Assembly: GCA_015490795.1 (NCBI GenBank)
Contig: WFXD01000004.1
Span: forward strand, 1-64,000
DNA length: 64,000 nucleotides
Reading direction: 5' to 3'
Source of the DNA: Gammaproteobacteria bacterium
Lineage (GTDB): Bacteria > Pseudomonadota > Gammaproteobacteria > Chromatiales > Chromatiaceae
Made by a program: the position numbers and the translations under genes. Positions 1 to 64,000 of the stretch are shown in pieces. Below the pieces are notes generated by a model, which was not told the origin of the DNA, made no database searches, and was given only the letters and a program-made list of their open reading frames with translations. Positions within the stretch are counted from its first letter, which is position 1. Every line of letters begins with the position of its first letter.

Positions 1-237
1 CGATTCATGGTAGTGAAGGAGGCTCCCTTCACTAATAATCAGGGTGAGAGAGATCTGCGGATGACCAAGGTTCATCAAAAGGTGTCTGGCTGTTTCCGCT
101 CCGAGATGGGTGCAAAGTTTTTCTGTCGAATTCGCAGCTATATATCCACCTCTCGCAAAAACGGGGTATCGTCCACTGAAGCGCTCAGGCTTCTGTTTCA
201 GGGGAAGATGCCTGCATTCATGAACCTTGGTACCTGA
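1..237 (+). pseudogene. IS66-family transposase, C-terminal fragment
   Basis: The reading frame is open from the first base of the window, so the gene starts outside it. The visible residues contain the IS66 TnpC C-terminal signature: [13 protein letters not shown], then KVSGCF, then a [13 protein letters not shown] stretch. In IS66 transposases this is the end of the DDE catalytic domain, and the E of the NNQ.ERDLRM motif is the last acidic catalytic residue. The stop codon is only 10 bp before the methyltransferase start, and I see no IS66 right terminal repeat in that gap. The insertion sequence therefore looks truncated at this side. It is called a fragment because neither the start nor the IS end is visible. 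Confidence 0.8.
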
Positions 238-247
238 ATAGTTACAG

Positions 248-1936
248 ATGAAGAAACAAAAACTCGAACTCACCTGGATCGGCAAGGGGAAGCGCCCCAA
301 ACTGGAGCCGCGCATCCTGCTGGAGGATTCTGAGAAGTCCTATCATGCCAAACAGCGGGTTACAGAGAATGACATCTTTGACAACCGGCTGATCTTCGGT
401 GATAACCTGCTGGCACTGAAGGCGCTGGAGCAGGAGTTCGCGGGCAAGGTGAAGTGTGTCTTCATTGATCCGCCCTACAATACCGGCAGTGCCTTTACCC
501 ACTACGATGATGGCGTGGAGCATTCTATCTGGCTGAGCCTGATGCGCGACCGGCTGGAGATTATACGCAATCTGTTGGCAGAGGATGGTTCGCTGTGGAT
601 CACTATCGATGACAACGAGGCGCATTATTTGAAGGTGTTGTGTGATGAGGTGTTTGGAAGAAGGAATTTTGTCGCAAATGTAGTTTGGCAAAAAAAATAT
701 ACTATCGCCAATGATGCTAAATGGTTATCTGATAACCATGATCATGTATTGATCTACGCTTTGGATAAAGAAACTTGGAGACCATTCCGTTTAGAGCGAA
801 ATCCGGAGATGGATAAGCGCTACAAGAATCCAGATAATCATCCAAAGGGTTCGTGGAAAGCCACACCTCTTTACGCAAAAAGGAAAGGCTCCAAGAAAGA
901 ACAGGCCTTTAAGTTCACATTTAAAAACGGATATATATGGTCTCCCCCAATAGGAACATCACCAAGGTTTCCAGCAGAAAAACTCCGCCAGATGGATGAG
1001 AATGATGAAATTTGGTTTGGTGTAAAAGGTGATGCAGCGCCGTCTCGCAAAACTTTTTTAAGGGAATTAAAGATATTAGGCACCCCATCTCCGACGGTGT
1101 GGTTACATTCTGAAGTGGGCCATAACCATGAAGCTACAGAAGAAGTAAAAGCAATAAACCCGGTAGACGCCTTTTCAACTCCAAAACCTGAAAGGCTGAT
1201 TAAGAGGGTGCTAGAGCTGGCAACTCGGCCTGGCGATCTTATCCTAGACTCCTTCGCTGGTTCCGGCACCACTGGTGCGGTAGCCCACAAAATGTGCCGC
1301 CGCTGGATCATGGTAGAGCTGGGCGGCCACTGTCACACCCATATCATTCCACGCATGCAGAAGGTTATCGACGGTAAAGACCCTGGTGGAATCACCAAGG
1401 CAGCCAACTGGAAGGGCGGCGGCGGTTTCCGCTACTACCGCCTGGCGCCCTCGCTGCTGGAGAAGGACAAATGGGGCAACTGGATCATCAACCGTGAATA
1501 CAATGCCACCATGCTGGCCGAGGCCCTGTGCAAGCTGGAGGGCTTCACCTATGCGCCGTCGGAAACAGCCTGGTGGCAGCAGGGCCACTCCACGGAGCAG
1601 GATTTCATCTACATCACCACCCAAAATCTCTCCGCCGGGCAATTGCAGGCCCTCTCCGATGAGGTGGGCAAAGGCCGTAGCCTGCTGGTGCTGTGCAGCG
1701 CCTGGCGCGGAGTGAGTGCGGCCAAGGCATCAGGGCGTTGGCCGAACCTTACCCTGAAGAAGATTCCGAAAGTGGTGCTGTCGCGCTGCGAATGGGATCA
1801 TGATGATTACAGTTTAAACGTGCAGAATCTGCTACTGGCGAAGCCCGAACCAGTGGAGCCGGTCAAGCCAAAGATAAAGACCAGGAGGAAAGCATCCCCC
1901 GGTCAGGCATCGCTATTTGGGGAGGAAGAATCATGA
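248..1936 (+). CDS. mod: Type III restriction-modification DNA methyltransferase (Mod)
   Basis: Adenine-specific DNA methyltransferase that would also supply target recognition to a type III R-M complex with Res (6213-8918). The catalytic motif DPPYNTG lies at about residues 74-80 and the SAM-binding motif DSFAGSGTTG at about residues 334-343. This order (motif IV before motif I) marks the beta class used by Mod subunits. The region between them, about residues 140-325, should hold the target recognition domain. DNA for that stretch (roughly 650-1230) is much richer in A+T than its flanks: line 661-720 has 19 G/C in 60, line 1381-1440 has 39 in 60. The N-terminus (MKKQKLELTWIGKG) looks like a complete family start. 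The stop overlaps the next gene by 4 bp (ATGA), implying translational coupling. Confidence 0.9.
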   Translation: MKKQKLELTWIGKGKRPKLEPRILLEDSEKSYHAKQRVTENDIFDNRLIFGDNLLALKALEQEFAGKVKCVFIDPPYNTGSAFTHYDDGVEHSIWLSLMRDRLEIIRNLLAEDGSLWITIDDNEAHYLKVLCDEVFGRRNFVANVVWQKKYTIANDAKWLSDNHDHVLIYALDKETWRPFRLERNPEMDKRYKNPDNHPKGSWKATPLYAKRKGSKKEQAFKFTFKNGYIWSPPIGTSPRFPAEKLRQMDENDEIWFGVKGDAAPSRKTFLRELKILGTPSPTVWLHSEVGHNHEATEEVKAINPVDAFSTPKPERLIKRVLELATRPGDLILDSFAGSGTTGAVAHKMCRRWIMVELGGHCHTHIIPRMQKVIDGKDPGGITKAANWKGGGGFRYYRLAPSLLEKDKWGNWIINREYNATMLAEALCKLEGFTYAPSETAWWQQGHSTEQDFIYITTQNLSAGQLQALSDEVGKGRSLLVLCSAWRGVSAAKASGRWPNLTLKKIPKVVLSRCEWDHDDYSLNVQNLLLAKPEPVEPVKPKIKTRRKASPGQASLFGEEES

Positions 1937-4776
1937 ACTTGAAAGCCTATCCGGGCTCCCGTTGGTGGAGATTCGATTTCCACAACCACACTCCGAAATC
2001 CAGCGATTACAGCAAGGCAGAAATCAGCTCACTCCAGCCACGCGACTGGTTGCTAGCTTACATGCGTGCCGGTATTGATTGCGTTGCAATCACGGACCAT
2101 AACAGCAGTGATTGGATGGAAGAACTACAAACGGTTTTAGAAGCACTGGATTTGGAAGACAACAAACCGGACGGCTACCGCAAACTGACCCTGTTTCCCG
2201 GCGTCGAGATCACCACCTCGGAGAATTTGCACATTCTGGCACTGTTCGGCCCACAAACCCTGAAGGCAAAACTTGATGGCCTGTTACATGGAAAGCTGCA
2301 TAAATCGAATCCTGACAAGGATAATCATGAGCAGATGTTCGATGAAAGCGCCATCACTGTGATTGATGCCATTCATGAGTTGGGCGGTGTGGCAATTGCG
2401 GCGCATGTAGACAAAAAAAACGGTCTTTTTTATGGAGGCCGGAACGAGGAAGATTGTTTCAAACCAACAATGTCACAGCGCAGTATCGAGGCCATTCTGG
2501 GTAAGGGCAAGCTGGATGCACTGGAGGTCAAGGATACTCAGGGCGATGCCTATCAACATTGTCAGCTGAGGCGCGATATCAAGCATTTGGCCTGCATCAT
2601 TGGTTCGGATGCGCACACCACAGCTAAGGTTGCTGCGCACTTCACCTGGGTCAAGATGTCGGCCCCCGATTTCGATGGTCTGAAACTAGCCCTGCTCGAC
2701 CCGGAATCGGCCATTCGGCTAAATGATCAGGTACAAGGTGATCCGCAACCCTTGCCCCATCAATGGATTCGCTCGGTAACGCTGGAGAATCTCCACCTAC
2801 GTCGAGATCCCTTGGTGCTTCGGTTTAACCCCGCATACAACGCTATCATCGGCGGGCGCGGCAGCGGTAAGTCCACGGTCTTGGAGTGCGTTCGGCTGGC
2901 TTTGGGGCGCGACTACGAGTTGCAGAAACTAGGCAGCGAGTCGGAAATTTTGAATGCCTTTGAAAGCTTTCGGCAGAAGCACGGTCGGCGGGATCAGCCG
3001 GGGATGATGTTACCAGATTCCAAAATTACCGTGGAGCTAATTAGGGGGCAAGGAGAGCATGCTGAACTACTCCAATATGGGTGGCGTTCATCCGCTGATG
3101 ATCAATCCACCATTTGTGTTAGGCGTTGGGATGAAGACGGACAGAATTGGCAGGAAACAGGGTTGGATGTGGAACACGCTCGGGCGGCTTTTCCCATCAA
3201 GATTTTCAGCCAAAAGCAGATCCTTGCCATCGCCAACAATCCCCAGGCGCTTCTGGAATATATTGACGATTCTATTAGGGAACAAAAAGAAATCTGGCAG
3301 CAGGAATTCGGCAAGCAAAAAGCGGCTCTGCTGGAAGCGAGATACCGGGTACGCACACTGAAAGCCGAACTGGCAAAAAAACCTGCGCTGGAACTGGAGT
3401 GCAAGGAGGCCAGCCGAAAAGCCCTTGTGTTCAGGAATTCAAACTTCGGACCATTGCTTAAGGCGTATCAACACGCCACGCGGCAAAAAAGAGCCTTGGA
3501 AGATTTTCAACGACTGCTTGCCGAAGATATCGCGCATTTACGCTCCGGCATTGAGCAGGCTGCGCACCTGCCGGAGACGGAGTTGACCGATTTCGAGCCT
3601 CAAACTGCGGCAGAGCAGGAGGCCCGTGATGCGGCCCTCGCGTTAAAGGCCCAATTGGTCAAGCAATATGGCGTGATCGCACAAGCCATCGCAACAATGG
3701 AGCAGTCACTTGAGAACGCAACAACGGCAAGAACAGAAAGTACTTGGTATAAAGAAAATCAGACACATATCGAAAACTACAGGAAAGAGTCAGAACGCCT
3801 GAAGGCAGAGGGCATTCACAGCGCCCAGGAGGCATCGATTGCTGTTGCCACCGAAGAGCAGCTGCGCAAGCAGTTGGAGCAACTCAAAGGTTATGAAACA
3901 CAGCTGGAACAGGCGGAACAAACGGCTGATCACGCTGGAACCAGTTTGTACGAGTGTCGTGAAAAACTGACCAAAATCCGCAAAAAATTCGTCGACGAAC
4001 TCTTCGCGCAGAATGCTATGTTGAAAGTCACTCTTCGGAGTATGGCTGATGCCCAGGGTGCGGTTGGTTCGTTCCGGGATATTCTTCGCCTATCGGACAA
4101 TGCCCAACACAAGGAGATATGGCAAAAGGATGAAACAGACGAGAATCCAAGCGGTATCCTCTGGGATGCAACGGATCCCGACGTGGCGGCGAGTGTCGGT
4201 GAGCGTTTGCAGAGTATGCGTCTGGATCTCGAGTCCGGCAGCAAGCAGGTGCTACGCACGACTTTGCACGGCAGTCTGATCAAGCGTCTGAAGGCGCTAC
4301 CACCGGAAGCCTTCGATGAACTGGCTTGGTGGTTCCCAGAAGATGAAGTGCGTCTGGAATACCGCCCGAGTGCAGATTCCGGTTACAAGAGCATCCAGCA
4401 AGCCTCCGCCGGCCAGAAGACTGCGGCCATGCTTTCGTTCTTGTTGGTCCACGGCGAGGAGCCGTTGTTGCTGGATCAGCCGGAAGATGATCTGGACAAC
4501 GCCCTCGTATCGCAGTTGGTGGTAGCCCAGTTACGCAAAAACAAGGCCCGGCGGCAGTTGGTGATCGTAACGCATAACGCCAATATTGTCGTGAATGGTG
4601 ATGCGGAACTGGTATTGACCATGGGCTTCTCCGGTGGACAGATCAATCTAGCCTCCTCTGGTGGCCTCCAGGAGCAAAGGATCAGAAAGGATATTTGCCG
4701 CGTCATGGAAGGTGGTGAAGAGGCGTTCCGCCAACGCTACAAGCGAATCCTGAAGGACCTGGAGGGTAAGTCATGA
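1933..4776 (+). CDS. TrlF-like protein: PHP domain fused to SMC-type ATPase
   Basis: A 947-residue protein with two parts. The N-terminal PHP phosphoesterase domain shows metal-ligand motifs FDFHNHTP (about residue 15), ITDHNSSD (about 54) and IGSDAHTTA (about 224). The rest is an SMC/RecN-like ABC ATPase. Its Walker A is GGRGSGKST (about 307-315), followed by a long charged helical stretch (about 440-700, probable coiled coil). The signature-like SAGQKTAAML is at about 825, and Walker B LLLDQPEDDLDN at about 845. PHP-ATPase fusions of this layout are annotated as the TrlF family and occur in defence loci; their exact activity is not something the sequence shows. It overlaps mod and the next gene by 4 bp each, so it is part of one operon. 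It is inferred to be a DNA-sensing or DNA-cleaving accessory of the type III system. Confidence 0.8.
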   Translation: MNLKAYPGSRWWRFDFHNHTPKSSDYSKAEISSLQPRDWLLAYMRAGIDCVAITDHNSSDWMEELQTVLEALDLEDNKPDGYRKLTLFPGVEITTSENLHILALFGPQTLKAKLDGLLHGKLHKSNPDKDNHEQMFDESAITVIDAIHELGGVAIAAHVDKKNGLFYGGRNEEDCFKPTMSQRSIEAILGKGKLDALEVKDTQGDAYQHCQLRRDIKHLACIIGSDAHTTAKVAAHFTWVKMSAPDFDGLKLALLDPESAIRLNDQVQGDPQPLPHQWIRSVTLENLHLRRDPLVLRFNPAYNAIIGGRGSGKSTVLECVRLALGRDYELQKLGSESEILNAFESFRQKHGRRDQPGMMLPDSKITVELIRGQGEHAELLQYGWRSSADDQSTICVRRWDEDGQNWQETGLDVEHARAAFPIKIFSQKQILAIANNPQALLEYIDDSIREQKEIWQQEFGKQKAALLEARYRVRTLKAELAKKPALELECKEASRKALVFRNSNFGPLLKAYQHATRQKRALEDFQRLLAEDIAHLRSGIEQAAHLPETELTDFEPQTAAEQEARDAALALKAQLVKQYGVIAQAIATMEQSLENATTARTESTWYKENQTHIENYRKESERLKAEGIHSAQEASIAVATEEQLRKQLEQLKGYETQLEQAEQTADHAGTSLYECREKLTKIRKKFVDELFAQNAMLKVTLRSMADAQGAVGSFRDILRLSDNAQHKEIWQKDETDENPSGILWDATDPDVAASVGERLQSMRLDLESGSKQVLRTTLHGSLIKRLKALPPEAFDELAWWFPEDEVRLEYRPSADSGYKSIQQASAGQKTAAMLSFLLVHGEEPLLLDQPEDDLDNALVSQLVVAQLRKNKARRQLVIVTHNANIVVNGDAELVLTMGFSGGQINLASSGGLQEQRIRKDICRVMEGGEEAFRQRYKRILKDLEGKS

Positions 4777-6023
4777 CAGATATTGAGGCGTGGCTAAGTC
4801 GTATCCGTCTGGGCGAGGATTCGACACTGGAGCTCAAGCGGGTGGTGATGCGCGGAGCTGGTAAGGTGTCTGATCCCCATCCCGACAGCCTGTCGGATGA
4901 GTTAGCGGCTATGGCCAATTCTGCTGGGGGTACGATTGTTCTCGGGGTGGATGACAAATCCCGCGAGGTGATCGGTATTCCATTTCAACACCTGGACGCG
5001 GTTGAGGCGTGGATCACGGCGATTTGCCAGGATCGCATGAATCCTCCGCTCGATGTGGTAACCCGTCATCTGGAACTGCCTGATAGTACGGGCGCCTTGC
5101 AGCCAGTTATTCTAGTGACGGTACCCCGCAGTCTCTGGGTTCACAAAAGTGCAAACGGCTATTTCAAGCGGGCCGGGCATGCCAAACGCGAAATGGCCCC
5201 GGAAATGTTGGCACGGCTGTTTCAGCAGCGCAGTCAGGTGCGACTGATCCGCTTCGAAGAGCAAGCCGTACCAAATTCCTGTCCAACCGATTTGGATCCC
5301 TTGCTGGTGCGCACGTTTCTCCGTGAAGGCGAGGGGAATGTGGAGGTGCAGCTAAGACGCCTACATCTGATTGCAAAAAATGAAGATGAGACCAATCTGA
5401 GTGTTGCTGGTGTACTGTTGGGCACGGTGAAACCAGTGTACTGGATGCCATCGGCCTATATACAGGCTGTGGTCTATCGGGGCGCTGAGAACGATCCCGC
5501 CGAACAACTGGATGCCAAGGATTTTGGTGGACCTATCAGCCAGCAGATTTGGGATGCCTTTGAATTCGTGAAGCGCCACATGCGGGTGTCGGCAGCGAAG
5601 GCGCTGGGGCGTATCGATCAACCGCAGTACAGCCTGCGTGCTGTTTTTGAGGCCATCGTCAATGCCGTGGCTCACCGCGATTATTCCATGGCAAACGCCC
5701 GCATTCGCTTGCACTTGTTTGCTGATAGGCTGGAGCTGTATTCACCGGGGGCGTTGCCGAATTCCCTGAGTATCGATGCCATGAGTGAGGTCTCGATTCC
5801 GAGAAATGAGGTTATTTCCAGCATCTTTGCGCGCTATTTCCCGGTGCGGGAATCGGGCTTCCAACGCGAGTTCCTCATGGATCGGCGTGGAGCAGGGGTA
5901 GATATTATCCTCAAGGAGAGCGAAAAACTATCAGGCCGCGAACCAGCTTACAGAAATCTGGATGATGTCGAGTTGCAGTTGACGATTTACGCAGCACTGT
6001 CGCCAGTTGAGGATGAACCATGA
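4773..6023 (+). CDS. AlbA_2 (Schlafen-like) / HATPase_c_4 protein
   Basis: A 416-residue protein with the layout of the widespread putative DNA-binding ATPases that combine an N-terminal AlbA_2 (Schlafen AlbA) domain with a C-terminal GHKL-type ATP-binding module. The N-terminus has STLELKRVV followed by ELAAMANSAGGTIVLGVDD, the usual AlbA_2 core. At about residues 288-340 there is RAVFEAIVNAVAHRDYS, matching the N-box of HATPase_c_4, and then RLELYSPGALP. The gene starts inside the stop region of the TrlF-like gene (ATGA overlap), so it is translated from the same message. Its role is unknown; position suggests an accessory of the type III R-M locus. A 17-codon ORF (6020-6073) overlaps its stop codon. 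Confidence 0.75.
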   Translation: MTDIEAWLSRIRLGEDSTLELKRVVMRGAGKVSDPHPDSLSDELAAMANSAGGTIVLGVDDKSREVIGIPFQHLDAVEAWITAICQDRMNPPLDVVTRHLELPDSTGALQPVILVTVPRSLWVHKSANGYFKRAGHAKREMAPEMLARLFQQRSQVRLIRFEEQAVPNSCPTDLDPLLVRTFLREGEGNVEVQLRRLHLIAKNEDETNLSVAGVLLGTVKPVYWMPSAYIQAVVYRGAENDPAEQLDAKDFGGPISQQIWDAFEFVKRHMRVSAAKALGRIDQPQYSLRAVFEAIVNAVAHRDYSMANARIRLHLFADRLELYSPGALPNSLSIDAMSEVSIPRNEVISSIFARYFPVRESGFQREFLMDRRGAGVDIILKESEKLSGREPAYRNLDDVELQLTIYAALSPVEDEP

Positions 6024-6212
6024 TAGATCGTTGGGCACTTCTGAATATTGCCGAAGGACGGGATGCCTTTTGATGATCACTCATGCAACACAAATCCGTT
6101 TTGACAATCAAAATATAATAAAAACGATCAACAACGGCTGTTGTTGGCAACCGGTGAGCGACAAATTTGCCGGTTCCCTGCGGAAAGGTGGCGCGGTTAT
6201 GAGGTGGAAACC

Positions 6213-8918
6213 ATGAATCACCGAATCTTCAACGCCATTACCGGCCGTCTTTCTCTACGCCCGCCCCAGTCTGAATCACTGGAAAAACTGGCCCTGGCCA
6301 TCGACGCTGCACCGGATATGCTTAGCCACGAGCGTGATCTGAATGCCGTGCTGTCGGCACTGATGGCGGAGTTCCCGACCCTGGAAGAGTTCGAGCGGGA
6401 GTTTCCATCGCTCTGTTTTGCGCTTGCCACTGGCGTGGGCAAGACGCGGTTGATGGGGGCCTTCATCAGCTATCTGCACCTGGCACATGGCTTCAAGCAC
6501 TTTTTCGTGCTTGCACCCAACCTGACCATCTATGACAAGCTGATCGCCGACTTTACGCCTAACACGCCTAAGTACGTATTCAAGGGCATTGCCGAGTTTG
6601 CCAGTTATCCGCCGGAGATTGTCACCGGGGACAACTACGAGCAGCGGGCAGGCACTCTGAGCCTGCTGTCGCCGGTGACAGTAAACATCTTCAATATCTC
6701 CAAGATCAACTCCGAGGTGCGCGGTGGCAAGAGTCCGCGTATTAAGCGCCTGTCGGAGTACCTGGGAGACAGCTACTTCAATTACCTTGCCGAGTTGCCC
6801 GACCTGGTGCTGCTGATGGATGAGTCGCACCGCTACCGCGCCAGTGCGGGGGTGCGCGCTATCAATGAGTTGAAGCCGTTGTTCGGCTTGGAACTGACCG
6901 CCACCCCCTTCGTGGAATCCAGTCGCGGACCCGTGCCCTTCAAGAATGTGGTGATGGACTACCCCCTGGCCCGTGCCATGGAGGATGGCTTTGTCAAGGA
7001 ACCGGCAGCGGTCACTCAGCGCGATTTTGATGCCAAACGCCATACGCCGGAGGAGATCGAAAAGATCAAGCTGGAGGATGGCATTCGCCTGCACGAGGCC
7101 ACCAAGGTGGAGCTGATGACCTATGTGCGCCAGAATGGCGTGAAGACGGTTAAGCCCTTCGTGCTGGTGATCGCCCGCGATACCACTCACGCCTCGCAGC
7201 TGCTGGCGCTGATCCAGTCTGACGCCTTCTTCGAGGGCCGTTACCGCGATAAGGCGATCCAGGTGGACAGCAGCAGGACCGGCAAGGCGGAAGAGGAGAT
7301 GATCGAGCGGCTGTTGGCGGTAGAGAGCGAGGGCGAGCCGACCGAGATTGTCATTCACGTCAACATGCTCAAGGAGGGCTGGGACGTGACCAACCTCTAC
7401 ACCATCGTACCGTTGCGTGCCGCCAATGCGCGGACGTTGATCGAGCAGTCCATCGGCCGCGGCCTGCGCCTGCCCTACGGCAAGCGCACCGGTGTCAATG
7501 TAGTGGATCGCTTGAATATTGTGGCCCACGACCGGTTTCAGGAGATCATCGATGAAGCCAACCGGGGCGATTCGCCGATCCGCCTCAAGCAGGTGATCCT
7601 TGAGACGCCAGACCGGGATGAAGGCGTGGTGAGCGTGCAGATTGGCTCCGCTGCTGAGGTGGCCCTGGGCCTGAGCGAGCCGGAGGTTACTGGTTCGGGT
7701 GGAGACCACTACGAACTGCATCCGGAAGAGCTGGCCGCGCCCGTTTTTTCCACTGAGGCGGAAAAACAGGCAGCCCGTGCCGTGATGGATGTGATTCAGG
7801 GGCTGGAAAAGCGGCAGCAGGAGGTGCCCAACAGCGCTGCTCTGTTGAAGCCTGAGGTGCAGCAGATCATTGCCGCCCAGGTGAAAGAACGTCTGACCCC
7901 GGCTCAAGGAGAGTTGCTGGAGCAGGAGGCCGTGGATCTGGCGTCGGTGATTGCCAAGACAGCCGAGATCGTCACTACTAAAATGATCGACATCCCGCGC
8001 ATTGCCGTGGTCCCCACCGGCGAGGTCACGGTTGGATTCGACCCATTTACCCTGGATGTCAGCGGCCTGCATCTCCAGCCAGCCGACCGGGAGCTGATTA
8101 TCCAGAACCTGCGAACCAATGAGCAGGAGAGGCTGGCCTCGGAAGTAGGCATTATCGAGCGGCGGCTGGAGGATTACATCGTCTATGCCCTGGTGGACTA
8201 TGACGATATCGACTATATAGCCCATGCCGATTTGCTCTACGATCTCGCCGGCCAGATGGTGCGGCACTTGCTGAGCTATCTGTCAGAGGATGAGGCAAGG
8301 GCGGTGTTGGATCATGAACGGCGCCTGATTGCCGAGAATATCCACGCTCAAATGATGGAGCACTTCTGGGAGAAGGCATCAGGTTACGAAGTACAGGTAA
8401 GCTGCGGCTTTACCGCGTTGAAGCCCTGCAACTACACGGCCTCGGCCAGGCATCCGTTGCATCACTTCCGGGAAACGGTGGAGGATAAAAGCCGTATCAA
8501 ACAAATGCTGTTTGGCGGCTTTGAGAAGTGCCTTTATCCGTTACAGAAATTCGACTCTGACACTGAACGCCGGTTTGCCGTAATTCTGGGGCGTGATGCC
8601 GATAAATGGTTCCGGCCTATGAAAAGGCAGTTTCAGATCTTCTACAAGTATGGTGTTGAGCAGCCAGAGTATGTGCCGGACTTTGTGGCTGAGACTGACA
8701 GCGTGATCTACATGGTGGAAATCAAGGCGCGCGGTGACCTTATGGATGCCGAGGTGCTGGCCAAGGCCGATGCGGCAGCGAAATGGTGTCAGTATGCCTC
8801 AGAATACTCTGAGAATCATGGCGGCAAGCCATGGGGGTACCTGCTGATTCCTCATGACGAGATCAATGAATCACGACGTTTGGAAGATTTTAGACGTTTT
8901 GTGAGGATGTCAGAGTAA
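6213..8918 (+). CDS. res: Type III restriction enzyme, Res subunit (helicase-nuclease)
   Basis: ATP-dependent translocase and endonuclease of the type III system. From the ATG at 6213 the protein is 901 residues. Superfamily 2 helicase motifs are visible: motif I ATGVGKTR (about 70), DEAH-like LLMDESHR (about 200), LTATPF (about 228) and motif VI QSIGRGLRLP (about 411). Near the C-terminus PDFVAETDS...VEIKAR (about 820-842) fits the PD-(D/E)XK nuclease of Res subunits. An in-frame codon at 6141 would add 24 residues, but 6213 is preferred because GAGGTGG lies at a suitable distance upstream and the protein then begins MNHRIFNAITGRL. A 189-bp gap separates it from the preceding gene, so it may have its own promoter. 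Partner: Mod at 248-1936. Confidence 0.9.
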   Translation: MNHRIFNAITGRLSLRPPQSESLEKLALAIDAAPDMLSHERDLNAVLSALMAEFPTLEEFEREFPSLCFALATGVGKTRLMGAFISYLHLAHGFKHFFVLAPNLTIYDKLIADFTPNTPKYVFKGIAEFASYPPEIVTGDNYEQRAGTLSLLSPVTVNIFNISKINSEVRGGKSPRIKRLSEYLGDSYFNYLAELPDLVLLMDESHRYRASAGVRAINELKPLFGLELTATPFVESSRGPVPFKNVVMDYPLARAMEDGFVKEPAAVTQRDFDAKRHTPEEIEKIKLEDGIRLHEATKVELMTYVRQNGVKTVKPFVLVIARDTTHASQLLALIQSDAFFEGRYRDKAIQVDSSRTGKAEEEMIERLLAVESEGEPTEIVIHVNMLKEGWDVTNLYTIVPLRAANARTLIEQSIGRGLRLPYGKRTGVNVVDRLNIVAHDRFQEIIDEANRGDSPIRLKQVILETPDRDEGVVSVQIGSAAEVALGLSEPEVTGSGGDHYELHPEELAAPVFSTEAEKQAARAVMDVIQGLEKRQQEVPNSAALLKPEVQQIIAAQVKERLTPAQGELLEQEAVDLASVIAKTAEIVTTKMIDIPRIAVVPTGEVTVGFDPFTLDVSGLHLQPADRELIIQNLRTNEQERLASEVGIIERRLEDYIVYALVDYDDIDYIAHADLLYDLAGQMVRHLLSYLSEDEARAVLDHERRLIAENIHAQMMEHFWEKASGYEVQVSCGFTALKPCNYTASARHPLHHFRETVEDKSRIKQMLFGGFEKCLYPLQKFDSDTERRFAVILGRDADKWFRPMKRQFQIFYKYGVEQPEYVPDFVAETDSVIYMVEIKARGDLMDAEVLAKADAAAKWCQYASEYSENHGGKPWGYLLIPHDEINESRRLEDFRRFVRMSE

Positions 8919-8932
8919 TACGTTCAGGACGT

Positions 8933-8999
8933 TGTAGGTGCGAATTTATTCGCATGAATTTAACGGTGGGGTAGCTATGCGAATAAATTCGCACCTACA
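8933..8999. repeat. REPIN-like inverted repeat
   Basis: Two perfect 23-bp arms (8933-8955 and 8977-8999) flank a 21-bp spacer. Each arm begins TGTAGGTGCGAA and is itself nearly palindromic (GCGAATTTATTCGC). Outward-facing GTAG heads followed by a short palindrome are the hallmark of REP sequences mobilised by RAYT transposases; two in inverted orientation form a REPIN. The right arm supplies the last codons and stop of the DUF5131 relic on the minus strand. Confidence 0.75.
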
Positions 9000-9646
9000 T
9001 TTGTACCGCTTCCCGCTGGCATTTCATCCCATGTTTTCCCCATGAGCAATCTGCCATTCTGTTTCTTCGTCCGTTTCCTGCCGTCGGCTCCCCAACCACC
9101 CCATTGCTTGAAGAAGAAAGCCACGTTTTGCCGTTCACACTGGTGCTGAACGTTGATTGCCCATTCCTGTTTCATAGGGCGGGCCTTGGGGCCGGATTCG
9201 CCACCGACGATGACCCAATGAATTCCGTGCAGATTGATCTTTCCCAGGTCTTCAAGCAGTGGCTCCACAGACAGGAAGCGGATATGCGCCGGAGTGTTCC
9301 GCAGTTCATCAATTCTTGGCAGCCCATCTTCTCTGTTTTCTACAGACACACCGAGCCAAGCGTTCTTTGGCGCCTCGAATGATTGGAAGAATTTAGATAG
9401 CCTATCTGCCCGCTTGGTCAGTATCTGATAGGTGTGCTGAGGTGTTTGCTTGATTACCTCAAAGGCTTGCCTAATAAAGACATCAGGTGCCCCTTCATGA
9501 AAAAGGTCGCTCATTGAGTTGACGAAATATATCGTTGGCTTCCTGCGCCTTAGTGGTTCATCCAGGCGCTCGGATAAAGGTTGCCATGCCACACTCCTTT
9601 CGGTTGCGAACGAGTGTGACAAATAGTTGGCAGGAAGCCCTGGCAT
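8975..9646 (-). pseudogene. DUF5131 (phage Gp37/Gp68-like) protein, N-terminus missing
   Basis: The 223 residues match the middle and end of the DUF5131 family (FVNSMSDLFHE, QILTKRADR, WLGVSVENRED, FLSVEPLLEDLG, VIVGGESGPKARPM, FFFKQWGGW, GKTWDEMP). Family members normally begin with a segment containing the cysteine cluster GCxxxSxGCxxCYA, about 60 residues upstream of this point. Here it is absent: a stop codon lies three codons before the first ATG, and the DNA beyond belongs to the integrase relic. The C-terminus is also odd, since its last residues (VGANLFA) and stop are read from the REPIN. It is probably non-functional. Biochemical role of the family is not established; the cysteine pattern resembles radical SAM proteins. 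Confidence 0.75.
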
Positions 9647-9675
9647 TGATCCTCAACGGTTATAAGTCATTGATT

Positions 9676-9723
9676 CTATTGGTCGGTCGATAACTGCTCC
9701 TGCATGATCGACACTTCCACCAT
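9676..9723 (-). pseudogene. Relic of a tyrosine integrase (first 15 codons)
   Basis: On the minus strand this reads MVEVSIMQEQLSTDQ and stop. The first 14 codons match the start of the integrase at 25073 except one (GTG for GCG at codon 2). The match ends at 9680, and beyond it the DNA is unrelated and leads into the truncated DUF5131 gene. It looks like the stub left when a deletion removed the rest of a second integrase. Confidence 0.6.
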
Positions 9724-9774
9724 CCATGGTGGTCGGAGTGAGAGGATTCGAACCTCCGGCCCCTGCCTCCCGAA
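9680..9774. repeat. Left copy of 95-bp direct repeat (att site with tRNA-Pro 3' half)
   Basis: Matches 25030-25124 with a single mismatch (9719 A, 25069 G). Bases 9730-9774 are the tRNA-Pro 3' half from the anticodon loop to CCA; they cannot fold as a full tRNA. The match stops exactly at the anticodon loop, a common crossover position for tRNA-targeting integrases. The remaining 50 bp lie past the tRNA end and include the integrase start codons. Confidence 0.9.
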
Positions 9775-9883
9775 CCCAAAATCACACTCTTTTAGTATCA
9801 AGAACTTACAAAATAACACATTAAATAACAATAACATAGGCTGTTTGTCGATAAGGCCAGGTCACGCTGAATTACGTTGCTGG

Positions 9884-9903
9884 TGTGACAAAATTGTGAC
9901 AAA
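9884..9903. repeat. Pair of TGTGACAAA repeats near island left end
   Basis: TGTGACAAA occurs at 9884-9892 and again at 9895-9903, 11 bp apart, about one helical turn. Short direct repeats about 110 bp inside an attachment site are typical of arm-type sites bound by the integrase N-terminal domain, or of excisionase sites. This function is inferred from position only. Confidence 0.35.
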
Positions 9904-9948
9904 TCCTGTGTAGTCCTGTGGCACCCCTTTCCTTCGCTTTTGCCCTTT

Positions 9949-10005
9949 CCCTTTAAAACCCTCGGAAATGGATAGGAGGGTTTTCTATAGATGCCCTTTA
10001 AAACC
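9949..10005. repeat. 12-bp direct repeat with internal hairpin
   Basis: CCCTTTAAAACC occurs at 9949-9960 and 9994-10005. Between and overlapping them is a perfect 9-bp inverted repeat, AAAACCCTC (9955-9963) and GAGGGTTTT (9976-9984). The block lies just upstream of the excisionase-like gene, so it could be a regulatory or protein-binding region. The run ending TTTTCTAT could also let it act as a weak terminator. Confidence 0.4.
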
Positions 10006-10060
10006 TCGTGATATCTATTGTGGTCACTAAAGATCGATAGGTTTTCATGGGAGACCAGAT

Positions 10061-10348
10061 GTGACTACAGAACAGGTATTGTGGGAAGGGGTGTATTACA
10101 CCGATACGGAAGTCGCCGGGTTGCTGGGTATATCGCTCGGGCGTCTGCGCAACAAGCTATGTGCCGGTAATCCTCTGCCGCCGCGTATTCAGCCTCCGGG
10201 TTGCCGTAACCGGCTTTGGCCTTGCAAGGCAGTACATGAATGGCTGGAGCAGTTCACTGTTACAGTTGTTGACCCGCTGAGTTATAACCCAACCCCCAGG
10301 CGCCGTGGACGATCCACCAAACAAAAATCCCACGTGCGACGCTCATGA
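10061..10348 (+). CDS. AlpA/excisionase-like DNA-binding protein
   Basis: A 95-residue protein. Residues about 12-62 (YYTDTEVAGLLGISLGRLRNKLCAGNPLPPRIQPPG...WPCKAVHEWLEQF) fit a MerR-type winged helix as in AlpA and phage excisionases: a helix-turn-helix, a loop with the variable 'wing', then a W..V..WL helix. The C-terminal tail is basic. Start is GTG at 10061 with GGGAGA upstream. As the first gene inside the island it could be the directionality factor that works with the integrase at the other end, or a regulator of the downstream genes. It overlaps the next gene by 4 bp. Confidence 0.6.
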   Translation: MTTEQVLWEGVYYTDTEVAGLLGISLGRLRNKLCAGNPLPPRIQPPGCRNRLWPCKAVHEWLEQFTVTVVDPLSYNPTPRRRGRSTKQKSHVRRS

Positions 10349-11196
10349 GCCACAGAGTCTTAGAGTGGGCTTGGCGACAGGATCTCCCATCTAACCAAAA
10401 ATTTATTTTGGTGGCATTGTCTGAAACCGCTAATGATGACGGCATTTGTTGGCCCAGCGTGCCGACAGTGGCGGCAAAGTGTAATGTTTCTATCCGTACC
10501 GTGCAGCGGATCATGCGAATCCTGGTTGCTCGTAGGAAGATAGTTTCTGAACCGCGTTACCGTGGCAATGGCTCCTGTTCTTCTAACTGCTATAAGCTGC
10601 TGCTGGATGGTGGTGACAAATTGTCACCACCCCCTGACAGCAGTGTCAGGCCACCCCGACAAGGATGCCAGGGTCCCCATGACACTGGTGTCACCCCCAG
10701 AACCACCAGTAGAACCAAAAAAGAACCACCACCACAGAAGGTTCAGGCCAAACCGATTGCGCCAGTCGAGATGGTGTCAGCGAAAGGTGGTGGGGATTTT
10801 TTTGAATTGGAATATCCCAAGGGTTTGTCGGCCTCTGAAAGGGAGGAGGTACGAAAAAAGCTCGCTGCTCTTTCTGTTGAGATGGCACAGCAACTCTTGG
10901 ATGAACTTGCCGGTCGCATGGCGGCCGGCACCATCCGTGTTTCGCCTCTGGCCTATCTGCGCGGGTTGATTGATCGGGCATACCAGGGCGACTTCACACC
11001 TGAGGTGGCGTTAAAAGTGGCCGAAAAACGCAAATGCCGGCGGCAGACCGAGGCCGCCAGAGAGCGGAGCGAGAGCGCCCACAAAAAGGCCGTAGCTGAC
11101 AGGATTGCTACTGTAACTGGCGACAGCAATCCCCTGGTACGCAAGTTGGCTGACATCCGGCGCAAAGCTCAAGGCAGTGGAGGGAAGGCCGAATGA
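10345..11196 (+). CDS. Helix-turn-helix (HTH_36) replication/regulatory-type protein
   Basis: A 283-residue protein. The first 90 residues resemble the HTH_36 domain of phage and plasmid replication-initiation (O-like) proteins: LPSNQKFILVALSETANDDG, CWPSVPTVAAKCNVSIRTVQRIM. A low-complexity, proline- and threonine-rich linker follows (about 95-150). A C-terminal part has VSPLAYLRGLIDRAYQGDF, typical of such proteins. It may bind an origin or promoter of the island; no helicase-loader or polymerase is adjacent. It shares 4 bp with the preceding gene, so the two are co-translated. Confidence 0.55.
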   Translation: MSHRVLEWAWRQDLPSNQKFILVALSETANDDGICWPSVPTVAAKCNVSIRTVQRIMRILVARRKIVSEPRYRGNGSCSSNCYKLLLDGGDKLSPPPDSSVRPPRQGCQGPHDTGVTPRTTSRTKKEPPPQKVQAKPIAPVEMVSAKGGGDFFELEYPKGLSASEREEVRKKLAALSVEMAQQLLDELAGRMAAGTIRVSPLAYLRGLIDRAYQGDFTPEVALKVAEKRKCRRQTEAARERSESAHKKAVADRIATVTGDSNPLVRKLADIRRKAQGSGGKAE

Positions 11197-11283
11197 GGGT
11201 GCGGCATTTTGCAGGCTGTGCCAGGTTTTCTGCCGGTAGGATTGGTCCTCTGGCGCACGATCCCGTCGGAAAGCCGCGGGCAC

Positions 11284-11323
11284 GCCCGCGCTCCGTGAGG
11301 CTGTTGCCACACCGAGCGCGGGC
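11284..11323. repeat. Perfect 10-bp inverted repeat in intergenic gap
   Basis: GCCCGCGCTC (11284-11293) and GAGCGCGGGC (11314-11323) are exact reverse complements with a 20-bp spacer. They lie in the 228-bp gap before the small gene at 11425. It is a strong potential hairpin or protein-binding site; no T-run follows, so it is not a standard terminator. Confidence 0.5.
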
Positions 11324-11424
11324 CGGTTCTTGCTGGGCTGTTCCACGATGGACGCAATACACACCACGCAATGGGTGGTTGCAGTGCATGGCGCTGAGCA
11401 GCTTTGGCTGCTGGGAGATTCCTC

Positions 11425-11664
11425 ATGGTGGATGAGGAACTCCGAAACCAGCTTGCTGCGGTGCGCTGCCTACGCCGGATTGCCCGCAGAAAGACTCTTG
11501 CGCGTTCACGCCTTGACCGCTATCGCGCCGAGATTGAGGCACTGGCTGCAGCCGGAGCCAGCAGCCACGACATTGCTCTATGGCTGCGCAGGTTCAAGCG
11601 GACCCGAGTGCATCCCACCACTGTCTGGCGCGCCCTCAAGCGCTGGCAGCATCCGGAAACCTGA
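11425..11664 (+). CDS. Small helix-turn-helix-like island protein
   Basis: A 79-residue basic protein. I know the general pattern RYRAEIEALAAAGASSHDIALWLRRFKRTRVHPTTVWRALKRW from small proteins of integrative elements. It reads as a helix-turn-helix of the kind that recognises DNA: helix, 'GAS' turn, helix, then R.HPTTVWR. Function is not known. The start chosen is ATG 11425 because GGGAG lies 7 bp upstream; a TTG at 11404 is in frame but has no ribosome site. It ends 2 bp before the second recombinase, so both are probably one transcription unit. Confidence 0.5.
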   Translation: MVDEELRNQLAAVRCLRRIARRKTLARSRLDRYRAEIEALAAAGASSHDIALWLRRFKRTRVHPTTVWRALKRWQHPET

Positions 11665-11666
11665 GC

Positions 11667-12599
11667 ATGGTGCGCTTCGGCAAGGGTAAGCCGATGGAGG
11701 TTCAGGGTCGGGCTGTGCTGAAGGCCCACCTGAGCCTCACCAGTCGGCACGAAGCCAAGCGGGCCAGCGGTGCCAAGGGCAGCCAACCCACCGGCCAGAT
11801 CCACAGCCTGGCGACCTTCAGAAAATATGTCACAGCACTGAAACAGGCCGGTGAATGGGCCAGGGGATATACCGATCTGCGCCACCTGAAGGCGTTCACA
11901 CCTGAACTCGCCCAACAGTATCTCACTGATCGTGTTGCCCAGGGCATCGGCCAGAAGCAGCTTGATGCCGACCGCAATGCCCTGGAGTTCATCACCGGCA
12001 AGGGCACCTTGGAGCGTGAGAAGGTGCTGACCAGGGCCGAACTTCACAGCCGGGCCTACACACCCGCACAGATCCGGCTGGTTGCCACCCACCAGAGTGA
12101 AAAGAATGCCCTGGCTACTGAAGTAGCCTGGCATGCTGGTCTGCGTGCCCACGAACTACTCACCTTGCAGCGTCTGGGTGAGGCCCAGGCATCCAAACAT
12201 CGGCACTGGAGTCGGGAACGATTCCTGGATCGGGAGGGCGAGCGCTATATTGTGACCGGCAAAGGCGGGCTGCGCCGCGAGGTTCTGATCCCGCGTGATC
12301 TGGCTACCAGGTTGGAGGTGTGCCGCTTTGAGAGCCCGTGTTCAGTCAGTGACCGGGGAATCTCCTATAAACAGCACTACAGTATCGGTGGCGGCAATGC
12401 CTGGAGTAAATCCTTTAGCGATGCCTCCATCCGGGCCTTGGGCTGGTCCCATGGTGCCCACGGCCTGCGCCACAGCTATGCCCAGGAACGCATGAGGGAA
12501 CTGCAAGGGCTGGGAAAGTCGTACCATCCGGCGCGAGAAATCGTCAGCCAGGAGCTTGGCCATTTCCGAGGTGATATCGTGGAAGTCTACCTGCGCTGA
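11667..12599 (+). CDS. Tyrosine recombinase (Integrase_1-like), second in island
   Basis: A 310-residue site-specific recombinase. Catalytic positions visible are Arg in WHAGLRAHELLTL, Lys in VTGKGGLRREV, His-x-x-Arg in HGLRHSYA, His in LGHFRGD and the terminal nucleophile Tyr in VEVYLR. The N-terminal core-binding domain contains IHSLATFRKYVTALKQAGEWA. The start taken is ATG 11667, just after the stop of the preceding gene; the longer in-frame reading would overlap that gene. It differs clearly from the tRNA-linked integrase at 24096-25073. It may act on another site, resolve multimers or move a cassette. Similar 'integrase domain-containing' proteins occur within other integrative elements. 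Confidence 0.8.
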   Translation: MVRFGKGKPMEVQGRAVLKAHLSLTSRHEAKRASGAKGSQPTGQIHSLATFRKYVTALKQAGEWARGYTDLRHLKAFTPELAQQYLTDRVAQGIGQKQLDADRNALEFITGKGTLEREKVLTRAELHSRAYTPAQIRLVATHQSEKNALATEVAWHAGLRAHELLTLQRLGEAQASKHRHWSRERFLDREGERYIVTGKGGLRREVLIPRDLATRLEVCRFESPCSVSDRGISYKQHYSIGGGNAWSKSFSDASIRALGWSHGAHGLRHSYAQERMRELQGLGKSYHPAREIVSQELGHFRGDIVEVYLR

Positions 12600-12718
12600 G
12601 GCTGGTGCGCAGAGTGCGGGGTTCGATAGAAAAGCATCTCATATCCTTAAGAAATGCTGCGCTTACACCCATTAGGGTGATCACGACTGGCAGGTTAACC
12701 ACAAGGATGTGGCGTATG

Positions 12719-12745
12719 CCGGTTTTGCAGGGAGCACAAAACCGG
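12719..12745. repeat. 9-bp inverted repeat, possible recombination site
   Basis: CCGGTTTTG (12719-12727) and CAAAACCGG (12737-12745) are perfect inverted arms around a 9-bp centre. It lies 120 bp downstream of the second recombinase. Two arms about one turn apart around a short core fit a tyrosine-recombinase core site, but a simple hairpin is equally possible. Confidence 0.35.
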
Positions 12746-13026
12746 TCAGGCGCTGCTCGTCCGCAACTGGGCGCTATCGGAGTCTGATAGACTTTAGGGC
12801 GCGACTTGATTATAGAGCTAAGCCGCAAACGCTCTCTCAAACTGATAATACTGACTTCCAGTCTGGAAGAATGGTTCCTGATAATCAAGCATGAAAGCTC
12901 CGAGCTAAGTGTGGGCTTTCGGGGAATAATGCTTCGGTATCAATGTGTGCAGGGAAATTCACAGCTCTATGGGCAATGGCTTTGTGATTGAGGGGCATCC
13001 ATTAGTTCTATTTACATTCAATTCAA

Positions 13027-13074
13027 CAAGTTTAATTTGTTATATAAGTATAAAACGAAACTTGCACAAGGTTT
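13027..13074. promoter_or_regulatory. Candidate abiE promoter with repeated CAAGTTT boxes
   Basis: CAAGTTT occurs at 13027, its reverse complement AAACTTG at 13058-13064, and CAAGGTTT at 13067-13074. They surround A+T-rich sequence with -10-like TATAAG and TATAAA (13043-13054). AbiEi antitoxins are known to repress their own operon by binding inverted repeats upstream of the gene; these boxes are the obvious candidates. Assignment is by position and symmetry. Confidence 0.4.
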
Positions 13075-13097
13075 GATTTTACGCTAGATTCACAAAT

Positions 13098-13895
13098 ATG
13101 TCTGGTGAACCCCGTACTAAACTAAACCGCTTGCTCAGGGCCTGGTCCCAGGGCACTGTTGCTGTGTCCCGCTGGCTGGAGGGCCGGGGGGCGTACCAGC
13201 AGCTGCTGCATGAATATGAAAAAAGCGGGTGGATAGAGCGCATCGGCCAGGGTGCTTACATACGTGCCGGCGATACCGTCGAATGGACCGGTGGACTCTA
13301 CGCCCTTCAGGAACAGGTGAAGCTTCCCATCCATGTGGGTGCCAAAACGGCATTGCAGATGCAGGGATATGCGCATTTCCTGCCGCTGGGGCAAGGTGGA
13401 TCCGTGACGCTATTCGGTAGCCCCGGCACCCGGTTGCCCGCCTGGTTTTCCCGGTATGACTGGGGAGCCAAGCTTCGTTACGTCACCACAAAGCTGTTTG
13501 CTGATGACCCGGATGCAGGTCTCACCACGACGACACTGGGCACCTGGAGCGTCATCCTCTCAGCCCCGGAACGTGCCATGATGGAAGTTCTGCATCTGGT
13601 GCCCGGAAAGGAAACTTTCGAAGAAGCGAGCCTGCTCATGGAGAGCATGACCACCCTGCGCCCACGCCTGGTTCAGTCACTGCTGGAGCAATGCCGGTCT
13701 GTGAAAGTGAAACGGTTGTTCATGTTTCTCGCGGAAAACCACAATCATGCCTGGGTTAGAAAGCTGAATCTGTCGCAGGTGGACTTCGGAAAAGGTAAGC
13801 GCATGATCGTCAGAGGTGGACGATTTGATGCAAAATACAAAATTACTGTTCCTGATATGGATTTCAGTCTGGAGGAATCGGTGCATTCGGCATGA
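13098..13895 (+). CDS. abiEi: AbiEi-family antitoxin (type IV toxin-antitoxin)
   Basis: A 265-residue protein with the N-terminal winged-helix DNA-binding domain of AbiEi antitoxins (GTVAVSRWLEGRGAYQQLLHEYEKSGWIERIGQGAYIRAGD). A C-terminal antitoxin region follows, with HVGAKTALQMQGYAHFL and the conserved STPERAMME-like segment SAPERAMMEVLHLV. In known AbiE systems AbiEi represses transcription and neutralises AbiEii. It overlaps abiEii by 4 bp (ATGA). As the first gene of a run that continues without gaps into hsdRMS, its repressor activity could set expression of the whole defence operon. Confidence 0.85.
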   Translation: MSGEPRTKLNRLLRAWSQGTVAVSRWLEGRGAYQQLLHEYEKSGWIERIGQGAYIRAGDTVEWTGGLYALQEQVKLPIHVGAKTALQMQGYAHFLPLGQGGSVTLFGSPGTRLPAWFSRYDWGAKLRYVTTKLFADDPDAGLTTTTLGTWSVILSAPERAMMEVLHLVPGKETFEEASLLMESMTTLRPRLVQSLLEQCRSVKVKRLFMFLAENHNHAWVRKLNLSQVDFGKGKRMIVRGGRFDAKYKITVPDMDFSLEESVHSA

Positions 13896-14809
13896 AGGAG
13901 AGTCCTTACTTCAAACAGGCGCAGCTCATGCTGCGGGTCATGCCCCATGTGGCAGCAGAAGAATGCTTTGCGCTGAAGGGCGGCACGGCAATCAACTTCT
14001 TTGTACGCAACATGCCGAGACTATCAGTTGATATCGATCTGACTTGGTTGCCGCTGGAGCCACGCGACATGGCATTGGCAAATATCGGCCAAGCTCTGCA
14101 CCGTATTGCTACCGGCATATGCAAAACCATGCCTGAAGCGGCTGTGCAGGAAAGTATCGCAAGAAGTGCGGAGCACGCTTCCAAGCTGTTCGTAAGCACA
14201 GGTGAGGCTACGATCAAAATTGAGCCGAATCTGGTGCTACGTGGCACAGTATATCCTCCCGAGGAACGGGAACTGAGTGTGCGGGCCGAGGAGCTGTTTG
14301 AACTGTCTGCTTCAATAAACACAGCGGCATTTGCAGACCTTTATGGCGGCAAGCTCTGTGCGGCACTGGATCGCCAGCATCCACGTGACCTTTTTGATAT
14401 TAAAGTGCTGATGGATAATGAAGGCATTACCGATGAGATTCGAAGCGCATTCATCGTGTATCTTGCAAGTCACAACCGTCCGATGAGTGAATTGCTCAAC
14501 CCTAACAAAAAAGATTTTCGCCAAGTATTTGAGCAAGAATTTGTTGGAATGACGATAGAAGAAGTTGAGTACGATGAACTGATTGCAGTCCGTAAAAGGC
14601 TCATTGAAACAATCAAGAAAGCGATGACAGAGAATGAGAAGAAATTTCTGCTTTCAATAAAGTATGGGGAACCGGCATGGGATCTTATGCCAATGGCAGG
14701 TATCGACCAACTGCCAGCGCTTCAATGGAAGCTGATCAATATTCAGAAGATGAAGAAAGCGAAACGGGTAGAGTCACTTCAGAAGCTTCAATCGGTATTG
14801 GGGTTGTGA
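13892..14809 (+). CDS. abiEii: AbiEii/AbiGii-family nucleotidyltransferase toxin
   Basis: A 305-residue toxin of the DUF1814 nucleotidyltransferase group. The active-site signature FALKGGTAINFF (about residues 27-38) followed by LSVDIDLTWLP (metal-binding D-x-D) is clear. Later motifs ADLYGGKLCAALDRQHPRDLFDIKVL are also typical of the family. AbiEii-type toxins modify RNA (some charge tRNA 3' ends with nucleotides) and block growth when phage infection upsets the antitoxin; the target here is unknown. The stop codon directly abuts the hsdR start codon, with no spacer. Confidence 0.88.
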   Translation: MKESPYFKQAQLMLRVMPHVAAEECFALKGGTAINFFVRNMPRLSVDIDLTWLPLEPRDMALANIGQALHRIATGICKTMPEAAVQESIARSAEHASKLFVSTGEATIKIEPNLVLRGTVYPPEERELSVRAEELFELSASINTAAFADLYGGKLCAALDRQHPRDLFDIKVLMDNEGITDEIRSAFIVYLASHNRPMSELLNPNKKDFRQVFEQEFVGMTIEEVEYDELIAVRKRLIETIKKAMTENEKKFLLSIKYGEPAWDLMPMAGIDQLPALQWKLINIQKMKKAKRVESLQKLQSVLGL

Positions 14810-16948
14810 ATGAGCGACTATAGCAACAAAAAGGAAGCCTTCTCCCGCGTTGTAATCGATGCGCAACTCAAGGATGTCGGATGGAATCTCACTGATGGTC
14901 AGAGTGTGCGTTATGAGTACAAGTTGCCAGACGGCACGTTCGCTGATTATGTCCTGAGTGACCGCTACGGCCGGGCGATGGCGGTAGTTGAGGCCAAGCG
15001 GGCTGCTGTTAACCTTCAGGAGGCGGCAGACCAGGGGCGGGCCTATGCTGAGCAACTGGATGATGTACCTTATATCTTCCTTGCCAATGGTGAAGAGATC
15101 CTGTTCTGGGACTACCGCAATGAGGCCTACCCGCACCCTGTCAGTACCTTTTTTAAACAGGGGGATATCGAACGCCGTCTGGCCAAGCGCAAGGTTCGAG
15201 TCGATCCACTGAGCAAGCCAATCGACCAACGGATTGCCGGTCGGGACTACCAGAAAGAGTGCATTGATATCTTGTGTGGAGAGATGAATATCGGCCGGCG
15301 AAAACTGCTGGTTGAGATGGCTACCGGCACCGGTAAGACACGCACCGCCGCGGCGCTCATCAAACGTCTGTTTGAGGCAAGTAACGCTACTCGCGTTCTG
15401 TTCCTGGTAGATCGCATTACCCTGGCCAAGCAGACGGAAGATGCCTTCAATGAGCACCTGCCTGATTTTCCTTGCTATGTCCTGCGTACCGGCCGCCGTT
15501 TCCAGGACGAGAAACTCATCACCATCACCACCCTCCAGAGCATGATCAATATCTACCGCGATTACTCAGCGGGATATTTTGATCTTATCATCACCGATGA
15601 ATGCCACCGCAGCATCTACGGCAAGTGGAGCGGTATCCTCAAATACTTCGATGGTATCCAGATTGGTCTGACGGCTACTCCATTCACCAGCAATATAGAA
15701 ACTGGTGATGAAGAAGACCTGGAGTTCGTCCGGGATACATTACGTTTTTTTGGGGTTAGTGAACCGACTTACCGGTATGCCCTACGCAATGCGGTAAATG
15801 AAGGCTACCTCGTCCCCTACCAAATTTACAAGGCACAGACAATCAAGACGGCAGCCGAGGATGGTTTCGAGGTCAAAAAGAGTGAGTTGGACTGGTCTGC
15901 CATGTCACCAAAGGTCAAAGAGGAATTCACCCAACTCTTCGCAGACCGTGACACCATCAAGGTTGATCCCAATGCTCTGGAGCGCAAGTTCACCATTCCC
16001 GAGCGTAACCGCGCCATTGTGCGCGAATATAAGCAGGTAATGGAAAAGGGCTACACAGACCACACGGGCAGATTGCGCAAGCCACTCATTGGCAAGACCA
16101 TCGTCTTTGCCGTCACCAAGCGCCATGCTGAGACACTAGCCCAGATGTTTGATGAGGCTTTTGCGCACGAAAAACCTTCACCGGATGTACGTTATGCTGA
16201 TTTCGTGGTCTCGGGTTGCGGCAAGGAAGACAGTGTGGATGGCGCAACCAAGATCAAACGATTCAAGAAAGAGCGCTTTCCACAGATACTTGTCTCCGTG
16301 AACATGCTGGATACGGGTTTTGATGCGCCTGAGGTCGTCAACCTGATCATGGCCCGGTTCACCCGCTCGGTGATCCTCTACCGACAGATGCGCGGACGCG
16401 GTACGCGCAAGTCCCCCGGTAAATCTCTTTTTACCTTGTTCGACTTTGTTGGTGTGACCGACTACCACGATGATGACGAAACCATGCCGGAAGGTGGGTT
16501 CATCAAAGAGGCCAAGCCACGAACCCGGCATGAACCCAGAACGCTGCTGCCCCTTGATGTCGATGACCACATTGATCCTTCCACACGGGAATGGGTCACC
16601 ATTGATGACAATGGCAATTTTGTCTTCATGGATGCCGATGAAGCAAAGGCCGCCCTGCGGGGTGCCCGGTTCGAGGCCTGGATGGGCGGCCAGAAACACC
16701 TGAACTCCGACATGAAGCGGTTGCTGCTGACGGTGGGTGAGTACATCAAGGCCAATGCCGACACCCTGGAAGAGTTCACGATTGACCACTTTGTAGTGCC
16801 ACCATTCTCCAATATCGGCGGTATGCAGCGTGCTATGCAGTCATTTGGCACTGAGGACAAATTGGCAAAAACAATCAAGAGCCTGAACAAAGCCCTCTTT
16901 GCATATGGCGAAACAGTCCATAACGAACAAAAACCACTTAACCCCTGA
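14810..16948 (+). CDS. hsdR: Type I restriction enzyme, R subunit
   Basis: A 712-residue motor and nuclease subunit. The N-terminal PD-(D/E)XK nuclease is seen as FADYVLSDRYGRAMAVVEAKR (about residues 44-65). Superfamily 2 motor motifs follow: ATGTGKTRTAA (about 172), ITDECHRSIYGKW (about 262), LTATPF (about 290), FAVTKRHAETLAQ (about 434) and RQMRGRGTRKS (about 524). It is shorter than EcoR124-type HsdR and in the size range of EcoEI-like subunits. With HsdM and HsdS it would translocate and cut DNA that lacks the methyl mark. ATG directly follows the AbiEii stop codon, strong evidence for a shared message. Confidence 0.9.
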   Translation: MSDYSNKKEAFSRVVIDAQLKDVGWNLTDGQSVRYEYKLPDGTFADYVLSDRYGRAMAVVEAKRAAVNLQEAADQGRAYAEQLDDVPYIFLANGEEILFWDYRNEAYPHPVSTFFKQGDIERRLAKRKVRVDPLSKPIDQRIAGRDYQKECIDILCGEMNIGRRKLLVEMATGTGKTRTAAALIKRLFEASNATRVLFLVDRITLAKQTEDAFNEHLPDFPCYVLRTGRRFQDEKLITITTLQSMINIYRDYSAGYFDLIITDECHRSIYGKWSGILKYFDGIQIGLTATPFTSNIETGDEEDLEFVRDTLRFFGVSEPTYRYALRNAVNEGYLVPYQIYKAQTIKTAAEDGFEVKKSELDWSAMSPKVKEEFTQLFADRDTIKVDPNALERKFTIPERNRAIVREYKQVMEKGYTDHTGRLRKPLIGKTIVFAVTKRHAETLAQMFDEAFAHEKPSPDVRYADFVVSGCGKEDSVDGATKIKRFKKERFPQILVSVNMLDTGFDAPEVVNLIMARFTRSVILYRQMRGRGTRKSPGKSLFTLFDFVGVTDYHDDDETMPEGGFIKEAKPRTRHEPRTLLPLDVDDHIDPSTREWVTIDDNGNFVFMDADEAKAALRGARFEAWMGGQKHLNSDMKRLLLTVGEYIKANADTLEEFTIDHFVVPPFSNIGGMQRAMQSFGTEDKLAKTIKSLNKALFAYGETVHNEQKPLNP

Positions 16949-16963
16949 CACAACTGGACCACA

Positions 16964-18622
16964 ATGCCGTTAACCCCTGAAATCCGACAGAAGATCGAGC
17001 AGATCCGCGACTACCTCTATGGCGGCGGTTATCCCGATCCTATGAATAACGCCGAACAGTTGGCATTCCTGTTTTACTTCTACCTCAGCGAAGGCCGGGA
17101 CAAAGAGAATATCAGCCGTGCCCGCATCACCAAGCAGTCGTTCACCAGTTATTATGATGGCCGGTGGGCGCTCAAGAACCCCCTCAACGCGCCCAAAGAA
17201 GGACAGAAGACGATCTCCCGCGACCGGTTGCGCTGGTCTGTCTGGGCCAAGGCGCTAAGCGGTGAGAACCTGGTGTGTTTCCTGCGTGATGAAGTGTTTG
17301 CTTTTCATACCGAGGTGGCCAGCAACGGCGCCGTGAATTTCATGGATGGCGCCCGCCTCGGTATCGATGATCCCACGGTGCTCACCCAGGTGATCAATCT
17401 GGTGGATGAACTGCGCCTCGATCAGGCCGATGCCGACACTAAAGGCGACCTGTTCGAACATGTCCTCAAACAGATCAGTCAGGCCGGTGAACTGGGCCAG
17501 TTCCGCACGCCAAGGCATGTCATTCGCGCCATCGTGCAGATGGTTGATCCGCAAATCGGTGAGACGGTATATGATCCGGCTGCCGGTACCGCAGGTTTCC
17601 TGGTTGCCGCCTATGACCATATCCGGCTGCGGAACTCCTCGCCCAATGCTATCGAGGAAGTTGAGCTGGATGGCAAAAAGATCAAGCGCGGACACGGCGA
17701 CAAGCTCTCCGCCGCAAAGTGGGACATTCTTGGCAGCAAGACCTTCTATGGCAACGACGTGGACCCCAAGATGGTCCATCTCGCCACCATGAACCTGACC
17801 CTGCGCGGCTTGCCCCACGTGCGCATCCGCCGCCGCAACGTTCTGACCACCACCCTGGATGCTCAACAGAAAGAAGATCTCGGCCTGCCGCAGGAAGGTT
17901 ACGCCGTCATCCTTGCCAATCCCCCGTTTTCCGGTCGCATCGACAAGGACCGCATCGTCGATGACGTGAAGGTGGGTACCACCACCGCCACAGAGATCCT
18001 GTTTATCAAATACATGATGGACTCGTTACGCTCCCCTACTAGCTCCAGAAGAGGGGCCAGGGGTAAGGGTGGCCGTTGTGGTGTTATTGTGCCTGAGGGT
18101 GTGCTGTTCGGCTCTACCGGTGCCCACAAGGAGCTGCGCCGTCAGTTGTTGGAGAACAATACGGTGGAAGCTGTGCTTTCTTTGCCGAGCGGTACCTTCC
18201 AGCCTTACTCCAACGTGAAGACCTCTGTGCTGATATTTAGGAAAGGTGGCAGCACTGACAAGGTGCTGTTCCTCCATGCCGATAACGATGGCTATAAACT
18301 TGATGCCAAGCACGATGCCCCTATTGATGACGATGATTTACCTGGCTTGGTTGCCGCCTACCAGGATTGTGAAGCATGTTGGATGAAATGGGGCAGGCGC
18401 AAGGAAGGCGAAGAGTGGGCTGAAAAATGGTGGTTTGCCACTGCTGATGATATCAAAGCTAATGAGTATAACTTATCGGCGGGGCGTTACCGTCCGTTGG
18501 TGCAAGCTCAGGTTGAGCATCGTGCCCCGCTTGAGTTGCTGGATGAATTGGCAGCAATAGAATCGGAGATAGTGGAGGAAATTGAGGGGCTTCGCGAGGT
18601 GCTGGGCGAGGTTGGATCATGA
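16964..18622 (+). CDS. hsdM: Type I R-M DNA methyltransferase, M subunit
   Basis: A 552-residue N6-adenine methyltransferase. The N-terminal HsdM helical domain is followed by GQFRTPRHVIRAIVQMV, the SAM-binding motif YDPAAGTAGFL (about residues 202-212) and the catalytic NPPF in LANPPFSGRID (about 318-328). GVIVPEGVLFG and KTSVLIFRKG are conserved later blocks. It acts as M2S for methylation and as part of R2M2S for restriction. The gene starts 15 bp after hsdR and overlaps hsdS by 4 bp. Confidence 0.93.
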   Translation: MPLTPEIRQKIEQIRDYLYGGGYPDPMNNAEQLAFLFYFYLSEGRDKENISRARITKQSFTSYYDGRWALKNPLNAPKEGQKTISRDRLRWSVWAKALSGENLVCFLRDEVFAFHTEVASNGAVNFMDGARLGIDDPTVLTQVINLVDELRLDQADADTKGDLFEHVLKQISQAGELGQFRTPRHVIRAIVQMVDPQIGETVYDPAAGTAGFLVAAYDHIRLRNSSPNAIEEVELDGKKIKRGHGDKLSAAKWDILGSKTFYGNDVDPKMVHLATMNLTLRGLPHVRIRRRNVLTTTLDAQQKEDLGLPQEGYAVILANPPFSGRIDKDRIVDDVKVGTTTATEILFIKYMMDSLRSPTSSRRGARGKGGRCGVIVPEGVLFGSTGAHKELRRQLLENNTVEAVLSLPSGTFQPYSNVKTSVLIFRKGGSTDKVLFLHADNDGYKLDAKHDAPIDDDDLPGLVAAYQDCEACWMKWGRRKEGEEWAEKWWFATADDIKANEYNLSAGRYRPLVQAQVEHRAPLELLDELAAIESEIVEEIEGLREVLGEVGS

Positions 18623-19863
18623 TCTGTGCTCAGAAACAGGCGGCCGCTTATCAGTTATGCCGCGCAAATGTGGCACATCAACCTCTGGGGGAGGTATGTC
18701 AAATCAATCCTAGACTTCCAAAGGATGCAAAGCCTGATTCAGACACACAAGTTACTTTTGTGCCGATGACGGTAGTTGATGAAGAAACTGGGTCCATACA
18801 GGCTCCGGATATCCGGCCATATTCTGAGGTCGCAAAAGGCTACACCCATTTCTTAAATGGTGATGTGCTCTTCGCCAAAATCACCCCTTGTATGGAGAAT
18901 GGCAAGGCAGCTATTGCTACTAACCTAGTCAATGGTCTTGGATTTGGATCCACAGAGTTCCATGTTCTGCGTGCAGAACCGGAGGTTTTGCCAGAGTGGG
19001 TGTTTTATTTTGTTCGCCGTGAAAGTTTTCGATGTCAGGCCAAAGCAAGCTTTACTGGTTCAGCAGGCCAGCAAAGAGTCTCAAGGCAATTTATGGAAAC
19101 TGTGCAGATTCCTGTTCCCTCTCTTTCTGAACAACGCCGCATCATCGACATCCTCAAACGCGCCGACGGTATCCGCCGCTTGCGCAAACAGGCTCAGGAT
19201 ACCGCCCGCCAACTGATCCCCGCCTTATTCGTCGATATGTTCGGTGACCCGGTGGCGAACCCAAACGGCTGGATAATCAAACCGCTCAAAGAAGTAGCTC
19301 ATATCGGGTCAGGTATAACCAAGGGACGAAAACTGAACGGGCATCAGACTGTAGAGTTGCCCTACTTGGCAGTGTCAAATGTTCAGGATGGCCATCTGAA
19401 CCTTACGAAGGTTAAATCTATCCATGTCAAACCTATAGAAATAGAGAAATACCGAGTACTCCCAGGCGATTTTCTGATGACTGAGGGAGGTGACCCTGAC
19501 AAGCTCGGTCGCGGTGCGATATGGAACGGTGAAATCGATGTCTGTCTCCACCAGAACCATGTGTTCAAAGTGCGATGTAACAGAGAAGTGATTCTCCCGG
19601 AATACCTGAGATCACTTGTCGGTAGTTATTACGGAAAGGGATATTTTCTTCGTATTGCAAAACAGACAACCGGGATAGCTTCTATCAACAAGACACAGCT
19701 CGGTAACTTTCCTGTGCTGGTGCCACCGATAGAGTTCCAAAATGACTTTGTAGCGCAATTAGAGGGCATTCAGTCCATTATGGGCCAACAGGAAGCGGCA
19801 CAGGCTAGTGCTGAGTCAAGTTTTCAATCACTCATACACCATGCATTTTCCGTTGGGTTCTGA
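18619..19863 (+). CDS. hsdS: Type I R-M specificity subunit
   Basis: A 414-residue protein with two target recognition domains (about residues 15-170 and 215-390), each followed by conserved helical spacers. The central one reads LSEQRRIIDILKRADGIRRLRKQAQ, then LIPALFVDMFGDPV, where the second half begins. The DNA coding for both recognition domains is richer in A+T than the spacers, as expected for modules exchanged by recombination. It determines the bipartite site recognised by HsdM and HsdR. The start overlaps hsdM by 4 bp. Confidence 0.9.
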   Translation: MICAQKQAAAYQLCRANVAHQPLGEVCQINPRLPKDAKPDSDTQVTFVPMTVVDEETGSIQAPDIRPYSEVAKGYTHFLNGDVLFAKITPCMENGKAAIATNLVNGLGFGSTEFHVLRAEPEVLPEWVFYFVRRESFRCQAKASFTGSAGQQRVSRQFMETVQIPVPSLSEQRRIIDILKRADGIRRLRKQAQDTARQLIPALFVDMFGDPVANPNGWIIKPLKEVAHIGSGITKGRKLNGHQTVELPYLAVSNVQDGHLNLTKVKSIHVKPIEIEKYRVLPGDFLMTEGGDPDKLGRGAIWNGEIDVCLHQNHVFKVRCNREVILPEYLRSLVGSYYGKGYFLRIAKQTTGIASINKTQLGNFPVLVPPIEFQNDFVAQLEGIQSIMGQQEAAQASAESSFQSLIHHAFSVGF

Positions 19864-19934
19864 ATGATGAAAAACCTTCGTGAATCTTCGTCCCCTTCGT
19901 GGATAACATTTATTCCAGACCAGGTTAAGCCAAC

Positions 19935-21647
19935 ATGCTGACACACATAACCATCCGCAATTTCAAAGGCTTCGAAGAGGCCTCTTTCGAGCTGGGCGAC
20001 CGGGTTGTGCTGATCGGGCCGAACAACTCCGGCAAGACCTCGGCGTTGCAAGCCCTGGCGCTGTGGGACATCGGCCTCAAACGTTGGATCGAGAAGCGAG
20101 GTACGGGTCCACTGCCAAAAAAGAAACGTCAGGGCGTGACGATCAACCGCCGTGACCTGATTGCGGTCTCAGTCCCCGCAGCCAACCTGCTCTGGCGCAA
20201 CCTTCATGTTCGGGAGTCGGTTAAGGGCAAGGGCACCCAAAATATCCGTATCGACATCATCGTCAAAGGGGTTTCGAACGGTGGGGCCTGGGAATGCGGT
20301 CTGGAGTTCGATTACGCCAACGAGGAGTCCTTCTACTGTCGGCCCTTACGTTTGAGTGAGGAAAAGGATCCCGAACGTATGCCGGTCCCCGAGCAGGCGC
20401 GGGGGGTGCGGGTTGCCTATCTACCACCCATGTCTGGTCTTACTGCCGTCGAGACACGGCTGGATGCCGGGGCGATCAATGTCAGGCTGGGTGAGGGACG
20501 CACTGCGGAGGTTTTGAGAAACCTCTGTTACCGGATACTTGAGGGGGAGAATGGCGAACAGCAATGGGTTGACCTGACCGATAGGATCAAAAAATTCTTT
20601 GGCGTGGAACTGGATGAGCCGCGCTATTTGACCGAACGAGGAGAGATCATGCTCTCCTATCGTGACCGGGGTGTGCAACTCGATATCTCATCATCCGGAC
20701 GCGGGTTGCAACAGACCATTCTGCTGCTGGCTCACATGATGGCGAATCCCGGGTCGGTGCTGCTCATGGATGAGCCGGATGCCCACCTTGAGATATTACG
20801 CCAGCGGCAGATATACCAATTGCTGACAGACACTGCCAGGCAGTATGGCAACCAGCTTCTCGCCGCCAGCCATTCCGAGGTTATCCTCAACGAGGCCGCA
20901 GATCGGGATATGGTCATTGCATTCGTGGGAAAACCCCACCGAATTGACGACAGAGGCTCCCAGCTACTCAAGTCCCTGAAAGAGATAGGCTATGAGCAAT
21001 ACTATCAGGCGGAAGAGACCGGGTGGGTGCTTTACCTGGAAGGCTCCACTGATCTTGCGATCCTTCGGGCCTTTGCCGAGGTTCTCGAACATCCTGCAAG
21101 TGAGGCTCTCGAACGTCCATTCGTTCACTATGTCGCAAACCAGCCCATGAAGGCGCTGGATCATTTTCACGGTCTGCGGGAGGCGAAGCCCGATCTGTCC
21201 GGGATCGCCATCTATGATCGCCTTGCTAAGAGCCTGCCAGGCAACTCGAATCTTGAACAGCGAATGTGGCAGCAATGCGAAATTGAGAACTACCTGTGTG
21301 GCAGGGAGGTGATACTGTCTTGGACAAGAGCGACCGCAGAAGGGGAATCGGAAGGCCCGCTCTTTGCTCAACGATGGGGAAAACTAATGAAAGGGACGAT
21401 CGCAGAATTTGAAACGGCTTTTGAAACACTGGGGAAACCATCACCTTGGGGGGCGGAAATCAAGGCTACAGATGATTTTCTTGACCCATTGTTCGACAAG
21501 TTCTTCGAGAAACTAGGGTTGCCCAACCTCATGCGTAAGACTGACTATCACGAACTAGCAAGATTTGTTCAAGCCGAAACACTTGATCTGGAAGTGAAGG
21601 AGGTGCTGGATGCTATTCAGCATGTAGCAGAGGCGGCTTCTTCTTGA
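19935..21647 (+). CDS. OLD-like ATPase with TOPRIM nuclease domain
   Basis: A 570-residue protein. The N-terminal ABC-type ATPase has MLTHITIRNFKGFEEASFELG and Walker A LIGPNNSGKTS (about 26-36). A signature-like SSGRGLQQTILLLAHM is at about 255 and Walker B VLLMDEPDAHLE at about 274. After it, LYLEGSTDLAILRAFAEVL (about 366) and SGIAIYDR (about 422) look like the acidic motifs of a TOPRIM domain. This is the architecture of OLD-family nucleases, which include GajA, but no UvrD-like partner is next to it. It lies 71 bp behind hsdS in the same direction, so it probably belongs to the defence operon. The intervening DNA has CTTCGTG-type short repeats. Confidence 0.75.
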   Translation: MLTHITIRNFKGFEEASFELGDRVVLIGPNNSGKTSALQALALWDIGLKRWIEKRGTGPLPKKKRQGVTINRRDLIAVSVPAANLLWRNLHVRESVKGKGTQNIRIDIIVKGVSNGGAWECGLEFDYANEESFYCRPLRLSEEKDPERMPVPEQARGVRVAYLPPMSGLTAVETRLDAGAINVRLGEGRTAEVLRNLCYRILEGENGEQQWVDLTDRIKKFFGVELDEPRYLTERGEIMLSYRDRGVQLDISSSGRGLQQTILLLAHMMANPGSVLLMDEPDAHLEILRQRQIYQLLTDTARQYGNQLLAASHSEVILNEAADRDMVIAFVGKPHRIDDRGSQLLKSLKEIGYEQYYQAEETGWVLYLEGSTDLAILRAFAEVLEHPASEALERPFVHYVANQPMKALDHFHGLREAKPDLSGIAIYDRLAKSLPGNSNLEQRMWQQCEIENYLCGREVILSWTRATAEGESEGPLFAQRWGKLMKGTIAEFETAFETLGKPSPWGAEIKATDDFLDPLFDKFFEKLGLPNLMRKTDYHELARFVQAETLDLEVKEVLDAIQHVAEAASS

Positions 21648-21788
21648 TACGTCCAGAATGAGCAGCAGATTAACTAACAACCCTTTGTATTACACTCTTG
21701 ACTACCCGGCTTATTCGCGGGCCTACTCAGTGACGCGGGGCGATTTGGAGGCAAAAGCTCTATATCTCTTTGCGCAGAGAATGAAAAA

Positions 21789-22018
21789 TCAAACCTCCAC
21801 AACCACAGGCACCTCAATCTATAGATATCCAGCTCGGTTTCCGGCGTCATGACCGACACAATAAGCGCATATCGTACTTTTTTGTTGTAGCGTTTCAGAT
21901 GATGCCGTTCACGCCACCAGCCTATTGTTGGATAGACGGCGATGTGGTCCCGGCTGGCGAGATCGGTGGCCATGCCATGCCAGATGTCAGAGTGCAGTAA
22001 TCCAAGATCATGGAAATG
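21789..22018 (-). pseudogene. C-terminal fragment of an S8 (subtilisin-like) peptidase
   Basis: The minus strand reads GLLHSDIWHG, then LASRDHIAVYPTIGWWRERHHL, then RYALIVSVMTPETELDIY. I associate this pattern with the C-terminal domain of large S8 peptidases found in mobile and defence loci; this assignment is from memory. After DIY the frame shifts: a neighbouring frame gives IEVPVVVEV and a stop (21789-21791), a plausible original end. Upstream, a stop codon (TAG at 22028-22030) and unrelated sequence cut it off, so the catalytic domain is gone. Confidence 0.5.
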
Positions 22019-22328
22019 AACTGCTGGCTAAGATTCATGAGGAGTATGAGGAGCATCTCACATATCGCACCAGTCGGCATACGCTTAGCCGTGTCGTGGC
22101 GGCACTCAACGTGTTTAAACCCCGTGGTTGGGAGGTTGCCGTTGATGTAAGAGATGCTGTTGGCATGTTTACTGGGTATATGGATATGGGGGGGTTGCCA
22201 ATGTGGGCATCGTCATGATGGCCCTTGGGCAGCGCTATTTTGGCTTCGAATTGGAGCTGAAGTTGGCCGGTCTCAGGGCTAATCTACTGCTCTGGTGGGA
22301 TGGAATATCGGTATCTTGTCGAGTGTAA
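22009..22328 (+). pseudogene. Frameshifted fragment of an unknown protein
   Basis: One frame reads HGNELLAKIHEEYEEHL, then RVVAALNVFKPRGWEVAVDVRDAVGMFTGYMDMG, up to a run of seven G (22186-22192). After it the sensible reading continues in a different frame as VANVGIVMMALGQRYFGFE and on to a stop at 22326. The protein-like character on both sides suggests a single-base indel in the G-run. I do not recognise the family. Its start meets the S8 peptidase fragment near 22010-22030, presumably an old deletion or insertion junction. Confidence 0.4.
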
Positions 22329-22338
22329 ATCCTGACCA

Positions 22339-22500
22339 CTATGCACTGAGAACAGTGCACACTGGTGAGGACTCACGTCCTTTATGCTTGTTGTGGCGTC
22401 GGTACTTGGTTTGGTCACGGAATGTAGATGCCCGCTGAAATCGTGCCGCATATCTGGCAACGGGGTTTCGGCGAGATGGCTTGGGCGGTTTTTTGCTCAT
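22339..22500 (-). CDS. Candidate ArfA-like ribosome-rescue factor (53 aa)
   Basis: A very small, very basic ORF (53 residues) with ATG at 22500 and an AAAGGAAA ribosome site upstream. It begins MSKKPPKPSRRNPVARYAA and continues with STFRDQTKYRRHNKHKGRE. The N-terminal MSKKP, an FR.. segment and a lysine/arginine-rich K..R...HKG block resemble ArfA, which recruits release factor 2 to ribosomes stalled on messages lacking a stop. A stem-loop sits on the last codons: TGCACTG and CAGTGCA around a 4-base loop. ArfA genes in several gammaproteobacteria carry such a hairpin near the end, making a stop-less message that is degraded unless tmRNA fails. Assignment rests on short similarity and is tentative. 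Confidence 0.45.
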   Translation of the reverse strand: MSKKPPKPSRRNPVARYAARFQRASTFRDQTKYRRHNKHKGRESSPVCTVLSA

Positions 22501-22533
22501 AGTTGCTTTCCTTTCAGGTTGTAGAGAAGGTTA

Positions 22534-23616
22534 TCATTTGGCCCACTTATATCGTGCCCGATGAATGTGATGGTTAAGAGGAAGCCGGCCATCATGCTGC
22601 AGCCGGCCAACGACGATTCCCGGCGCGATATCGATCTCATCGGAAAATGATGCAATATTTGCAGCAGTGAAGTGTCCTGCCTTTACAAAAGCTCGATAAG
22701 GCGCTGGTGGGATGAGTGTTTTTTGGGCAAATTCATCGGCTTCTTCTTCCTGTTTCTTCCAGTTAGGGTCGTTAAGCCCATCTTCAAGGAAGGTATGGCG
22801 CTTGTCATGCAGCAGGATGTGCCCCAGTTCGTGAAATAGGCTAAACCAGAAAATATCCGCCCAGCTTCCCCGGATGCTCATCATTAAAACAGCCTTGTTC
22901 GGGTTGGCCCAGAAGGTTGCACCATTGGTATAGGTTTTTGGAAAGCGTGGCAGTAGTACGAACGCAATGCCCACTTCCGCCAGTTGCTGCTTGAGTGCCG
23001 ACAGAAAGGCTCCAGGTTCTTCACGAGTCAGATGGCGAAGTTTTCGCAATGCTGCGCGTGCCTTGGCCTGGTCGAATGGCTTGGTATCAATCTTGTCAGC
23101 CTCCAGTGCGCCTCCACGCAACCACGCAACCAGTGCCTCATGCGAGGCTTTGCTCTTGGTGGATTGGCGAAATGCTGGCGCATAGGCACGTACACCGGGC
23201 AGATTGTGTAGCGAGGCCACACCGAAAAATCGGCGCAGTTCCACCACCTTTTCTGATCGTTTGCGGGTTGGCTTTACCCAGCCGAGTTTTGCGATTTCGG
23301 GGTAGGGGAAGTGAATAGCCAGATTGGTTTCGTGTTCAACCTGTTCTGCTGCATTGCTTCGCGCCTTTGTCAGCTGATACTCTGCCTCCAGACCGGTCCA
23401 GATATGAGCGGGCACACCAAGCACCTGCTCCAGTTGCAGCGCAGTATCCGGCGTAATGGACTTGATACCACTGGCAATCTCACTGATTGCCTGGACAGGC
23501 CGGCCCATGCGTCGCGCCAATTCAGCCTGGCTCATGCTCATTTCTTCAGCAATCTCGGACAAATAAACCCCCGGCGGTACTGCAAGATCCGAATAGATTT
23601 CCTGGTTAGTCGCCAT
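22534..23616 (-). CDS. higA: HigA/ImmA-type antitoxin: HTH plus ImmA/IrrE metallopeptidase
   Basis: A 360-residue protein. The N-terminal XRE helix-turn-helix is of HigA type (PPGVYLSEIAEEMSMSQAELARRMGRPVQAISEIASG, about residues 14-50). The second half is an ImmA/IrrE-like zinc peptidase domain with HELGH at residues 262-266, then EEEADEFAQKTLIPP. It would act as antitoxin and autorepressor for the RelE-like toxin encoded just upstream. Whether the peptidase motif is active in regulation is unknown. The start codon lies inside the toxin gene (11-bp overlap), so the toxin comes first, as in higBA operons. Confidence 0.8.
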   Translation of the reverse strand: MATNQEIYSDLAVPPGVYLSEIAEEMSMSQAELARRMGRPVQAISEIASGIKSITPDTALQLEQVLGVPAHIWTGLEAEYQLTKARSNAAEQVEHETNLAIHFPYPEIAKLGWVKPTRKRSEKVVELRRFFGVASLHNLPGVRAYAPAFRQSTKSKASHEALVAWLRGGALEADKIDTKPFDQAKARAALRKLRHLTREEPGAFLSALKQQLAEVGIAFVLLPRFPKTYTNGATFWANPNKAVLMMSIRGSWADIFWFSLFHELGHILLHDKRHTFLEDGLNDPNWKKQEEEADEFAQKTLIPPAPYRAFVKAGHFTAANIASFSDEIDIAPGIVVGRLQHDGRLPLNHHIHRARYKWAK

Positions 23617-23908
23617 AATGTTTGCTTACCTCTTCGATGTGGACAATTTCCAGCATCTCACCCTCAAGGGAAAAAATCAGTCGATAGAATCCGGTGATAT
23701 TGACGGCGTATTGCCCAGTCCGATCCCCTTTGAGTGGATGACATCGCAATACGGGCAGTCTTATCAATTCCTCGATATTCTTGGCTTGCTTGATCGTGTT
23801 GATGCGTAGGATATATCGCTTCGCGGCGTCCTCGCCATACGCCTTAACGGCCTTCCGATATTCTCTGTAGCAGCGTTCCAGCTGTCTGGTCCTGAAAACA
23901 ACGATCAA
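23606..23908 (-). CDS. higB: HigB/RelE-family toxin
   Basis: A 100-residue protein of the RelE/ParE fold: MIVVFRTRQLERCYREYRKAVKAYGEDAAKRYILRINTI in pieces up to residue 40, then LPVLRCHPLKGDRTGQYAVNITGFYRLIF, the usual basic and aromatic residues of ribosome-dependent mRNA interferases. The start is TTG at 23908 with AAAGGA about 9 bp upstream. It is followed by and overlaps the HigA/ImmA-like antitoxin gene, with a 21-bp palindromic operator about 50 bp upstream. Confidence 0.82.
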   Translation of the reverse strand: MIVVFRTRQLERCYREYRKAVKAYGEDAAKRYILRINTIKQAKNIEELIRLPVLRCHPLKGDRTGQYAVNITGFYRLIFSLEGEMLEIVHIEEVSKHYGD

Positions 23909-23956
23909 GGTAGAATCCTTTTGGCATAGTGATCGGCACGTTAGGTATCAGATTAA

Positions 23957-23977
23957 TATTCACCCATGGGGTGAATA
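23957..23977. promoter_or_regulatory. Palindromic operator of the higBA operon
   Basis: TATTCACCC (23957-23965) and GGGTGAATA (23969-23977) are perfect inverted arms around ATG. The site lies 49 bp before the TTG start of higB. Promoter-like TATATT on the minus strand follows it closely, so a bound HigA would block transcription. It is inferred from symmetry and position. Confidence 0.6.
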
Positions 23978-24095
23978 CAATATAGCATAAGATTCTCGGT
24001 TTAGTCAGCATGTAGGATCGGTTGATCGATGTCTGCAAGTGGCTATTCTTGGCTAGGCATGAAAAAAATGGCCTAATTTCGCGGTACACTGCCTG

Positions 24096-25073
24096 CTATC
24101 CTAATTTCCTCGCCAAATCCTCTGCCTTGAGGTGCGTATATCTGCGCAGCATGCGCAGATCTTTGTGCCCGGTAATGCTGGCCACTTCCATGATGTTGAG
24201 ACCGAGTTCGAAAAAGCGCGTTGTGGCTTCATGCCGCAGATCATGGAAATGGAGGTCTTCAATTCCGGCCCGGCGTACCGCACGGATATAGGCGCGTTTG
24301 ACGGCCTCGGTAGTGAGTCCGGGGAATACTTGGCCGTGGATGCCGCGTGGGAGTGATCGCAGAACTCTGATAGCAATGGATGACAGTGGCACGTCACGCG
24401 ATTCTCCATTCTTGGTGTCCGGCAGGTGGGCAGTGCGGCGATTTAGATCAATATTCTCCCAGCGAAGGCTGACCAGCTCTGCCTGGCGCATGGCAGTCTC
24501 TAGCGCCAGGTGAACAATAGGGAGGAGGAATGGGTTTTTGGCCCCTTTGCATGCTTCCAGCAGTCGGCTTTCTTCGCTTTTCTCACCGTCGTGGCCGGTC
24601 TGAAGGCGGCGTTCCCGGGCTTTGGAGTGTGGAGGCAGTTTGATGTCCCGTACCGGATTGGCGACGTGAATCCCCCATTCTTTGCGGGCGACTTCAAATA
24701 GATGGGAGATGATCACAAGCTCCTTTTTGACGGTGGCCGGTAGAACCTTTTTTAAACGCGCATCCCGGTAGCGAGCGATATCAACACCGCGGATACTGGC
24801 AACAATTCGGTGTGCAAGCGAATGCTTGAGGAAAGCACGGATACGGGCGGACTCGGATGCGACCCCTTTCTTCAGCGGAGTGATCTCTTCCTTATAGCGC
24901 TCTAACAGCTCCCGCAGCGTGGTGGATTCTGCTTCTGCCCGGGATACGAAGATGCCCTGGTCCATTTCATACTCTACTGCCCGGACCCACTTCTCTGCGG
25001 CAGCGCGGGTATCAAAGGTATTGCACTGATGGTCGGTCGATAACTGCTCCTGCATGATCGACACTTCCGCCAT
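24096..25073 (-). CDS. int: Island integrase (tyrosine recombinase)
   Basis: A 325-residue integrase reading away from tRNA-Pro. Catalytic residues are seen in the order Arg (TAMRQAELVSLRW), Lys (TKNGESRDVPLS), His-x-x-Arg (HDLRHEATTRFF), His (TGHKDLRMLRR) and Tyr (RRYTHLKAEDLA). The core-binding domain covers about residues 50-150. The start at 25073 is 7 bp from the tRNA CCA end; compared with relatives the extreme N-terminus looks short, since the usual RKR..WRA arm-binding start is missing, and the frame runs on into the tRNA without another good start. It should integrate and excise the island at the tRNA 3' half. Confidence 0.9.
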   Translation of the reverse strand: MAEVSIMQEQLSTDHQCNTFDTRAAAEKWVRAVEYEMDQGIFVSRAEAESTTLRELLERYKEEITPLKKGVASESARIRAFLKHSLAHRIVASIRGVDIARYRDARLKKVLPATVKKELVIISHLFEVARKEWGIHVANPVRDIKLPPHSKARERRLQTGHDGEKSEESRLLEACKGAKNPFLLPIVHLALETAMRQAELVSLRWENIDLNRRTAHLPDTKNGESRDVPLSSIAIRVLRSLPRGIHGQVFPGLTTEAVKRAYIRAVRRAGIEDLHFHDLRHEATTRFFELGLNIMEVASITGHKDLRMLRRYTHLKAEDLARKLG

Positions 25074-25124
25074 CCATGGTGGTCGGAGTGAGAGGATTCG
25101 AACCTCCGGCCCCTGCCTCCCGAA
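25030..25124. repeat. Right copy of 95-bp direct repeat (att site in tRNA-Pro)
   Basis: Same sequence as 9680-9774 except one base. It covers the tRNA-Pro 3' half from the anticodon loop through CCA (25080-25124), the 6-bp spacer and the first 44 bases of int. A plain integration would duplicate only the tRNA part plus any chance identity; the extension into int needs a second related element. Confidence 0.9.
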
Positions 25125-25156
25125 GGCAGTGCTCTACCAGGCTGAGCTACACTCCG
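25080..25156 (-). tRNA. tRNA-Pro (anticodon CGG)
   Basis: A full cloverleaf of 77 nt with encoded CCA. The acceptor is CGGAGTG paired with CACTCCG. The D arm is GCTC/GAGC. The anticodon stem CTGCC/GGCAG has loop TTCGGGA, giving anticodon CGG. The T arm has TTCGAAT in its loop. The 5' end is 2 bp after the ispB stop codon and there is no separate promoter, so it is probably processed from the ispB transcript. Its 3' half is the island attachment site. Confidence 0.95.
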
Positions 25157-25158
25157 AT

Positions 25159-26127
25159 CTAGCTTGAGCGCTTGACAGAGAGATCCACCAATGAGGCCAG
25201 CGCATCCCGGTAAGGGGAGGCTGGCAGCACCTCAAGCGCCGCTTTGGCCTTGTCGGCCTCGCGTTCCGCAATTCTGGCTGTATAGGCTATGGCATCGGTG
25301 GCGTTGATCGCCTCTGTTACGGCATCTATCTGCTCCAGCCCGCCCTGTTCAATAGCAGACTGGATGATCTTTTTCTGTTCTGCGGTTCCCCTCTCCATGG
25401 CGCGGATCAGTGGCAGTGTCGGTTTGCCTTCGGCCAGGTCGTCGCCAACATTTTTCCCCATCTCTTCGCTGGAGGAGCTGTAGTCCATCACATCATCAAT
25501 CAGCTGGAAGGCGGTGCCGAGGTGGCGGCCATAGTCGGCCATGGCGGCCTCCTGTTCTGCCGTTCCATCGACCAGTACAGAGCCGATCTTTGCCCCGGCT
25601 TCAAACAGGGTGGCGGTTTTGCGGTAGATGACCTTCATGTACTCCGCTTCGGTCGTCTCCGGGTTGTTGCAGTTGAGCAGTTGCAGCACCTCGCCTTCAG
25701 CGATCTGGTTGGAGGCGTGAGAGAGGATGTCCAGCACGCGCATGATGCCAACATCAACCATCATCTCGAATGAGCGGGAGTAGAGGAAGTCGCCGGATAG
25801 CACGCTGGCGGAGTTGCCCCAGAGCGCATTGGCGGTATCCTTGTTGCGGCGCTTGTCTGATGCATCCACCACATCGTCATGCAGCAGGGTAGCGGTGTGG
25901 ATAAATTCGACCACGGCAGCCAGTTCGATGTGCTTGTCACCCTGGTAGCCGAAGGCGCGCGCTGCCAGCAGTACGACCAGAGGGCGCATGCGCTTGCCGC
26001 CGCTGTAGACGATATGGGCGCCGATCTGGTTGATCAGCACAACGTCTGATTTCAGGCGCTTGAGGATGACTTTGTCGATGGCAGTCAAGTCGTCTGCAAT
26101 CAGTTCGCGGATGGCGGCAATATCCAT
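25159..26127 (-). CDS. ispB: Octaprenyl diphosphate synthase
   Basis: Trans-prenyltransferase that builds the quinone side chain from isopentenyl diphosphate and farnesyl diphosphate. A 322-residue cytosolic enzyme with both aspartate-rich motifs: LLHDDVVD (about 80-87) with RRNKDTANALWGN after it, and FQLIDDVMDYS (about 206-216). Length and order match IspB. It is divergent from rplU-rpmA, the usual gammaproteobacterial arrangement, and is followed at once by tRNA-Pro. Confidence 0.95.
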   Translation of the reverse strand: MDIAAIRELIADDLTAIDKVILKRLKSDVVLINQIGAHIVYSGGKRMRPLVVLLAARAFGYQGDKHIELAAVVEFIHTATLLHDDVVDASDKRRNKDTANALWGNSASVLSGDFLYSRSFEMMVDVGIMRVLDILSHASNQIAEGEVLQLLNCNNPETTEAEYMKVIYRKTATLFEAGAKIGSVLVDGTAEQEAAMADYGRHLGTAFQLIDDVMDYSSSSEEMGKNVGDDLAEGKPTLPLIRAMERGTAEQKKIIQSAIEQGGLEQIDAVTEAINATDAIAYTARIAEREADKAKAALEVLPASPYRDALASLVDLSVKRSS

Positions 26128-26266
26128 GGAGACTCTTATTTGTTTGGCGTGGTTGAAGCGAAAAATGCACTCGCATGCTAGGAGTGCGTTATGGTTGTGT
26201 CAAGCATGAATAGAGATAAAACATAGAATAAACATAGATAAGGGTCTGCCAAAGTATGGATTTTGA

Positions 26267-26295
26267 TTGACCTGGCCGCAAGGGGTATGTAGAAT
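26267..26295 (+). promoter_or_regulatory. Sigma70 promoter of rplU-rpmA
   Basis: TTGACC (26267-26272) and TAGAAT (26290-26295) with a 17-bp spacer, 62 bp before the rplU start. Near-consensus boxes at ideal distance upstream of ribosomal protein genes. Confidence 0.75.
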
Positions 26296-26357
26296 CCCGC
26301 CTCTTTCGTCGGCTGCTTCTTTCTGCCGGCACAATAGATTTTCTACGGAGATTGGGT

Positions 26358-26672
26358 ATGTATGCCGTAATTCAAACCGGTGGCAAGCAGTACCGGGTTT
26401 CCCAAGGTGACACCTTTAAGGTTGAGAAACTTGGGGCCGATGAGGGTGCCAGTATTGAGTTGGACAAGGTGCTGATGCTTGCTGACGGTGAAAACATCAC
26501 GATCGGGGCCCCTTATGTGGAGGGTGGCAAGGTAACGGCCACCGTTAAATCCCACGGTCGGGGTAAAAAAGTGAAGATTATCAAGTTTCGCCGGCGCAAG
26601 CACCACATGAAGCGTCAGGGTCACCGTCAATGGTACACCGAGCTTGAGATTACCGGAATCAGCGCAAGCTAA
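26358..26672 (+). CDS. rplU: 50S ribosomal protein L21
   Basis: A 104-residue protein with the L21 start [18 protein letters not shown] and the basic C-terminal [19 protein letters not shown]. It binds 23S rRNA in the large subunit. ATG 26358 is chosen over the upstream in-frame TTG because it gives the family N-terminus and has GGAG upstream. It forms an operon with rpmA 12 bp downstream. Confidence 0.98.
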
Positions 26673-26684
26673 AGGGGTTATACC

Positions 26685-26942
26685 ATGGCACATAAGAAAG
26701 CAGGCGGCAGTACACGTAACGGTCGCGATTCAGAGTCAAAACGCCTTGGCGTAAAGGTTTATGGTGGTGAGAGCATCAAAGCGGGCGCCATCATTATCCG
26801 CCAGCGCGGCACCCATTTTCACCATGGTGAAAACGTAGGGATCGGCAAGGATCACACCCTGTTTGCCAAGGCGGACGGAAAGGTGCTGTTTCAGGTCAAA
26901 GGCCCCAATAACCGCAAGTACGTCAGTGTAGTCACTGATTGA
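26685..26942 (+). CDS. rpmA: 50S ribosomal protein L27
   Basis: An 85-residue protein beginning [20 protein letters not shown], the conserved N-terminal tail that reaches the peptidyl transferase centre. Full length for L27. It is co-transcribed with rplU and followed by a clear terminator. Confidence 0.98.
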
Positions 26943-26970
26943 TCGGGCTTCCGGTTGCAGGATCAAAGAG

Positions 26971-26998
26971 AGCCTCGTCAATCGACGGGGCTTTTTTT
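26971..26998 (+). terminator. Rho-independent terminator after rpmA
   Basis: Stem AGCCTCGTC / GACGGGGCT (one G-U pair) with a 4-base loop and then six or more T. It ends the rplU-rpmA message before obgE. Confidence 0.85.
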
Positions 26999-27006
26999 AT
27001 TCTTAA

Positions 27007-28098
<1,092 letters not shown>

Positions 28099-28109
28099 AG
28101 TGTTGTGAG

Positions 28110-29234
28110 ATGACCTCCCGAGAGCAAATTTCTTCACACAGGCGCTGGGTCGTCAAGATTGGCAGCGCACTGCTGACGGGTGATGGCAAAGGGCTGAATC
28201 GGCAGGCGCTGGCCTCCTGGGTCGCGCAGATGGCAGACTGGGTCGCGGAAGGTCGCGAACTGGTTCTGGTCTCATCCGGCGCAGTGGCAGAGGGGATGAG
28301 CCGCATGGGCTGGCAGCAGCGGCCAGCCACCATCCATGGACTGCAAGCAGCGGCGGCCATCGGCCAGATGGGGCTGGTGCAGGCCTATGAGACCTGTTTT
28401 CAAAAACATGGATTGCACACCGCGCAGGTGCTGCTGACGCATGATGACCTCACCAACCGGCAGCGCTACCTCAATGCACGCAGCACCCTGCGGACACTGC
28501 TGGCGCTGGGCGTGGTGCCGGTGGTGAATGAGAATGACACAGTGGCCAATGACGAGCTGCGCTTTGGCGATAATGACACCCTGGCGGCGATGGTGGCCAA
28601 TCTGATCGAGGCGGACCTGCTACTGCTGCTGACCGACCAGGATGGGCTCTTTGACAGCGATCCCCGTTCCAGCCCCAATGCCAGGCTGATCAACGAGAGC
28701 CAGGTGGATAATCCAGAGCTGGATGGGTTTGCGGGTGGCTCCTGCACCGGGCTGGGCCGGGGCGGCATGGTGACCAAGCTGCGTGCGGCGCGGCTGGCTG
28801 CCCGCTCGGGTGCGGCAACCATCATTGCGCCGGGCGCGGGTGAGCGTATCCTGAACCGCATTGCAGCGGGTGAGGCGGTGGGTACACTGCTGACCTCAAA
28901 CCAGGAGCCGGAGGCGGCAAGAAAGCGCTGGCTGGCCGGTCACTTGCAGGTGCAGGGCAGGTTGACCCTGGATGCGGGCGCAGTCAAGGTGCTGTGCAAC
29001 TCGGGTCGAAGCCTGCTGGCGGTTGGCGTCAAAGCGGTTGATGGCGGCTTTGTCCGGGGCGAGGTGGTCTCCTGCGTGGATGAGCAGGGCAGGGAGGTGG
29101 CGCGTGGATTGGCGAACTATAGCGCCCAAGAGAGCCGGCGCATTATGGGGCGGCCCAGCAGCGCCATCCGGGAGATACTGGGTTATGTGAATGAGGAGGA
29201 GCTGATTCACAGGGATAACCTGGTTCTGGTCTAA
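28110..29234 (+). CDS. proB: Glutamate 5-kinase
   Basis: First step of proline synthesis, phosphorylating glutamate. It has an amino acid kinase domain ([51 protein letters not shown]) and a C-terminal PUA domain (about 275-370), 374 residues in all. ATG 28110 gives the normal family start; an in-frame GTG at 28080 lies inside obgE and would add 10 residues. Confidence 0.95.
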
Positions 29235-29254
29235 ACACTGAAACATCAGGCAAC

Positions 29255-29280
29255 AAAAAACCGGCAGCCGCCGGTTTTTT
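29255..29280. terminator. Bidirectional terminator between proB and rpsT
   Basis: AAAAAACCGGC and GCCGGTTTTTT form an 11-bp perfect palindrome around AGCC. It has a T-run on either strand and lies between the convergent genes proB and rpsT. Confidence 0.9.
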
Positions 29281-29305
29281 AAGATACTGCCTGGGGTGAG
29301 CCAGC

Positions 29306-29566
29306 CTACAGCGCCTTGACCCGTGTATTCAAACGGCTTTTGAAGCGTGCCGCCTTGTTCTTGTGAATCAGGCCATTGTTGGCTGAACGGTCAATCAGAG
29401 GAACGGCCTCGTTATAGGCTGCCTGCGCCTCCTCTTTGTTGCCAGCGGCAACAGCGGCGAGAACCTTCTTGATGTAGGTGCGCATCATGCTGCGGCGGCC
29501 TGCGTTATGTTGACGGTGCGTTTCCGCCTGACGGGCGCGCTTGCGTGCTTGTGCTGTATTAGCCAA
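29306..29566 (-). CDS. rpsT: 30S ribosomal protein S20
   Basis: An 86-residue protein, [20 protein letters not shown] after the initiator, ending [11 protein letters not shown]. Start is TTG at 29566 with AGGAG upstream; a non-ATG start is also known in E. coli rpsT, where it limits translation and helps feedback control. The longer open frame upstream is not protein-like. It is divergent from murJ, a common arrangement. Confidence 0.95.
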
Positions 29567-29759
29567 CTTCGGTCTCCTAGAAATATGCCGAGGTGAAAGG
29601 CCGGGTATTCTGCTGAAACCTCCGCGATTTGTCAAATAAATATCGCTATTGCCGGCAGAACGGGCAAGCTGCGCAAAGCGGACAATGATTTCATCACTTA
29701 ATGGTTCGGGCACCGTATAATCAGGTGCTCTTTATTCCAAAATTATTGAGGGAAGACGA

Positions 29760-31298
29760 CTGGCCTCGCTGATCAAATCCACTGCAATGGTGGGTAGCAA
29801 TACCCTGCTGTCACGCATCCTGGGGCTGGTGCGCGATCTGGTGTTCGCGCATGTTTTTGGTGCCAATGCGAATACGGATGCCTTCTTTGTCGCCTTCAAG
29901 ATCCCCAACTTCATGCGCCGCCTGTTTGCCGAGGGGGCGTTCTCGGTCGCCTTTGTGCCGGTGCTGTCAGAGTACCGGGCAAAGCGCAGCTTTGATGAAC
30001 TGAAGGGCTTCGTGGATCGGATGGCGGGCACCCTGGGTGCCGGGCTGCTTGCTGTGACACTGCTGGGGGTGATCGGCGCGCCGGTGCTGGTCACGCTGTT
30101 TGCGCCAGGCTTTATCGCCAAGGGTGAGTCGTTCGATCTGGCAGTGGATATGCTGCGGCTCACCTTTCCCTATCTCTTCTTTATCTCGCTGGTGGCCTTT
30201 GCCGGCGGCATCCTCAATGCCCACAGCCGCTTTGGTGTACCCGCCTTTACCCCGGTGCTGCTGAATATCTCGATGATCAGCTGCGCCCTGTGGCTCTCGC
30301 CGCAGATGGAGACCCCGATCATGGCGCTGGCCTGGGGTGTGCTGATTGCCGGGGTGATCCAGTTCGTCTTTCAGATCCCCTTTTTGAACAAGCTGCGGCT
30401 ACTGCCCAGACCGCAGATTGCACCCAGGGATGAGGGGGTGCGCCGGGTGGGGAAATTGATGGTGCCTGCCCTGTTTGGTGTCTCGGTCGGGCAGATCAAT
30501 CTGCTGCTGGATACCCTGATCGCCTCGCTGCTGACGGCGGGCAGTATCTCCTGGCTCTACTACTCCGACCGGCTGATGGAGTTCCCGCTGGGTATCCTTG
30601 GGGTGGCGCTGGGGACGGTCATCCTGCCCAGTCTGTCACGCAAACATGCCGAGGCCTCCCCGCAGGCGTTCTCCAAAACCATCGACTGGGCGCTGCGCTG
30701 GGTGCTGTTGCTGGGGCTGCCCGCCGGGGTGGGTCTGCTGGTATTGGCGGGGCCGATGAATGCGACGCTCTGGTATTCGGAGGCCTTTAACGCGCACGAC
30801 GTGGAGATGGCCACACGCAGCCTGATGGCCTATTCGCTGGGGTTGATCGGCTTTATCCTGGTCAAGGTGCTGGCTCCCGGGTTCTATGCCCGGCAGGATA
30901 CCAAAACCCCGGTACGGATCGCGATTATCGCCATGGCCTCCAACATGGTGCTGAATATCATGCTGGTCTTCCCGCTGGCGCATGCCGGGCTGGCGCTGGC
31001 GACCACGCTGTCGGCCTATATCAACGCCTTTCTGCTGTTTCGCGCACTGCGCAAAGAGGAGATCTATCAACCGGCGCAAGGCTGGCTGCTGCTGCTGTTG
31101 CGGGGGGCATTGGGCTGTGCCGTAATGGCCGGGGTGCTGCTCTGGGGGGCGGGTGATATTGAACTGTGGCTGTCGCTGACGAGCTGGGAACGGGTTGTGC
31201 GGCTGGCCTCCCTGATCGGCATCGCTGCGGCGGCCTATTTTGCAGCGCTGTTTCTGCTGGGGATTCGTCCGCGCCATTTTCAGAGCGCTAATGGCTGA
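29760..31298 (+). CDS. murJ: Lipid II flippase MurJ (MviN)
   Basis: Inner membrane protein with many hydrophobic helices that flips lipid II for peptidoglycan synthesis. Conserved N-terminal blocks are SNTLLSRILGLVRDLVFAHVFGA, read in two parts, and TDAFFVAFKIPNFMRRLFAEGAFS. The first ATG (29787) has no ribosome site and cuts off residues that relatives have. Starting at CTG 29760 gives (M)ASLIKSTAMVGSNTLLSR, which lines up with the E. coli start MNLLKSLAAVSSMT, and GAGGGA lies 5-10 bp upstream. It overlaps tesA by 11 bp tail to tail. Confidence 0.93.
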   Translation: MASLIKSTAMVGSNTLLSRILGLVRDLVFAHVFGANANTDAFFVAFKIPNFMRRLFAEGAFSVAFVPVLSEYRAKRSFDELKGFVDRMAGTLGAGLLAVTLLGVIGAPVLVTLFAPGFIAKGESFDLAVDMLRLTFPYLFFISLVAFAGGILNAHSRFGVPAFTPVLLNISMISCALWLSPQMETPIMALAWGVLIAGVIQFVFQIPFLNKLRLLPRPQIAPRDEGVRRVGKLMVPALFGVSVGQINLLLDTLIASLLTAGSISWLYYSDRLMEFPLGILGVALGTVILPSLSRKHAEASPQAFSKTIDWALRWVLLLGLPAGVGLLVLAGPMNATLWYSEAFNAHDVEMATRSLMAYSLGLIGFILVKVLAPGFYARQDTKTPVRIAIIAMASNMVLNIMLVFPLAHAGLALATTLSAYINAFLLFRALRKEEIYQPAQGWLLLLLRGALGCAVMAGVLLWGAGDIELWLSLTSWERVVRLASLIGIAAAAYFAALFLLGIRPRHFQSANG

Positions 31299-31902
31299 GC
31301 AGTGGCTTAAGCCCCTTCCAGATATTGGACAGCAAAACAGGTTGCGCCGCCGCTGTGGGGTGCAGCCGGTCGGGCTGGAAGTGTCTGCTGCTGTCCTCCA
31401 GCCCCTGCATCAGGAAAGGCACCAGCGGGATCTCATTTTGCTGTGACAGTTTTTTGTAGAGGTGGTGAAACTGGCGGGTATAGCCCGCCCCGTAGTTTGA
31501 TGGCAGCCGCATCCCGACCAGCAGCACCTTGCCCTGCTGCTGACTCAACTGGATAATCTGCTGAATATTTTTCCGTATGGCGTGCAGCGGCTGGCCGCGC
31601 AACCCATCGTTGACACCCAGTTCGAGAATGACAATAGCGGGCTGATGGCGCTTCAACAGCGGCTTGAGCCGGGCCAGCCCGCCGGCCGTGGTTTCACCGC
31701 TGATGCTGGCGTTGACGACGCTGTAAGCGTATCCGTGGCGCTTCAACCGCTGCCGCAGCAGGTTGACCCACCCCTGCTCCCGTCCTATCCCGAAGGCGGC
31801 GCTGAGGCTGTCGCCCAGTACCAGAATGGTCTCGCTGGCGGTTGCACAGGGGGGTGCTGCGGCCAGTGCAAAAATAATGAGTGTTCGATAGAACCATTTC
31901 AT
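31288..31902 (-). CDS. tesA: Periplasmic GDSL lipase / thioesterase TesA
   Basis: A 204-residue SGNH hydrolase. A signal peptide covers about residues 1-23 (hydrophobic IIFALAAAPPC then ATA). Motifs follow in order: ILVLGDSLSAAFGI (catalytic Ser), SISGETTAGG, LGVNDGLRG (oxyanion) and PDRLHPTAA (Asp-x-x-His). It hydrolyses acyl thioesters and esters in the periplasm. It is divergent from the ybbA-ybbP transporter genes, 45 bp apart, the usual neighbourhood. Confidence 0.93.
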   Translation of the reverse strand: MKWFYRTLIIFALAAAPPCATASETILVLGDSLSAAFGIGREQGWVNLLRQRLKRHGYAYSVVNASISGETTAGGLARLKPLLKRHQPAIVILELGVNDGLRGQPLHAIRKNIQQIIQLSQQQGKVLLVGMRLPSNYGAGYTRQFHHLYKKLSQQNEIPLVPFLMQGLEDSSRHFQPDRLHPTAAAQPVLLSNIWKGLKPLLSH

Positions 31903-31947
31903 GGTGTGATAATCCTACCCAGTTGATCCCTCTAAAATATAACCCGG

Positions 31948-32646
31948 ATGCCCCGTATGACAGCAGAAATCGTAGTCAATACGCAGAATCTACATAAACG
32001 TGTCATGAGCCCCGAGGGTGAGTTGACCCTGCTACAGGGCGTTGACCTGAGTATAGCCGCAGGTGAGACCGTTGCCATTGTGGGCGCCTCGGGGTCAGGA
32101 AAGTCGACCCTGCTGGGGCTGCTGGCCGGGCTGGATGAGCCTACCGAAGGCCAGGTCTCGATCGCCGGGCAGGATCTGTTTGCGCTGGATGAGGATGGCC
32201 GCGCCCGCCTGCGGGGTGAAAAGGTGGGGTTTGTCTTTCAGGCCTTTCAGCTGCTGCCCAATCTGACGGCGCTGGAGAATGTGATGCTGCCGCTGGAGCT
32301 GGCCGGGCGGCACGATGCCCGGCAGGTGGCAGAGGAGGTGCTGCAACGGGTCGCTCTGGCAGAGCGCGCCAGCCACTATCCGAAGCAGCTCTCCGGTGGC
32401 GAGCAGCAGCGGGTGGCCATCGCCCGCGCCTTTGCGCCGCACCCGCAGGTGCTGTTTGCGGATGAGCCGACCGGCAACCTCGACCGCCGCACCGGCGAAC
32501 GCATCATCGACCTGCTGTTCCAGCTCAATGCCGAACAGGGCACCACGCTGGTGCTGGTGACCCACGATCCGCATCTGGCCGCACGTTGCCAGCGCCAGCT
32601 GGAGCTGGATGAGGGGCAGCTACAGATGGAGCTGGAGCCATCATGA
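31948..32646 (+). CDS. ybbA: ABC transporter ATP-binding protein YbbA
   Basis: A 232-residue ATPase of the MacB/LolD group: Walker A GASGSGKST (about 50), Q-loop FQAF, signature LSGGEQQRVAIARAF (about 151), Walker B VLFADEPTGNLDRR (about 171), switch His in VTHD. It pairs with the permease YbbP; related pairs extract molecules from the inner membrane. A second ATG at 31957 is an alternative start. It overlaps ybbP by 4 bp. Confidence 0.92.
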   Translation: MPRMTAEIVVNTQNLHKRVMSPEGELTLLQGVDLSIAAGETVAIVGASGSGKSTLLGLLAGLDEPTEGQVSIAGQDLFALDEDGRARLRGEKVGFVFQAFQLLPNLTALENVMLPLELAGRHDARQVAEEVLQRVALAERASHYPKQLSGGEQQRVAIARAFAPHPQVLFADEPTGNLDRRTGERIIDLLFQLNAEQGTTLVLVTHDPHLAARCQRQLELDEGQLQMELEPS

Positions 32647-35135
32647 ACCATTTTCCCCTTGCCCTGCGCCACCTCCATCGTGAATGGCGCGCCGGGGAGC
32701 TGAAGGTGCTGGCCATGGCGTTGATCATCGCGGTGGCGAGCGTCACCTCGGTCAACTTCTTCACCAGCCGCATCCACCAGGCGCTGGCCGGGCAGGCCAA
32801 TGAGCTGCTGGGTGGTGACCTGGTCTATCTCTCTGATCGCGCCATCAAGGCGCAGCGGGTGGCGCGCGCCACAGAGCTGGGGCTACAGAGCGCCACAACG
32901 GTGGAGTTCCCCACCATGGTGCTGGCGGGAGAGAGAAACCAGCTGGTGGCACTGAAGGCGGTCAGTGCAGGCTACCCGTTGCGTGGACAGAACCGCACCG
33001 CACCCAGGCTGTTTGCGGCGGATGCTGCGGTTACAGGCGGCCCGGCACCGGGCACGGTCTGGGGCGGCAGCCGCCTGCTGACCATCCTGGGGGTGGATGT
33101 GGGGGAGAAGATCACTGTCGGCAATATTGATCTGAAGGTAGCCGCAGTGCTGACCAGTGAGCCGGACCAGTCCGAGGGGGTGCTGCTCAATATCGCCCCC
33201 CGGCTGCTGATGCATACCGATGATCTGCCTGACACCGGCCTGATCCAGCCTGCCAGCCGGGTGGTCTATCGCCTGCTGCTGGCGGGGGATGCGGAGGCCA
33301 TTGGGCAGATCCGCCAGGAGTGGCAGCCAGGGCTGAGGCCGGGTGAGTCGCTGCTCGATGTGCAGGATGCCCGGCCAGAGGTGCGTACGGCGCTCAAGCG
33401 GGGCGAGCACTTTCTGGCGCTGGCGGCGCTGGTCAGCGTGCTGCTGGCGGGCGCGGCAGTGGCGATGGCGACCCGCCGCTTTATCAGCCGGCACCTGGAC
33501 AACTGCGCCATCATGCGCTGCCTGGGGGCGGAGCAGGCGATGATCAGCCGGCTCTATCTGATCCAGATGGCGGTGCTGGGGCTGCTGGCCAGTGTGGTGG
33601 GCATCTTTGTCGGCTATCTGGCGCAGTGGGGGCTGATGCTCTTTCTGGCGCCACTGGCAGGCATCGAACTGCCTGCCCCCAGCCTCTGGCCGGTCGCGCT
33701 GGGGCTGATTACCGGGATGGTGACGCTGCTCGGCTTTGCGGTGCCGCCCATCCTGCAACTGAAGAATGTCCCCACCCTGCGGGTGCTGCGGCGGGATCTG
33801 GGCGGGCTGCAGGCCAATGCCCTGTCGGCCTACGGTATCGGCATCCTGGCCTTTATGGTGCTGGTGCTGTTTCAGGCGCAAAATCTGAAGCTGGCGGTTG
33901 CCATTGTGGCCGGTCTGCTGCTGGTGCTGCTGATGCTGGCGCTGGTGGCGGGCGGGCTGTTGCTGCTGCTGCGGCCACTGCGCAAAAAGGGTGGGGCCGC
34001 CTGGCGCTTTGGGGTGGTGAACATCTCTCGCCGGTCGGGCCATAGCCTGGTGCAGATGGTCGGTTTCGGGGTGGGGTTGATGGCGCTGCTGCTGCTGGCG
34101 GTGGTGCGGGGTGATCTGCTCAGTGAGTGGGAGAATCGTCTGCCCGCAGATGCGCCCAATCGGTTTCTGATCAATATCCAGCCCGATCAGCTGGAGGATG
34201 TGCGGGACTTTTTGCGCGCTGAGGGTGTCGAGCCGCCACTGCTCTACCCCATGGTGCGCGCCCGTCTGGAGCAGATCAATGGCAAGGCCATTGTGCCGGA
34301 CGAGCTTAAAACCGACCGCGCCAAGCGTCTGGTGGCGCGTGAGTTCAATCTCTCCTGGGCAGAGGCGGTGCAGAGCGGCAATGCGGTCGTCAGTGGCAGC
34401 TGGTGGCAGCCGGGGGATTATGGCAAAGCTATTATCTCGGTAGAGCAGAGCCTGGCCAAAGAGCTGGGGCTGGGGCTGGGCGATACCCTCACCTACAATG
34501 TGGCCGGAGAGCTCTTTACGGCCGAAATCAGCAGCCTGCGCCGGATCAACTGGGAGAGCTTCAAGGCCAATTTCTTTGTGGTAGCCCCCCCGGGGTTGCT
34601 GGATAAATATCCGGTCAACTACATCACCGGCTTCTATCTGCCAGCGGAGCAGCATGCAGTGCTGAACAGGATGGTGCAGCAGTTCCCCAATATCATGGTG
34701 CTGGATGTGGCGACCATCCTGAATCAGGTGCGTGATATTATCGAGCAGGTGATCATGGCGGTGGAGTATGTCTTTATCTTTACCGTGCTGGCCGGGCTGA
34801 TGGTGATGTATGCCACCATCCATGCCACGCTGGATGAGCGTATCCGCGAGGCCGCTGTGTTGCGCACCCTGGGTGCGCGGCGCAGCCAGCTGCTGAGCAG
34901 CATCATGCTTGAGTACACGGGGCTGGGGCTGCTCTCCGGTCTGGTTGGCGCTATCGCGGCCGGGGCCATCGGGATGGTGATTGCCAAACAGGTCTTTGAT
35001 CTGGCCTATCTGCCGGGGCCGGCCCTCTGGCTGAGTGGTATGCTGATCGGTGCTGTCGGAGTGGGTGTGGCGGGAACGCTGGGTACCCGGTTTGTGCTGA
35101 ATCAGCCGCCGTTGAAAACACTAAGAGGTGCATGA
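32643..35135 (+). CDS. ybbP: FtsX-like ABC permease YbbP
   Basis: An 830-residue inner membrane permease with two FtsX/MacB-type halves. There is one N-terminal transmembrane segment, a periplasmic domain, helices at about 255-440, a second periplasmic domain, and four helices in the C-terminal third (VFIFTVLAGLMVMYA; REAAVLRTLGARRSQLL is the typical coupling helix). It works with YbbA. Substrate unknown. Confidence 0.9.
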   Translation: MNHFPLALRHLHREWRAGELKVLAMALIIAVASVTSVNFFTSRIHQALAGQANELLGGDLVYLSDRAIKAQRVARATELGLQSATTVEFPTMVLAGERNQLVALKAVSAGYPLRGQNRTAPRLFAADAAVTGGPAPGTVWGGSRLLTILGVDVGEKITVGNIDLKVAAVLTSEPDQSEGVLLNIAPRLLMHTDDLPDTGLIQPASRVVYRLLLAGDAEAIGQIRQEWQPGLRPGESLLDVQDARPEVRTALKRGEHFLALAALVSVLLAGAAVAMATRRFISRHLDNCAIMRCLGAEQAMISRLYLIQMAVLGLLASVVGIFVGYLAQWGLMLFLAPLAGIELPAPSLWPVALGLITGMVTLLGFAVPPILQLKNVPTLRVLRRDLGGLQANALSAYGIGILAFMVLVLFQAQNLKLAVAIVAGLLLVLLMLALVAGGLLLLLRPLRKKGGAAWRFGVVNISRRSGHSLVQMVGFGVGLMALLLLAVVRGDLLSEWENRLPADAPNRFLINIQPDQLEDVRDFLRAEGVEPPLLYPMVRARLEQINGKAIVPDELKTDRAKRLVAREFNLSWAEAVQSGNAVVSGSWWQPGDYGKAIISVEQSLAKELGLGLGDTLTYNVAGELFTAEISSLRRINWESFKANFFVVAPPGLLDKYPVNYITGFYLPAEQHAVLNRMVQQFPNIMVLDVATILNQVRDIIEQVIMAVEYVFIFTVLAGLMVMYATIHATLDERIREAAVLRTLGARRSQLLSSIMLEYTGLGLLSGLVGAIAAGAIGMVIAKQVFDLAYLPGPALWLSGMLIGAVGVGVAGTLGTRFVLNQPPLKTLRGA

Positions 35136-35144
35136 GCAGCCATT

Positions 35145-35582
35145 ATGATCTCAGTCTGGGACAAGGTGAAGTACCAAAGGGTCGATGGTTTCGTCAGCGT
35201 CATTCTGCTGGGCAGCATTGCGGGGTCCATGGCGGCCTGGTACTACGATGCGGTTCCAAACCAGGTGCTGCTGATTACCATACTGCCGATTGGCCTGGCG
35301 CACTGGTATAAACGAAAGCTGGAAAAACTGCTAAAGACATTTGGCGGCGCGCATGTTGAGGTTGATGACAAAGGACTCAGGCTGTCAAAGCCGGATCAGG
35401 GTTATGAGACCACAATAAAGTTTCATGAAATCACCGCGGTGGAGTCCTCCCGCTGGTTGTTCCTGGATAAAGCGAAGCTGACTCTGAAGCGCGACAGGGA
35501 GGTTGAGCTGGTTAATCTGTCTGACCAGGATTTGATTCTGGAGAAGATCAATGCCAATCGAAAAAAGCCTAAAAGATCCTGA
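35145..35582 (+). CDS. Two-helix membrane protein of unknown function
   Basis: A 145-residue protein. Two hydrophobic stretches near the N-terminus (about residues 16-32 and 41-52) are followed by a soluble basic domain with alternating beta-strand character (VEVDDKGLRLSKPDQG, TIKFHEITAVESSRWLFL, KLTLKRDREVELVNLS), which suggests a PH-like (YcxB/DUF304-type) fold. I do not recognise a named family. Its stop codon overlaps an in-frame ATG of hemH (TGATG), so it may be co-translated. Confidence 0.65.
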   Translation: MISVWDKVKYQRVDGFVSVILLGSIAGSMAAWYYDAVPNQVLLITILPIGLAHWYKRKLEKLLKTFGGAHVEVDDKGLRLSKPDQGYETTIKFHEITAVESSRWLFLDKAKLTLKRDREVELVNLSDQDLILEKINANRKKPKRS

Positions 35583-35593
35583 TGGAGTGCCCG

Positions 35594-36607
35594 ATGCTGC
35601 CCTATCAAAATCACCCTGTAATCGATAAATCCATCCCTGAGCGTCTGGGCGTTCTGCTGGTCAATCTGGGGACGCCTGATTCCCCCGCAACGGAGGATGT
35701 GCGCCGTTATCTGGCAGAGTTTCTGAGCGATACGCGCGTGGTGGAGACCCCTCGCTGGCTGTGGTGGTTTATCTTGAACGGCATTATCCTGCGCACGCGC
35801 CCCAAGCGTTCGGCTGCGGCCTATGCCTCGGTCTGGACGGATGAAGGCTCGCCGTTGATGCGGGTCTCGCAGCGTCAGGCCGAGGCGTTGCAGCAGCAGC
35901 TTGATGATCGCATGGATCAGCCGGTCAGGGTGGTGCTGGCCATGCGCTATGGCAATCCATCCATTGCGGCCGGGCTGGATCAGCTGCGCCAGGCCAATGC
36001 CAGCCGGCTGCTGGTGCTGCCGCTCTACCCGCAGTATTGCGCGGCAACGACCGCCTCCATCTTTGATGCGGTGACCGCAGAGTTGCAACATTGGCGGCGC
36101 ATCCCGGAGTTGAGGTTTATCAACCACTATCAGGATCATCCCGCCTATATTCGTGCGCTGGCCGATTCAGTGCGCACGGTGTGGGCGCGTGAAGAGCAGC
36201 CCGAACGCCTGCTGATGTCGTTCCACGGTATTCCCCAGGATTATGCCGATGGGGGTGATCCCTACCCGCAGGAGTGCCGCACCACGGCATCGCTGCTGGC
36301 GGCAGAGCTGGAGCTGTCCGATGATCAATGGGCGGTCAGCTTTCAATCCCGCATGGGGCGCAAGCCATGGATTCAACCCTATACCGACAAGTTGCTAAAG
36401 GCGTGGGGAGAGGAGGGGGTGAAGCGCGTGCATGTCATCTGCCCCGGCTTTGCGGCGGATTGCCTGGAGACGCTGGAGGAGATTGCGGTTGAAAACCGGG
36501 ACTACTTTCTCAAGGCGGGTGGGCAGTCGTACCACTATATCCCTGCACTCAACGAGTCGCCGGGGCATATCGAGTTGATGGCTGAGCTGGTGCAGCAGCA
36601 CGCCTAG
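35594..36607 (+). CDS. hemH: Ferrochelatase
   Basis: Inserts iron into protoporphyrin IX, the last step of heme synthesis. Motifs: RLGVLLVNLGTPDSP, LPLYPQYCAATTAS, and SFHGIPQDYADGGDPYPQEC with the catalytic His (about 207). A conserved glutamate occurs in CLETLEEIA. From ATG 35594 it has 337 residues; GGAG lies 6 bp before this ATG. An ATG at 35582 is also possible. The stop TAG is the start of the CTAG duplicated by the small element that follows. Confidence 0.94.
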   Translation: MLPYQNHPVIDKSIPERLGVLLVNLGTPDSPATEDVRRYLAEFLSDTRVVETPRWLWWFILNGIILRTRPKRSAAAYASVWTDEGSPLMRVSQRQAEALQQQLDDRMDQPVRVVLAMRYGNPSIAAGLDQLRQANASRLLVLPLYPQYCAATTASIFDAVTAELQHWRRIPELRFINHYQDHPAYIRALADSVRTVWAREEQPERLLMSFHGIPQDYADGGDPYPQECRTTASLLAAELELSDDQWAVSFQSRMGRKPWIQPYTDKLLKAWGEEGVKRVHVICPGFAADCLETLEEIAVENRDYFLKAGGQSYHYIPALNESPGHIELMAELVQQHA

Positions 36608-36719
36608 GAGGCTGTCCGAGAACTCGGCTTTTTACGAAATGCAATTTCTAACTCATTGATTCATAAGGATTTAATTATTGACATATTGCATATTTACCTA
36701 TTCTCGGACAGCCTCCTAG
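36604..36719. mobile_element. MITE-like element with CTAG target duplication
   Basis: The body 36608-36715 (108 bp) has perfect 15-bp terminal inverted repeats, GAGGCTGTCCGAGAA and its complement, and is flanked by CTAG on both sides. No ORF is inside and the interior is A+T-rich. A 4-bp CTAG duplication and this kind of end suggest mobilisation by an IS5-type transposase, none of which is in the window. It lies exactly between the convergent hemH and nadC genes and probably forms a hairpin that ends both messages. Confidence 0.8.
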
Positions 36720-37553
36720 CTATTTGATAAAGCGCATTGAAAAATCTGTGGCCTGCAGGTCTTTGGTTATTGCGCCGACAGAGATGTCGTCAATACCTGT
36801 CTGCGCGATGGCGCGAATGGTTTTTAGATGGATGCCGCCCGAGGCCTCCAGTCTCGCCCGCCCCCGGTTGAATGCAACGGCTTCACGCAGCTGATCGAGG
36901 CTGAAGTTGTCCAGCAGCACGCGCTGCACACCTGCGTCAAGCGCCTGTGCCAGCTCATCCATACTCTCCACCTCGATCTCGATCTCCAGGTCGGGGGCGC
37001 TGGCCTGGGCAGTCTCAACTGCTGCGTGGATGGAGCCTGCGGCCATGATGTGGTTCTCTTTGATGAGGATGGCGTCGTAGAGGCCGATGCGGTGGTTGTG
37101 GCAGCCGCCGCAGGTGACCGCATATTTTTGCTGTAGCCGCATGCCGGGCAGGGTTTTGCGGGTGTCCAGGATGCGCACCCCGGTTCCCGCCACCGCGTCG
37201 GCATAACACCTGGCCTGTGTTGCCGTGCCAGAGAGGGTTTGCAGGTAGTTCAGTGCGGTGCGCTCGCCGGTGAGTATGGCGCGGGTATTGCCGGTGAGGG
37301 TGCAGAGCAGCTGGTCGGGTTGCAGGGTGTCGCCATCGGCTGCCTGCCATTCGATTGCGATGTTGCCATCCAGCTGGTGGAATGCCTCGTTAAACCAGGC
37401 AGAGCCGGCGAGTACTGCCTGCTCCCGGCATATCACCTGAGCGGTGGTGGTGGCATCTGAAGGGATCAGCGCGGCAGTCTGGTCGCCGGAACCGATATCC
37501 TCTGCCAGTGCAGTGGCTATCTGTGTCTGGATGATGGATGCAGGTGGCAACAT
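36720..37553 (-). CDS. nadC: Nicotinate-nucleotide pyrophosphorylase (carboxylating)
   Basis: Converts quinolinate and PRPP to nicotinate mononucleotide in NAD synthesis. 277 residues with EDIGSGDQTA, LNYLQTLSGTATQ, DTRKTLPGMR, KYAVTCGGCHNHRIGLYD, EIEVESMDELAQAL, LLDNF and EASGGI, all family blocks. Full length. Its stop codon is directly next to the MITE-like element; convergent with hemH. Confidence 0.96.
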   Translation of the reverse strand: MLPPASIIQTQIATALAEDIGSGDQTAALIPSDATTTAQVICREQAVLAGSAWFNEAFHQLDGNIAIEWQAADGDTLQPDQLLCTLTGNTRAILTGERTALNYLQTLSGTATQARCYADAVAGTGVRILDTRKTLPGMRLQQKYAVTCGGCHNHRIGLYDAILIKENHIMAAGSIHAAVETAQASAPDLEIEIEVESMDELAQALDAGVQRVLLDNFSLDQLREAVAFNRGRARLEASGGIHLKTIRAIAQTGIDDISVGAITKDLQATDFSMRFIK

Positions 37554-37603
37554 GGTGGTTTCGTCAGCTGTGGGGGTGCCTGCTTTTATATAAAAAACTT
37601 TAT

Positions 37604-37636
37604 ATAAAAAACGGCGCCACCAGGTGAGGTGCCGCC
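37604..37636 (-). terminator. Terminator of the cyclic-nucleotide-binding gene
   Basis: On the minus strand GGCGGCACC and GGTGGCGCC form a 9-bp stem (one mismatch) around a 6-base loop, then TTTTTT. It lies 27 bp beyond the stop at 37663. A 14-bp tandem repeat (TTTATATAAAAAAC twice, about 37585-37612) follows and may also serve as A+T-rich promoter DNA for nadC. Confidence 0.75.
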
Positions 37637-37662
37637 ATTTTCAGGTTTTATTGCAGGCGTGG

Positions 37663-38148
37663 TCAGTAGCGCCCGTGCTGTTTGGTGATGTAGTTGTTCA
37701 TCTCGACATATTGTTGATTCATCTTGGTCAGCAGCTTGTGCACTACGCGGATGATGGTCTGCATCAGTTTGTAAACAAGGTGTGGGTGGGTGTCGATAAG
37801 CGCCTCAAGGGCATCCCGTGAGAGGCTGAGGACGCGTGATTTACCCATTGAACGCAGTGTTGCGGAGTGAACCGAGCCGTCGATAAACCCCATTTCACCG
37901 GCAAAATCACCATCTTTGAGTATCGCCAGGGTGACCCAGGTGCCGCCCTGGGTGTTTCGGGTGACCTCAATTCTGCCTTGGTCGATAATAAACAGGCGGT
38001 TATCGGTGTGGCCTTCAGACATCAGGATATCGCCGTCATCGAGGTTGAGAACCTTAATGGTCTCTGCCAGAACCTGAATCTGTTCATCGGTCAAACCCGC
38101 TGAGATGTCGGATCGTTTGAGCGATTCAATGTTGCTGCTGTCATTCAT
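37663..38148 (-). CDS. Cyclic nucleotide-binding domain protein
   Basis: A 161-residue protein that is essentially one CAP-type effector domain (about 20-130): LNLDDGDILMSEGHTDNRLFIIDQG, GDFAGEMGFIDGSVHSATLRS. The phosphate-binding cassette position FAGEMGFIDGSVHSATLR is close to that of CRP-like proteins. There is no DNA-binding helix-turn-helix at the C-terminus; instead a helical tail (VYKLMQTIIRVVHKLLTKMNQQY) may form a coiled coil. It probably acts through a protein partner. It is a single gene with its own terminator. Confidence 0.8.
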   Translation of the reverse strand: MNDSSNIESLKRSDISAGLTDEQIQVLAETIKVLNLDDGDILMSEGHTDNRLFIIDQGRIEVTRNTQGGTWVTLAILKDGDFAGEMGFIDGSVHSATLRSMGKSRVLSLSRDALEALIDTHPHLVYKLMQTIIRVVHKLLTKMNQQYVEMNNYITKQHGRY

Positions 38149-38330
38149 TTCTATATCACCTTGTTGAGAGTAAAGGTACTACGAATATTGCGGCAAACAG
38201 CACCGCTGTAAATAAAGTCAATTAGTCATTAAATTCTAGCGTGGATAGCGTTATATCTCTATGGACAGAGGCTATTTATTTATGATTTTTTATCTTGCCC
38301 CACGGGGTGAATTTTGCTGAAGTGGCCGTT

Positions 38331-39065
38331 GTGAAGAAGCTGTTACTACATCTTGGTTCGTCATTGGTCGATAGCATCAAGGATCTGATGCCGATCATTG
38401 TTGTGGTAGCCTTTTTTCAACTGGCGGTTTTACGCCAGCCTATCCCCAATCTGGCCGATATATTGGTTGGGACAGCATTGGTGGTGCTTGGCCTGACCCT
38501 GTTTGTATACGGCTTGAAAACCGGGCTGTTTCCCATTGGCGAGACCATGGCGTATGGCTTTGCGCGCAAGGGCAGTCTCCCCTGGTTGCTGGCGTTTGCG
38601 TTTGCGCTGGGGTTTGGCACAACGGTTGCCGAACCTGCATTGATTGCGGTTGTGGATGAGGCGGCCAGGGTTGCCGCAGCAGGCAGTATGATTGAAAACA
38701 CGCAGGTGGCGATTGCCGATTATGCCAATGGCCTGCGGCTGACGGTGGCCCTCTCGGTGGGGCTGGCGATCATGCTTGGCGTGGTGCGCATCATCAAGGG
38801 GTGGCCGGTGCACTATCTTATTATGGGTGGCTATGCCGGGGTGGTGATTATGACCGGCTTTGCCCCGCCTGAAATCATTGGTATCGCCTATGATTCGGGA
38901 GGTGTGACCACTTCGACCATCACGGTGCCACTGGTTACGGCACTGGGCGTGGGGCTGTCCAGCAGCATTCACGGGCGTAATCCGCTGACGGATGGCTTTG
39001 GGCTGGTCGCCTTTGCATCACTCACCCCGATGATCTTTGTGATGGGCTACGGGATGCTGCTGTGA
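38331..39065 (+). CDS. DUF1538 membrane protein (first copy)
   Basis: A 244-residue protein with about six to seven transmembrane helices and the DUF1538 motifs [27 protein letters not shown] and [25 protein letters not shown]. Family function is not established; these conserved acidic residues in hydrophobic surroundings suggest transport. The start is uncertain: GTG 38331 aligns with the start of the second copy; GTG 38322 and TTG 38295 are in frame. First gene of a four-gene unit (DUF1538, DUF1538, PII-like, CBS), with a 4-bp overlap to the next. Confidence 0.82.
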
Positions 39066-39862
39066 TTGCCGGGCTGCTCCATTTCTTTGATGTGCTGGTG
39101 GCCACAGTTCGTGATGTGCTGCCGATAGTGGTCATCATCTTTGGCTTTCAGCTGTTTGTGCTGCGGCGCCGCATCCCCAATCTGCCACAGCTGCTGGTTG
39201 GCTTTCTCTTTGTGATTATTGGGCTGGCGCTGTTTCTGCAAGGGCTGGAGCAGGCGCTCTTTCCCATCGGCAAGTTGATGGCAGAGCAGCTGACCGCCTC
39301 TGCCTTTCTGGGCGTTGATACGGCAGCCGGCCATCAGGCCCCGGATTGGCGCTACTACAGCTGGGTCTATCTTTTTGCAGCGGCCATTGGGTTTGCCACC
39401 ACGATTGCAGAGCCGTCGCTCATTGCGGTTGCCATCATGGCCAACCAGGTCTCCGGTGGCACCGTGGGCATCCGCGGGCTGCGGGTGGCGGTGGCCATTG
39501 GGGTCTCTGTCGGCATCGCGCTGGGCACCTACCGCATCGTGAGTGGCACGCCGCTGCACTACTACATCATTGCCGGTTATCTGGTGGTGATGCTACAGAC
39601 CATGGTCGCCCCCAAATCCATTGTGGCGCTGGCCTATGATTCGGGTGGCGTCACCACCTCTACGGTTACGGTGCCACTGGTTGCTGCGCTGGGGCTGGGG
39701 CTGGCATCCAATGTACCCGGCCGGAGTCCGTTGCTGGATGGGTTTGGTCTGATCGCCTTTGCCAGCCTGTTTCCCATTATGAGCGTCATGGCCTATGCAC
39801 AGTTGAGTGAGTGGTATGGCAAACGCATTCGCCGACAACCATCAGGTTCCCGGGAGGAGTAG
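39062..39862 (+). CDS. DUF1538 membrane protein (second copy)
   Basis: A 266-residue paralogue of the preceding gene, starting with GTG inside its stop (GTGA). It shows the same blocks ([39 protein letters not shown]) with a longer insert at about 75-100. Many genomes encode the two halves as one fused protein, so the pair likely forms a heterodimeric membrane complex. It is followed 2 bp later by the PII-like gene. Confidence 0.82.
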
Positions 39863-39864
39863 TC

Positions 39865-40215
39865 ATGCATTTCAAACTTATCATTGCCTTTGTTGAAGAT
39901 ACTGAAACCACCAGGGTGCTGGATGCCGCCCGCGAAGCGGGGGCGACGGGATCAACGGTGATCAATCAGGCGCGCGGTGAAGGTATCCAGAAATCCAAAT
40001 CCTTTTTTGGCCTCAATCTGGAGAGCCAGTGTGATGTGGTGCTGCTGCTGGTCGAGGCGCATCACTGCCGCTGCATACTGGAGACCATCGCTAAGGCGGG
40101 CCAGTTCGATGAGAAGCCAGGAACGGGTATCGCCTTCCAGATCGATGTGGAGGATGCGGTTGGTGTGAGCCACCAGATACGTGCGCTGTGCCAGAAAGTG
40201 GAGGATGAGCTATGA
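39865..40215 (+). CDS. PII-like (GlnB-family) signalling protein
   Basis: A 116-residue protein with the ferredoxin-like repeat pattern of PII proteins (MHFKLIIAFVEDTETTRVLDAAREAGATG..., then VVLLLVEAHHCRCILETIAKAGQFDEKPGTGIAFQIDVEDAVGV). It lacks the typical uridylylation-loop Tyr sequence of GlnB. Start ATG 39865 has GGAGGAG upstream; the longer frame is not protein-like. Inferred to be a nucleotide- or metabolite-sensing regulator of the DUF1538 proteins, as PII proteins do for AmtB. It overlaps the CBS gene by 4 bp. Confidence 0.75.
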   Translation: MHFKLIIAFVEDTETTRVLDAAREAGATGSTVINQARGEGIQKSKSFFGLNLESQCDVVLLLVEAHHCRCILETIAKAGQFDEKPGTGIAFQIDVEDAVGVSHQIRALCQKVEDEL

Positions 40216-40613
40216 GTGAAAGGAGCATTGTGCGTGTCCGGGATGTGATGAAGAGCAACTTCAGGCTGGTGGATGGCATGAGTACAGTGGCAGAGGCGCT
40301 GAACACCATGCTTGAGGTAGAGAGTATGGCGCTGGTGGTGCAGAAGCGAAATGCTGACGATGAGTTCGGCATGGTGATGCTCTCGGATATTGCGCGTCAG
40401 GTGCTGGCTGAGGATAAGGCGCCAGCGCGGGTCAATATCTATGAAATCATGTCAAAGCCGGTGATTGAGGTAAAACCGGAGATGGATATTCGCTACTGTG
40501 CGCGGCTCTTTGGCCGCTTCAGAATCAGCCGCGCCCTGGTGACGGAGGAGGGTAAAGCCGTTGGCGTGGTCAGCTATACCGATATGGTGATAAAAGGGAT
40601 GATCGACCGATAG
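40212..40613 (+). CDS. CBS-domain protein
   Basis: A 133-residue protein consisting of two CBS motifs: VRDVMKSNFRLVDGMSTVAEALNTMLE with MVMLSDIARQVLAEDK, then IMSKPVIEVKPEMDIRYCARLF with VVSYTDMVIKGM. CBS pairs bind adenosine nucleotides and sense energy status. As last gene of the DUF1538 unit it probably regulates that membrane pair together with the PII-like protein. Confidence 0.85.
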   Translation: MSERSIVRVRDVMKSNFRLVDGMSTVAEALNTMLEVESMALVVQKRNADDEFGMVMLSDIARQVLAEDKAPARVNIYEIMSKPVIEVKPEMDIRYCARLFGRFRISRALVTEEGKAVGVVSYTDMVIKGMIDR

Positions 40614-40628
40614 ATTATCGGGATAGAG

Positions 40629-41201
40629 ATGGAGATCACGGCTCAAGGCACTGTTGCGGAGGCGCGCCAGTGCCCCTCACCAAACCATGATGAGCGACCA
40701 CCTGGCAGAGAGGTTGACCTGCTGGTGATTCACAATATCAGCCTGCCGCCGGGCCAGTTTGGCGGCCCCTGGATTGATGACCTGTTTCTGAACCGGCTCG
40801 ACCCGGATGCAGACCCCTGCTTTCAAAACATCTGTGAACTGCGGGTTGCCGCCCACCTGCTGATTCGACGCGATGGTGAACTGGTGCAGTATGTTCCGCT
40901 ATCCAAACGGGCATGGCACGCAGGGCCGTCAGCGTTTCAGGGATGCGGAAGCTGTAATGACTTCTCTATTGGTATCGAGCTGGAGGGGGTGGATGATCTG
41001 CCCTATGCCGATCTTCAGTATCGGGTGCTGGCTCAGGTGACCGATGCCATTGTGCAGGCCTTTCCTGCAATAACGGCAGAGCGGATCGTGGGGCATAGCG
41101 ATATTGCCCCTGGGCGTAAAACAGATCCTGGCCCGGCCTTTGATTGGTGCTATTTCAAGGGGTTGCTTCGGTCTCTCCCCCGTATTGGTTCAGGTGTGTA
41201 A
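40629..41201 (+). CDS. ampD: 1,6-anhydro-N-acetylmuramyl-L-alanine amidase AmpD
   Basis: Cytosolic zinc amidase that removes peptides from anhydro-muropeptides in cell-wall recycling, which also keeps AmpR-type regulators quiet. 190 residues. Zinc ligands are visible as His in LLVIHNISLPP, His in IVGHSDIAPGRKTDPGPAFDW and Asp in the same block. The C-terminus overlaps the convergent HDOD gene by 12 bp. Confidence 0.93.
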   Translation: MEITAQGTVAEARQCPSPNHDERPPGREVDLLVIHNISLPPGQFGGPWIDDLFLNRLDPDADPCFQNICELRVAAHLLIRRDGELVQYVPLSKRAWHAGPSAFQGCGSCNDFSIGIELEGVDDLPYADLQYRVLAQVTDAIVQAFPAITAERIVGHSDIAPGRKTDPGPAFDWCYFKGLLRSLPRIGSGV

Positions 41202-42443
41202 CAGCGCCTCGGCAGCTGCCAGCTGTTTGGAGGCGGTTTTTAGAATCTTTAGGCTCTTCTTTGGGGTGAGCTCACCTAACGAGAATTTGTTGAAGGCCGG
41301 TACCTGATCGAATGCCGGCAGCATTTCCATCCTGGGTGTGCCGATGAAGCTGTGCAGCTGGGCGATAATGACCAGGTCAGCATAGTCCGGCTCTTTAGCT
41401 GGATCACGCTGCCAGTTCTCGGCCTCCTCTGTCACCTGGATCAGGTCATCAGCGAACCCCCATCGGTGCAGAATCATGCTGCCGACGGCTCCGCTCATCT
41501 CGGCTATTACGTGCTCTAGTTGATCCTGGTCGTTAGCTATATCAGGGTGCTTCTCTGCGTAAGTAAGAATGACCACTGCGCCGACATCGTGCAGCAATCC
41601 AGCCAGCATGGCATGTTCCGGGTTGAGCTGTTTTGTCAGTTTGGCCAGCACATAGCAGATTGCAGCGACCTGCCTGCTATGGCTCCACAGTGACTGCATG
41701 CGTGCCTGAATTATTTTGGATCTGGTATGAAACAGCTCTCTTAGTGCAAAGCTGAGTACCAGCTGGTGTGTCGTATGAATACCAAGGCGCACGACAGCGG
41801 TCGAACAGTTTTCCACCGGGTTGCGGCTTGCATAGAGCGCACTGTTGGCAACTCGAATGACCTTTGCTGTCATGGCCATATCGGTCTGGATGATTTTGGC
41901 AATGCGTTTGGCATCGGTCACTTTATCACCAAGAGCCTGGCCAATGCGCACAGCTACATCCGGCAGGCTTGGCAAGCAGAGCCGTTCATTGGCCAGGTCC
42001 TCTTTCAGGCACTGTTTCAGTATGGTGACGGTATCGTTGATATCGGAGTCGGAAAATGTCTCGCTAAACTCCATCTGCTCGATATCGGGTTGCTCGGCCA
42101 GCCCGGCCAGCAGCTGATTATCAATCTGCACGAACTGGATTGGCGTTGCTGCAACCACGTCGTAAAGCCGGGGTATGAGTTGCGCAATGGGGTCCTTGGC
42201 ACGCTCCTGGTCACAGGAGATGCGCTGGGTGTTCCCATCCCTGGCCTGAAGTTCAACCTCTCCGGCAAGGAGAAAAAAACTGACCAGCTCTTTTGCTCCC
42301 CGCTCGATCACTTTTTTGCCTCGGGGAGCGCTCTCTATGGTTAGCGATTTTGCCAATAATGAGAGCTGATCGACAGACAAGCCTCTCAGAATGCGGTATC
42401 GCTGTAGGGCCTCTACTGACGGATGCTTGCCCGTTGGCGTCAT
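41190..42443 (-). CDS. HDOD-domain signalling protein with cyclic-nucleotide-like N-terminus
   Basis: A 417-residue protein. Residues about 10-130 resemble a cNMP-binding beta-roll (LRGLSVDQLSLLAKSLTIESAPRGKKVIERGAKE). The HDOD domain spans about 155-350 (LPSLPDVAVRIGQALGD, ITDMAMTAKVIRVANSALY-like IQTDMAMTAKVIRVANSALYA in part, LRELF, HAMLAGLLHDVGAVVIL). HDOD proteins resemble HD phosphohydrolases but usually lack activity and act in signalling. It lies beside a second HDOD gene in the same direction. Confidence 0.85.
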   Translation of the reverse strand: MTPTGKHPSVEALQRYRILRGLSVDQLSLLAKSLTIESAPRGKKVIERGAKELVSFFLLAGEVELQARDGNTQRISCDQERAKDPIAQLIPRLYDVVAATPIQFVQIDNQLLAGLAEQPDIEQMEFSETFSDSDINDTVTILKQCLKEDLANERLCLPSLPDVAVRIGQALGDKVTDAKRIAKIIQTDMAMTAKVIRVANSALYASRNPVENCSTAVVRLGIHTTHQLVLSFALRELFHTRSKIIQARMQSLWSHSRQVAAICYVLAKLTKQLNPEHAMLAGLLHDVGAVVILTYAEKHPDIANDQDQLEHVIAEMSGAVGSMILHRWGFADDLIQVTEEAENWQRDPAKEPDYADLVIIAQLHSFIGTPRMEMLPAFDQVPAFNKFSLGELTPKKSLKILKTASKQLAAAEALLHT

Positions 42444-42525
42444 ATCAACTGCTCCTGTTTGGTGGCGACGGTATAGCCAGAGTAAACGCTACATTTGCAT
42501 GAAATCAACATTGCTGGAGCATTGG

Positions 42526-43992
42526 TTACGGTTTCCCTTTTGAGATGATGGATAATCCCTGGTTGGCCTGGATACAGAAATGCTCAAAACTCGTGACACT
42601 CTCCTGGGTGATTTTGCGTTTACTGGGTATCCGATCAGCATAGATGACGCCGATGGGCTTGTTGTTGATAACAAGCGGGGAGAGGAGAAAATCACCTTTG
42701 CCCAGGGACTCCCGGATATCAGGGGTGATGAGCCTGGCGAGACTGTACTGCCTCTCTGATTTGACCCAGATAGAGGCTTTTTTTGCCATGGCGTAGAGGA
42801 AGATATTGGGGTTGAGCTTGCTCAGGGTGAACTGGAAGCGGTCGGTAAAGGCTTGTCGCTGTGGTCCGAGTGCATATTTGGCCTTCAGCGCCTTGTGGTC
42901 GGGCGTCATCAGGGCAAAGAGGGTACGATCCATGCCGACTCCCCGATAGATGCCTTCGAGCACCATCTCCAAAAGCCCGCTGAAGGTTGGGTTTTCATGG
43001 GTCAGCGCCTTGATCTCTTTGAGAATGTTGAGCTGAAGTTTGGGGTCGGCTGTTGGGAAATCAGGCGCCGCAGGCTCTTTGGGGGCGGTCTCCTCGATCA
43101 GCTGCACCCTGTCTTTCAGCTCAGGTGGAAGAGGGATGATTTTGGCCGCATTCGATGCGCCATAGGTGCAGGCAATGACGGCTGCATCCTTGGTGCTTCC
43201 ATGCAGCAGCTCAATGGTTGTTTCGACCGGCTGCCCAACCAGCGATGCGATCCTTTCCGTCAATATCTGCACCTCTTCACTCTCCCACCCGCGGTTGGCG
43301 GCTTTGGCCAGCTCATGGCTGAGTATGATGTTCTCTACCCTTGGGCCGGCATCGGCATCATTTGCCAGTGCATCTTGCAGCAACTCCCCCAATCCCCAAT
43401 CTTTTGAGAGTGATCTGGTCAGCTCGCGCAGTGGAAACCCCAGCACCTCCTGTTCGGTCTGCGCGGGGGGGGCATCAGATGCCTTCAGTGCCCTGTCGAG
43501 CTTGTCGGTGGCGGCATCATCGCTGCACCAGAAGGCCATGTTGCCGATCTGCATCAGCAGCGTGGCGATGAAGACCTCTTCCGGCTCCTTGTCTCCCCGC
43601 TCTTTTGCGATATTGCGCGCCTGCACGGCGGCGTGGATGGAGAGCCCCATCTCTTTGGTCAGCCGGGCCTGGTTGCTTCTCTTTACCAGGGTGTCGATCA
43701 GGTTGATGGTGAGACAGATGTTGCAAACGGCCTCCAGCCCCAGCAGGATGATTGCCCGGCTAACGGTACTGATTGATTTTCCCTGAGGGTTGTAGAAGAC
43801 TGTGTTGACCAGCTTCAGTATGCGGGCGGTCATTGTGGGGTCTTGAAGAATGACCTGTGTCAGGTCAGAGACTGTGGAGTCGTCATCTTTCGAAATGTCG
43901 ATCACAGAGCGTGTCGTGCGTCCAAACACAGGCATATCTTGCGACGCAATATTGTTGACCCATTGTTGGAGTGCGATCTTCTCTTCTGTCAC
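42526..43992 (-). CDS. HDOD-domain protein with C-terminal GAF-like domain
   Basis: A 488-residue protein. The N-terminal HDOD region has FGRTTRSVIDISKDDDSTVSDLTQVI, DPTMTARILKLVNTVFYNPQG and AIILLGLEAVCNICL. The C-terminal part (about 320-485) resembles GAF domains: LLEMVLEGIYRGVGMDRTLFAL and LLSPLVINNKPIGVIYADR. It probably links a sensed signal to motility or second-messenger control, which is inferred. Upstream (right) is the divergent methyltransferase. Confidence 0.82.
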   Translation of the reverse strand: MTEEKIALQQWVNNIASQDMPVFGRTTRSVIDISKDDDSTVSDLTQVILQDPTMTARILKLVNTVFYNPQGKSISTVSRAIILLGLEAVCNICLTINLIDTLVKRSNQARLTKEMGLSIHAAVQARNIAKERGDKEPEEVFIATLLMQIGNMAFWCSDDAATDKLDRALKASDAPPAQTEQEVLGFPLRELTRSLSKDWGLGELLQDALANDADAGPRVENIILSHELAKAANRGWESEEVQILTERIASLVGQPVETTIELLHGSTKDAAVIACTYGASNAAKIIPLPPELKDRVQLIEETAPKEPAAPDFPTADPKLQLNILKEIKALTHENPTFSGLLEMVLEGIYRGVGMDRTLFALMTPDHKALKAKYALGPQRQAFTDRFQFTLSKLNPNIFLYAMAKKASIWVKSERQYSLARLITPDIRESLGKGDFLLSPLVINNKPIGVIYADRIPSKRKITQESVTSFEHFCIQANQGLSIISKGKP

Positions 43993-44027
43993 AATTTATA
44001 GATCATTTTTAGGGTGGTGCTGAGTAA

Positions 44028-44633
44028 ATGGACAAAGGTTTACCGTCTGAGAGGCAAGAATATCTGAATCAGCTGCGGGAAGATATTCTGTTTTCCGAAA
44101 AAATATGTGGCCATGATTTGAAATTTCAAACCACCTGGGGGCTCTTTTCACCCAAGGGGGTGGATGAAGGCAGCCGGTTGCTGCTGGATCTGCTCGAGAT
44201 CAATGAAGATGACGACAGCATAGATTTGGGTTGCGGTTATGGGGTGCTGGGATTGACCATGGCCAGGTTGGCGCCCAAAGGGAGGCATCTGCTGATCGAT
44301 AAGGATTTTGTGGCAGTTGAGTACAGCCAGCGCAACGCCCGGTTGAACAGGCTGGAGAACACAGAGGTATTCCTGAGCAATGGTTTTAATCAGGTTGGGG
44401 ACCGGCGCTTTGACCTGATAGTCTCCAACCTTCCCGCCAAGACAGGCAAAGAGCTCTACTATCTCTACTTTTATGATGCGCTGGAGCGCCTCAAACCGGG
44501 CGGGCGGATCTACGTGGTAACGATTTCAGGGCTGCGTAAATTTGTGAGCCGGGCGTTTAAAGAGGTATTTGGAAACTATACAAAGGTGAAGCAGGGGAAG
44601 GTCTATACGGTGGCGATGGCGGTTAAGGAGTAG
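44028..44633 (+). CDS. Class I SAM-dependent methyltransferase (RsmC-like fold)
   Basis: A 201-residue enzyme. FQTTWGLFSPKGVDEGSRLLL then IDLGCGYGVLGLTMARL (SAM-binding motif I, about 65-80) and NARLNRLENTEVFLSNGF match the MTS domain of RsmC/RlmG rRNA guanine methyltransferases. The catalytic motif normally NPPF/NPPY reads SNLPAKTG here (about 143-150). The substrate is therefore uncertain. It is transcribed divergently from the HDOD gene. Confidence 0.78.
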   Translation: MDKGLPSERQEYLNQLREDILFSEKICGHDLKFQTTWGLFSPKGVDEGSRLLLDLLEINEDDDSIDLGCGYGVLGLTMARLAPKGRHLLIDKDFVAVEYSQRNARLNRLENTEVFLSNGFNQVGDRRFDLIVSNLPAKTGKELYYLYFYDALERLKPGGRIYVVTISGLRKFVSRAFKEVFGNYTKVKQGKVYTVAMAVKE

Positions 44634-44636
44634 GCG

Positions 44637-45278
44637 TCAGCTCTCTTCCCCTGTTTTGTTACCGTACTCACACAGATCTTCAATAATGCAGGAGCCACAG
44701 CGGGGCTTGCGTGCGATGCAGGTGTAACGCCCGTGCAGTATGAGCCAGTGGTGTGCATCCATCAAAAACTCGGCCGGCACCAGACGCAGCAGCCGTTTCT
44801 CCACCTCAAGCACGGTTTTTCCGGGTGCGATCCGGGTGCGGTTGGCAACCCGGAATACATGGGTGTCAACGGCCATGGTGGGCTGCCCGAAGGCCGTGTT
44901 GAGTATGACATTGGCCGTTTTGCGGCCAACCCCGGGCAGTGACTCCAGCGCCTCTCTCTCCTGCGGAACCCGGCTGTTGAACCCTGTTTTCAGCATTTGG
45001 CATGTCTGAATGATGTTTTTGGCCTTGCTGTTGAACAGGCCAATGGTTTTAATCTGCTCTTTCAGCCCCGTTTCGCCCAGGGCCAAAAAGGCCTCGGGCG
45101 TATTGGCCACAGGAAAAAGCCGTGCGGTGACCTTGTTGACACTCTTGTCGGTCGCCTGGGCAGAGAGAATAACGGCAATCAGCAGCTCAAACGGCGTACT
45201 GTAGTTCAGCTCGGACGTGGGGCTTGGATTGTCTGACTGCAGGCGCTGAAATATGGCGGTGCGTTTTTCTTTGTTCAT
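44637..45278 (-). CDS. nth: Endonuclease III
   Basis: DNA glycosylase/AP lyase for oxidised pyrimidines. 213 residues. The helix-hairpin-helix is in LESLPGVGRKTANVILN with the catalytic Lys (about residue 120), the catalytic Asp is in AVDTHVFRVANR (about 138), and the iron-sulfur ligands are Cys-X6-Cys-X2-Cys-X5-Cys near the C-terminus (CIARKPRCGSCIIEDLC). Convergent with the methyltransferase, 3 bp apart. Confidence 0.97.
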   Translation of the reverse strand: MNKEKRTAIFQRLQSDNPSPTSELNYSTPFELLIAVILSAQATDKSVNKVTARLFPVANTPEAFLALGETGLKEQIKTIGLFNSKAKNIIQTCQMLKTGFNSRVPQEREALESLPGVGRKTANVILNTAFGQPTMAVDTHVFRVANRTRIAPGKTVLEVEKRLLRLVPAEFLMDAHHWLILHGRYTCIARKPRCGSCIIEDLCEYGNKTGEES

Positions 45279-45357
45279 GAGAGGCTGTGGCTGTTTGGGT
45301 GTGAGTGGTAGTATCGCTTAGAATTCAGATATTGTTGCCACTACAGAAAGTCCATCT

Positions 45358-47427
45358 ATGCTGGATCGAATAATAAAACCCGAGCTGCGCGCCAACCAGG
45401 AGTTTCAGGCAGCGCTGATTCGCTTCTCCATCTGGCTGTTTGCCGCCAGTTTTATTGGCCTTGGCGGTGTATCGCACTACTACCAGGTTGTCGAAACACA
45501 CTACTATTGGCTGTTTGGCACCTATTTTGTCATTTTTTGCGGCCTGTTTGCCAGCATCATCCATCGAGCTGTCTGGGAGGCCAGGCGCTATTTCTCGGTA
45601 TTGGTGGATATCAGCGCCACCAGCTTTGCGATCTTTTTGACGGGTGAGGTCATCAGCCCCTTTTTCCTGCTCTACATCTGGGTTTTTATCTCCCAGGGCA
45701 CCCGGTATGGCAAGCGCCATCTCACGGTTGCTTCACTCCTTAGTGTGGTGGCGTATGGCCTGTTGCTGACGCTGATGGATGGCTGGCGTGAGCACACCTT
45801 CGAGGCCTTCTTCTTTATGTTGTCGCTGCTGCTGTTACCGCTCTACCAGCACTCACTGCTGCAAAGATTGCGGGAGGCCCGGGCTGAGGCAGAGCGCCTG
45901 AATCGGGCCAAAAGCGAGTTTCTCTCAACCATGACGCATGAGTTGCGCACCCCCCTAAGCGGCATTACAGGCATGACAGGCCTGTTGGAGGAGACACCGT
46001 TAGCGCCTGAACAGAGAGAGTATGTCGCATCGATATCGAAGGCCGCCAACCACCTGGGCGCACTGGTCGACGATGTGCTGGATATGTCCAAGGTTGAATC
46101 GGGCCGGATAGAGCTGGAGTCTGCCCCCATTGATCTGGGCGAGCTTATGCTGGGCATCTGTTCCAACCTGATGAGCCAGGCGCGGGCCAAACAACTGGAG
46201 CTGGTATGCCAGATTGATCAACAGATACCAAAGATGATTCAGGGTGATGAGCTGCGTCTGCGGCAGATACTCTTCAATCTCATGGGTAATGCCGTTAAAT
46301 TCACCCCAAAAGGCGAGGTTCTGCTGCGAGCCAGACTGCTGGAGAAAGAGGCCGGTGCTGCTCACCCCCGCCTCTATATCGAGGTTATCGATACCGGGAT
46401 CGGCATCCCGGAGCATGCGCTGGTGACGCTGTTTGACCGCTTTGCGCAGGTGGATGCATCGACCACCCGGCGCTTTGGAGGGACAGGGCTTGGCACCTCG
46501 ATTGCGCAGCACCTGACGCATCTGATGGGGGGGGAGATTGGAGTGCGAAGCAAGCTCGGCAGAGGCAGCTGTTTTTGGGTCAAGCTACCCCTGTTGTTGC
46601 CTGATGTGGCGGTGCAGAAACCGCAATATCCAGCGCTTGAGGGGCTGAATGCGGTAGTGTTTGAGCCTAATGCAGTCAGCCTTGCTGCTATAGTGGATGC
46701 CTGTAAAGGCGTGGGCATACAGTACCGCTGCGCAAAAACGGCGGCTGGTTTGCAGGATGCTGTTACAGCGGCAACCCAACAGCGTGCGCTCGACCTGCTG
46801 ATGATTGCAGATTCGCCCCAGGGAGAGAACCTTGCAGAAGCAGGCGCCCTTGCCTGTGGACTCTCCCGGCAGGATCTGCCCATTGTCTACCTGGGCTACA
46901 GCTACCGTCAGACCCGCTATGAGATCCCGCATGACCGCCTGCTGATAAAGCCCTTTATCCCCGAGCAGCTCCATGCCCGGATAGACCAGGTGATGGGTGC
47001 TAAAGTAACGGGCAGGCCGACACAGCGAAGCAGATCTGCGGTGCCAGGCGCAAGGGGGATTCATATCCTGGTTGCAGAGGACAACGAGATTAACGCCAGA
47101 GTGCTGGAGGCCATTCTGGTCAACAGTGGCTATCAAGTAACGCTGGCAAAGGATGGGCAGGAGGCACTGGAGCTGACAGAGCACAACCGCTACCAGATTG
47201 CGTTTATTGATCTGCACATGCCGCGCCTTGACGGCCTGGGTTTTGTGCGGGCCTATCGTGCCAGTGAGGTGGATGCCCAGCCCATGCCGGTGATTGCGCT
47301 ATCGGTCACCGTATCGGATGAGACGAAGAGAGAGTGCCTGGCAGCAGGCATGGATGCCGTTGCAACCAAACCCATAATGGCCGATGAGCTGGTTCGGCTG
47401 ATTCAATCGCATCTGCGCAAGGTTTAA
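45358..47427 (+). CDS. RpfC-like hybrid sensor histidine kinase
   Basis: A 689-residue protein. About five transmembrane helices lie in residues 20-170, followed by a HisKA domain (SEFLSTMTHELRTPLSGITG, phospho-His near 195) and a HATPase domain (RQILFNLMGNAVKF, DTGIGIP, GGTGLGTSIAQHL). A receiver-like region at about 425-550 lacks a clear phospho-Asp, and a C-terminal receiver has IAFIDLHMPRLDG with the acceptor Asp. The membrane part and linker (RYGKRHLTVASLLSVVAYG, LLPLYQHSLLQRLREARAEA) resemble RpfC, the sensor of diffusible fatty-acid signals. Unlike RpfC it ends without an Hpt domain, and no rpfF or rpfG is nearby. Its stop TAA is part of the TTAA flank of the following MITE-like element. 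Confidence 0.85.
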   Translation: MLDRIIKPELRANQEFQAALIRFSIWLFAASFIGLGGVSHYYQVVETHYYWLFGTYFVIFCGLFASIIHRAVWEARRYFSVLVDISATSFAIFLTGEVISPFFLLYIWVFISQGTRYGKRHLTVASLLSVVAYGLLLTLMDGWREHTFEAFFFMLSLLLLPLYQHSLLQRLREARAEAERLNRAKSEFLSTMTHELRTPLSGITGMTGLLEETPLAPEQREYVASISKAANHLGALVDDVLDMSKVESGRIELESAPIDLGELMLGICSNLMSQARAKQLELVCQIDQQIPKMIQGDELRLRQILFNLMGNAVKFTPKGEVLLRARLLEKEAGAAHPRLYIEVIDTGIGIPEHALVTLFDRFAQVDASTTRRFGGTGLGTSIAQHLTHLMGGEIGVRSKLGRGSCFWVKLPLLLPDVAVQKPQYPALEGLNAVVFEPNAVSLAAIVDACKGVGIQYRCAKTAAGLQDAVTAATQQRALDLLMIADSPQGENLAEAGALACGLSRQDLPIVYLGYSYRQTRYEIPHDRLLIKPFIPEQLHARIDQVMGAKVTGRPTQRSRSAVPGARGIHILVAEDNEINARVLEAILVNSGYQVTLAKDGQEALELTEHNRYQIAFIDLHMPRLDGLGFVRAYRASEVDAQPMPVIALSVTVSDETKRECLAAGMDAVATKPIMADELVRLIQSHLRKV

Positions 47428-47608
47428 TCCTAGAAAAATCAGTTGAGCCGTAGCGAGAGCGGCTAAGGTGCTTAAGATACTGGATTTTTTCCCACATTTT
47501 GAACTCACCGTATGGGTGATACGCAATCGTTCAAAATGTGGGAAAAAACCCTGTAGATTGAGTGCATTAGACGTTCGCAGTAGGCTCAACTGATTTTTCT
47601 AGGATTAA
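47424..47608. mobile_element. Nested-palindrome MITE-like element with TTAA flanks
   Basis: Outer terminal inverted repeats (47424-47449 and 47583-47608) are perfect over 26 bp including flanking TTAA; the body is 177 bp with 22-bp ends starting TCCTAGAAAAATCAG. Inside is a second perfect 20-bp inverted repeat, 47485-47504 and 47529-47548 (TTTTTTCCCACATTTTGAAC and its complement). At its centre lies a third small one (TCACC, 47505; GGTGA, 47515). It encodes no protein. It lies between the kinase stop codon and rnpB and could act as a terminator for the kinase message. Confidence 0.8.
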
Positions 47609-47654
47609 TATAAATCCCTTGCGCTGACGGATAAGTGGCATTATCGTGTTGTTC

Positions 47655-48006
47655 GAGAGTCGGCCGGATGGTCGCCGCCTTAGCGGGCGGAGGAAAGTCC
47701 GGGCTCCGCAGGGCAAGGTGCCAGGTAACGCCTGGAAGGCGCAAGCCTATGGAAAGTGCCACAGAAAATATACCGCCAGCCTCGGCTGGTAAGGGTGAAA
47801 TGGTGCGGTAAGAGCGCACCGCGCCGGTGGCAACATCGGTGGCAGGGTAAACCCCACCTGGAGCAAGACCAAATAGGGGAGCAGGCAGCTTCGAGCTGCA
47901 ACGTGTGGCCCACACGGCTCCCGGGTAGGTTGCTTGAGGTGCATGGCGACATGCATCCCAGATGAATGACCATTCTCGACAGAACCCGGCTTACAGGCCG
48001 GCTCTC
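47655..48006 (+). ncRNA. rnpB: RNase P RNA (class A)
   Basis: Catalytic RNA that matures tRNA 5' ends. Conserved pieces are in order: GAGGAAAGTCCGGGCTCC near the start, GGTGCCAGGTAACGCCTGG, GGTAAGGGTGAAA, GCGGTAAGAGCGCACCGCG, GGCAGGGTAAACCCCACC, GGAGCAAGACCAAATAGGGG, GGGTAGGTTGCTTGAG and AGATGAATGACC, then ACAGAACCCGGCTTACAG. The ends were placed by pairing GAGAGTCGGCC (47655) with GGCCGGCTCTC (ending 48006), the P1 helix. Confidence 0.95.
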
Positions 48007-48165
48007 ACCCCCCTTTTGCCTGGCGCCCTGCGCGCCGCGTCTTAATAAGTCACATTAAGTCCGCTTCCTAGCTGGCTGTTTTATCGCATCTTATTTTTTC
48101 GTTGTTCTCATTACGTTTTCACTCCTAAGTCCCTGTCTTTAAAGGAAGTTTTCCTCTGTTTTACC

Positions 48166-48194
48166 TTGACATGGTGGTGTGAGGTGTCTAAAGT
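48166..48194 (+). promoter_or_regulatory. Promoter of the dcw cluster (Pmra)
   Basis: TTGACA (48166-48171) and TAAAGT (48189-48194) with a 17-bp spacer, about 60 bp before mraZ. It is directly followed by the MraZ-box repeats. Confidence 0.75.
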
Positions 48195-48228
48195 TGGTAA
48201 AAAGTGGGGATAAGTGGTTAAAAAGGGA
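48194..48228 (+). promoter_or_regulatory. MraZ-box-like repeats
   Basis: TGG or AGG triplets followed by A/T-rich bases occur at 48195, 48205, 48215 and 48225 in TTGGTAA, GTGGGGAT, GTGGTTAA and AGGGATAA, exactly 10 bp apart. MraZ is known to bind arrays of short TGGG-type direct repeats in its own promoter. Their position between the -10 box and the start fits autorepression. Confidence 0.65.
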
Positions 48229-48254
48229 TAATTATCTGCTAAGGGGAGAGTCTT

Positions 48255-48707
48255 TTGTTCCGCGGTGTTAACAACATCAGCCTTGATGCGAAAGGGCGCA
48301 TGGCTATTCCGACACGTTTTCGGGAGAGCCTGCGGTCCAGTTGTGCGTCACAGCTGGTGATTACCGTGGATACAGATCGTTGCCTGCTCATCTATCCACT
48401 GCCGGAGTGGCAGGAGATTGAGCGCAAGCTGGTAAAATTTCCCTCCCTCAACAAGGTTGCTCGTGATCTGCAGCGCATGCTGATGGGTAATGCCACAGAT
48501 GCCGAGATGGATGGTCAGGGGCGTATCCTGATCCCAACGACCCTGCGTGACTATGCCGGGCTGGAGAGAAAGGCCGTAATGATTGGTCAGGGGCATAAGT
48601 TCGAGCTGTGGAATGAAGAGAGTTGGAACAGCCGGTTGAATGAGTGGCAGGAGACAGATTTAGAACAGCTGGAGCTACCGGCTGGTCTGGAAACATTCTC
48701 GCTCTAA
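48255..48707 (+). CDS. mraZ: Transcriptional regulator MraZ
   Basis: A 150-residue protein with two SpoVT/AbrB-like halves: MFRGVNNISLDAKGRMAIP and later DAEMDGQGRILIPTTLRDYAG, both with the D.KGR/D.QGR motif. It represses the dcw promoter. The start is TTG 48255, because it gives the family N-terminus and AAGGGGAGAG lies just upstream. First gene of the cluster. Confidence 0.95.
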   Translation: MFRGVNNISLDAKGRMAIPTRFRESLRSSCASQLVITVDTDRCLLIYPLPEWQEIERKLVKFPSLNKVARDLQRMLMGNATDAEMDGQGRILIPTTLRDYAGLERKAVMIGQGHKFELWNEESWNSRLNEWQETDLEQLELPAGLETFSL

Positions 48708-48710
48708 GCC

Positions 48711-49640
48711 GTGATGGGCACTCATCAAACAGTACTGCTGCATGAGGCGGTAGCGGCGCTGAATATGAAAGAGTCTGGCTGCTATGTGGATGGCACCTTT
48801 GGGCGTGGCGGCCACAGCAAGCTGATGATGCAGGCGCTGGGGCCGGAGGGGCGTCTGCTGGCGATTGATAAAGACCCGGCTGCGATTGCATCAGGGCAGC
48901 GGCTTTTTGCAAATGATAACCGATTTATTATTGAGCAGGGTTCCTTTGCCATGCTGAACCAGCTGATGGACCGGCATGGTCTGACAGGTAAGGTAGATGG
49001 CCTGCTGCTTGATCTGGGTGTCTCATCCCCTCAACTGGATAGCGCAGAGCGGGGGTTTAGTTTTATGCATGATGGTCCTTTGGATATGCGCATGGATACG
49101 ACGAGTGGCATGAGTGCGGCAACCTGGCTGGCCCAGGCTGAAGAGCATGAGATCACCCGGGTGCTCAAAACCTATGGTGAAGAGCGTTTCGCCAGGCGCA
49201 TCGCACGCGCCATTATCGCAGCCCGCCAGCAGGACGCGATTGAAACCACAGGCCAGCTGGCGGCCATTATTGCACAGGCAAACCCGGTAAAAGAGCCGGG
49301 CCGCAACCCCGCAACCCGGAGCTTTCAGGCAATTCGCATCTTTATCAATAGTGAGCTGGATGATCTCTCCGATTGTCTCGACCAGGCACTGCGGGTACTG
49401 GCCCCTGGTGGACGGCTGGCGGTGATCAGCTTCCACTCACTGGAAGACCGGATTGTAAAGCGCTTCATGCGTGATCATGCGCGTGGTGATGACTTCCCTC
49501 CAGGCCTGCCGGTAACAAAGGATCAGCTGCAACCCCGCTTGAAGCTGGTGGGCAAGGCCATCCGCCCCTCTGCATCCGAAGTGAGTCAAAACCCCCGGGC
49601 GCGAAGTGCCACATTGCGCATTGCAGAGCGACCATCATGA
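48711..49640 (+). CDS. rsmH: 16S rRNA m4C1402 methyltransferase RsmH
   Basis: A 309-residue SAM-dependent methyltransferase: [89 protein letters not shown]. Starts at GTG 48711 or ATG 48714. Overlaps ftsL by 4 bp. Confidence 0.97.
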
Positions 49641-49909
49641 GATATGGACAACCACTGCTGATCCTCTTTCTGCTGCTGGCGGTACTGGCTTCAGGCATAG
49701 GGGTGGTGTATGCCAAATACGCCAGCCGCAAACACTTTGTCACACTGCAACAGCTGCTGGCAGAGCGTGATGCCGCCAATGTGGAGTGGGGCCGGTTGCA
49801 GCTGGAAGAGAGCACCTTGGGCACACATGGCCGGGTAGAGCAGCTGGCACGCGAAAAATTGGATATGCATACCCCCGTGGCGCATGAGATTGTGATTATT
49901 ACACCCTAA
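49637..49909 (+). CDS. ftsL: Cell division protein FtsL
   Basis: A 90-residue bitopic membrane protein with a short N-terminus, one helix ([20 protein letters not shown], about 7-27) and a periplasmic coiled coil ending [19 protein letters not shown]. It joins FtsB and FtsQ in the divisome and activates FtsWI. Recognised by position and layout as much as by sequence. 3 bp before ftsI. Confidence 0.9.
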
Positions 49910-49912
49910 AAC

Positions 49913-51679
49913 ATGGCAACCACGAAACGAAAAAAGCGCGCAATCCAGGCGCAACAGCAGACCGTGCTGGAGCTGCCAGGCTACACTGGCCGCCGCCGCA
50001 TGCTGCTGGGCCTGCTCTCCCTGGCGCTGATCGCACTGGTTGCCAGAGCCGTGGATCAACATGTGCTGGAGAGGGACTTTCTTCAACATGAGGGGGAGCG
50101 GCGCCACCTGCGGATCGTGGAGATACCTGCTCACAGAGGCATGATTACCGACCGTAATGGCGAGCCGCTGGCGATGAGCACGCCGGTGGACTCCATCTGG
50201 GCCAACCCCAGGCTGCTCAAACCCGATGGAGAGACACTGGCCCAGTTGGAGAAGATACTGGGGAAAAACCAGGATGATCTGCGTCGGTTACTGGCCCGCT
50301 ATAGTGATCGGGCCTTCATCTATCTGAAGCGGCGGGCAAACCCCGATGTGGCAGCGCAGATCATGGCACTGGCTCAGGTGCGCAAGCTCAGCGGCATCGG
50401 ACTGAAGCGTGAGTTTCGCCGCTACTATCCCGGTGGAGAGGTTTTTGCCCATGTCATAGGCTTTACCGATGTGGATGATGTCGGCATCGAAGGCATGGAG
50501 ATGGCTTACGATGAGTGGCTGGCAGGCAAGGCGGGGGCAAAAAGGGTGATACGGGATGGACACTCCAACATCGTAAAGGATGTTGAAGGTATTCGTGCGC
50601 CAAACCCGGGAAAGACCCTGGTGCTCAGCCTGGATCGGCGGCTGCAATATCTGGCTTACCGGGAGCTGAAAGCGGCTGTTGTGCGGCATAAGGCGCGCTC
50701 AGGCTCGGTGGTGATTCTGGATACCCGCAACGGCGAGGTGCTGGCGATGGTCAACCAGCCCTCCTATAACCCGAATGGCTCCCGTGACAGCCGTGGCGGG
50801 GTGCTGAGAAACCGGGCGCTGATCGATGTTTTCGAACCTGGCTCAACCATGAAGCCCTTTGCGGTAACCACCGCCATGGAGCTGGGCCAGATAACCCCCT
50901 CCACACTCATTGATACCCGGCCGGGCATCCTGCAAGTAGGGCGTGCAGAGGTTAAAGACCACCATAACTATGGCGTGCTGGATGTGGCGGGCGTTATCCG
51001 CAAATCCAGCAATGTCGGCGTCAGCAAGATTGCACTGGACCTGCCGCAGGAGGAGCTTTGGAAGGCCTACTCCAGGCTGGGTTTCGGACAGGCCAGTTCA
51101 GCCAGCTTTCCGGGTGAATCTGCCGGCCAGCTTGCCCCCTATCGGCGCTGGGCGAAAATTGACCAGGCCACACTCTCTTTCGGATATGGCATCTCCGTCA
51201 CACCCCTCCAGCTGGCACAGGCCTATAGTGTGCTGGCGGCAGATGGGGTTTTGTACCCCGTGTCACTGCTGCGCCAGGAGCAGCCGCCCGAAGGCAGGCG
51301 GGTGATGAGCAGCGCTACCGCTGTTGCAATGCGGCGGATGCTGGAGTCGGTTGTCTCGGCAGAGGGGACGGCCCCCGCTGCGGCAGTAGCGCGGTATCGG
51401 GTAGCAGGCAAGACAGGCACGGTGAAAAAATCAATTGCAGGGGGGTATGCAGAGGATCGCTATCTGGCCGTATTTGTCGGATTGGCACCCGCCAGCAGTC
51501 CCCGTCTGGCGATGGTGGTGATGTTGAATGAGCCATCCGCGGGCGAGTTTTATGGCGGGCAGGTGGCGGCCCCGGTGTTTTCAAGAATCATGGCGGGTGC
51601 GTTGCGACTGCTGAATATTGCCCCCGATGCCCTGGAGACCCCTGGCGTGCGGCTTGCGGGTGGGATGGTGCAACCATGA
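49913..51679 (+). CDS. ftsI: Septal transpeptidase FtsI (PBP3)
   Basis: A 588-residue class B penicillin-binding protein. One transmembrane helix at about 30-50, then the pedestal domain (AHRGMITDRNGEPLAMSTPV). The transpeptidase motifs are STMK (in PGSTMKPFAV, about 307), SSN (KSSNVGVSKIAL, about 366) and KTG (AGKTGTVKK, about 502). Cross-links septal peptidoglycan with FtsW. The stop overlaps murE by 4 bp. Confidence 0.97.
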   Translation: MATTKRKKRAIQAQQQTVLELPGYTGRRRMLLGLLSLALIALVARAVDQHVLERDFLQHEGERRHLRIVEIPAHRGMITDRNGEPLAMSTPVDSIWANPRLLKPDGETLAQLEKILGKNQDDLRRLLARYSDRAFIYLKRRANPDVAAQIMALAQVRKLSGIGLKREFRRYYPGGEVFAHVIGFTDVDDVGIEGMEMAYDEWLAGKAGAKRVIRDGHSNIVKDVEGIRAPNPGKTLVLSLDRRLQYLAYRELKAAVVRHKARSGSVVILDTRNGEVLAMVNQPSYNPNGSRDSRGGVLRNRALIDVFEPGSTMKPFAVTTAMELGQITPSTLIDTRPGILQVGRAEVKDHHNYGVLDVAGVIRKSSNVGVSKIALDLPQEELWKAYSRLGFGQASSASFPGESAGQLAPYRRWAKIDQATLSFGYGISVTPLQLAQAYSVLAADGVLYPVSLLRQEQPPEGRRVMSSATAVAMRRMLESVVSAEGTAPAAAVARYRVAGKTGTVKKSIAGGYAEDRYLAVFVGLAPASSPRLAMVVMLNEPSAGEFYGGQVAAPVFSRIMAGALRLLNIAPDALETPGVRLAGGMVQP

Positions 51680-53217
51680 TGGCGGCTCAACTGGTCAACC
51701 GTCAGTGGCACCTGTCAACCCTGCTCTCGAACCGGGTACGGGTAAGGCCGTCGCAAGACCCTGCCATCTCCAGCATTTCATCGGATAGCCGCACAGTAGT
51801 GCCGGGCAGCCTTTTTCTGGCCTGTGCCGGTCAGCAGCAGCACGGGCTGGATTTTGTGCTTCAGGTACTGGAGCAGGGGGCAGCGGCCATCCTGTGTGAA
51901 CCCGGTGGTGATTGGCCGCAGGCTCAAATCGACGCGCTGGCTACCGAAATTGCAGTGCCACTGCTCTCGATGGAGGGGCTGAGCCAGCAGCTCAGTCAGC
52001 TTGCCGGGCGTTTTTACGGCGAGCCAAGCCATGAGATGAAGGTGATCGGCATAACCGGTACCAATGGCAAAACCAGCTGTAGCCAGTTTTTGGCAGAGGC
52101 GCTACAGGCCAGCATGCCCTGCGGCATCGTCGGGACGCTGGGCAGTGGATTCCCCGGTGCGCTACAGGCCGGTCGCCACACCACACCCGAGCCGGTGGTG
52201 CTGCAATCCATCCTGGCTGAGCTGAGAGACCAGGGTGCGCAGGCGGTGGCGATGGAGGTCTCATCACATGCGTTGCAGCAGGGGCGGGTGGCTGCGGTGC
52301 AGTTTGAGTGTGCGGTACTGACCAACCTGAGCCGGGACCATCTCGATTTTCATGGCGACATGGCAGGTTATGCGGCAGCCAAGCAGCGCCTGTTTGAGCA
52401 GCCTGGCCTGAGATGCGCCGTACTGAACCTGGATGACCCCTTCGGCTGGAGCCTGCTGGAACGGCTGCCTGAAACCGTGCGGGTGGTGGCCTACGGCCTG
52501 TCACGCCCGGATCGCCCGCTGCCCGGCCGCATTAAAGACTGGCTCTGGAGCCAGGCGATCAAGCTCACCCGGCAGGGCATGTATATCCAGCTGGAGAGCA
52601 GCTGGGGCGCAGGGGTTATCGACAGCAGGCTGCTGGGGCGCTTCAACGTCAGCAATCTGCTGGCGGTGCTGGCGGTGCTGCTGGAGCAGGGGGTGCCAAT
52701 GGCGCAGGCGCTGCAGCGGCTCTCTGCCCTGCACGGGGTGCCGGGCCGGATGGAGTGCTTTGGAGGCGGCGAGCAGCCGCTGGTGGTGGTGGATTATGCC
52801 CATACGCCAGATGCGCTGGAGCAGGCAATCACGGCACTGCGGCCACACTGTACGGGTCGCCTGATCTGCCTGCTGGGCTGTGGTGGAGATCGTGACAGTG
52901 GCAAACGGCCGCTGATGGGTGCGCTGGCAGAGCGGCTCTGCGACCGGGTGATCGTGACCGATGACAACCCCCGCAACGAGGATGGTGACCAGATCGTCGC
53001 AGATATCCTGGCGGGCATGAGCCAGCCGGATGCGGTGCAGGTGCAGCGCAACCGTGCCGAGGCGATCAACCGCGCAGTAGCGGAGTCGCAGGCGGGCGAT
53101 CTGGTGCTGGTCAGTGGCAAGGGGCACGAGACCACCCAGCTGTGCGGTGATCTGAACCTCTGTTTCAGTGACCGGGAGCAGGTGCAGAAGGCGCTGGCCG
53201 GGGTGGTGGGTCGATGA
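51676..53217 (+). CDS. murE: UDP-MurNAc-tripeptide synthetase MurE
   Basis: A 513-residue Mur ligase adding the third residue. ATP site GITGTNGKTSCSQF (about 123); central HTTPEP block; DNPRNED (about 436), the motif associated with meso-diaminopimelate specificity; SGKGHETTQ near the end. Overlaps ftsI and murF by 4 bp each. Confidence 0.97.
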   Translation: MMAAQLVNRQWHLSTLLSNRVRVRPSQDPAISSISSDSRTVVPGSLFLACAGQQQHGLDFVLQVLEQGAAAILCEPGGDWPQAQIDALATEIAVPLLSMEGLSQQLSQLAGRFYGEPSHEMKVIGITGTNGKTSCSQFLAEALQASMPCGIVGTLGSGFPGALQAGRHTTPEPVVLQSILAELRDQGAQAVAMEVSSHALQQGRVAAVQFECAVLTNLSRDHLDFHGDMAGYAAAKQRLFEQPGLRCAVLNLDDPFGWSLLERLPETVRVVAYGLSRPDRPLPGRIKDWLWSQAIKLTRQGMYIQLESSWGAGVIDSRLLGRFNVSNLLAVLAVLLEQGVPMAQALQRLSALHGVPGRMECFGGGEQPLVVVDYAHTPDALEQAITALRPHCTGRLICLLGCGGDRDSGKRPLMGALAERLCDRVIVTDDNPRNEDGDQIVADILAGMSQPDAVQVQRNRAEAINRAVAESQAGDLVLVSGKGHETTQLCGDLNLCFSDREQVQKALAGVVGR

Positions 53218-54581
53218 TTGCCTTCTCGCTTGCCGAAACGGCAAAACGGTTGAATGGCCAGATTGTGGGGGCAGATGTCCAGTTTAAATCGGTCAGCACC
53301 GATAGCCGCACCCTCTCTGAAGGGGATCTCTTTGTTGCATTGCAGGGGCCTAACTTTGATGGCCACGAGCACCTGGATCAGGCGCAGGCCAAGGGTGCGG
53401 TTGCGGCAATGGTGAGTCGCCAGATGGCCACTGATCTGCCGCAACTGCAAGTGGCGGATACCCGGATGGGGCTCGGCCAGCTGGCCGCGGGCTGGCGTCA
53501 GGCCGGCCGTGCTGAAGTGGTGGCGGTAACCGGCAGCAACGGCAAGACCACGGTAAAAGAGATGATTGCAGCGATCCTCTCCCGACAGGGGCGGACGCTG
53601 GCCACGGCCGGCAACCTGAATAATGAGATCGGACTGCCACTGACCCTGCTGCGGCTGCAGGATGAGGCCTATGCGGTGGTGGAGCTGGGCGCCAACCATC
53701 CGGGTGAGATCAAATACCTGAGTGAAATTGCGCAACCCGATATTGCCCTGCTGAATAATGCAGGCAGCGCCCACCTGGAGGGCTTTGGCTCGCTCGAAGG
53801 GGTGGCCAGGGCCAAGGCCGAGATCATCTTCGGCCTGGTTGAGGATGGGGTCTTTCTGTTCAATGCCGATGACCGCTGGGCAGGGCTGTGGCGTGAGCTG
53901 GCGGCGGATCGGAAGATATGCACCTTTGGCATGCAGCATGAGGCCGATGTCAGCAGCCCGGAAGCGGCCATTGAGATGCGCTGGAGCGAGTCTGGATTTT
54001 TCAGCCGCTTCCCGGTCACCACCCCCATTGGAGAGGTTGAGATCGACCTGCCGCTGGCGGGCCGCCACAACCGAATGAACGCCCTGGCCGCTATTGCGGC
54101 CACGCAGCTGATGGGCATCAATCTGCAACAGATCCGCGACGGCCTGCTGGGGTTGCAGCCGGTGCCGGGGCGTCTGCAACCAGTCGCTGGCGCGGGTGGG
54201 GTGCGCATCATCGATGACAGCTATAACGCCAACCCCGACTCGGTGAGTGCGGCCATTGCCGTGCTTGCCACTGCCCCGGGGCGTCGTTTTCTGGTGCTGG
54301 GTGATCTGGCAGAGCTGGGGCCGGAGGCCGGGCAGCTGCATGAAAGGCTGGGGCGGCAGGCGCATGCGGCCGGGATCGAGCAGCTCTGCTGCCTGGGGGG
54401 TCTCTCTCGTGCAGCGGCCCGTGGTTTTGGCGCGGCTGCCCAGTGGTTTCAGGATCAGGGTTCACTCATCGCTGCGCTGAAGGGGCAGCTAACCAAAGGT
54501 GATACGGTATTGATAAAAGGTTCTCGCAGCGCCCGGATGGAGCAGGTGGTAAAGGCTTTGGCTACAGGGGATGGAAGCTGA
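53214..54581 (+). CDS. murF: UDP-MurNAc-pentapeptide synthetase MurF
   Basis: A 455-residue Mur ligase that adds D-Ala-D-Ala. ATP site [13 protein letters not shown] (about 103), [34 protein letters not shown] (about 339) and [12 protein letters not shown] near the C-terminus. Overlaps murE by 4 bp and ends 1 bp before mraY. Confidence 0.97.
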
Positions 54582-54582
54582 C

Positions 54583-55668
54583 ATGCTGCTCTACCTTGCA
54601 GACTATCTGACCCAGTACCACAGTGGCTTCAATGTCTTTCAATACCTGACCCTGCGCGCCATCCTGGGGGTGCTGACGGCGCTGATCATCTCCTTTGTTG
54701 TCGGCCCGATCATGATACGCCGCCTGAGTTTTCACCAGATCGGGCAGACCGTCCGGGATGACGGGCCGGAGAGCCACTTTGCCAAGGCCGGCACCCCGAC
54801 CATGGGTGGTGCCCTGCTGCTGGTGGCGGTGGTGGTGAGCACCCTGCTCTGGTCGGATCTGACCAACCGCTATGTCTGGGTGCTGGTGATTGTGACGCTG
54901 CTGTTTGGCGCCATCGGCTTCGTGGATGACTACAAAAAGATTGCGCTGAAGGACTCGGTAGGGCTGTCTGCCCGGAAAAAGTATCTGTGGCAGTCGGTTG
55001 TCGGGTTTGGTGCCGTCTGCTTCCTCTATGCGACCGCCTCGCTCCCCGCTGAGACCCAGCTCATCATCCCCTTCTATAAAGATATCATCGTGGATCTCGG
55101 CTTCTTCGGATTTGTGGTGCTGGGCTATTTTGTCATCGTGGGCACCAGCAATGCGGTCAACCTTACCGATGGGCTGGATGGACTGGCCATTATGCCCACC
55201 GTGCTGGTGTCGGGTGCCCTGGGGATCTTTGTCTACATCTCCGGCAATATCTCCTTCTCCAACTATCTGATGGTGCCCTACCTGCCGGGCGTGGGCGAGG
55301 CGGTGGTCTTCTGTGGCGCCCTGGTGGGGGCGGGATTGGGCTTTTTGTGGTTCAACGCCTACCCGGCCCAGGTCTTCATGGGTGATATCGGCGCGCTTGC
55401 GCTGGGGGCGGCGCTGGGGCTGCTGGCGGTCATCGTGCGCCAGGAGCTGGTGCTGTTGATCATGGGGGGGGTCTTTGTGGTGGAGACAGTATCCGTCATC
55501 CTGCAGGTGGCCTCCTTCAAACTGACCGGGCGGCGCATCTTCCGCATGGCGCCGCTGCACCACCACTATGAGCTGAAGGGGTGGCCGGAGCCGCGCATTA
55601 TTGTGCGTTTCTGGATCATCACCGTCATCCTGGTTTTGATCGGGCTTGCCAGCCTGAAGATCCGTTGA
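54583..55668 (+). CDS. mraY: Phospho-MurNAc-pentapeptide transferase MraY
   Basis: A 361-residue polytopic membrane enzyme that makes lipid I. Conserved cytoplasmic motifs: [19 protein letters not shown] (about 112), [17 protein letters not shown] (about 188), [14 protein letters not shown] and [19 protein letters not shown] in parts. ATG 54583 gives the expected length; an ATG at 54571 lies inside murF. Confidence 0.97.
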
Positions 55669-55702
55669 TTCTGCAGAGGCAAACTGTGGGGCATAGATTG
55701 AT

Positions 55703-57091
55703 ATGAACAGTGCAGCGATAGAGATGACAGAGCAGAAATTGCAGGCGGGAACAGCGCCCCTCCGGACCCTGATCGTGGGGCTGGGGCTGACCGGACTCTC
55801 CTGTGCGCGCTATCTGCAGGCGCGCAACGTGCCTGTGGTGATCATAGACAGCCGACGCCACCCGCCCGGCCTGGCGATGCTGCGGGAGCAGATGTTTGGG
55901 GTGTCAGTGGTGACTGGCGGCTTTGATCCGCGCGTCTTTGCCTCGGCCGAGCGGGTAGTCGTCAGTCCGGGCATATCCATCCAGGAGCCGCAGATCCGGG
56001 CGGCGCGTGAACGCGGGGTCGAGGTTGTTGGCGATATCGAGCTGTTCGCCCGCGAGGTGAAGGCGCCCGTGGCGGCCATCACCGGCTCAAACGGTAAAAG
56101 CACCGTGACCACGCTGCTGGGCGAGATGGCGCGCCGCGCCGGAAGCGAAGTGGCCGTGGGGGGCAATATCGGGCTGCCGGTTCTGGATCTGCTCTCAGAG
56201 AGGGTTGAACTCTATCTGCTGGAGCTCTCCAGCTTTCAACTGGAGACCACACAATCGCTGAAGCCCAGGGTTGCCGCGGTGCTGAACCTCTCTGCGGATC
56301 ACCTCGACCGCTATGACGGGATCGAGGCCTATGCCGAGGCCAAGCGCGCCATCTACAACGGGGCGCAGATCCGGCTCTTCAATCTGGATGACCCCAGGGT
56401 GATGGCAATGCGCGGCCAACCACAGGCGGAGGACCTCTTTTTCACATTGCAGGGCACGGACAGCCCCCATCTGTTTGGGGTGAATGAGCAGGGCGGCGAG
56501 CCGTGGCTATGCCGTGGCCAGCAGGCGCTGCTGCCGGTCTCGGCGCTACAGCTGCCGGGTCGGCATAATCGGGCCAATGCGCTGGCGGCGCTGGCGCTGG
56601 GCGTTGCGCTGGAGCTGCCGATGCCGGCCATGCTGGATACCCTGCGTGACTTTGGTGGGCTGCCCCACCGGACCCAGTTTATTGCAGAGCATGCCGGCGT
56701 GCGCTGGTACAACGACTCCAAGGCCACCAATGTGGGGGCCTGCGTAGCGGCGCTGGAGGGGATGGCGGATGATGTCGGCTGCATCGTGCTCATCGCCGGT
56801 GGTGAGAGCAAGGATGCCGATTTCTCGGAGCTGGCTGCCGTGGTGGAGCGCACCGTGCGCGCCGTGGTGCTGATCGGCCGGGATGCGGCGCTGATTGAAG
56901 ATGCGCTGGCGGGTGTCGTGCCGGTGGCCCGGGCGGCGGATATGGATGCGGCTGTTGCGCGGGCAGATGAGCTGGCCAGGCCGGGTGATGCGGTACTGCT
57001 CTCCCCCGCCTGTGCCAGCTTCGATATGTTTCAGAACTTTGGGCAGCGGGGTGTGGCCTTCTCTGATGCGGTGCGGAGATTGACGGCATGA
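55703..57091 (+). CDS. murD: UDP-MurNAc-L-alanine:D-glutamate ligase MurD
   Basis: A 462-residue Mur ligase. N-terminal Rossmann domain LIVGLGLTGLSCARYLQ, ATP site ITGSNGKSTVTTLLG (about 129), ELSSFQLE, HRTQFIAEHAGVRWYNDSKATN (in parts), and SPACASFDMFQNFGQRG near the end. It has a short N-terminal extension of about 20 residues. The gap to mraY is 34 bp, the largest inside the cluster after mraZ. Overlaps ftsW by 4 bp. Confidence 0.96.
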   Translation: MNSAAIEMTEQKLQAGTAPLRTLIVGLGLTGLSCARYLQARNVPVVIIDSRRHPPGLAMLREQMFGVSVVTGGFDPRVFASAERVVVSPGISIQEPQIRAARERGVEVVGDIELFAREVKAPVAAITGSNGKSTVTTLLGEMARRAGSEVAVGGNIGLPVLDLLSERVELYLLELSSFQLETTQSLKPRVAAVLNLSADHLDRYDGIEAYAEAKRAIYNGAQIRLFNLDDPRVMAMRGQPQAEDLFFTLQGTDSPHLFGVNEQGGEPWLCRGQQALLPVSALQLPGRHNRANALAALALGVALELPMPAMLDTLRDFGGLPHRTQFIAEHAGVRWYNDSKATNVGACVAALEGMADDVGCIVLIAGGESKDADFSELAAVVERTVRAVVLIGRDAALIEDALAGVVPVARAADMDAAVARADELARPGDAVLLSPACASFDMFQNFGQRGVAFSDAVRRLTA

Positions 57092-58284
57092 GTATGCCGC
57101 TCTCCTCCCAGGCCACAGCGGGCGCCTCTTCGCCTGCACTGCCGGAGCTGGACTACTGGCTGATTGGCGCAGCCGTGGCACTGCTGGGGTTTGGAGTGAT
57201 TATGGTGGCCTCCGCCTCGCTGCATGAGGGGGGGCAGATGGAACCCCCGAACCCCTTCTATCACCTTATCCGTCACGGCATTGCCGTTGCCCTGGGTCTG
57301 GCTGCTGCGCTGCTGGTCTCACAGATCCCCACCAGGTGGTGGGAGCAGTCCGGCACAGCGCTCTACTTTATCGGCCTGCTGCTGCTGGTGCTGGTGCTGA
57401 TCCCCGGGGTTGGGCGCGAGGCCAATGGCGCCGTCCGCTGGATTCCAATCGGCGCCTTCAACCTCCAGGGTTCCGAGTTTATGAAGCTCTTTCTGGTGGT
57501 CTATATCGCGGGCTATCTGGTGCGCCGCCAGCTTGAGGTGGCGCATAGTTTTTGGGGCTTTTTCAAACCGATGCTGCTGCTGATCGTGGCGGCGGCGCTG
57601 ATCATGCTGCAACCGGATTTCGGCACCACAGCGGTGCTGCTGGCCACGGCGCTGGGGATGCTCTTTCTGGGGGGGGTCGCGCTCTGGCAGTTTGCGCTGC
57701 TGCTGCTCTCGACGGGGGCGGTTCTGGTGGGGCTGGTGCTCTCGTCAGAGTACCGGCTGGGGCGCATCACCGGCTTTCTCGACCCCTGGGCAGATGCCTA
57801 TGGCAGCGGCTATCAGCTGGCTCAGGCGCTGATCGCCTTTGGCCGGGGCGAGTGGTTCGGGGTCGGGCTGGGCAACGGCATCCAAAAACAGTTCTACCTG
57901 CCAGAGGCGCATACCGATTTTCTGATGGCGGTGATTGGTGAGGAGTTTGGCCTGCTGGGAACCCTGATGGTGATTGCCCTGTTCAGCCTGATTGTCTGGC
58001 GCGCCTTTCGGATTGGTGCGGCGGCCGAGGCGATAGAGCGCCGCTTTTGCGCCTATGTGGCCTATGGTTTTGGGCTCTGGATCGGTATGCAGGCCTTTGT
58101 CAATATCGGCGTCAATGTGGGTCTGTTGCCCACCAAAGGCCTGACGCTGCCGCTGATGAGCTACGGTGGCAACAGCATTATCGTCGCCTGCATCGTGATC
58201 GGGATGCTGGTGCGAATCGGCTATGAGACACAGCGGGATGCCCCGGCATATAAACTGGAGCAGGTGAAATGGGCCGGCGCGTGA
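57088..58284 (+). CDS. ftsW: Septal glycosyltransferase FtsW
   Basis: A 398-residue SEDS-family membrane protein with about ten helices. Typical blocks: GVGREANGAVRWIPIGAFNLQ, QPDFGTTAVLLA, AYGSGYQLAQALIAFGRGEWFGVGLGNG (in parts), PEAHTDFLMAVIGEEFGLLG and GLTLPLMSYGGNS. Polymerises glycan strands with FtsI. Overlaps murG by 16 bp. Confidence 0.96.
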   Translation: MSMPLSSQATAGASSPALPELDYWLIGAAVALLGFGVIMVASASLHEGGQMEPPNPFYHLIRHGIAVALGLAAALLVSQIPTRWWEQSGTALYFIGLLLLVLVLIPGVGREANGAVRWIPIGAFNLQGSEFMKLFLVVYIAGYLVRRQLEVAHSFWGFFKPMLLLIVAAALIMLQPDFGTTAVLLATALGMLFLGGVALWQFALLLLSTGAVLVGLVLSSEYRLGRITGFLDPWADAYGSGYQLAQALIAFGRGEWFGVGLGNGIQKQFYLPEAHTDFLMAVIGEEFGLLGTLMVIALFSLIVWRAFRIGAAAEAIERRFCAYVAYGFGLWIGMQAFVNIGVNVGLLPTKGLTLPLMSYGGNSIIVACIVIGMLVRIGYETQRDAPAYKLEQVKWAGA

Positions 58285-59348
58285 TGATTATGGCAGGCGG
58301 AACCGGTGGCCATGTCTTCCCCGCGCTGGCGGTGGCGGAGGAGCTGCGCGCCCGTGGCGTGGAGCTGTTCTGGTTGGGAACCCCTGACAGCTTTGAGTCA
58401 CGGCTGGTGCCGGAGGCCGGTATTTCGCTGGAGCGGATTGATGTGCAGGGTCTGCGCGGCACTGGATTGCGCCGCTGGCTGGTGGCGCCGTTCAAACTGG
58501 GTGGCGCCATGGTGCAGGCGCTGATGGTGCTGAGACGCAGACGGCCCGGCGTGGTGCTGGGGATGGGTGGTTTTGTCTCTGGCCCAGGTGGCGTGGTGGC
58601 GCGCTTGATGGGGATTCCACTGGTGATCCATGAGCAGAATGCGATCCCCGGCATGACCAACCAGTGGCTGTCGCGTATCGCCAGCCGGGTGCTGGAGGCG
58701 TTCCCCGGCAGCTTTGGGGCAGCGCGGCAGGCGCAGCTGGTGGGCAACCCGGTGCGTGCCGGGATTGCGGCACTGCCGGCCCCGGCCGAGCGCATGGCCG
58801 GTCGGGAGGGTGCGTTGCGGCTGCTGGTGCTGGGTGGCTCTCTGGGTGCCCAGGTTTTGAATGAGCGTGTGCCGGAGGCGTTGGCAAAGATGGTCCCGGA
58901 TAGACATCCGCAGGTGCGGCATCAGGCCGGTCGGGGCAAGGATGAGGCGGCACGGGCGGCCTATGCCGCGGCCGGGGTGGAGGCCAGTGTGCAGCCCTTT
59001 GTGGCAGATATGGCGGAGGCCTACGGCTGGGCCGACCTGGTGCTCTGCCGCGCCGGTGCGCTGACGGTCTCCGAGCTGGCGGCCGCCGGTGTGGCCGCGC
59101 TGCTGGTCCCTTTTCCGCATGCAGTGGATGACCATCAGACCCGCAATGCCGCCTTTCTGTGTGACCGGGGTGCGGCAAGGCTGTTGCCGCAGAGTGAGTT
59201 GAGCGTGGACAGCCTGTCGGCCTGCCTGGGCGAGCTGCTGAGTGATCGTGCGCAACTGCAACGCATGGCCGAACAGGCGCGTGCGCTGGCACAGCCGGAG
59301 TCGGCACAGCGAGTGGCTGATATCTGTGAGGAGATGAGCAACCGATGA
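58269..59348 (+). CDS. murG: Lipid II synthase MurG
   Basis: A 359-residue glycosyltransferase that adds GlcNAc to lipid I on the inner face of the membrane. [21 protein letters not shown] (in parts) near the start, [56 protein letters not shown] and [14 protein letters not shown]. Its start lies 16 bp inside ftsW and its end overlaps murC by 4 bp. Confidence 0.96.
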
Positions 59349-60790
59349 ATATGCCAGGCAGCAACCTCAGTCGGCGGCCGGCCGAAGTGATGGGCCGGGT
59401 AAAGCGTATCCACTTTGTCGGTATTGGCGGGGTGGGCATGAGCGGCATTGCCGAGGTACTGTTGAATCTGGATTTTCAGGTGACCGGCTCCGATGTGCGT
59501 GAGGGGCCGGCCACCCGGCGGCTGGCGGAGCTGGGAGCCAGTATCATGATCGGCCACCGCTCCAGGAATGTGGTCGGTTGTGACGTGGTGGTGATCTCCA
59601 GTGCGGTGAAAGAGGACAACCCGGAGGTGGCTGCAGCGCGGGTGCAGCAGATCCCGGTGGTGCCGCGTGCCGAGATGCTGGCTGAACTGATGCGCTTCCG
59701 CTTCGGCATTGCTGTGGCGGGGACACACGGCAAGACCACCACCACCAGCCTGGTCTCCAGCCTGCTGGCGGAGGGGGGGCTGGACCCCACCTTTGTCATC
59801 GGCGGCCGACTCAACAGCGCCGGCAGCAATGCCCGTCTGGGAGAGAGTGACTACCTGGTGGCCGAGGCGGATGAGAGCGATGCCTCATTCCTCTACCTGC
59901 AACCGATGCTGGCGGTGGTGACCAATGTCGATGCCGACCACATGACCACCTACGGCGGAGATTTCAGCCGCCTGCGCAGCACCTTTGTTGAATTTCTGCA
60001 CCACCTCCCCTTCTATGGGCTGGCGGTGCTCTGTATTGATGATCTGGAGGTGCGGGGGCTGCTGTCGGAGATCTCCCGCCCTGTCTGCACCTACGGCACA
60101 GTGGCCGAGGCCGATGTGCGCGCCAGTGATATCCGGCAGGATGGGGTGAAAACCTGTTTCAAGGTGCATCAGGCGGGCTATCCGCTGCTGGATGTCACCC
60201 TGAACATGCCGGGTCGGCACAATATGTTGAATGCGCTGGCGGCGATCACGGTGGCGCGGGAGCTGAAGGTTGACGATGCCGCTATCCAGCGGGGGTTGCT
60301 GGAGTTTCAGGGTATCGGGCGCCGTTTTCAGGTGATGGGCGAGTGCCGGACGGCAGCCGGGCAGGTGATGCTGGTCGATGACTATGCCCACCACCCCAAA
60401 GAGATCGAGGCCACTATGGATGCGGTACGGGCTGGCTGGCCGGAGCGGCGGCTGGTGATTGCATTTCAGCCCCACCGCTACACCCGCACCCAGGAGCAGT
60501 TTGAGGATTTCGTGCAGGTGCTTTCACGCGCCGATGTGCTGCTGCTGGGCGAGGTCTATGCGGCAGGCGAAGAGCCCATCGCAGGTGCGGATACGCGTGC
60601 GCTGATCCGGGCGTTGCGGGTGCGCGGCCAGGTGGAGCCGGTCTTTGTCGACCCGATTGGCGAGCTGGTCACGGTCTTGCCGGGGGTGCTGCGGGATGGG
60701 GATATCGTACTCACCCTGGGTGCCGGGGATATCGGTGGGGTGGCTGCCCGGCTGGTGGCCGGGATAGCGCCGGCAGGAGGGGATCAGTGA
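59345..60790 (+). CDS. murC: UDP-MurNAc:L-alanine ligase MurC
   Basis: A 481-residue Mur ligase adding the first residue. [17 protein letters not shown] at the start, ATP site [14 protein letters not shown] (about 120), [21 protein letters not shown] and [11 protein letters not shown] (about 342). Overlaps murG by 4 bp and the small ORF after it by 4 bp. Confidence 0.97.
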
Positions 60791-60947
60791 GCCAGTTCAG
60801 CCTGCGTCATCTGCACATGGGATGCGGTGAGCCGCTTGTGGCCTCCTGGCCGGCACCCGGTAAAGCCCGCTCCAAAGCGGGGCCGACAAAACCACTTGCC
60901 GGCGGCATCAAGCAACCTGTTCAGAAACAGAAGGGTAGAGGGGTCTA

Positions 60948-60948
<1 letters not shown>
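60787..60948 (+). CDS. Small ORF (53 aa) between murC and murB
   Basis: GTG 60787 overlaps the murC stop (GTGA), and its TAG stop overlaps the murB GTG by one base (TAGTG). The product starts [17 protein letters not shown] and ends in a basic, glycine-rich tail ([12 protein letters not shown]). No transmembrane helix, no recognised family. The coupling at both ends is the same as between the real genes here, which argues that it is translated, at least to carry ribosomes from murC to murB. A hairpin (CCCGCT, CCAA, AGCGGG) lies within it. Confidence 0.45.
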
Positions 60949-62740
<1,792 letters not shown>

Positions 62741-62742
62741 AG

Positions 62743-63528
62743 ATGCAATCAAAGCGTTCAAGTGCAGCGGCAAAAAGCAGGGCGCCATCCCGGGCCTCTA
62801 CCCTGCGCTGGTCTCTGGCGCTGCTGCTGTTCGGTGCAATGGGCGGTGGCGGCATGTTGCTCGCTGAGCGGTTGCAGGACCCACAGGCCTTCCCGCTGAA
62901 GGTGGTGCAGATCAAGGGTGATTTCAGGTATCTGGACCGCCAAAAACTGGAACGGGCAATGGAGGAGCAGGTGCGGGGAGGCTTTTTTACCCTGGATGTG
63001 GAGCAGCTGCATGCTGAGCTGTTGGCGATGCCCTGGGTGGCGGGGGTGGCGTTGCGCCGGGTCTGGCCGGATACCCTGCTGATCACGGTAAAGGAGCAGC
63101 TGCCGCTGGCGCGTTGGGGCAGACAGCAACTGGTGACGATGCAGGGCGAGCTGTTCCAGCCGGCAGAGGGTGAGATTCCAGCCGGGCTGCCGCAGCTTGA
63201 GGGGCCAGAGGGCACCGAGCGCGAGATGGCCTCACGCTACCGCGTCATGCAGACCTATTTTGATCAGATTGGATTGCAGATTGCCAGGGTTCAGCAGGAT
63301 CTGCGCAACGCCTGGGTGGTTGAGTTTACAGACGGCAGCGCCATCAGGCTGGGCAACCGGCAGGTTGACGAGCGGCTGGGGCGTTTTATCCGCCTCTACC
63401 CCCGTCTCAAGGCAGCCGGGCAGGGCAGGCCAAAGCAGGTCGACCTGCGCTACACCAACGGGTTTGTGGTGCATTGGGAGCTGGATGAGGTGAATGGAGC
63501 AGACGGCCTTGTGGCCAACCAAACGTAA
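62743..63528 (+). CDS. ftsQ: Cell division protein FtsQ
   Basis: A 261-residue bitopic protein with a basic N-terminus, a transmembrane helix at about 24-42, the POTRA domain (FPLKVVQIKGDFRYLDRQKLER, LPWVAGVALRRVWPDTLLITVKEQLPLARWG in parts) and the FtsQ beta domain ending at VDLRYTNGFVVHW. It links FtsB-FtsL to the rest of the divisome. ATG 62743 is preferred to GTG 62713, which lies inside ddl. Confidence 0.95.
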   Translation: MQSKRSSAAAKSRAPSRASTLRWSLALLLFGAMGGGGMLLAERLQDPQAFPLKVVQIKGDFRYLDRQKLERAMEEQVRGGFFTLDVEQLHAELLAMPWVAGVALRRVWPDTLLITVKEQLPLARWGRQQLVTMQGELFQPAEGEIPAGLPQLEGPEGTEREMASRYRVMQTYFDQIGLQIARVQQDLRNAWVVEFTDGSAIRLGNRQVDERLGRFIRLYPRLKAAGQGRPKQVDLRYTNGFVVHWELDEVNGADGLVANQT

Positions 63529-63541
63529 TGGGCAGGGGTAG

Positions 63542-64000
63542 ATGACTAAGAAAAGTGAAATGAATCTCATTGTCGGGCTGGATATTGGCACCTCCAAGGT
63601 GGTGGCCATTGTCGGGGAGATCAAGCCGGATAACGAGATTGAGATTATCGGTATCGGATCACACCCCTCCCGTGGTCTGAAGAAGGGGGTGGTGGTCAAT
63701 ATCGAATCGACGGTTCAGTCGATGCAGCGGGCCGTTGAAGAGGCCGAGCTGATGGCCGGCTGCGAGATCCAGTCGGTCTATGCCGGGATTGCCGGCAGCC
63801 ATATTCGCAGCCTGAACTCTCAGGGTGTGGTCGGCATCAAGGATCAGGAGGTGACCCACAGTGATCTGGATCGGGTGATCGACGCGGCGCGGGCGGTGGC
63901 GATCCCGGCGGATCAGAAGATCCTGCACATCCTGCCCCAGGAGTTTGTGATCGATGATCAGGATGGCATCCGCGAGCCGATCGGGATGTCAGGGGTCAGG
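63542..64000 (+). CDS. ftsA: Cell division protein FtsA (5' part, cut by window end)
   Basis: An actin-like protein tethering FtsZ to the membrane. The first 153 codons are present: MTKKSEMNLIVGLDIGTSKV with the phosphate-1 loop, IGIGSHPSRGLKKGVVVNIE, AGIAGSHIRSLNSQGVVGI and LPQEFVIDDQDGI. GGGGTAG lies upstream of the ATG. The gene continues past the window. Confidence 0.95.
   Translation, partial: MTKKSEMNLIVGLDIGTSKVVAIVGEIKPDNEIEIIGIGSHPSRGLKKGVVVNIESTVQSMQRAVEEAELMAGCEIQSVYAGIAGSHIRSLNSQGVVGIKDQEVTHSDLDRVIDAARAVAIPADQKILHILPQEFVIDDQDGIREPIGMSGVR

Follow-up and report, generated by a model that had tools for sequence, protein, structure and literature searches.

An AbiE toxin-antitoxin pair joined to the 5' end of type I restriction-modification genes on a tRNA-Pro island, a candidate controller of restriction

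The window analysed here, a 64,000-nucleotide stretch of contig WFXD01000004.1 from a gammaproteobacterium of the Chromatiaceae, contains a tight run of six same-strand genes (13098-21647, +), whose reading frames and spacings, first described in a sequence-only reading, were all confirmed. The run opens with abiEi (13098-13895; 265 aa), encoding a type IV antitoxin and predicted winged-helix repressor (Pfam AbiEi_3_N and AbiEi_3, PADLOC AbiEi), which overlaps by 4 bp with abiEii (13892-14809; 305 aa), encoding a predicted nucleotidyltransferase-like toxin (Pfam AbiEii, 6e-40) with GGTAxN and DID motifs; S. agalactiae abiE has the same 4-bp overlap, which is thus ordinary (PMC3985639). The ATG of hsdR, the type I restriction subunit gene (14810-16948; 712 aa; ResIII, PADLOC REase_I 1e-81), immediately follows the abiEii TGA, and after 15 bp comes hsdM (16964-18622; 552 aa; N6-adenine methyltransferase, N6_Mtase 5e-50), itself overlapping by 4 bp with the specificity subunit gene hsdS (18619-19863; 414 aa; Methylase_S 2e-15). 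A gap of 71 bp separates hsdS from the last gene, which encodes an OLD-like ATPase with a degenerate TOPRIM-like C-terminal part (19935-21647; 570 aa; AAA_21/AAA_15).

By sequence, the first two genes form an AbiE type IV toxin-antitoxin (TA) pair, with an AbiEi winged-helix (wHTH) N-domain and antitoxin C-domain next to the AbiEii nucleotidyltransferase motifs, and the next three a type I restriction-modification (R-M) system, with HsdR PD-ExK and SF2 helicase motifs (ExK, Walker A, DECH and QMRGRGTR), HsdM SAM (motif I) and NPPF motifs, and HsdS. AbiEii, HsdR and HsdM retain all of the catalytic motifs that were checked. HsdR is not assigned to the EcoAI-family R subunits, since it scores below the NCBIfam equivalog cut-off (269 versus 550 bits). 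A search of PDB sequences with AbiEi alone gave no match, but its AlphaFold model (pLDDT 88) has S. agalactiae AbiEi (6y8q, E 1e-8) and Rv2827c (1zel) as best fold matches.

The product of the sixth gene, previously described as an OLD-like nuclease, appears OLD-like both in its N-terminal ATPase part, which matches OLD 6p74 (E 4e-6), and in the ExxxD and EIEN motifs of its C-terminal part, conserved in three homologues; the middle motif is DR rather than DxD, and nuclease activity is putative. A structure model built from three sequences was poor (pLDDT 47). The ATPase was not found beside R-M genes elsewhere, and two close relatives lie in viral contigs that lack matching hsd genes; we regard the protein as a candidate abortive effector.

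The gene run is carried on a 15.4-kb island that lies in a tRNA-Pro gene (25080-25156, −; the sole hit of an RNA family search) and is bounded by 95-bp direct repeats that are 98.9% identical: an attL-like copy on the left (9680-9774) and one on the right (25030-25124) that overlaps the tRNA gene. The tyrosine integrase of the island (24096-25073, −; Phage_integrase 2e-30) abuts tRNA-Pro. Further cargo at 22534-23908 (−) consists of a HigA-type gene, in which an HTH and an IrrE-like (Peptidase_M78) domain are fused and which PADLOC identifies as PD-Lambda-2_B, and a HigB-like gene; this is a second TA-like pair on the island and possibly a PD-Lambda-2 type defence. Relatives of the left end of the island, which has HTH_17 and HTH_36 genes, occur in locus L036, where an AAA ATPase gene precedes hsdR, and in genome G206, which has abiE and no hsdR, so that related elements carry different cargo. 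Outside the left repeat lie a type III restriction-like helicase gene (6141-8918, +; PADLOC REase_III 1e-208) and a DUF5131 gene (8975-9646, −) matching the candidate defence families PDC-M30B/M41B; a 47-bp DUF5131-like remnant also adjoins the decayed hsdR of locus L032, described below.

The adjacency of abiEii and hsdR is not unique to this strain. In L037, a Thiohalobacter metagenome-assembled genome, the abiEii TGA is directly followed by the ATG of a whole hsdR, whose product is 85% identical to that of the window, and in L032 (genome G178) the same join is found with abiE intact and hsdR decayed to 56 codons, followed by unrelated host genes. Since these independent assemblies share the abiEii/hsdR join, it is neither chance nor an assembly artefact. 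The complete abiE-hsdRMS-OLD order proposed by the sequence-only reading, of which the abiEii/hsdR join thus recurs, was seen only at this locus among everything searched. AbiE is not a general neighbour of R-M genes: none of ~45 other AbiEii loci had these hsd genes within ~1.5 kb. Viral contigs contained no AbiEii relatives, and matched HsdR at 29% identity only.

The position of the join is defined by two kinds of relatives. DNA homology between the window and the closest other hsdR loci, which lack abiE (L036, L038, L043 and L044), begins only at ~14826-14831, about codon 6 of hsdR, which places the attachment of abiE and its promoter at the start of that gene. In genome G506, conversely, hsdR is missing and the abiEii C-terminus is replaced, and the match to the window takes in abiE and the 128 bp upstream of it (90.5% DNA identity); as the upstream DNA is kept there, including 55 consecutive identical bases (12987-13041), abiE travels with its own promoter. 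On the reverse strand of the G506 locus (L094), the gene downstream of abiEii resembles a WYL-type defence regulator, its translation having been judged by eye. Divergence of the window from L037 is about the same in abiE as in hsdR (around 78%), as expected if the modules were joined before these lineages split, and both modules are under purifying selection, with dN/dS values of 0.10-0.16 for AbiEi and AbiEii and ~0.04 for HsdR and HsdM. An HsdR tree did not group the window with L037, so that one clade of abiE-linked HsdR proteins was neither recovered nor rejected (p-AU 0.156), and a second exchange is conceivable.

The promoter/operator region carried with abiE (12970-13097, +) contains a promoter candidate, TTTACA-16-TAATTT (13011-13038, +), which is a sigma70-like consensus match only and, by the E. 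coli consensus, ties with a site inside hsdM for the best plus-strand score in 12600-22600. The candidate falls within the block identical in G506 and is overlapped by a dyad, CAAGTTTAATTT-N14-AAAcGAAACTTG (13027-13064), that is a candidate AbiEi operator. Its arms match at 10 of 12 positions, which in the window alone is no better than chance (60 of 500 shuffles were as good), and the G506 counterpart matches at 11 of 12 (3 of 500 shuffles). No conserved operator was found across L032 and L033, where the dyad is not clearly retained. At the abiEii/hsdR junction (14800-14812, +), an SD-like GGGG in the last abiEii codons precedes the TGA stop and the hsdR ATG; this hsdR ribosome-site candidate inside the end of abiEii is common to the window, L032 and L037 (GGGG, GGGG and GGAG, respectively), each with the same stop-start arrangement. 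Plus-strand terminator-like sites are absent near this junction and from abiEi to the later part of hsdR; within the gene run there are only two weak stems, one in hsdR and one in hsdM, the total in the region being close to the chance rate, and a terminator-like hairpin, again a consensus match only, follows the run (22482-22499, +). The description of the run as one operon is accordingly plausible as far as the sequence goes, given the top-tied promoter candidate upstream and a junction free of terminator-like sites.

HsdR relatives above ~58% identity are rare (~1% of sampled genomes), and the surroundings of their genes vary at both ends of hsdRMS. Directly before hsdR and on the same strand, 11 of 18 loci have a regulator/DNA-binding or TA gene: AbiE (window and L037), a FitA-like RHH antitoxin with a PIN toxin (FitAB-like; L069, with a 4-bp overlap with hsdR), BrnT with a small partner-like gene (L040), a VapB-like RHH protein (L068), HTH_3 (XRE) genes (L038, L041 and L042), HVO_A0114 regulators (L039 and L046) or a weakly matched wHTH gene overlapping the hsdR start (L043). 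The remaining seven have WGR, AAA_16, RAMA, a methylase or nothing recognisable, and L060, L070 and L071 are without any occupant at this end. After hsdS, none of 13 loci has a regulator or TA gene, and the position is held instead by the OLD-like ATPase (window), SIR2 (L036 and L042), TIR (L039), GmrSD (L058), Piwi (L072), DUF3644 (L041), DUF2254 (L038), an SDH protease (L069) and others. The two ends thus differ in content (Fisher p 0.0004, for classes set post hoc in few loci, some of them related). Among the 3' genes are a Piwi-domain, argonaute-like gene directly after hsdRMS (L072 5010-7202, genome G120), a SIR2-STAND gene (L042 15921-18371), SIR2 with a 935-aa protein (L036 15052-18802) and two TIR genes (L039 15009-16016), the SIR2 and TIR genes possibly being R-M-linked NADase effectors. 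Among eight more distant plasmid R-M-S operons that were inspected, three have a gene for a sigma54-interacting regulator ahead of a long hsdR (L097, L098 and L100, from Vitreoscilla, Vibrio and Pseudomonas plasmids), which may encode a conserved controller; in one of the eight, VapC lies between hsdS and hsdR.

Because the 5' position in this hsdR clade is usually taken by a regulator or TA gene and the 3' position never is, AbiE would fill a controller slot. The reading that we favour, with confidence evenly poised, is that of a mobile anti-phage operon with layered defences, formed when a TA pair of type IV with its own promoter was joined 5' of a type I R-M cassette, AbiEi becoming the controller. 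The abiE promoter (~12970-13097) would transcribe abiEi-abiEii-hsdR-hsdM-hsdS and probably the ATPase gene, with hsdR translated from a ribosome site inside abiEii and possibly coupled to translation of the latter. AbiEi, which by homology is both antitoxin and autorepressor, would hold output low and in this way control R-M; its repression of the whole operon is likely by analogy with the family, for which the autorepression invoked by the sequence-only reading is documented (PMC3985639, PMC7319586). Should AbiEi drop or be titrated, restriction, modification and toxin output would rise together. Induction by phage would require a trigger that removes or titrates AbiEi, since AbiEi would be made from the promoter that it represses; the same question arises for RptR, the regulator of a related system discussed below (PMC12255303). 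The toxin itself, initially called suicidal, may be less drastic than that word implies, S. agalactiae AbiEii being reversibly bacteriostatic and not lethal (PMC3985639). Within the hsdR clade, slot occupants would be swapped between mobile elements.

It is also conceivable, although we think it rather unlikely, that AbiE is mainly an addiction module of the tRNA-Pro island that came to lie before hsdR by an accident of insertion, with the R-M genes using read-through or a weak promoter of their own. AbiE was able to stabilise an unstable plasmid (PMC3985639), most abiE relatives occur without R-M genes, as in the ~45 loci mentioned above, and G206 has a related abiE beside the same island backbone genes; on the other hand, the tight join persists in two lineages, both modules being undamaged wherever they can be seen, and regulators or TA genes recur at exactly this position in other members of the clade. 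Addiction fits the island as a whole. The suggestion that the toxin stabilises the R-M genes in particular is weakened by L032 (G178), which lost a working hsdR yet kept abiE, and by G206 and G506, which have abiE without hsdR.

Still less probable, in our judgement, is a neutral accumulation of functionally independent neighbours at the two ends of hsdRMS, acting as recombination hot spots within a defence island. The occupants of both slots are indeed highly variable, and three loci have nothing at the 5' end; yet the kinds of gene found in the 5' slot differ from those in the 3' slot, and a number of 5' genes (in L043, L059, L069 and the window) either run ~4 bp into hsdR or directly adjoin it, suggesting coupling. 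A guard of the PrrC kind, in which the R-M complex would hold or trigger a toxin that fires when phage block restriction, has a precedent in PrrC with its type Ic R-M system (PMC3506569, PMC12707154) but is very improbable here, as a full and conserved antitoxin gene is present and AbiE is a stand-alone pair elsewhere.

Returning to AbiEi as controller, the couplings of type I R-M with toxins that are already known, PrrC and RptR-DarTG2 (PMC3506569, PMC12255303, PMC12707154), allow the locus to be placed. The closest precedent is the RptR type I R-M island with embedded DarTG2 of E. coli EPEC (PMC12255303), in which, as is predicted at the AbiE locus, a small repressor leads the operon and regulates its own promoter, and which likewise includes a TA pair and an extra 3' gene. 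However, RptR is a separate protein of 79 aa, whereas the would-be repressor here is the antitoxin itself, and DarTG2 lies between hsdS and hsdR rather than before hsdR; moreover, the first gene of the present run is abiEi and TAGCTA repeats are absent from 12970-13097, setting it apart from RptR-regulated systems. The AbiE pairs of S. agalactiae and Serratia share both families, gene order, the 4-bp overlap and a wHTH antitoxin, which in the members characterised regulates its own expression negatively, but are two-gene operons, whereas here hsdRMS and the ATPase gene continue unbroken. PrrC-EcoprrI similarly unites restriction with translation or growth arrest in one locus, but the PrrC anticodon nuclease lacks an antitoxin of its own and is kept silent by the R-M complex, whereas AbiE includes a dedicated one. 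C-protein type II R-M systems also encode an autoregulated DNA-binding protein upstream of the nuclease, although their enzymes are type II and the controller is no antitoxin. A literature search covering non-subscription papers other than preprints found no description of an R-M operon headed by abiE.

The switching of type I R-M operons is, to our knowledge, little understood. Repression of hsdRMS by AbiEi, if it occurs, would make a single protein responsible both for the restraint of a growth-arrest toxin and for the level of restriction, so that one signal would serve both defence layers. According to a proposal in a 2012 survey, the toxins of immunity loci come without typical antitoxins (PMC3506569), whereas antitoxin-type genes are present here and in the FitAB-, BrnT- and AbiE-led relatives. 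More tentatively, the recruitment of a type IV antitoxin as a type I R-M controller may reflect a general rule, by which an exchangeable 5' regulator/TA slot and a 3' abortive-effector slot would give each such operon its switch, its restriction core and its kill layer. This two-slot anatomy can be tested directly, and provides a route to further controllers and effectors.

Follow-up and report, generated by a model that had tools for sequence, protein, structure and literature searches.

Does a short basic reading frame, which lies beside toxin genes on a defence island and whose last codons fold into a hairpin, encode a ribosome-rescue factor of the ArfA kind? We considered this question within a 64,000-nucleotide stretch of DNA from a gammaproteobacterial contig (the whole of which is henceforth referred to as the window). 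From sequence comparison and by analogy with known rescue factors, we propose, with a probability of roughly 0.75, that the gene, which belongs to the Pfam family DUF7230, encodes a divergent ArfA-type, release-factor-dependent backup rescue factor that would be made from a non-stop message, and that it is found here together with a PD-lambda-2-like HigBA module.

A conserved DUF7230 reading frame

22339..22500, minus strand: DUF7230 (PF23876) reading frame, 53 amino acids (Pfam match and pN/pS)
22507..22514, minus strand: Shine-Dalgarno-like element AAAGGAAA, 6 nt before the ATG (read from the sequence)

An earlier note on this DNA had described a basic frame of 53 residues, and such a frame is present on the minus strand, where it runs from 22500 to 22339 and reads MSKKPPKPSRRNPVARYAARFQRASTFRDQTKYRRHNKHKGRESSPVCTVLSA; the plus-strand frame at 22339-22500 is not open and contains a stop. 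The peptide is highly basic (17 K/R/H against 2 D/E), and its residues 9-46 match DUF7230 with 55.8 bits (4.9e-15), a score above the curated cut-off of 27 bits for PF23876, which places it in the family. NCBIfam gave zero matches to the frame, several PHROG families of unknown function matched weakly to moderately (the best being phrog_6310 at 9.8e-9), and the window protein used as query returned weak matches only from phages, no plasmid match and none in viral contigs. Our searches found no solved structure for the protein, and a full-text literature search on 'DUF7230' found no paper.

The conserved core comprises residues 9-41 (NPVARYAARFQRA to FRDQTKYRRHNKHKG). Codons 2-41 show pN/pS ratios of 0.12-0.27 (6 pairs, 4 relatives), which indicates purifying selection, and identity to the window protein is 77% in locus L026, 83% in L027 (over the first 41 residues) and 85% in genome G179, all three of which also have a similar Shine-Dalgarno-like element. 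The tail beyond the KHKG block is under weaker constraint at the protein level than the core. In L027 the reading frame is altered after KHKG (VNPGQWALYSVHSG) while the hairpin is still intact, with 25 pairs. The window product would end in the hydrophobic stretch VCTVLSA, and it is only a guess that this acts as a degradation signal.

A large hairpin over the last codons

22325..22376, minus strand: hairpin, 52 nt, 22 pairs (folding, shuffles and pair conservation)
22264..22387, minus strand: 124-nt segment (hairpin and 3' flank) with a second copy elsewhere in the genome (92% identity)

The stem of 7 to 9 bp that had been noticed over the last codons is correctly placed but was much underestimated in size, as the 7-bp stem TGCACTG/CAGTGCA is merely the tip of a hairpin of 52 nt and 22 pairs. 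Its 5' arm begins at codon 42, directly behind the KHKG block with which the core ends, and this bears out the claim that the conserved part lies before the hairpin; its 3' arm contains the TAG stop, which the hairpin accordingly spans. The predicted minimum free energy is -34.6 kcal/mol (71 nt; z = -5.96), and none of 200 shuffled sequences was equally stable. When the structure of one copy is applied to a small set of five related copies that includes it, 93.6% of pair cells remain paired and two-sided changes are seen at five pairs, compared with 32-44% paired in controls with slid partners. Rfam holds no family for the hairpin and returned only weak miRNA matches far under the gathering scores. 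There is no T-tract after the window hairpin, which makes cleavage by RNase III likelier here than intrinsic termination; in either case the hairpin would be the site, as predicted from the sequence, at which a non-stop message is generated.

The hairpin segment occurs in two copies only in this genome. The second, 92% identical, lies at a contig end (contig C8 of G000, 20177-20300; loci L002 and L008) beside a fragment which, from its C-terminus, we take to be the 3' end of hppA. Such a copy next to an hppA-like fragment could indicate a mobile palindromic repeat that was inserted by chance at the 3' end of the gene, but we regard this as highly improbable: a count of two is low for such a repeat, the hairpin is kept in relatives with two-sided changes, and other lineages have unrelated stems in its place. 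Furthermore, the C8 copy reads HKGRESSPLCTIFSA in frame with a DUF7230 tail and so resembles the 3' terminus of another DUF7230 gene, which may have been cut by the assembly. On the plus strand of the window, a frame at 22190-22330 ending in ANLLLWWDGISVSCRV lies opposite the hairpin flank and is open in the C8 copy too (ANLLLWWDGISVSCRA).

In-frame stems across the DUF7230 family

DUF7230 genes scoring over the cut-off were collected from overlapping sets of 112 relatives (6 genes), 369 genomes of the class (11), 398 of the phylum (3) and 210 of the order (12). Each locus was given a stem score (one bulge allowed, loop of 3-8 nt, 5' arm starting before the stop) with a threshold of at least 11, and 146 frames of at least 200 amino acids from the window and the same loci served as controls. 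The 28 DUF7230 loci scored exclude L024 and L025 (spurious, below cut-off), L038 (below cut-off) and duplicate shorter loci, and include L039, L077 and L078 despite scores below the curated cut-off; they were grouped by genus or sequence similarity into 16 lineages, a lineage being positive if most of its loci were. In-frame hairpins that RNAfold predicts in two further lineages, G792 and G059, were missed by the stem score, and both were entered as negative, and at L073 the score chose another stem than the conserved one.

Stems reaching the threshold and starting before the stop were found at 15/28 DUF7230 loci (6/16 lineages), in 6/6 ArfA genes of the same class, in 2/4 phage genes and in 4/146 controls, and all four control stems end past the stop. 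Stems lying wholly before the stop were found at 10/28 DUF7230 loci and in 5/16 lineages, compared with 0/146 controls (p = 2.4e-9 for loci and 5e-6 for lineages). Many DUF7230 genes thus carry a strong stem or an intrinsic terminator inside the frame, directly behind the KHK block: the entire stem precedes the first in-frame stop in G044, G062, G846, G034 and its congeners, G316, G296 and G180, and intrinsic terminators with a T-run occur in G044, G062, G846, G034 and some of its congeners, G296 and G180. At that same point, all seven gene-bearing genomes of the genus g30 have a GC-rich hairpin before the stop, as predicted by RNAfold. The window hairpin spans the stop, as does that of the ArfA locus L042. 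In G057, G398, G243 and Pakpunavirus phages a plain stop follows just after the core. The free energy of the best hairpin was also tried as a statistic (46/126 controls at or below -20 vs 11/19 DUF7230 genes) and was dropped, since GC-rich genes form long imperfect hairpins that blurred the difference between controls and DUF7230.

The family extends to phages, where 424 records, mostly of Vibrio and Pseudomonas phages, match a DUF7230 query. The gene of the giant Pseudomonas phage PA5oct (L051, 977-1129) has a short in-frame terminator-like hairpin; no in-frame terminator was found in the other phage types examined (Pakpunavirus, a Kyanoviridae phage and Vibrio phage D316). The usefulness of rescue to these phages is not obvious, 10/16 DUF7230 lineages are without a high-scoring in-frame stem, and the composition of the peptide is strongly basic, all of which would suit a different ribosome- or nucleic-acid-binding peptide, either ribosomal-protein-like or serving phage takeover, with hairpins that are normal terminators packed close to where small genes end. 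We consider this distinctly unlikely, since stems lie wholly upstream of the stop in five lineages and in no control, in the position known from ArfA, and profiles link the family to ArfA (see below). If DUF7230 is indeed a rescue factor, phages that carry it could turn the peptide against message-cutting defences.

A proposed distant relationship to ArfA

The earlier note had called the gene ArfA-like, and of this the rescue-factor design stands while the ArfA profile match does not: a search with PF03889 (ArfA) gives no match to the window protein, which falls in DUF7230 instead, and the link to ArfA is transitive. Neither the window's own genome nor the 112 relatives contain an ArfA over the cut-off. 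Direct comparison by hhalign of core DUF7230 (15 sequences) with ArfA (6 sequences) yields a probability of 2.5% only, and 47/500 shuffles score as well as the window protein against the ArfA HMM; on these results we reject direct membership of the ArfA family.

A relationship is found through intermediates. The g30 group (7 sequences, e.g. MKKGKAKRLVMQPRYRMRVVRDRRKYSRKTKHKKAP) matches ArfA with a probability of 96.3% (E 1.9e-9) and core DUF7230, in an alignment without any g30 sequence, with 95.2% (E 2.5e-8), and the A8 group (NPIAK..RxPxFR, 4 sequences) matches them with 81.3% and 95.6%, respectively. Column-shuffled nulls (100 times) reached scores of at most 15.1, compared with 25.2 to 39.9 observed. 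In addition, 8/20 DUF7230 proteins beat all 500 of their own shuffles with the six-sequence ArfA HMM. We read these profile comparisons as suggesting that DUF7230 and ArfA share a distant ancestry via the g30 and A8 groups.

The likeness extends to gene architecture. In E. coli, RNase III is described as cleaving arfA transcripts within a stem-loop located in the 3' portion of the frame, there are also shortened transcripts with ends slightly beyond this stem-loop, and full-length ArfA is reported to be unstable through its hydrophobic C-terminus (PMC3989581). Both kinds of protein are short and basic, with a conserved core that ends in a YxRKxKH-like basic tail, and both have a hairpin, terminator or RNase III site in frame behind the core (6/6 ArfA genes examined); the window gene shares this feature at the level of architecture only. 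DUF7230 hosts also have tmRNA. In contrast to ArfA, DUF7230 has an N-terminal NPVA motif, and the window gene adjoins higBA on an island. Moreover, the KGKGS motif and the aromatic F25 of ArfA are not found in the DUF7230 core: by a pattern of our own, the register of which is uncertain by one residue, N or Q directly precedes the conserved R/K in 20/21 core members (C in the remaining one), whereas ArfA and the bridge groups have F, Y or L. The aromatic residue of ArfA is described as contacting RF2, and ArfT, which does without it, as working with RF1 or RF2 (PMC6299226). Given the N/Q and this precedent, the release-factor partner of DUF7230 may differ, and by analogy core DUF7230 may work with RF1, or with both factors, instead of exclusively with RF2.

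Two further rescue factors can be likened to DUF7230 by their published descriptions. BrfA of Bacillus subtilis is reported to have an intrinsic terminator in frame and to occur in a subset of Bacillaceae (PMC6881298). ArfT of Francisella tularensis is a short basic peptide that lacks an aromatic residue where ArfA has F25, but arfT is described as lacking a terminator or RNase III site before the stop (PMC6299226), and DUF7230 shows no counterpart of the KKGGSTNKK motif of ArfT. Both accounts consider that more release-factor-dependent rescue factors probably go unrecognised, as sequence similarity misses them (PMC6881298, PMC6299226). A hairpin within the frame provides a way of recognising further members of this class from sequence.

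A HigBA module upstream of the gene

22534..23616, minus strand: HigA-like antitoxin HTH fused to an M78 (ImmA/IrrE) peptidase (TIGR02607 4.6e-16; PADLOC PD-Lambda-2_B 6.5e-43)
23606..23908, minus strand: HigB/RelE-like toxin, 100 amino acids, overlapping higA (PF05015 26.2 bits; phrog_3066 1e-14)

A HigB-type toxin gene had been claimed as a neighbour, and one is indeed present, although its PF05015 score of 26.2 bits is slightly under the cut-off of 27. The end of higA is 33 nt from the DUF7230 start codon, and the order higB-higA(peptidase)-DUF7230 with the same 33-nt spacing recurs in L026 and G179, i.e. in three genomes including that of the window, with identities to the window of 81-88% (higB), 83-84% (higA) and 77-85% (DUF7230). 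From this arrangement we infer that DUF7230 is co-transcribed with higBA. A promoter scan of the operon returned 2 sites, compared with 2.1 expected, and was uninformative. In G179 (L054, 2750-7134) the HigBA-DUF7230 genes are flanked by a gene that, as judged by eye, is HipA-like on one side and by a pair resembling Phd/YoeB on the other, which would make up a cluster of toxin-antitoxin genes.

PD-lambda-2 is described as a system of three components, of which A is HigB-like, B is a HigA-peptidase and the third, needed for defence against lambda-vir, is related to an antitoxin of phage P4 (PMC9519451). The window module resembles it in having a HigB-like first gene and a HigA-peptidase second, and differs in that its third gene is DUF7230 rather than a C component related to the P4 antitoxin (as described in PMC9519451) and in that its HigB matches no PADLOC model. 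The component reported to be toxic when overexpressed is B, not A (PMC9519451), and hence either the HigB or the HigA-peptidase of the window could be the toxin.

The closing position of DUF7230 in this conserved arrangement, together with the match of HigA to a system whose published account requires a third component (PMC9519451), raises the alternative that the peptide is an accessory part of HigBA, acting as a modulator or in the manner of PD-lambda-2C, and that the hairpin is an operon terminator or RNA-stability element. This is unlikely, since most other DUF7230 genes are without higBA (tblastn with the window higB and higA matches only L026 and L054 among the 17 DUF7230 loci laid out) and in-frame hairpins occur in such genes too. 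L027 retains DUF7230 together with some 70 nt of upstream sequence (77% identical) but has no higBA, and the peptide, like HigB, has no PADLOC match even at E<=10. The window HigA has 32 plasmid matches, and in the three inspected no annotated small gene or DUF7230 adjoins.

Proposed mode of action

We return to the proposal that DUF7230 is a rescue factor, the full mechanism of which we infer by analogy with ArfA and BrfA, backed by architecture and distant homology. When a ribosome stalls at the end of a stop-less message, its vacant mRNA channel would admit the basic KYRRxxKHKG tail, and the remainder of the peptide would recruit a release factor, such that the nascent peptide is freed. The DUF7230 mRNA itself would fold the 22-bp hairpin over its last codons and stop, and a cut by RNase III, or termination at the stem, would leave a message that ends in frame just after the core. 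In normal cells tmRNA would tag and destroy the product of this message, whereas truncated, active peptide would accumulate when tmRNA is overloaded, for example through the breakage of many mRNAs by a phage or by the HigB-like interferase encoded next door.

tmRNA is present in 18/18 DUF7230 genomes tested, with 213 bits in the window's own genome. The tmRNA of G179 (C7:144224-144391) scores 52.9 bits only, compared with 167-246 in the other 17, and is possibly diverged, permuted or incomplete. The window's own genome encodes two full-length release factors and one frame of 140 amino acids with an RF-1 domain, which may be ArfB; a short or partial extra RF-1 domain occurs in 7/18 DUF7230 genomes (a slightly different set from that used for tmRNA). 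ArfA occurs in 6 and DUF7230 in 13 of 369 genomes with no overlap, numbers too few for inferring mutual exclusion.

The peptide would presumably be of benefit against HigB or phage. More tentatively, and with the odds rather against it, the locus could be a toxin-antitoxin defence module with its own self-limiting rescue factor, in which HigB or a phage breaks messages, tmRNA becomes overloaded and only then the DUF7230 peptide accumulates and frees ribosomes, which would let the cell withstand its own toxin or recover from it. No literature pairing rescue factors with HigB, toxin-antitoxin systems or phage emerged from titles and the openings of abstracts. The pairing with HigBA would tie ribosome rescue to toxin-based phage defence, and the proposal as a whole assigns a concrete function, open to testing, to an uncharacterised Pfam family that spans several proteobacterial lineages and hundreds of phage records.

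Island setting

24096..25073, minus strand: tyrosine integrase adjoining tRNA-Pro (PF00589 2.4e-30)
25080..25156, minus strand: tRNA-Pro(cgg), candidate island integration site

The gene had been called mobile, and this is probable in view of the integrase and tRNA-Pro at 24096-25156 and of the absence of DUF7230 from all five other genomes of the genus, which indicates that the gene was probably gained. tRNA-Pro(cgg) is the probable integration site of the island, as judged from its adjacency to the integrase only. The island, which has the integrase beside tRNA-Pro at its end, also carries defence genes on the plus strand of the window at 13098-21647, namely AbiEi/AbiEii, a type I restriction-modification system (R, M and S) and an OLD/AriA-like ATPase.
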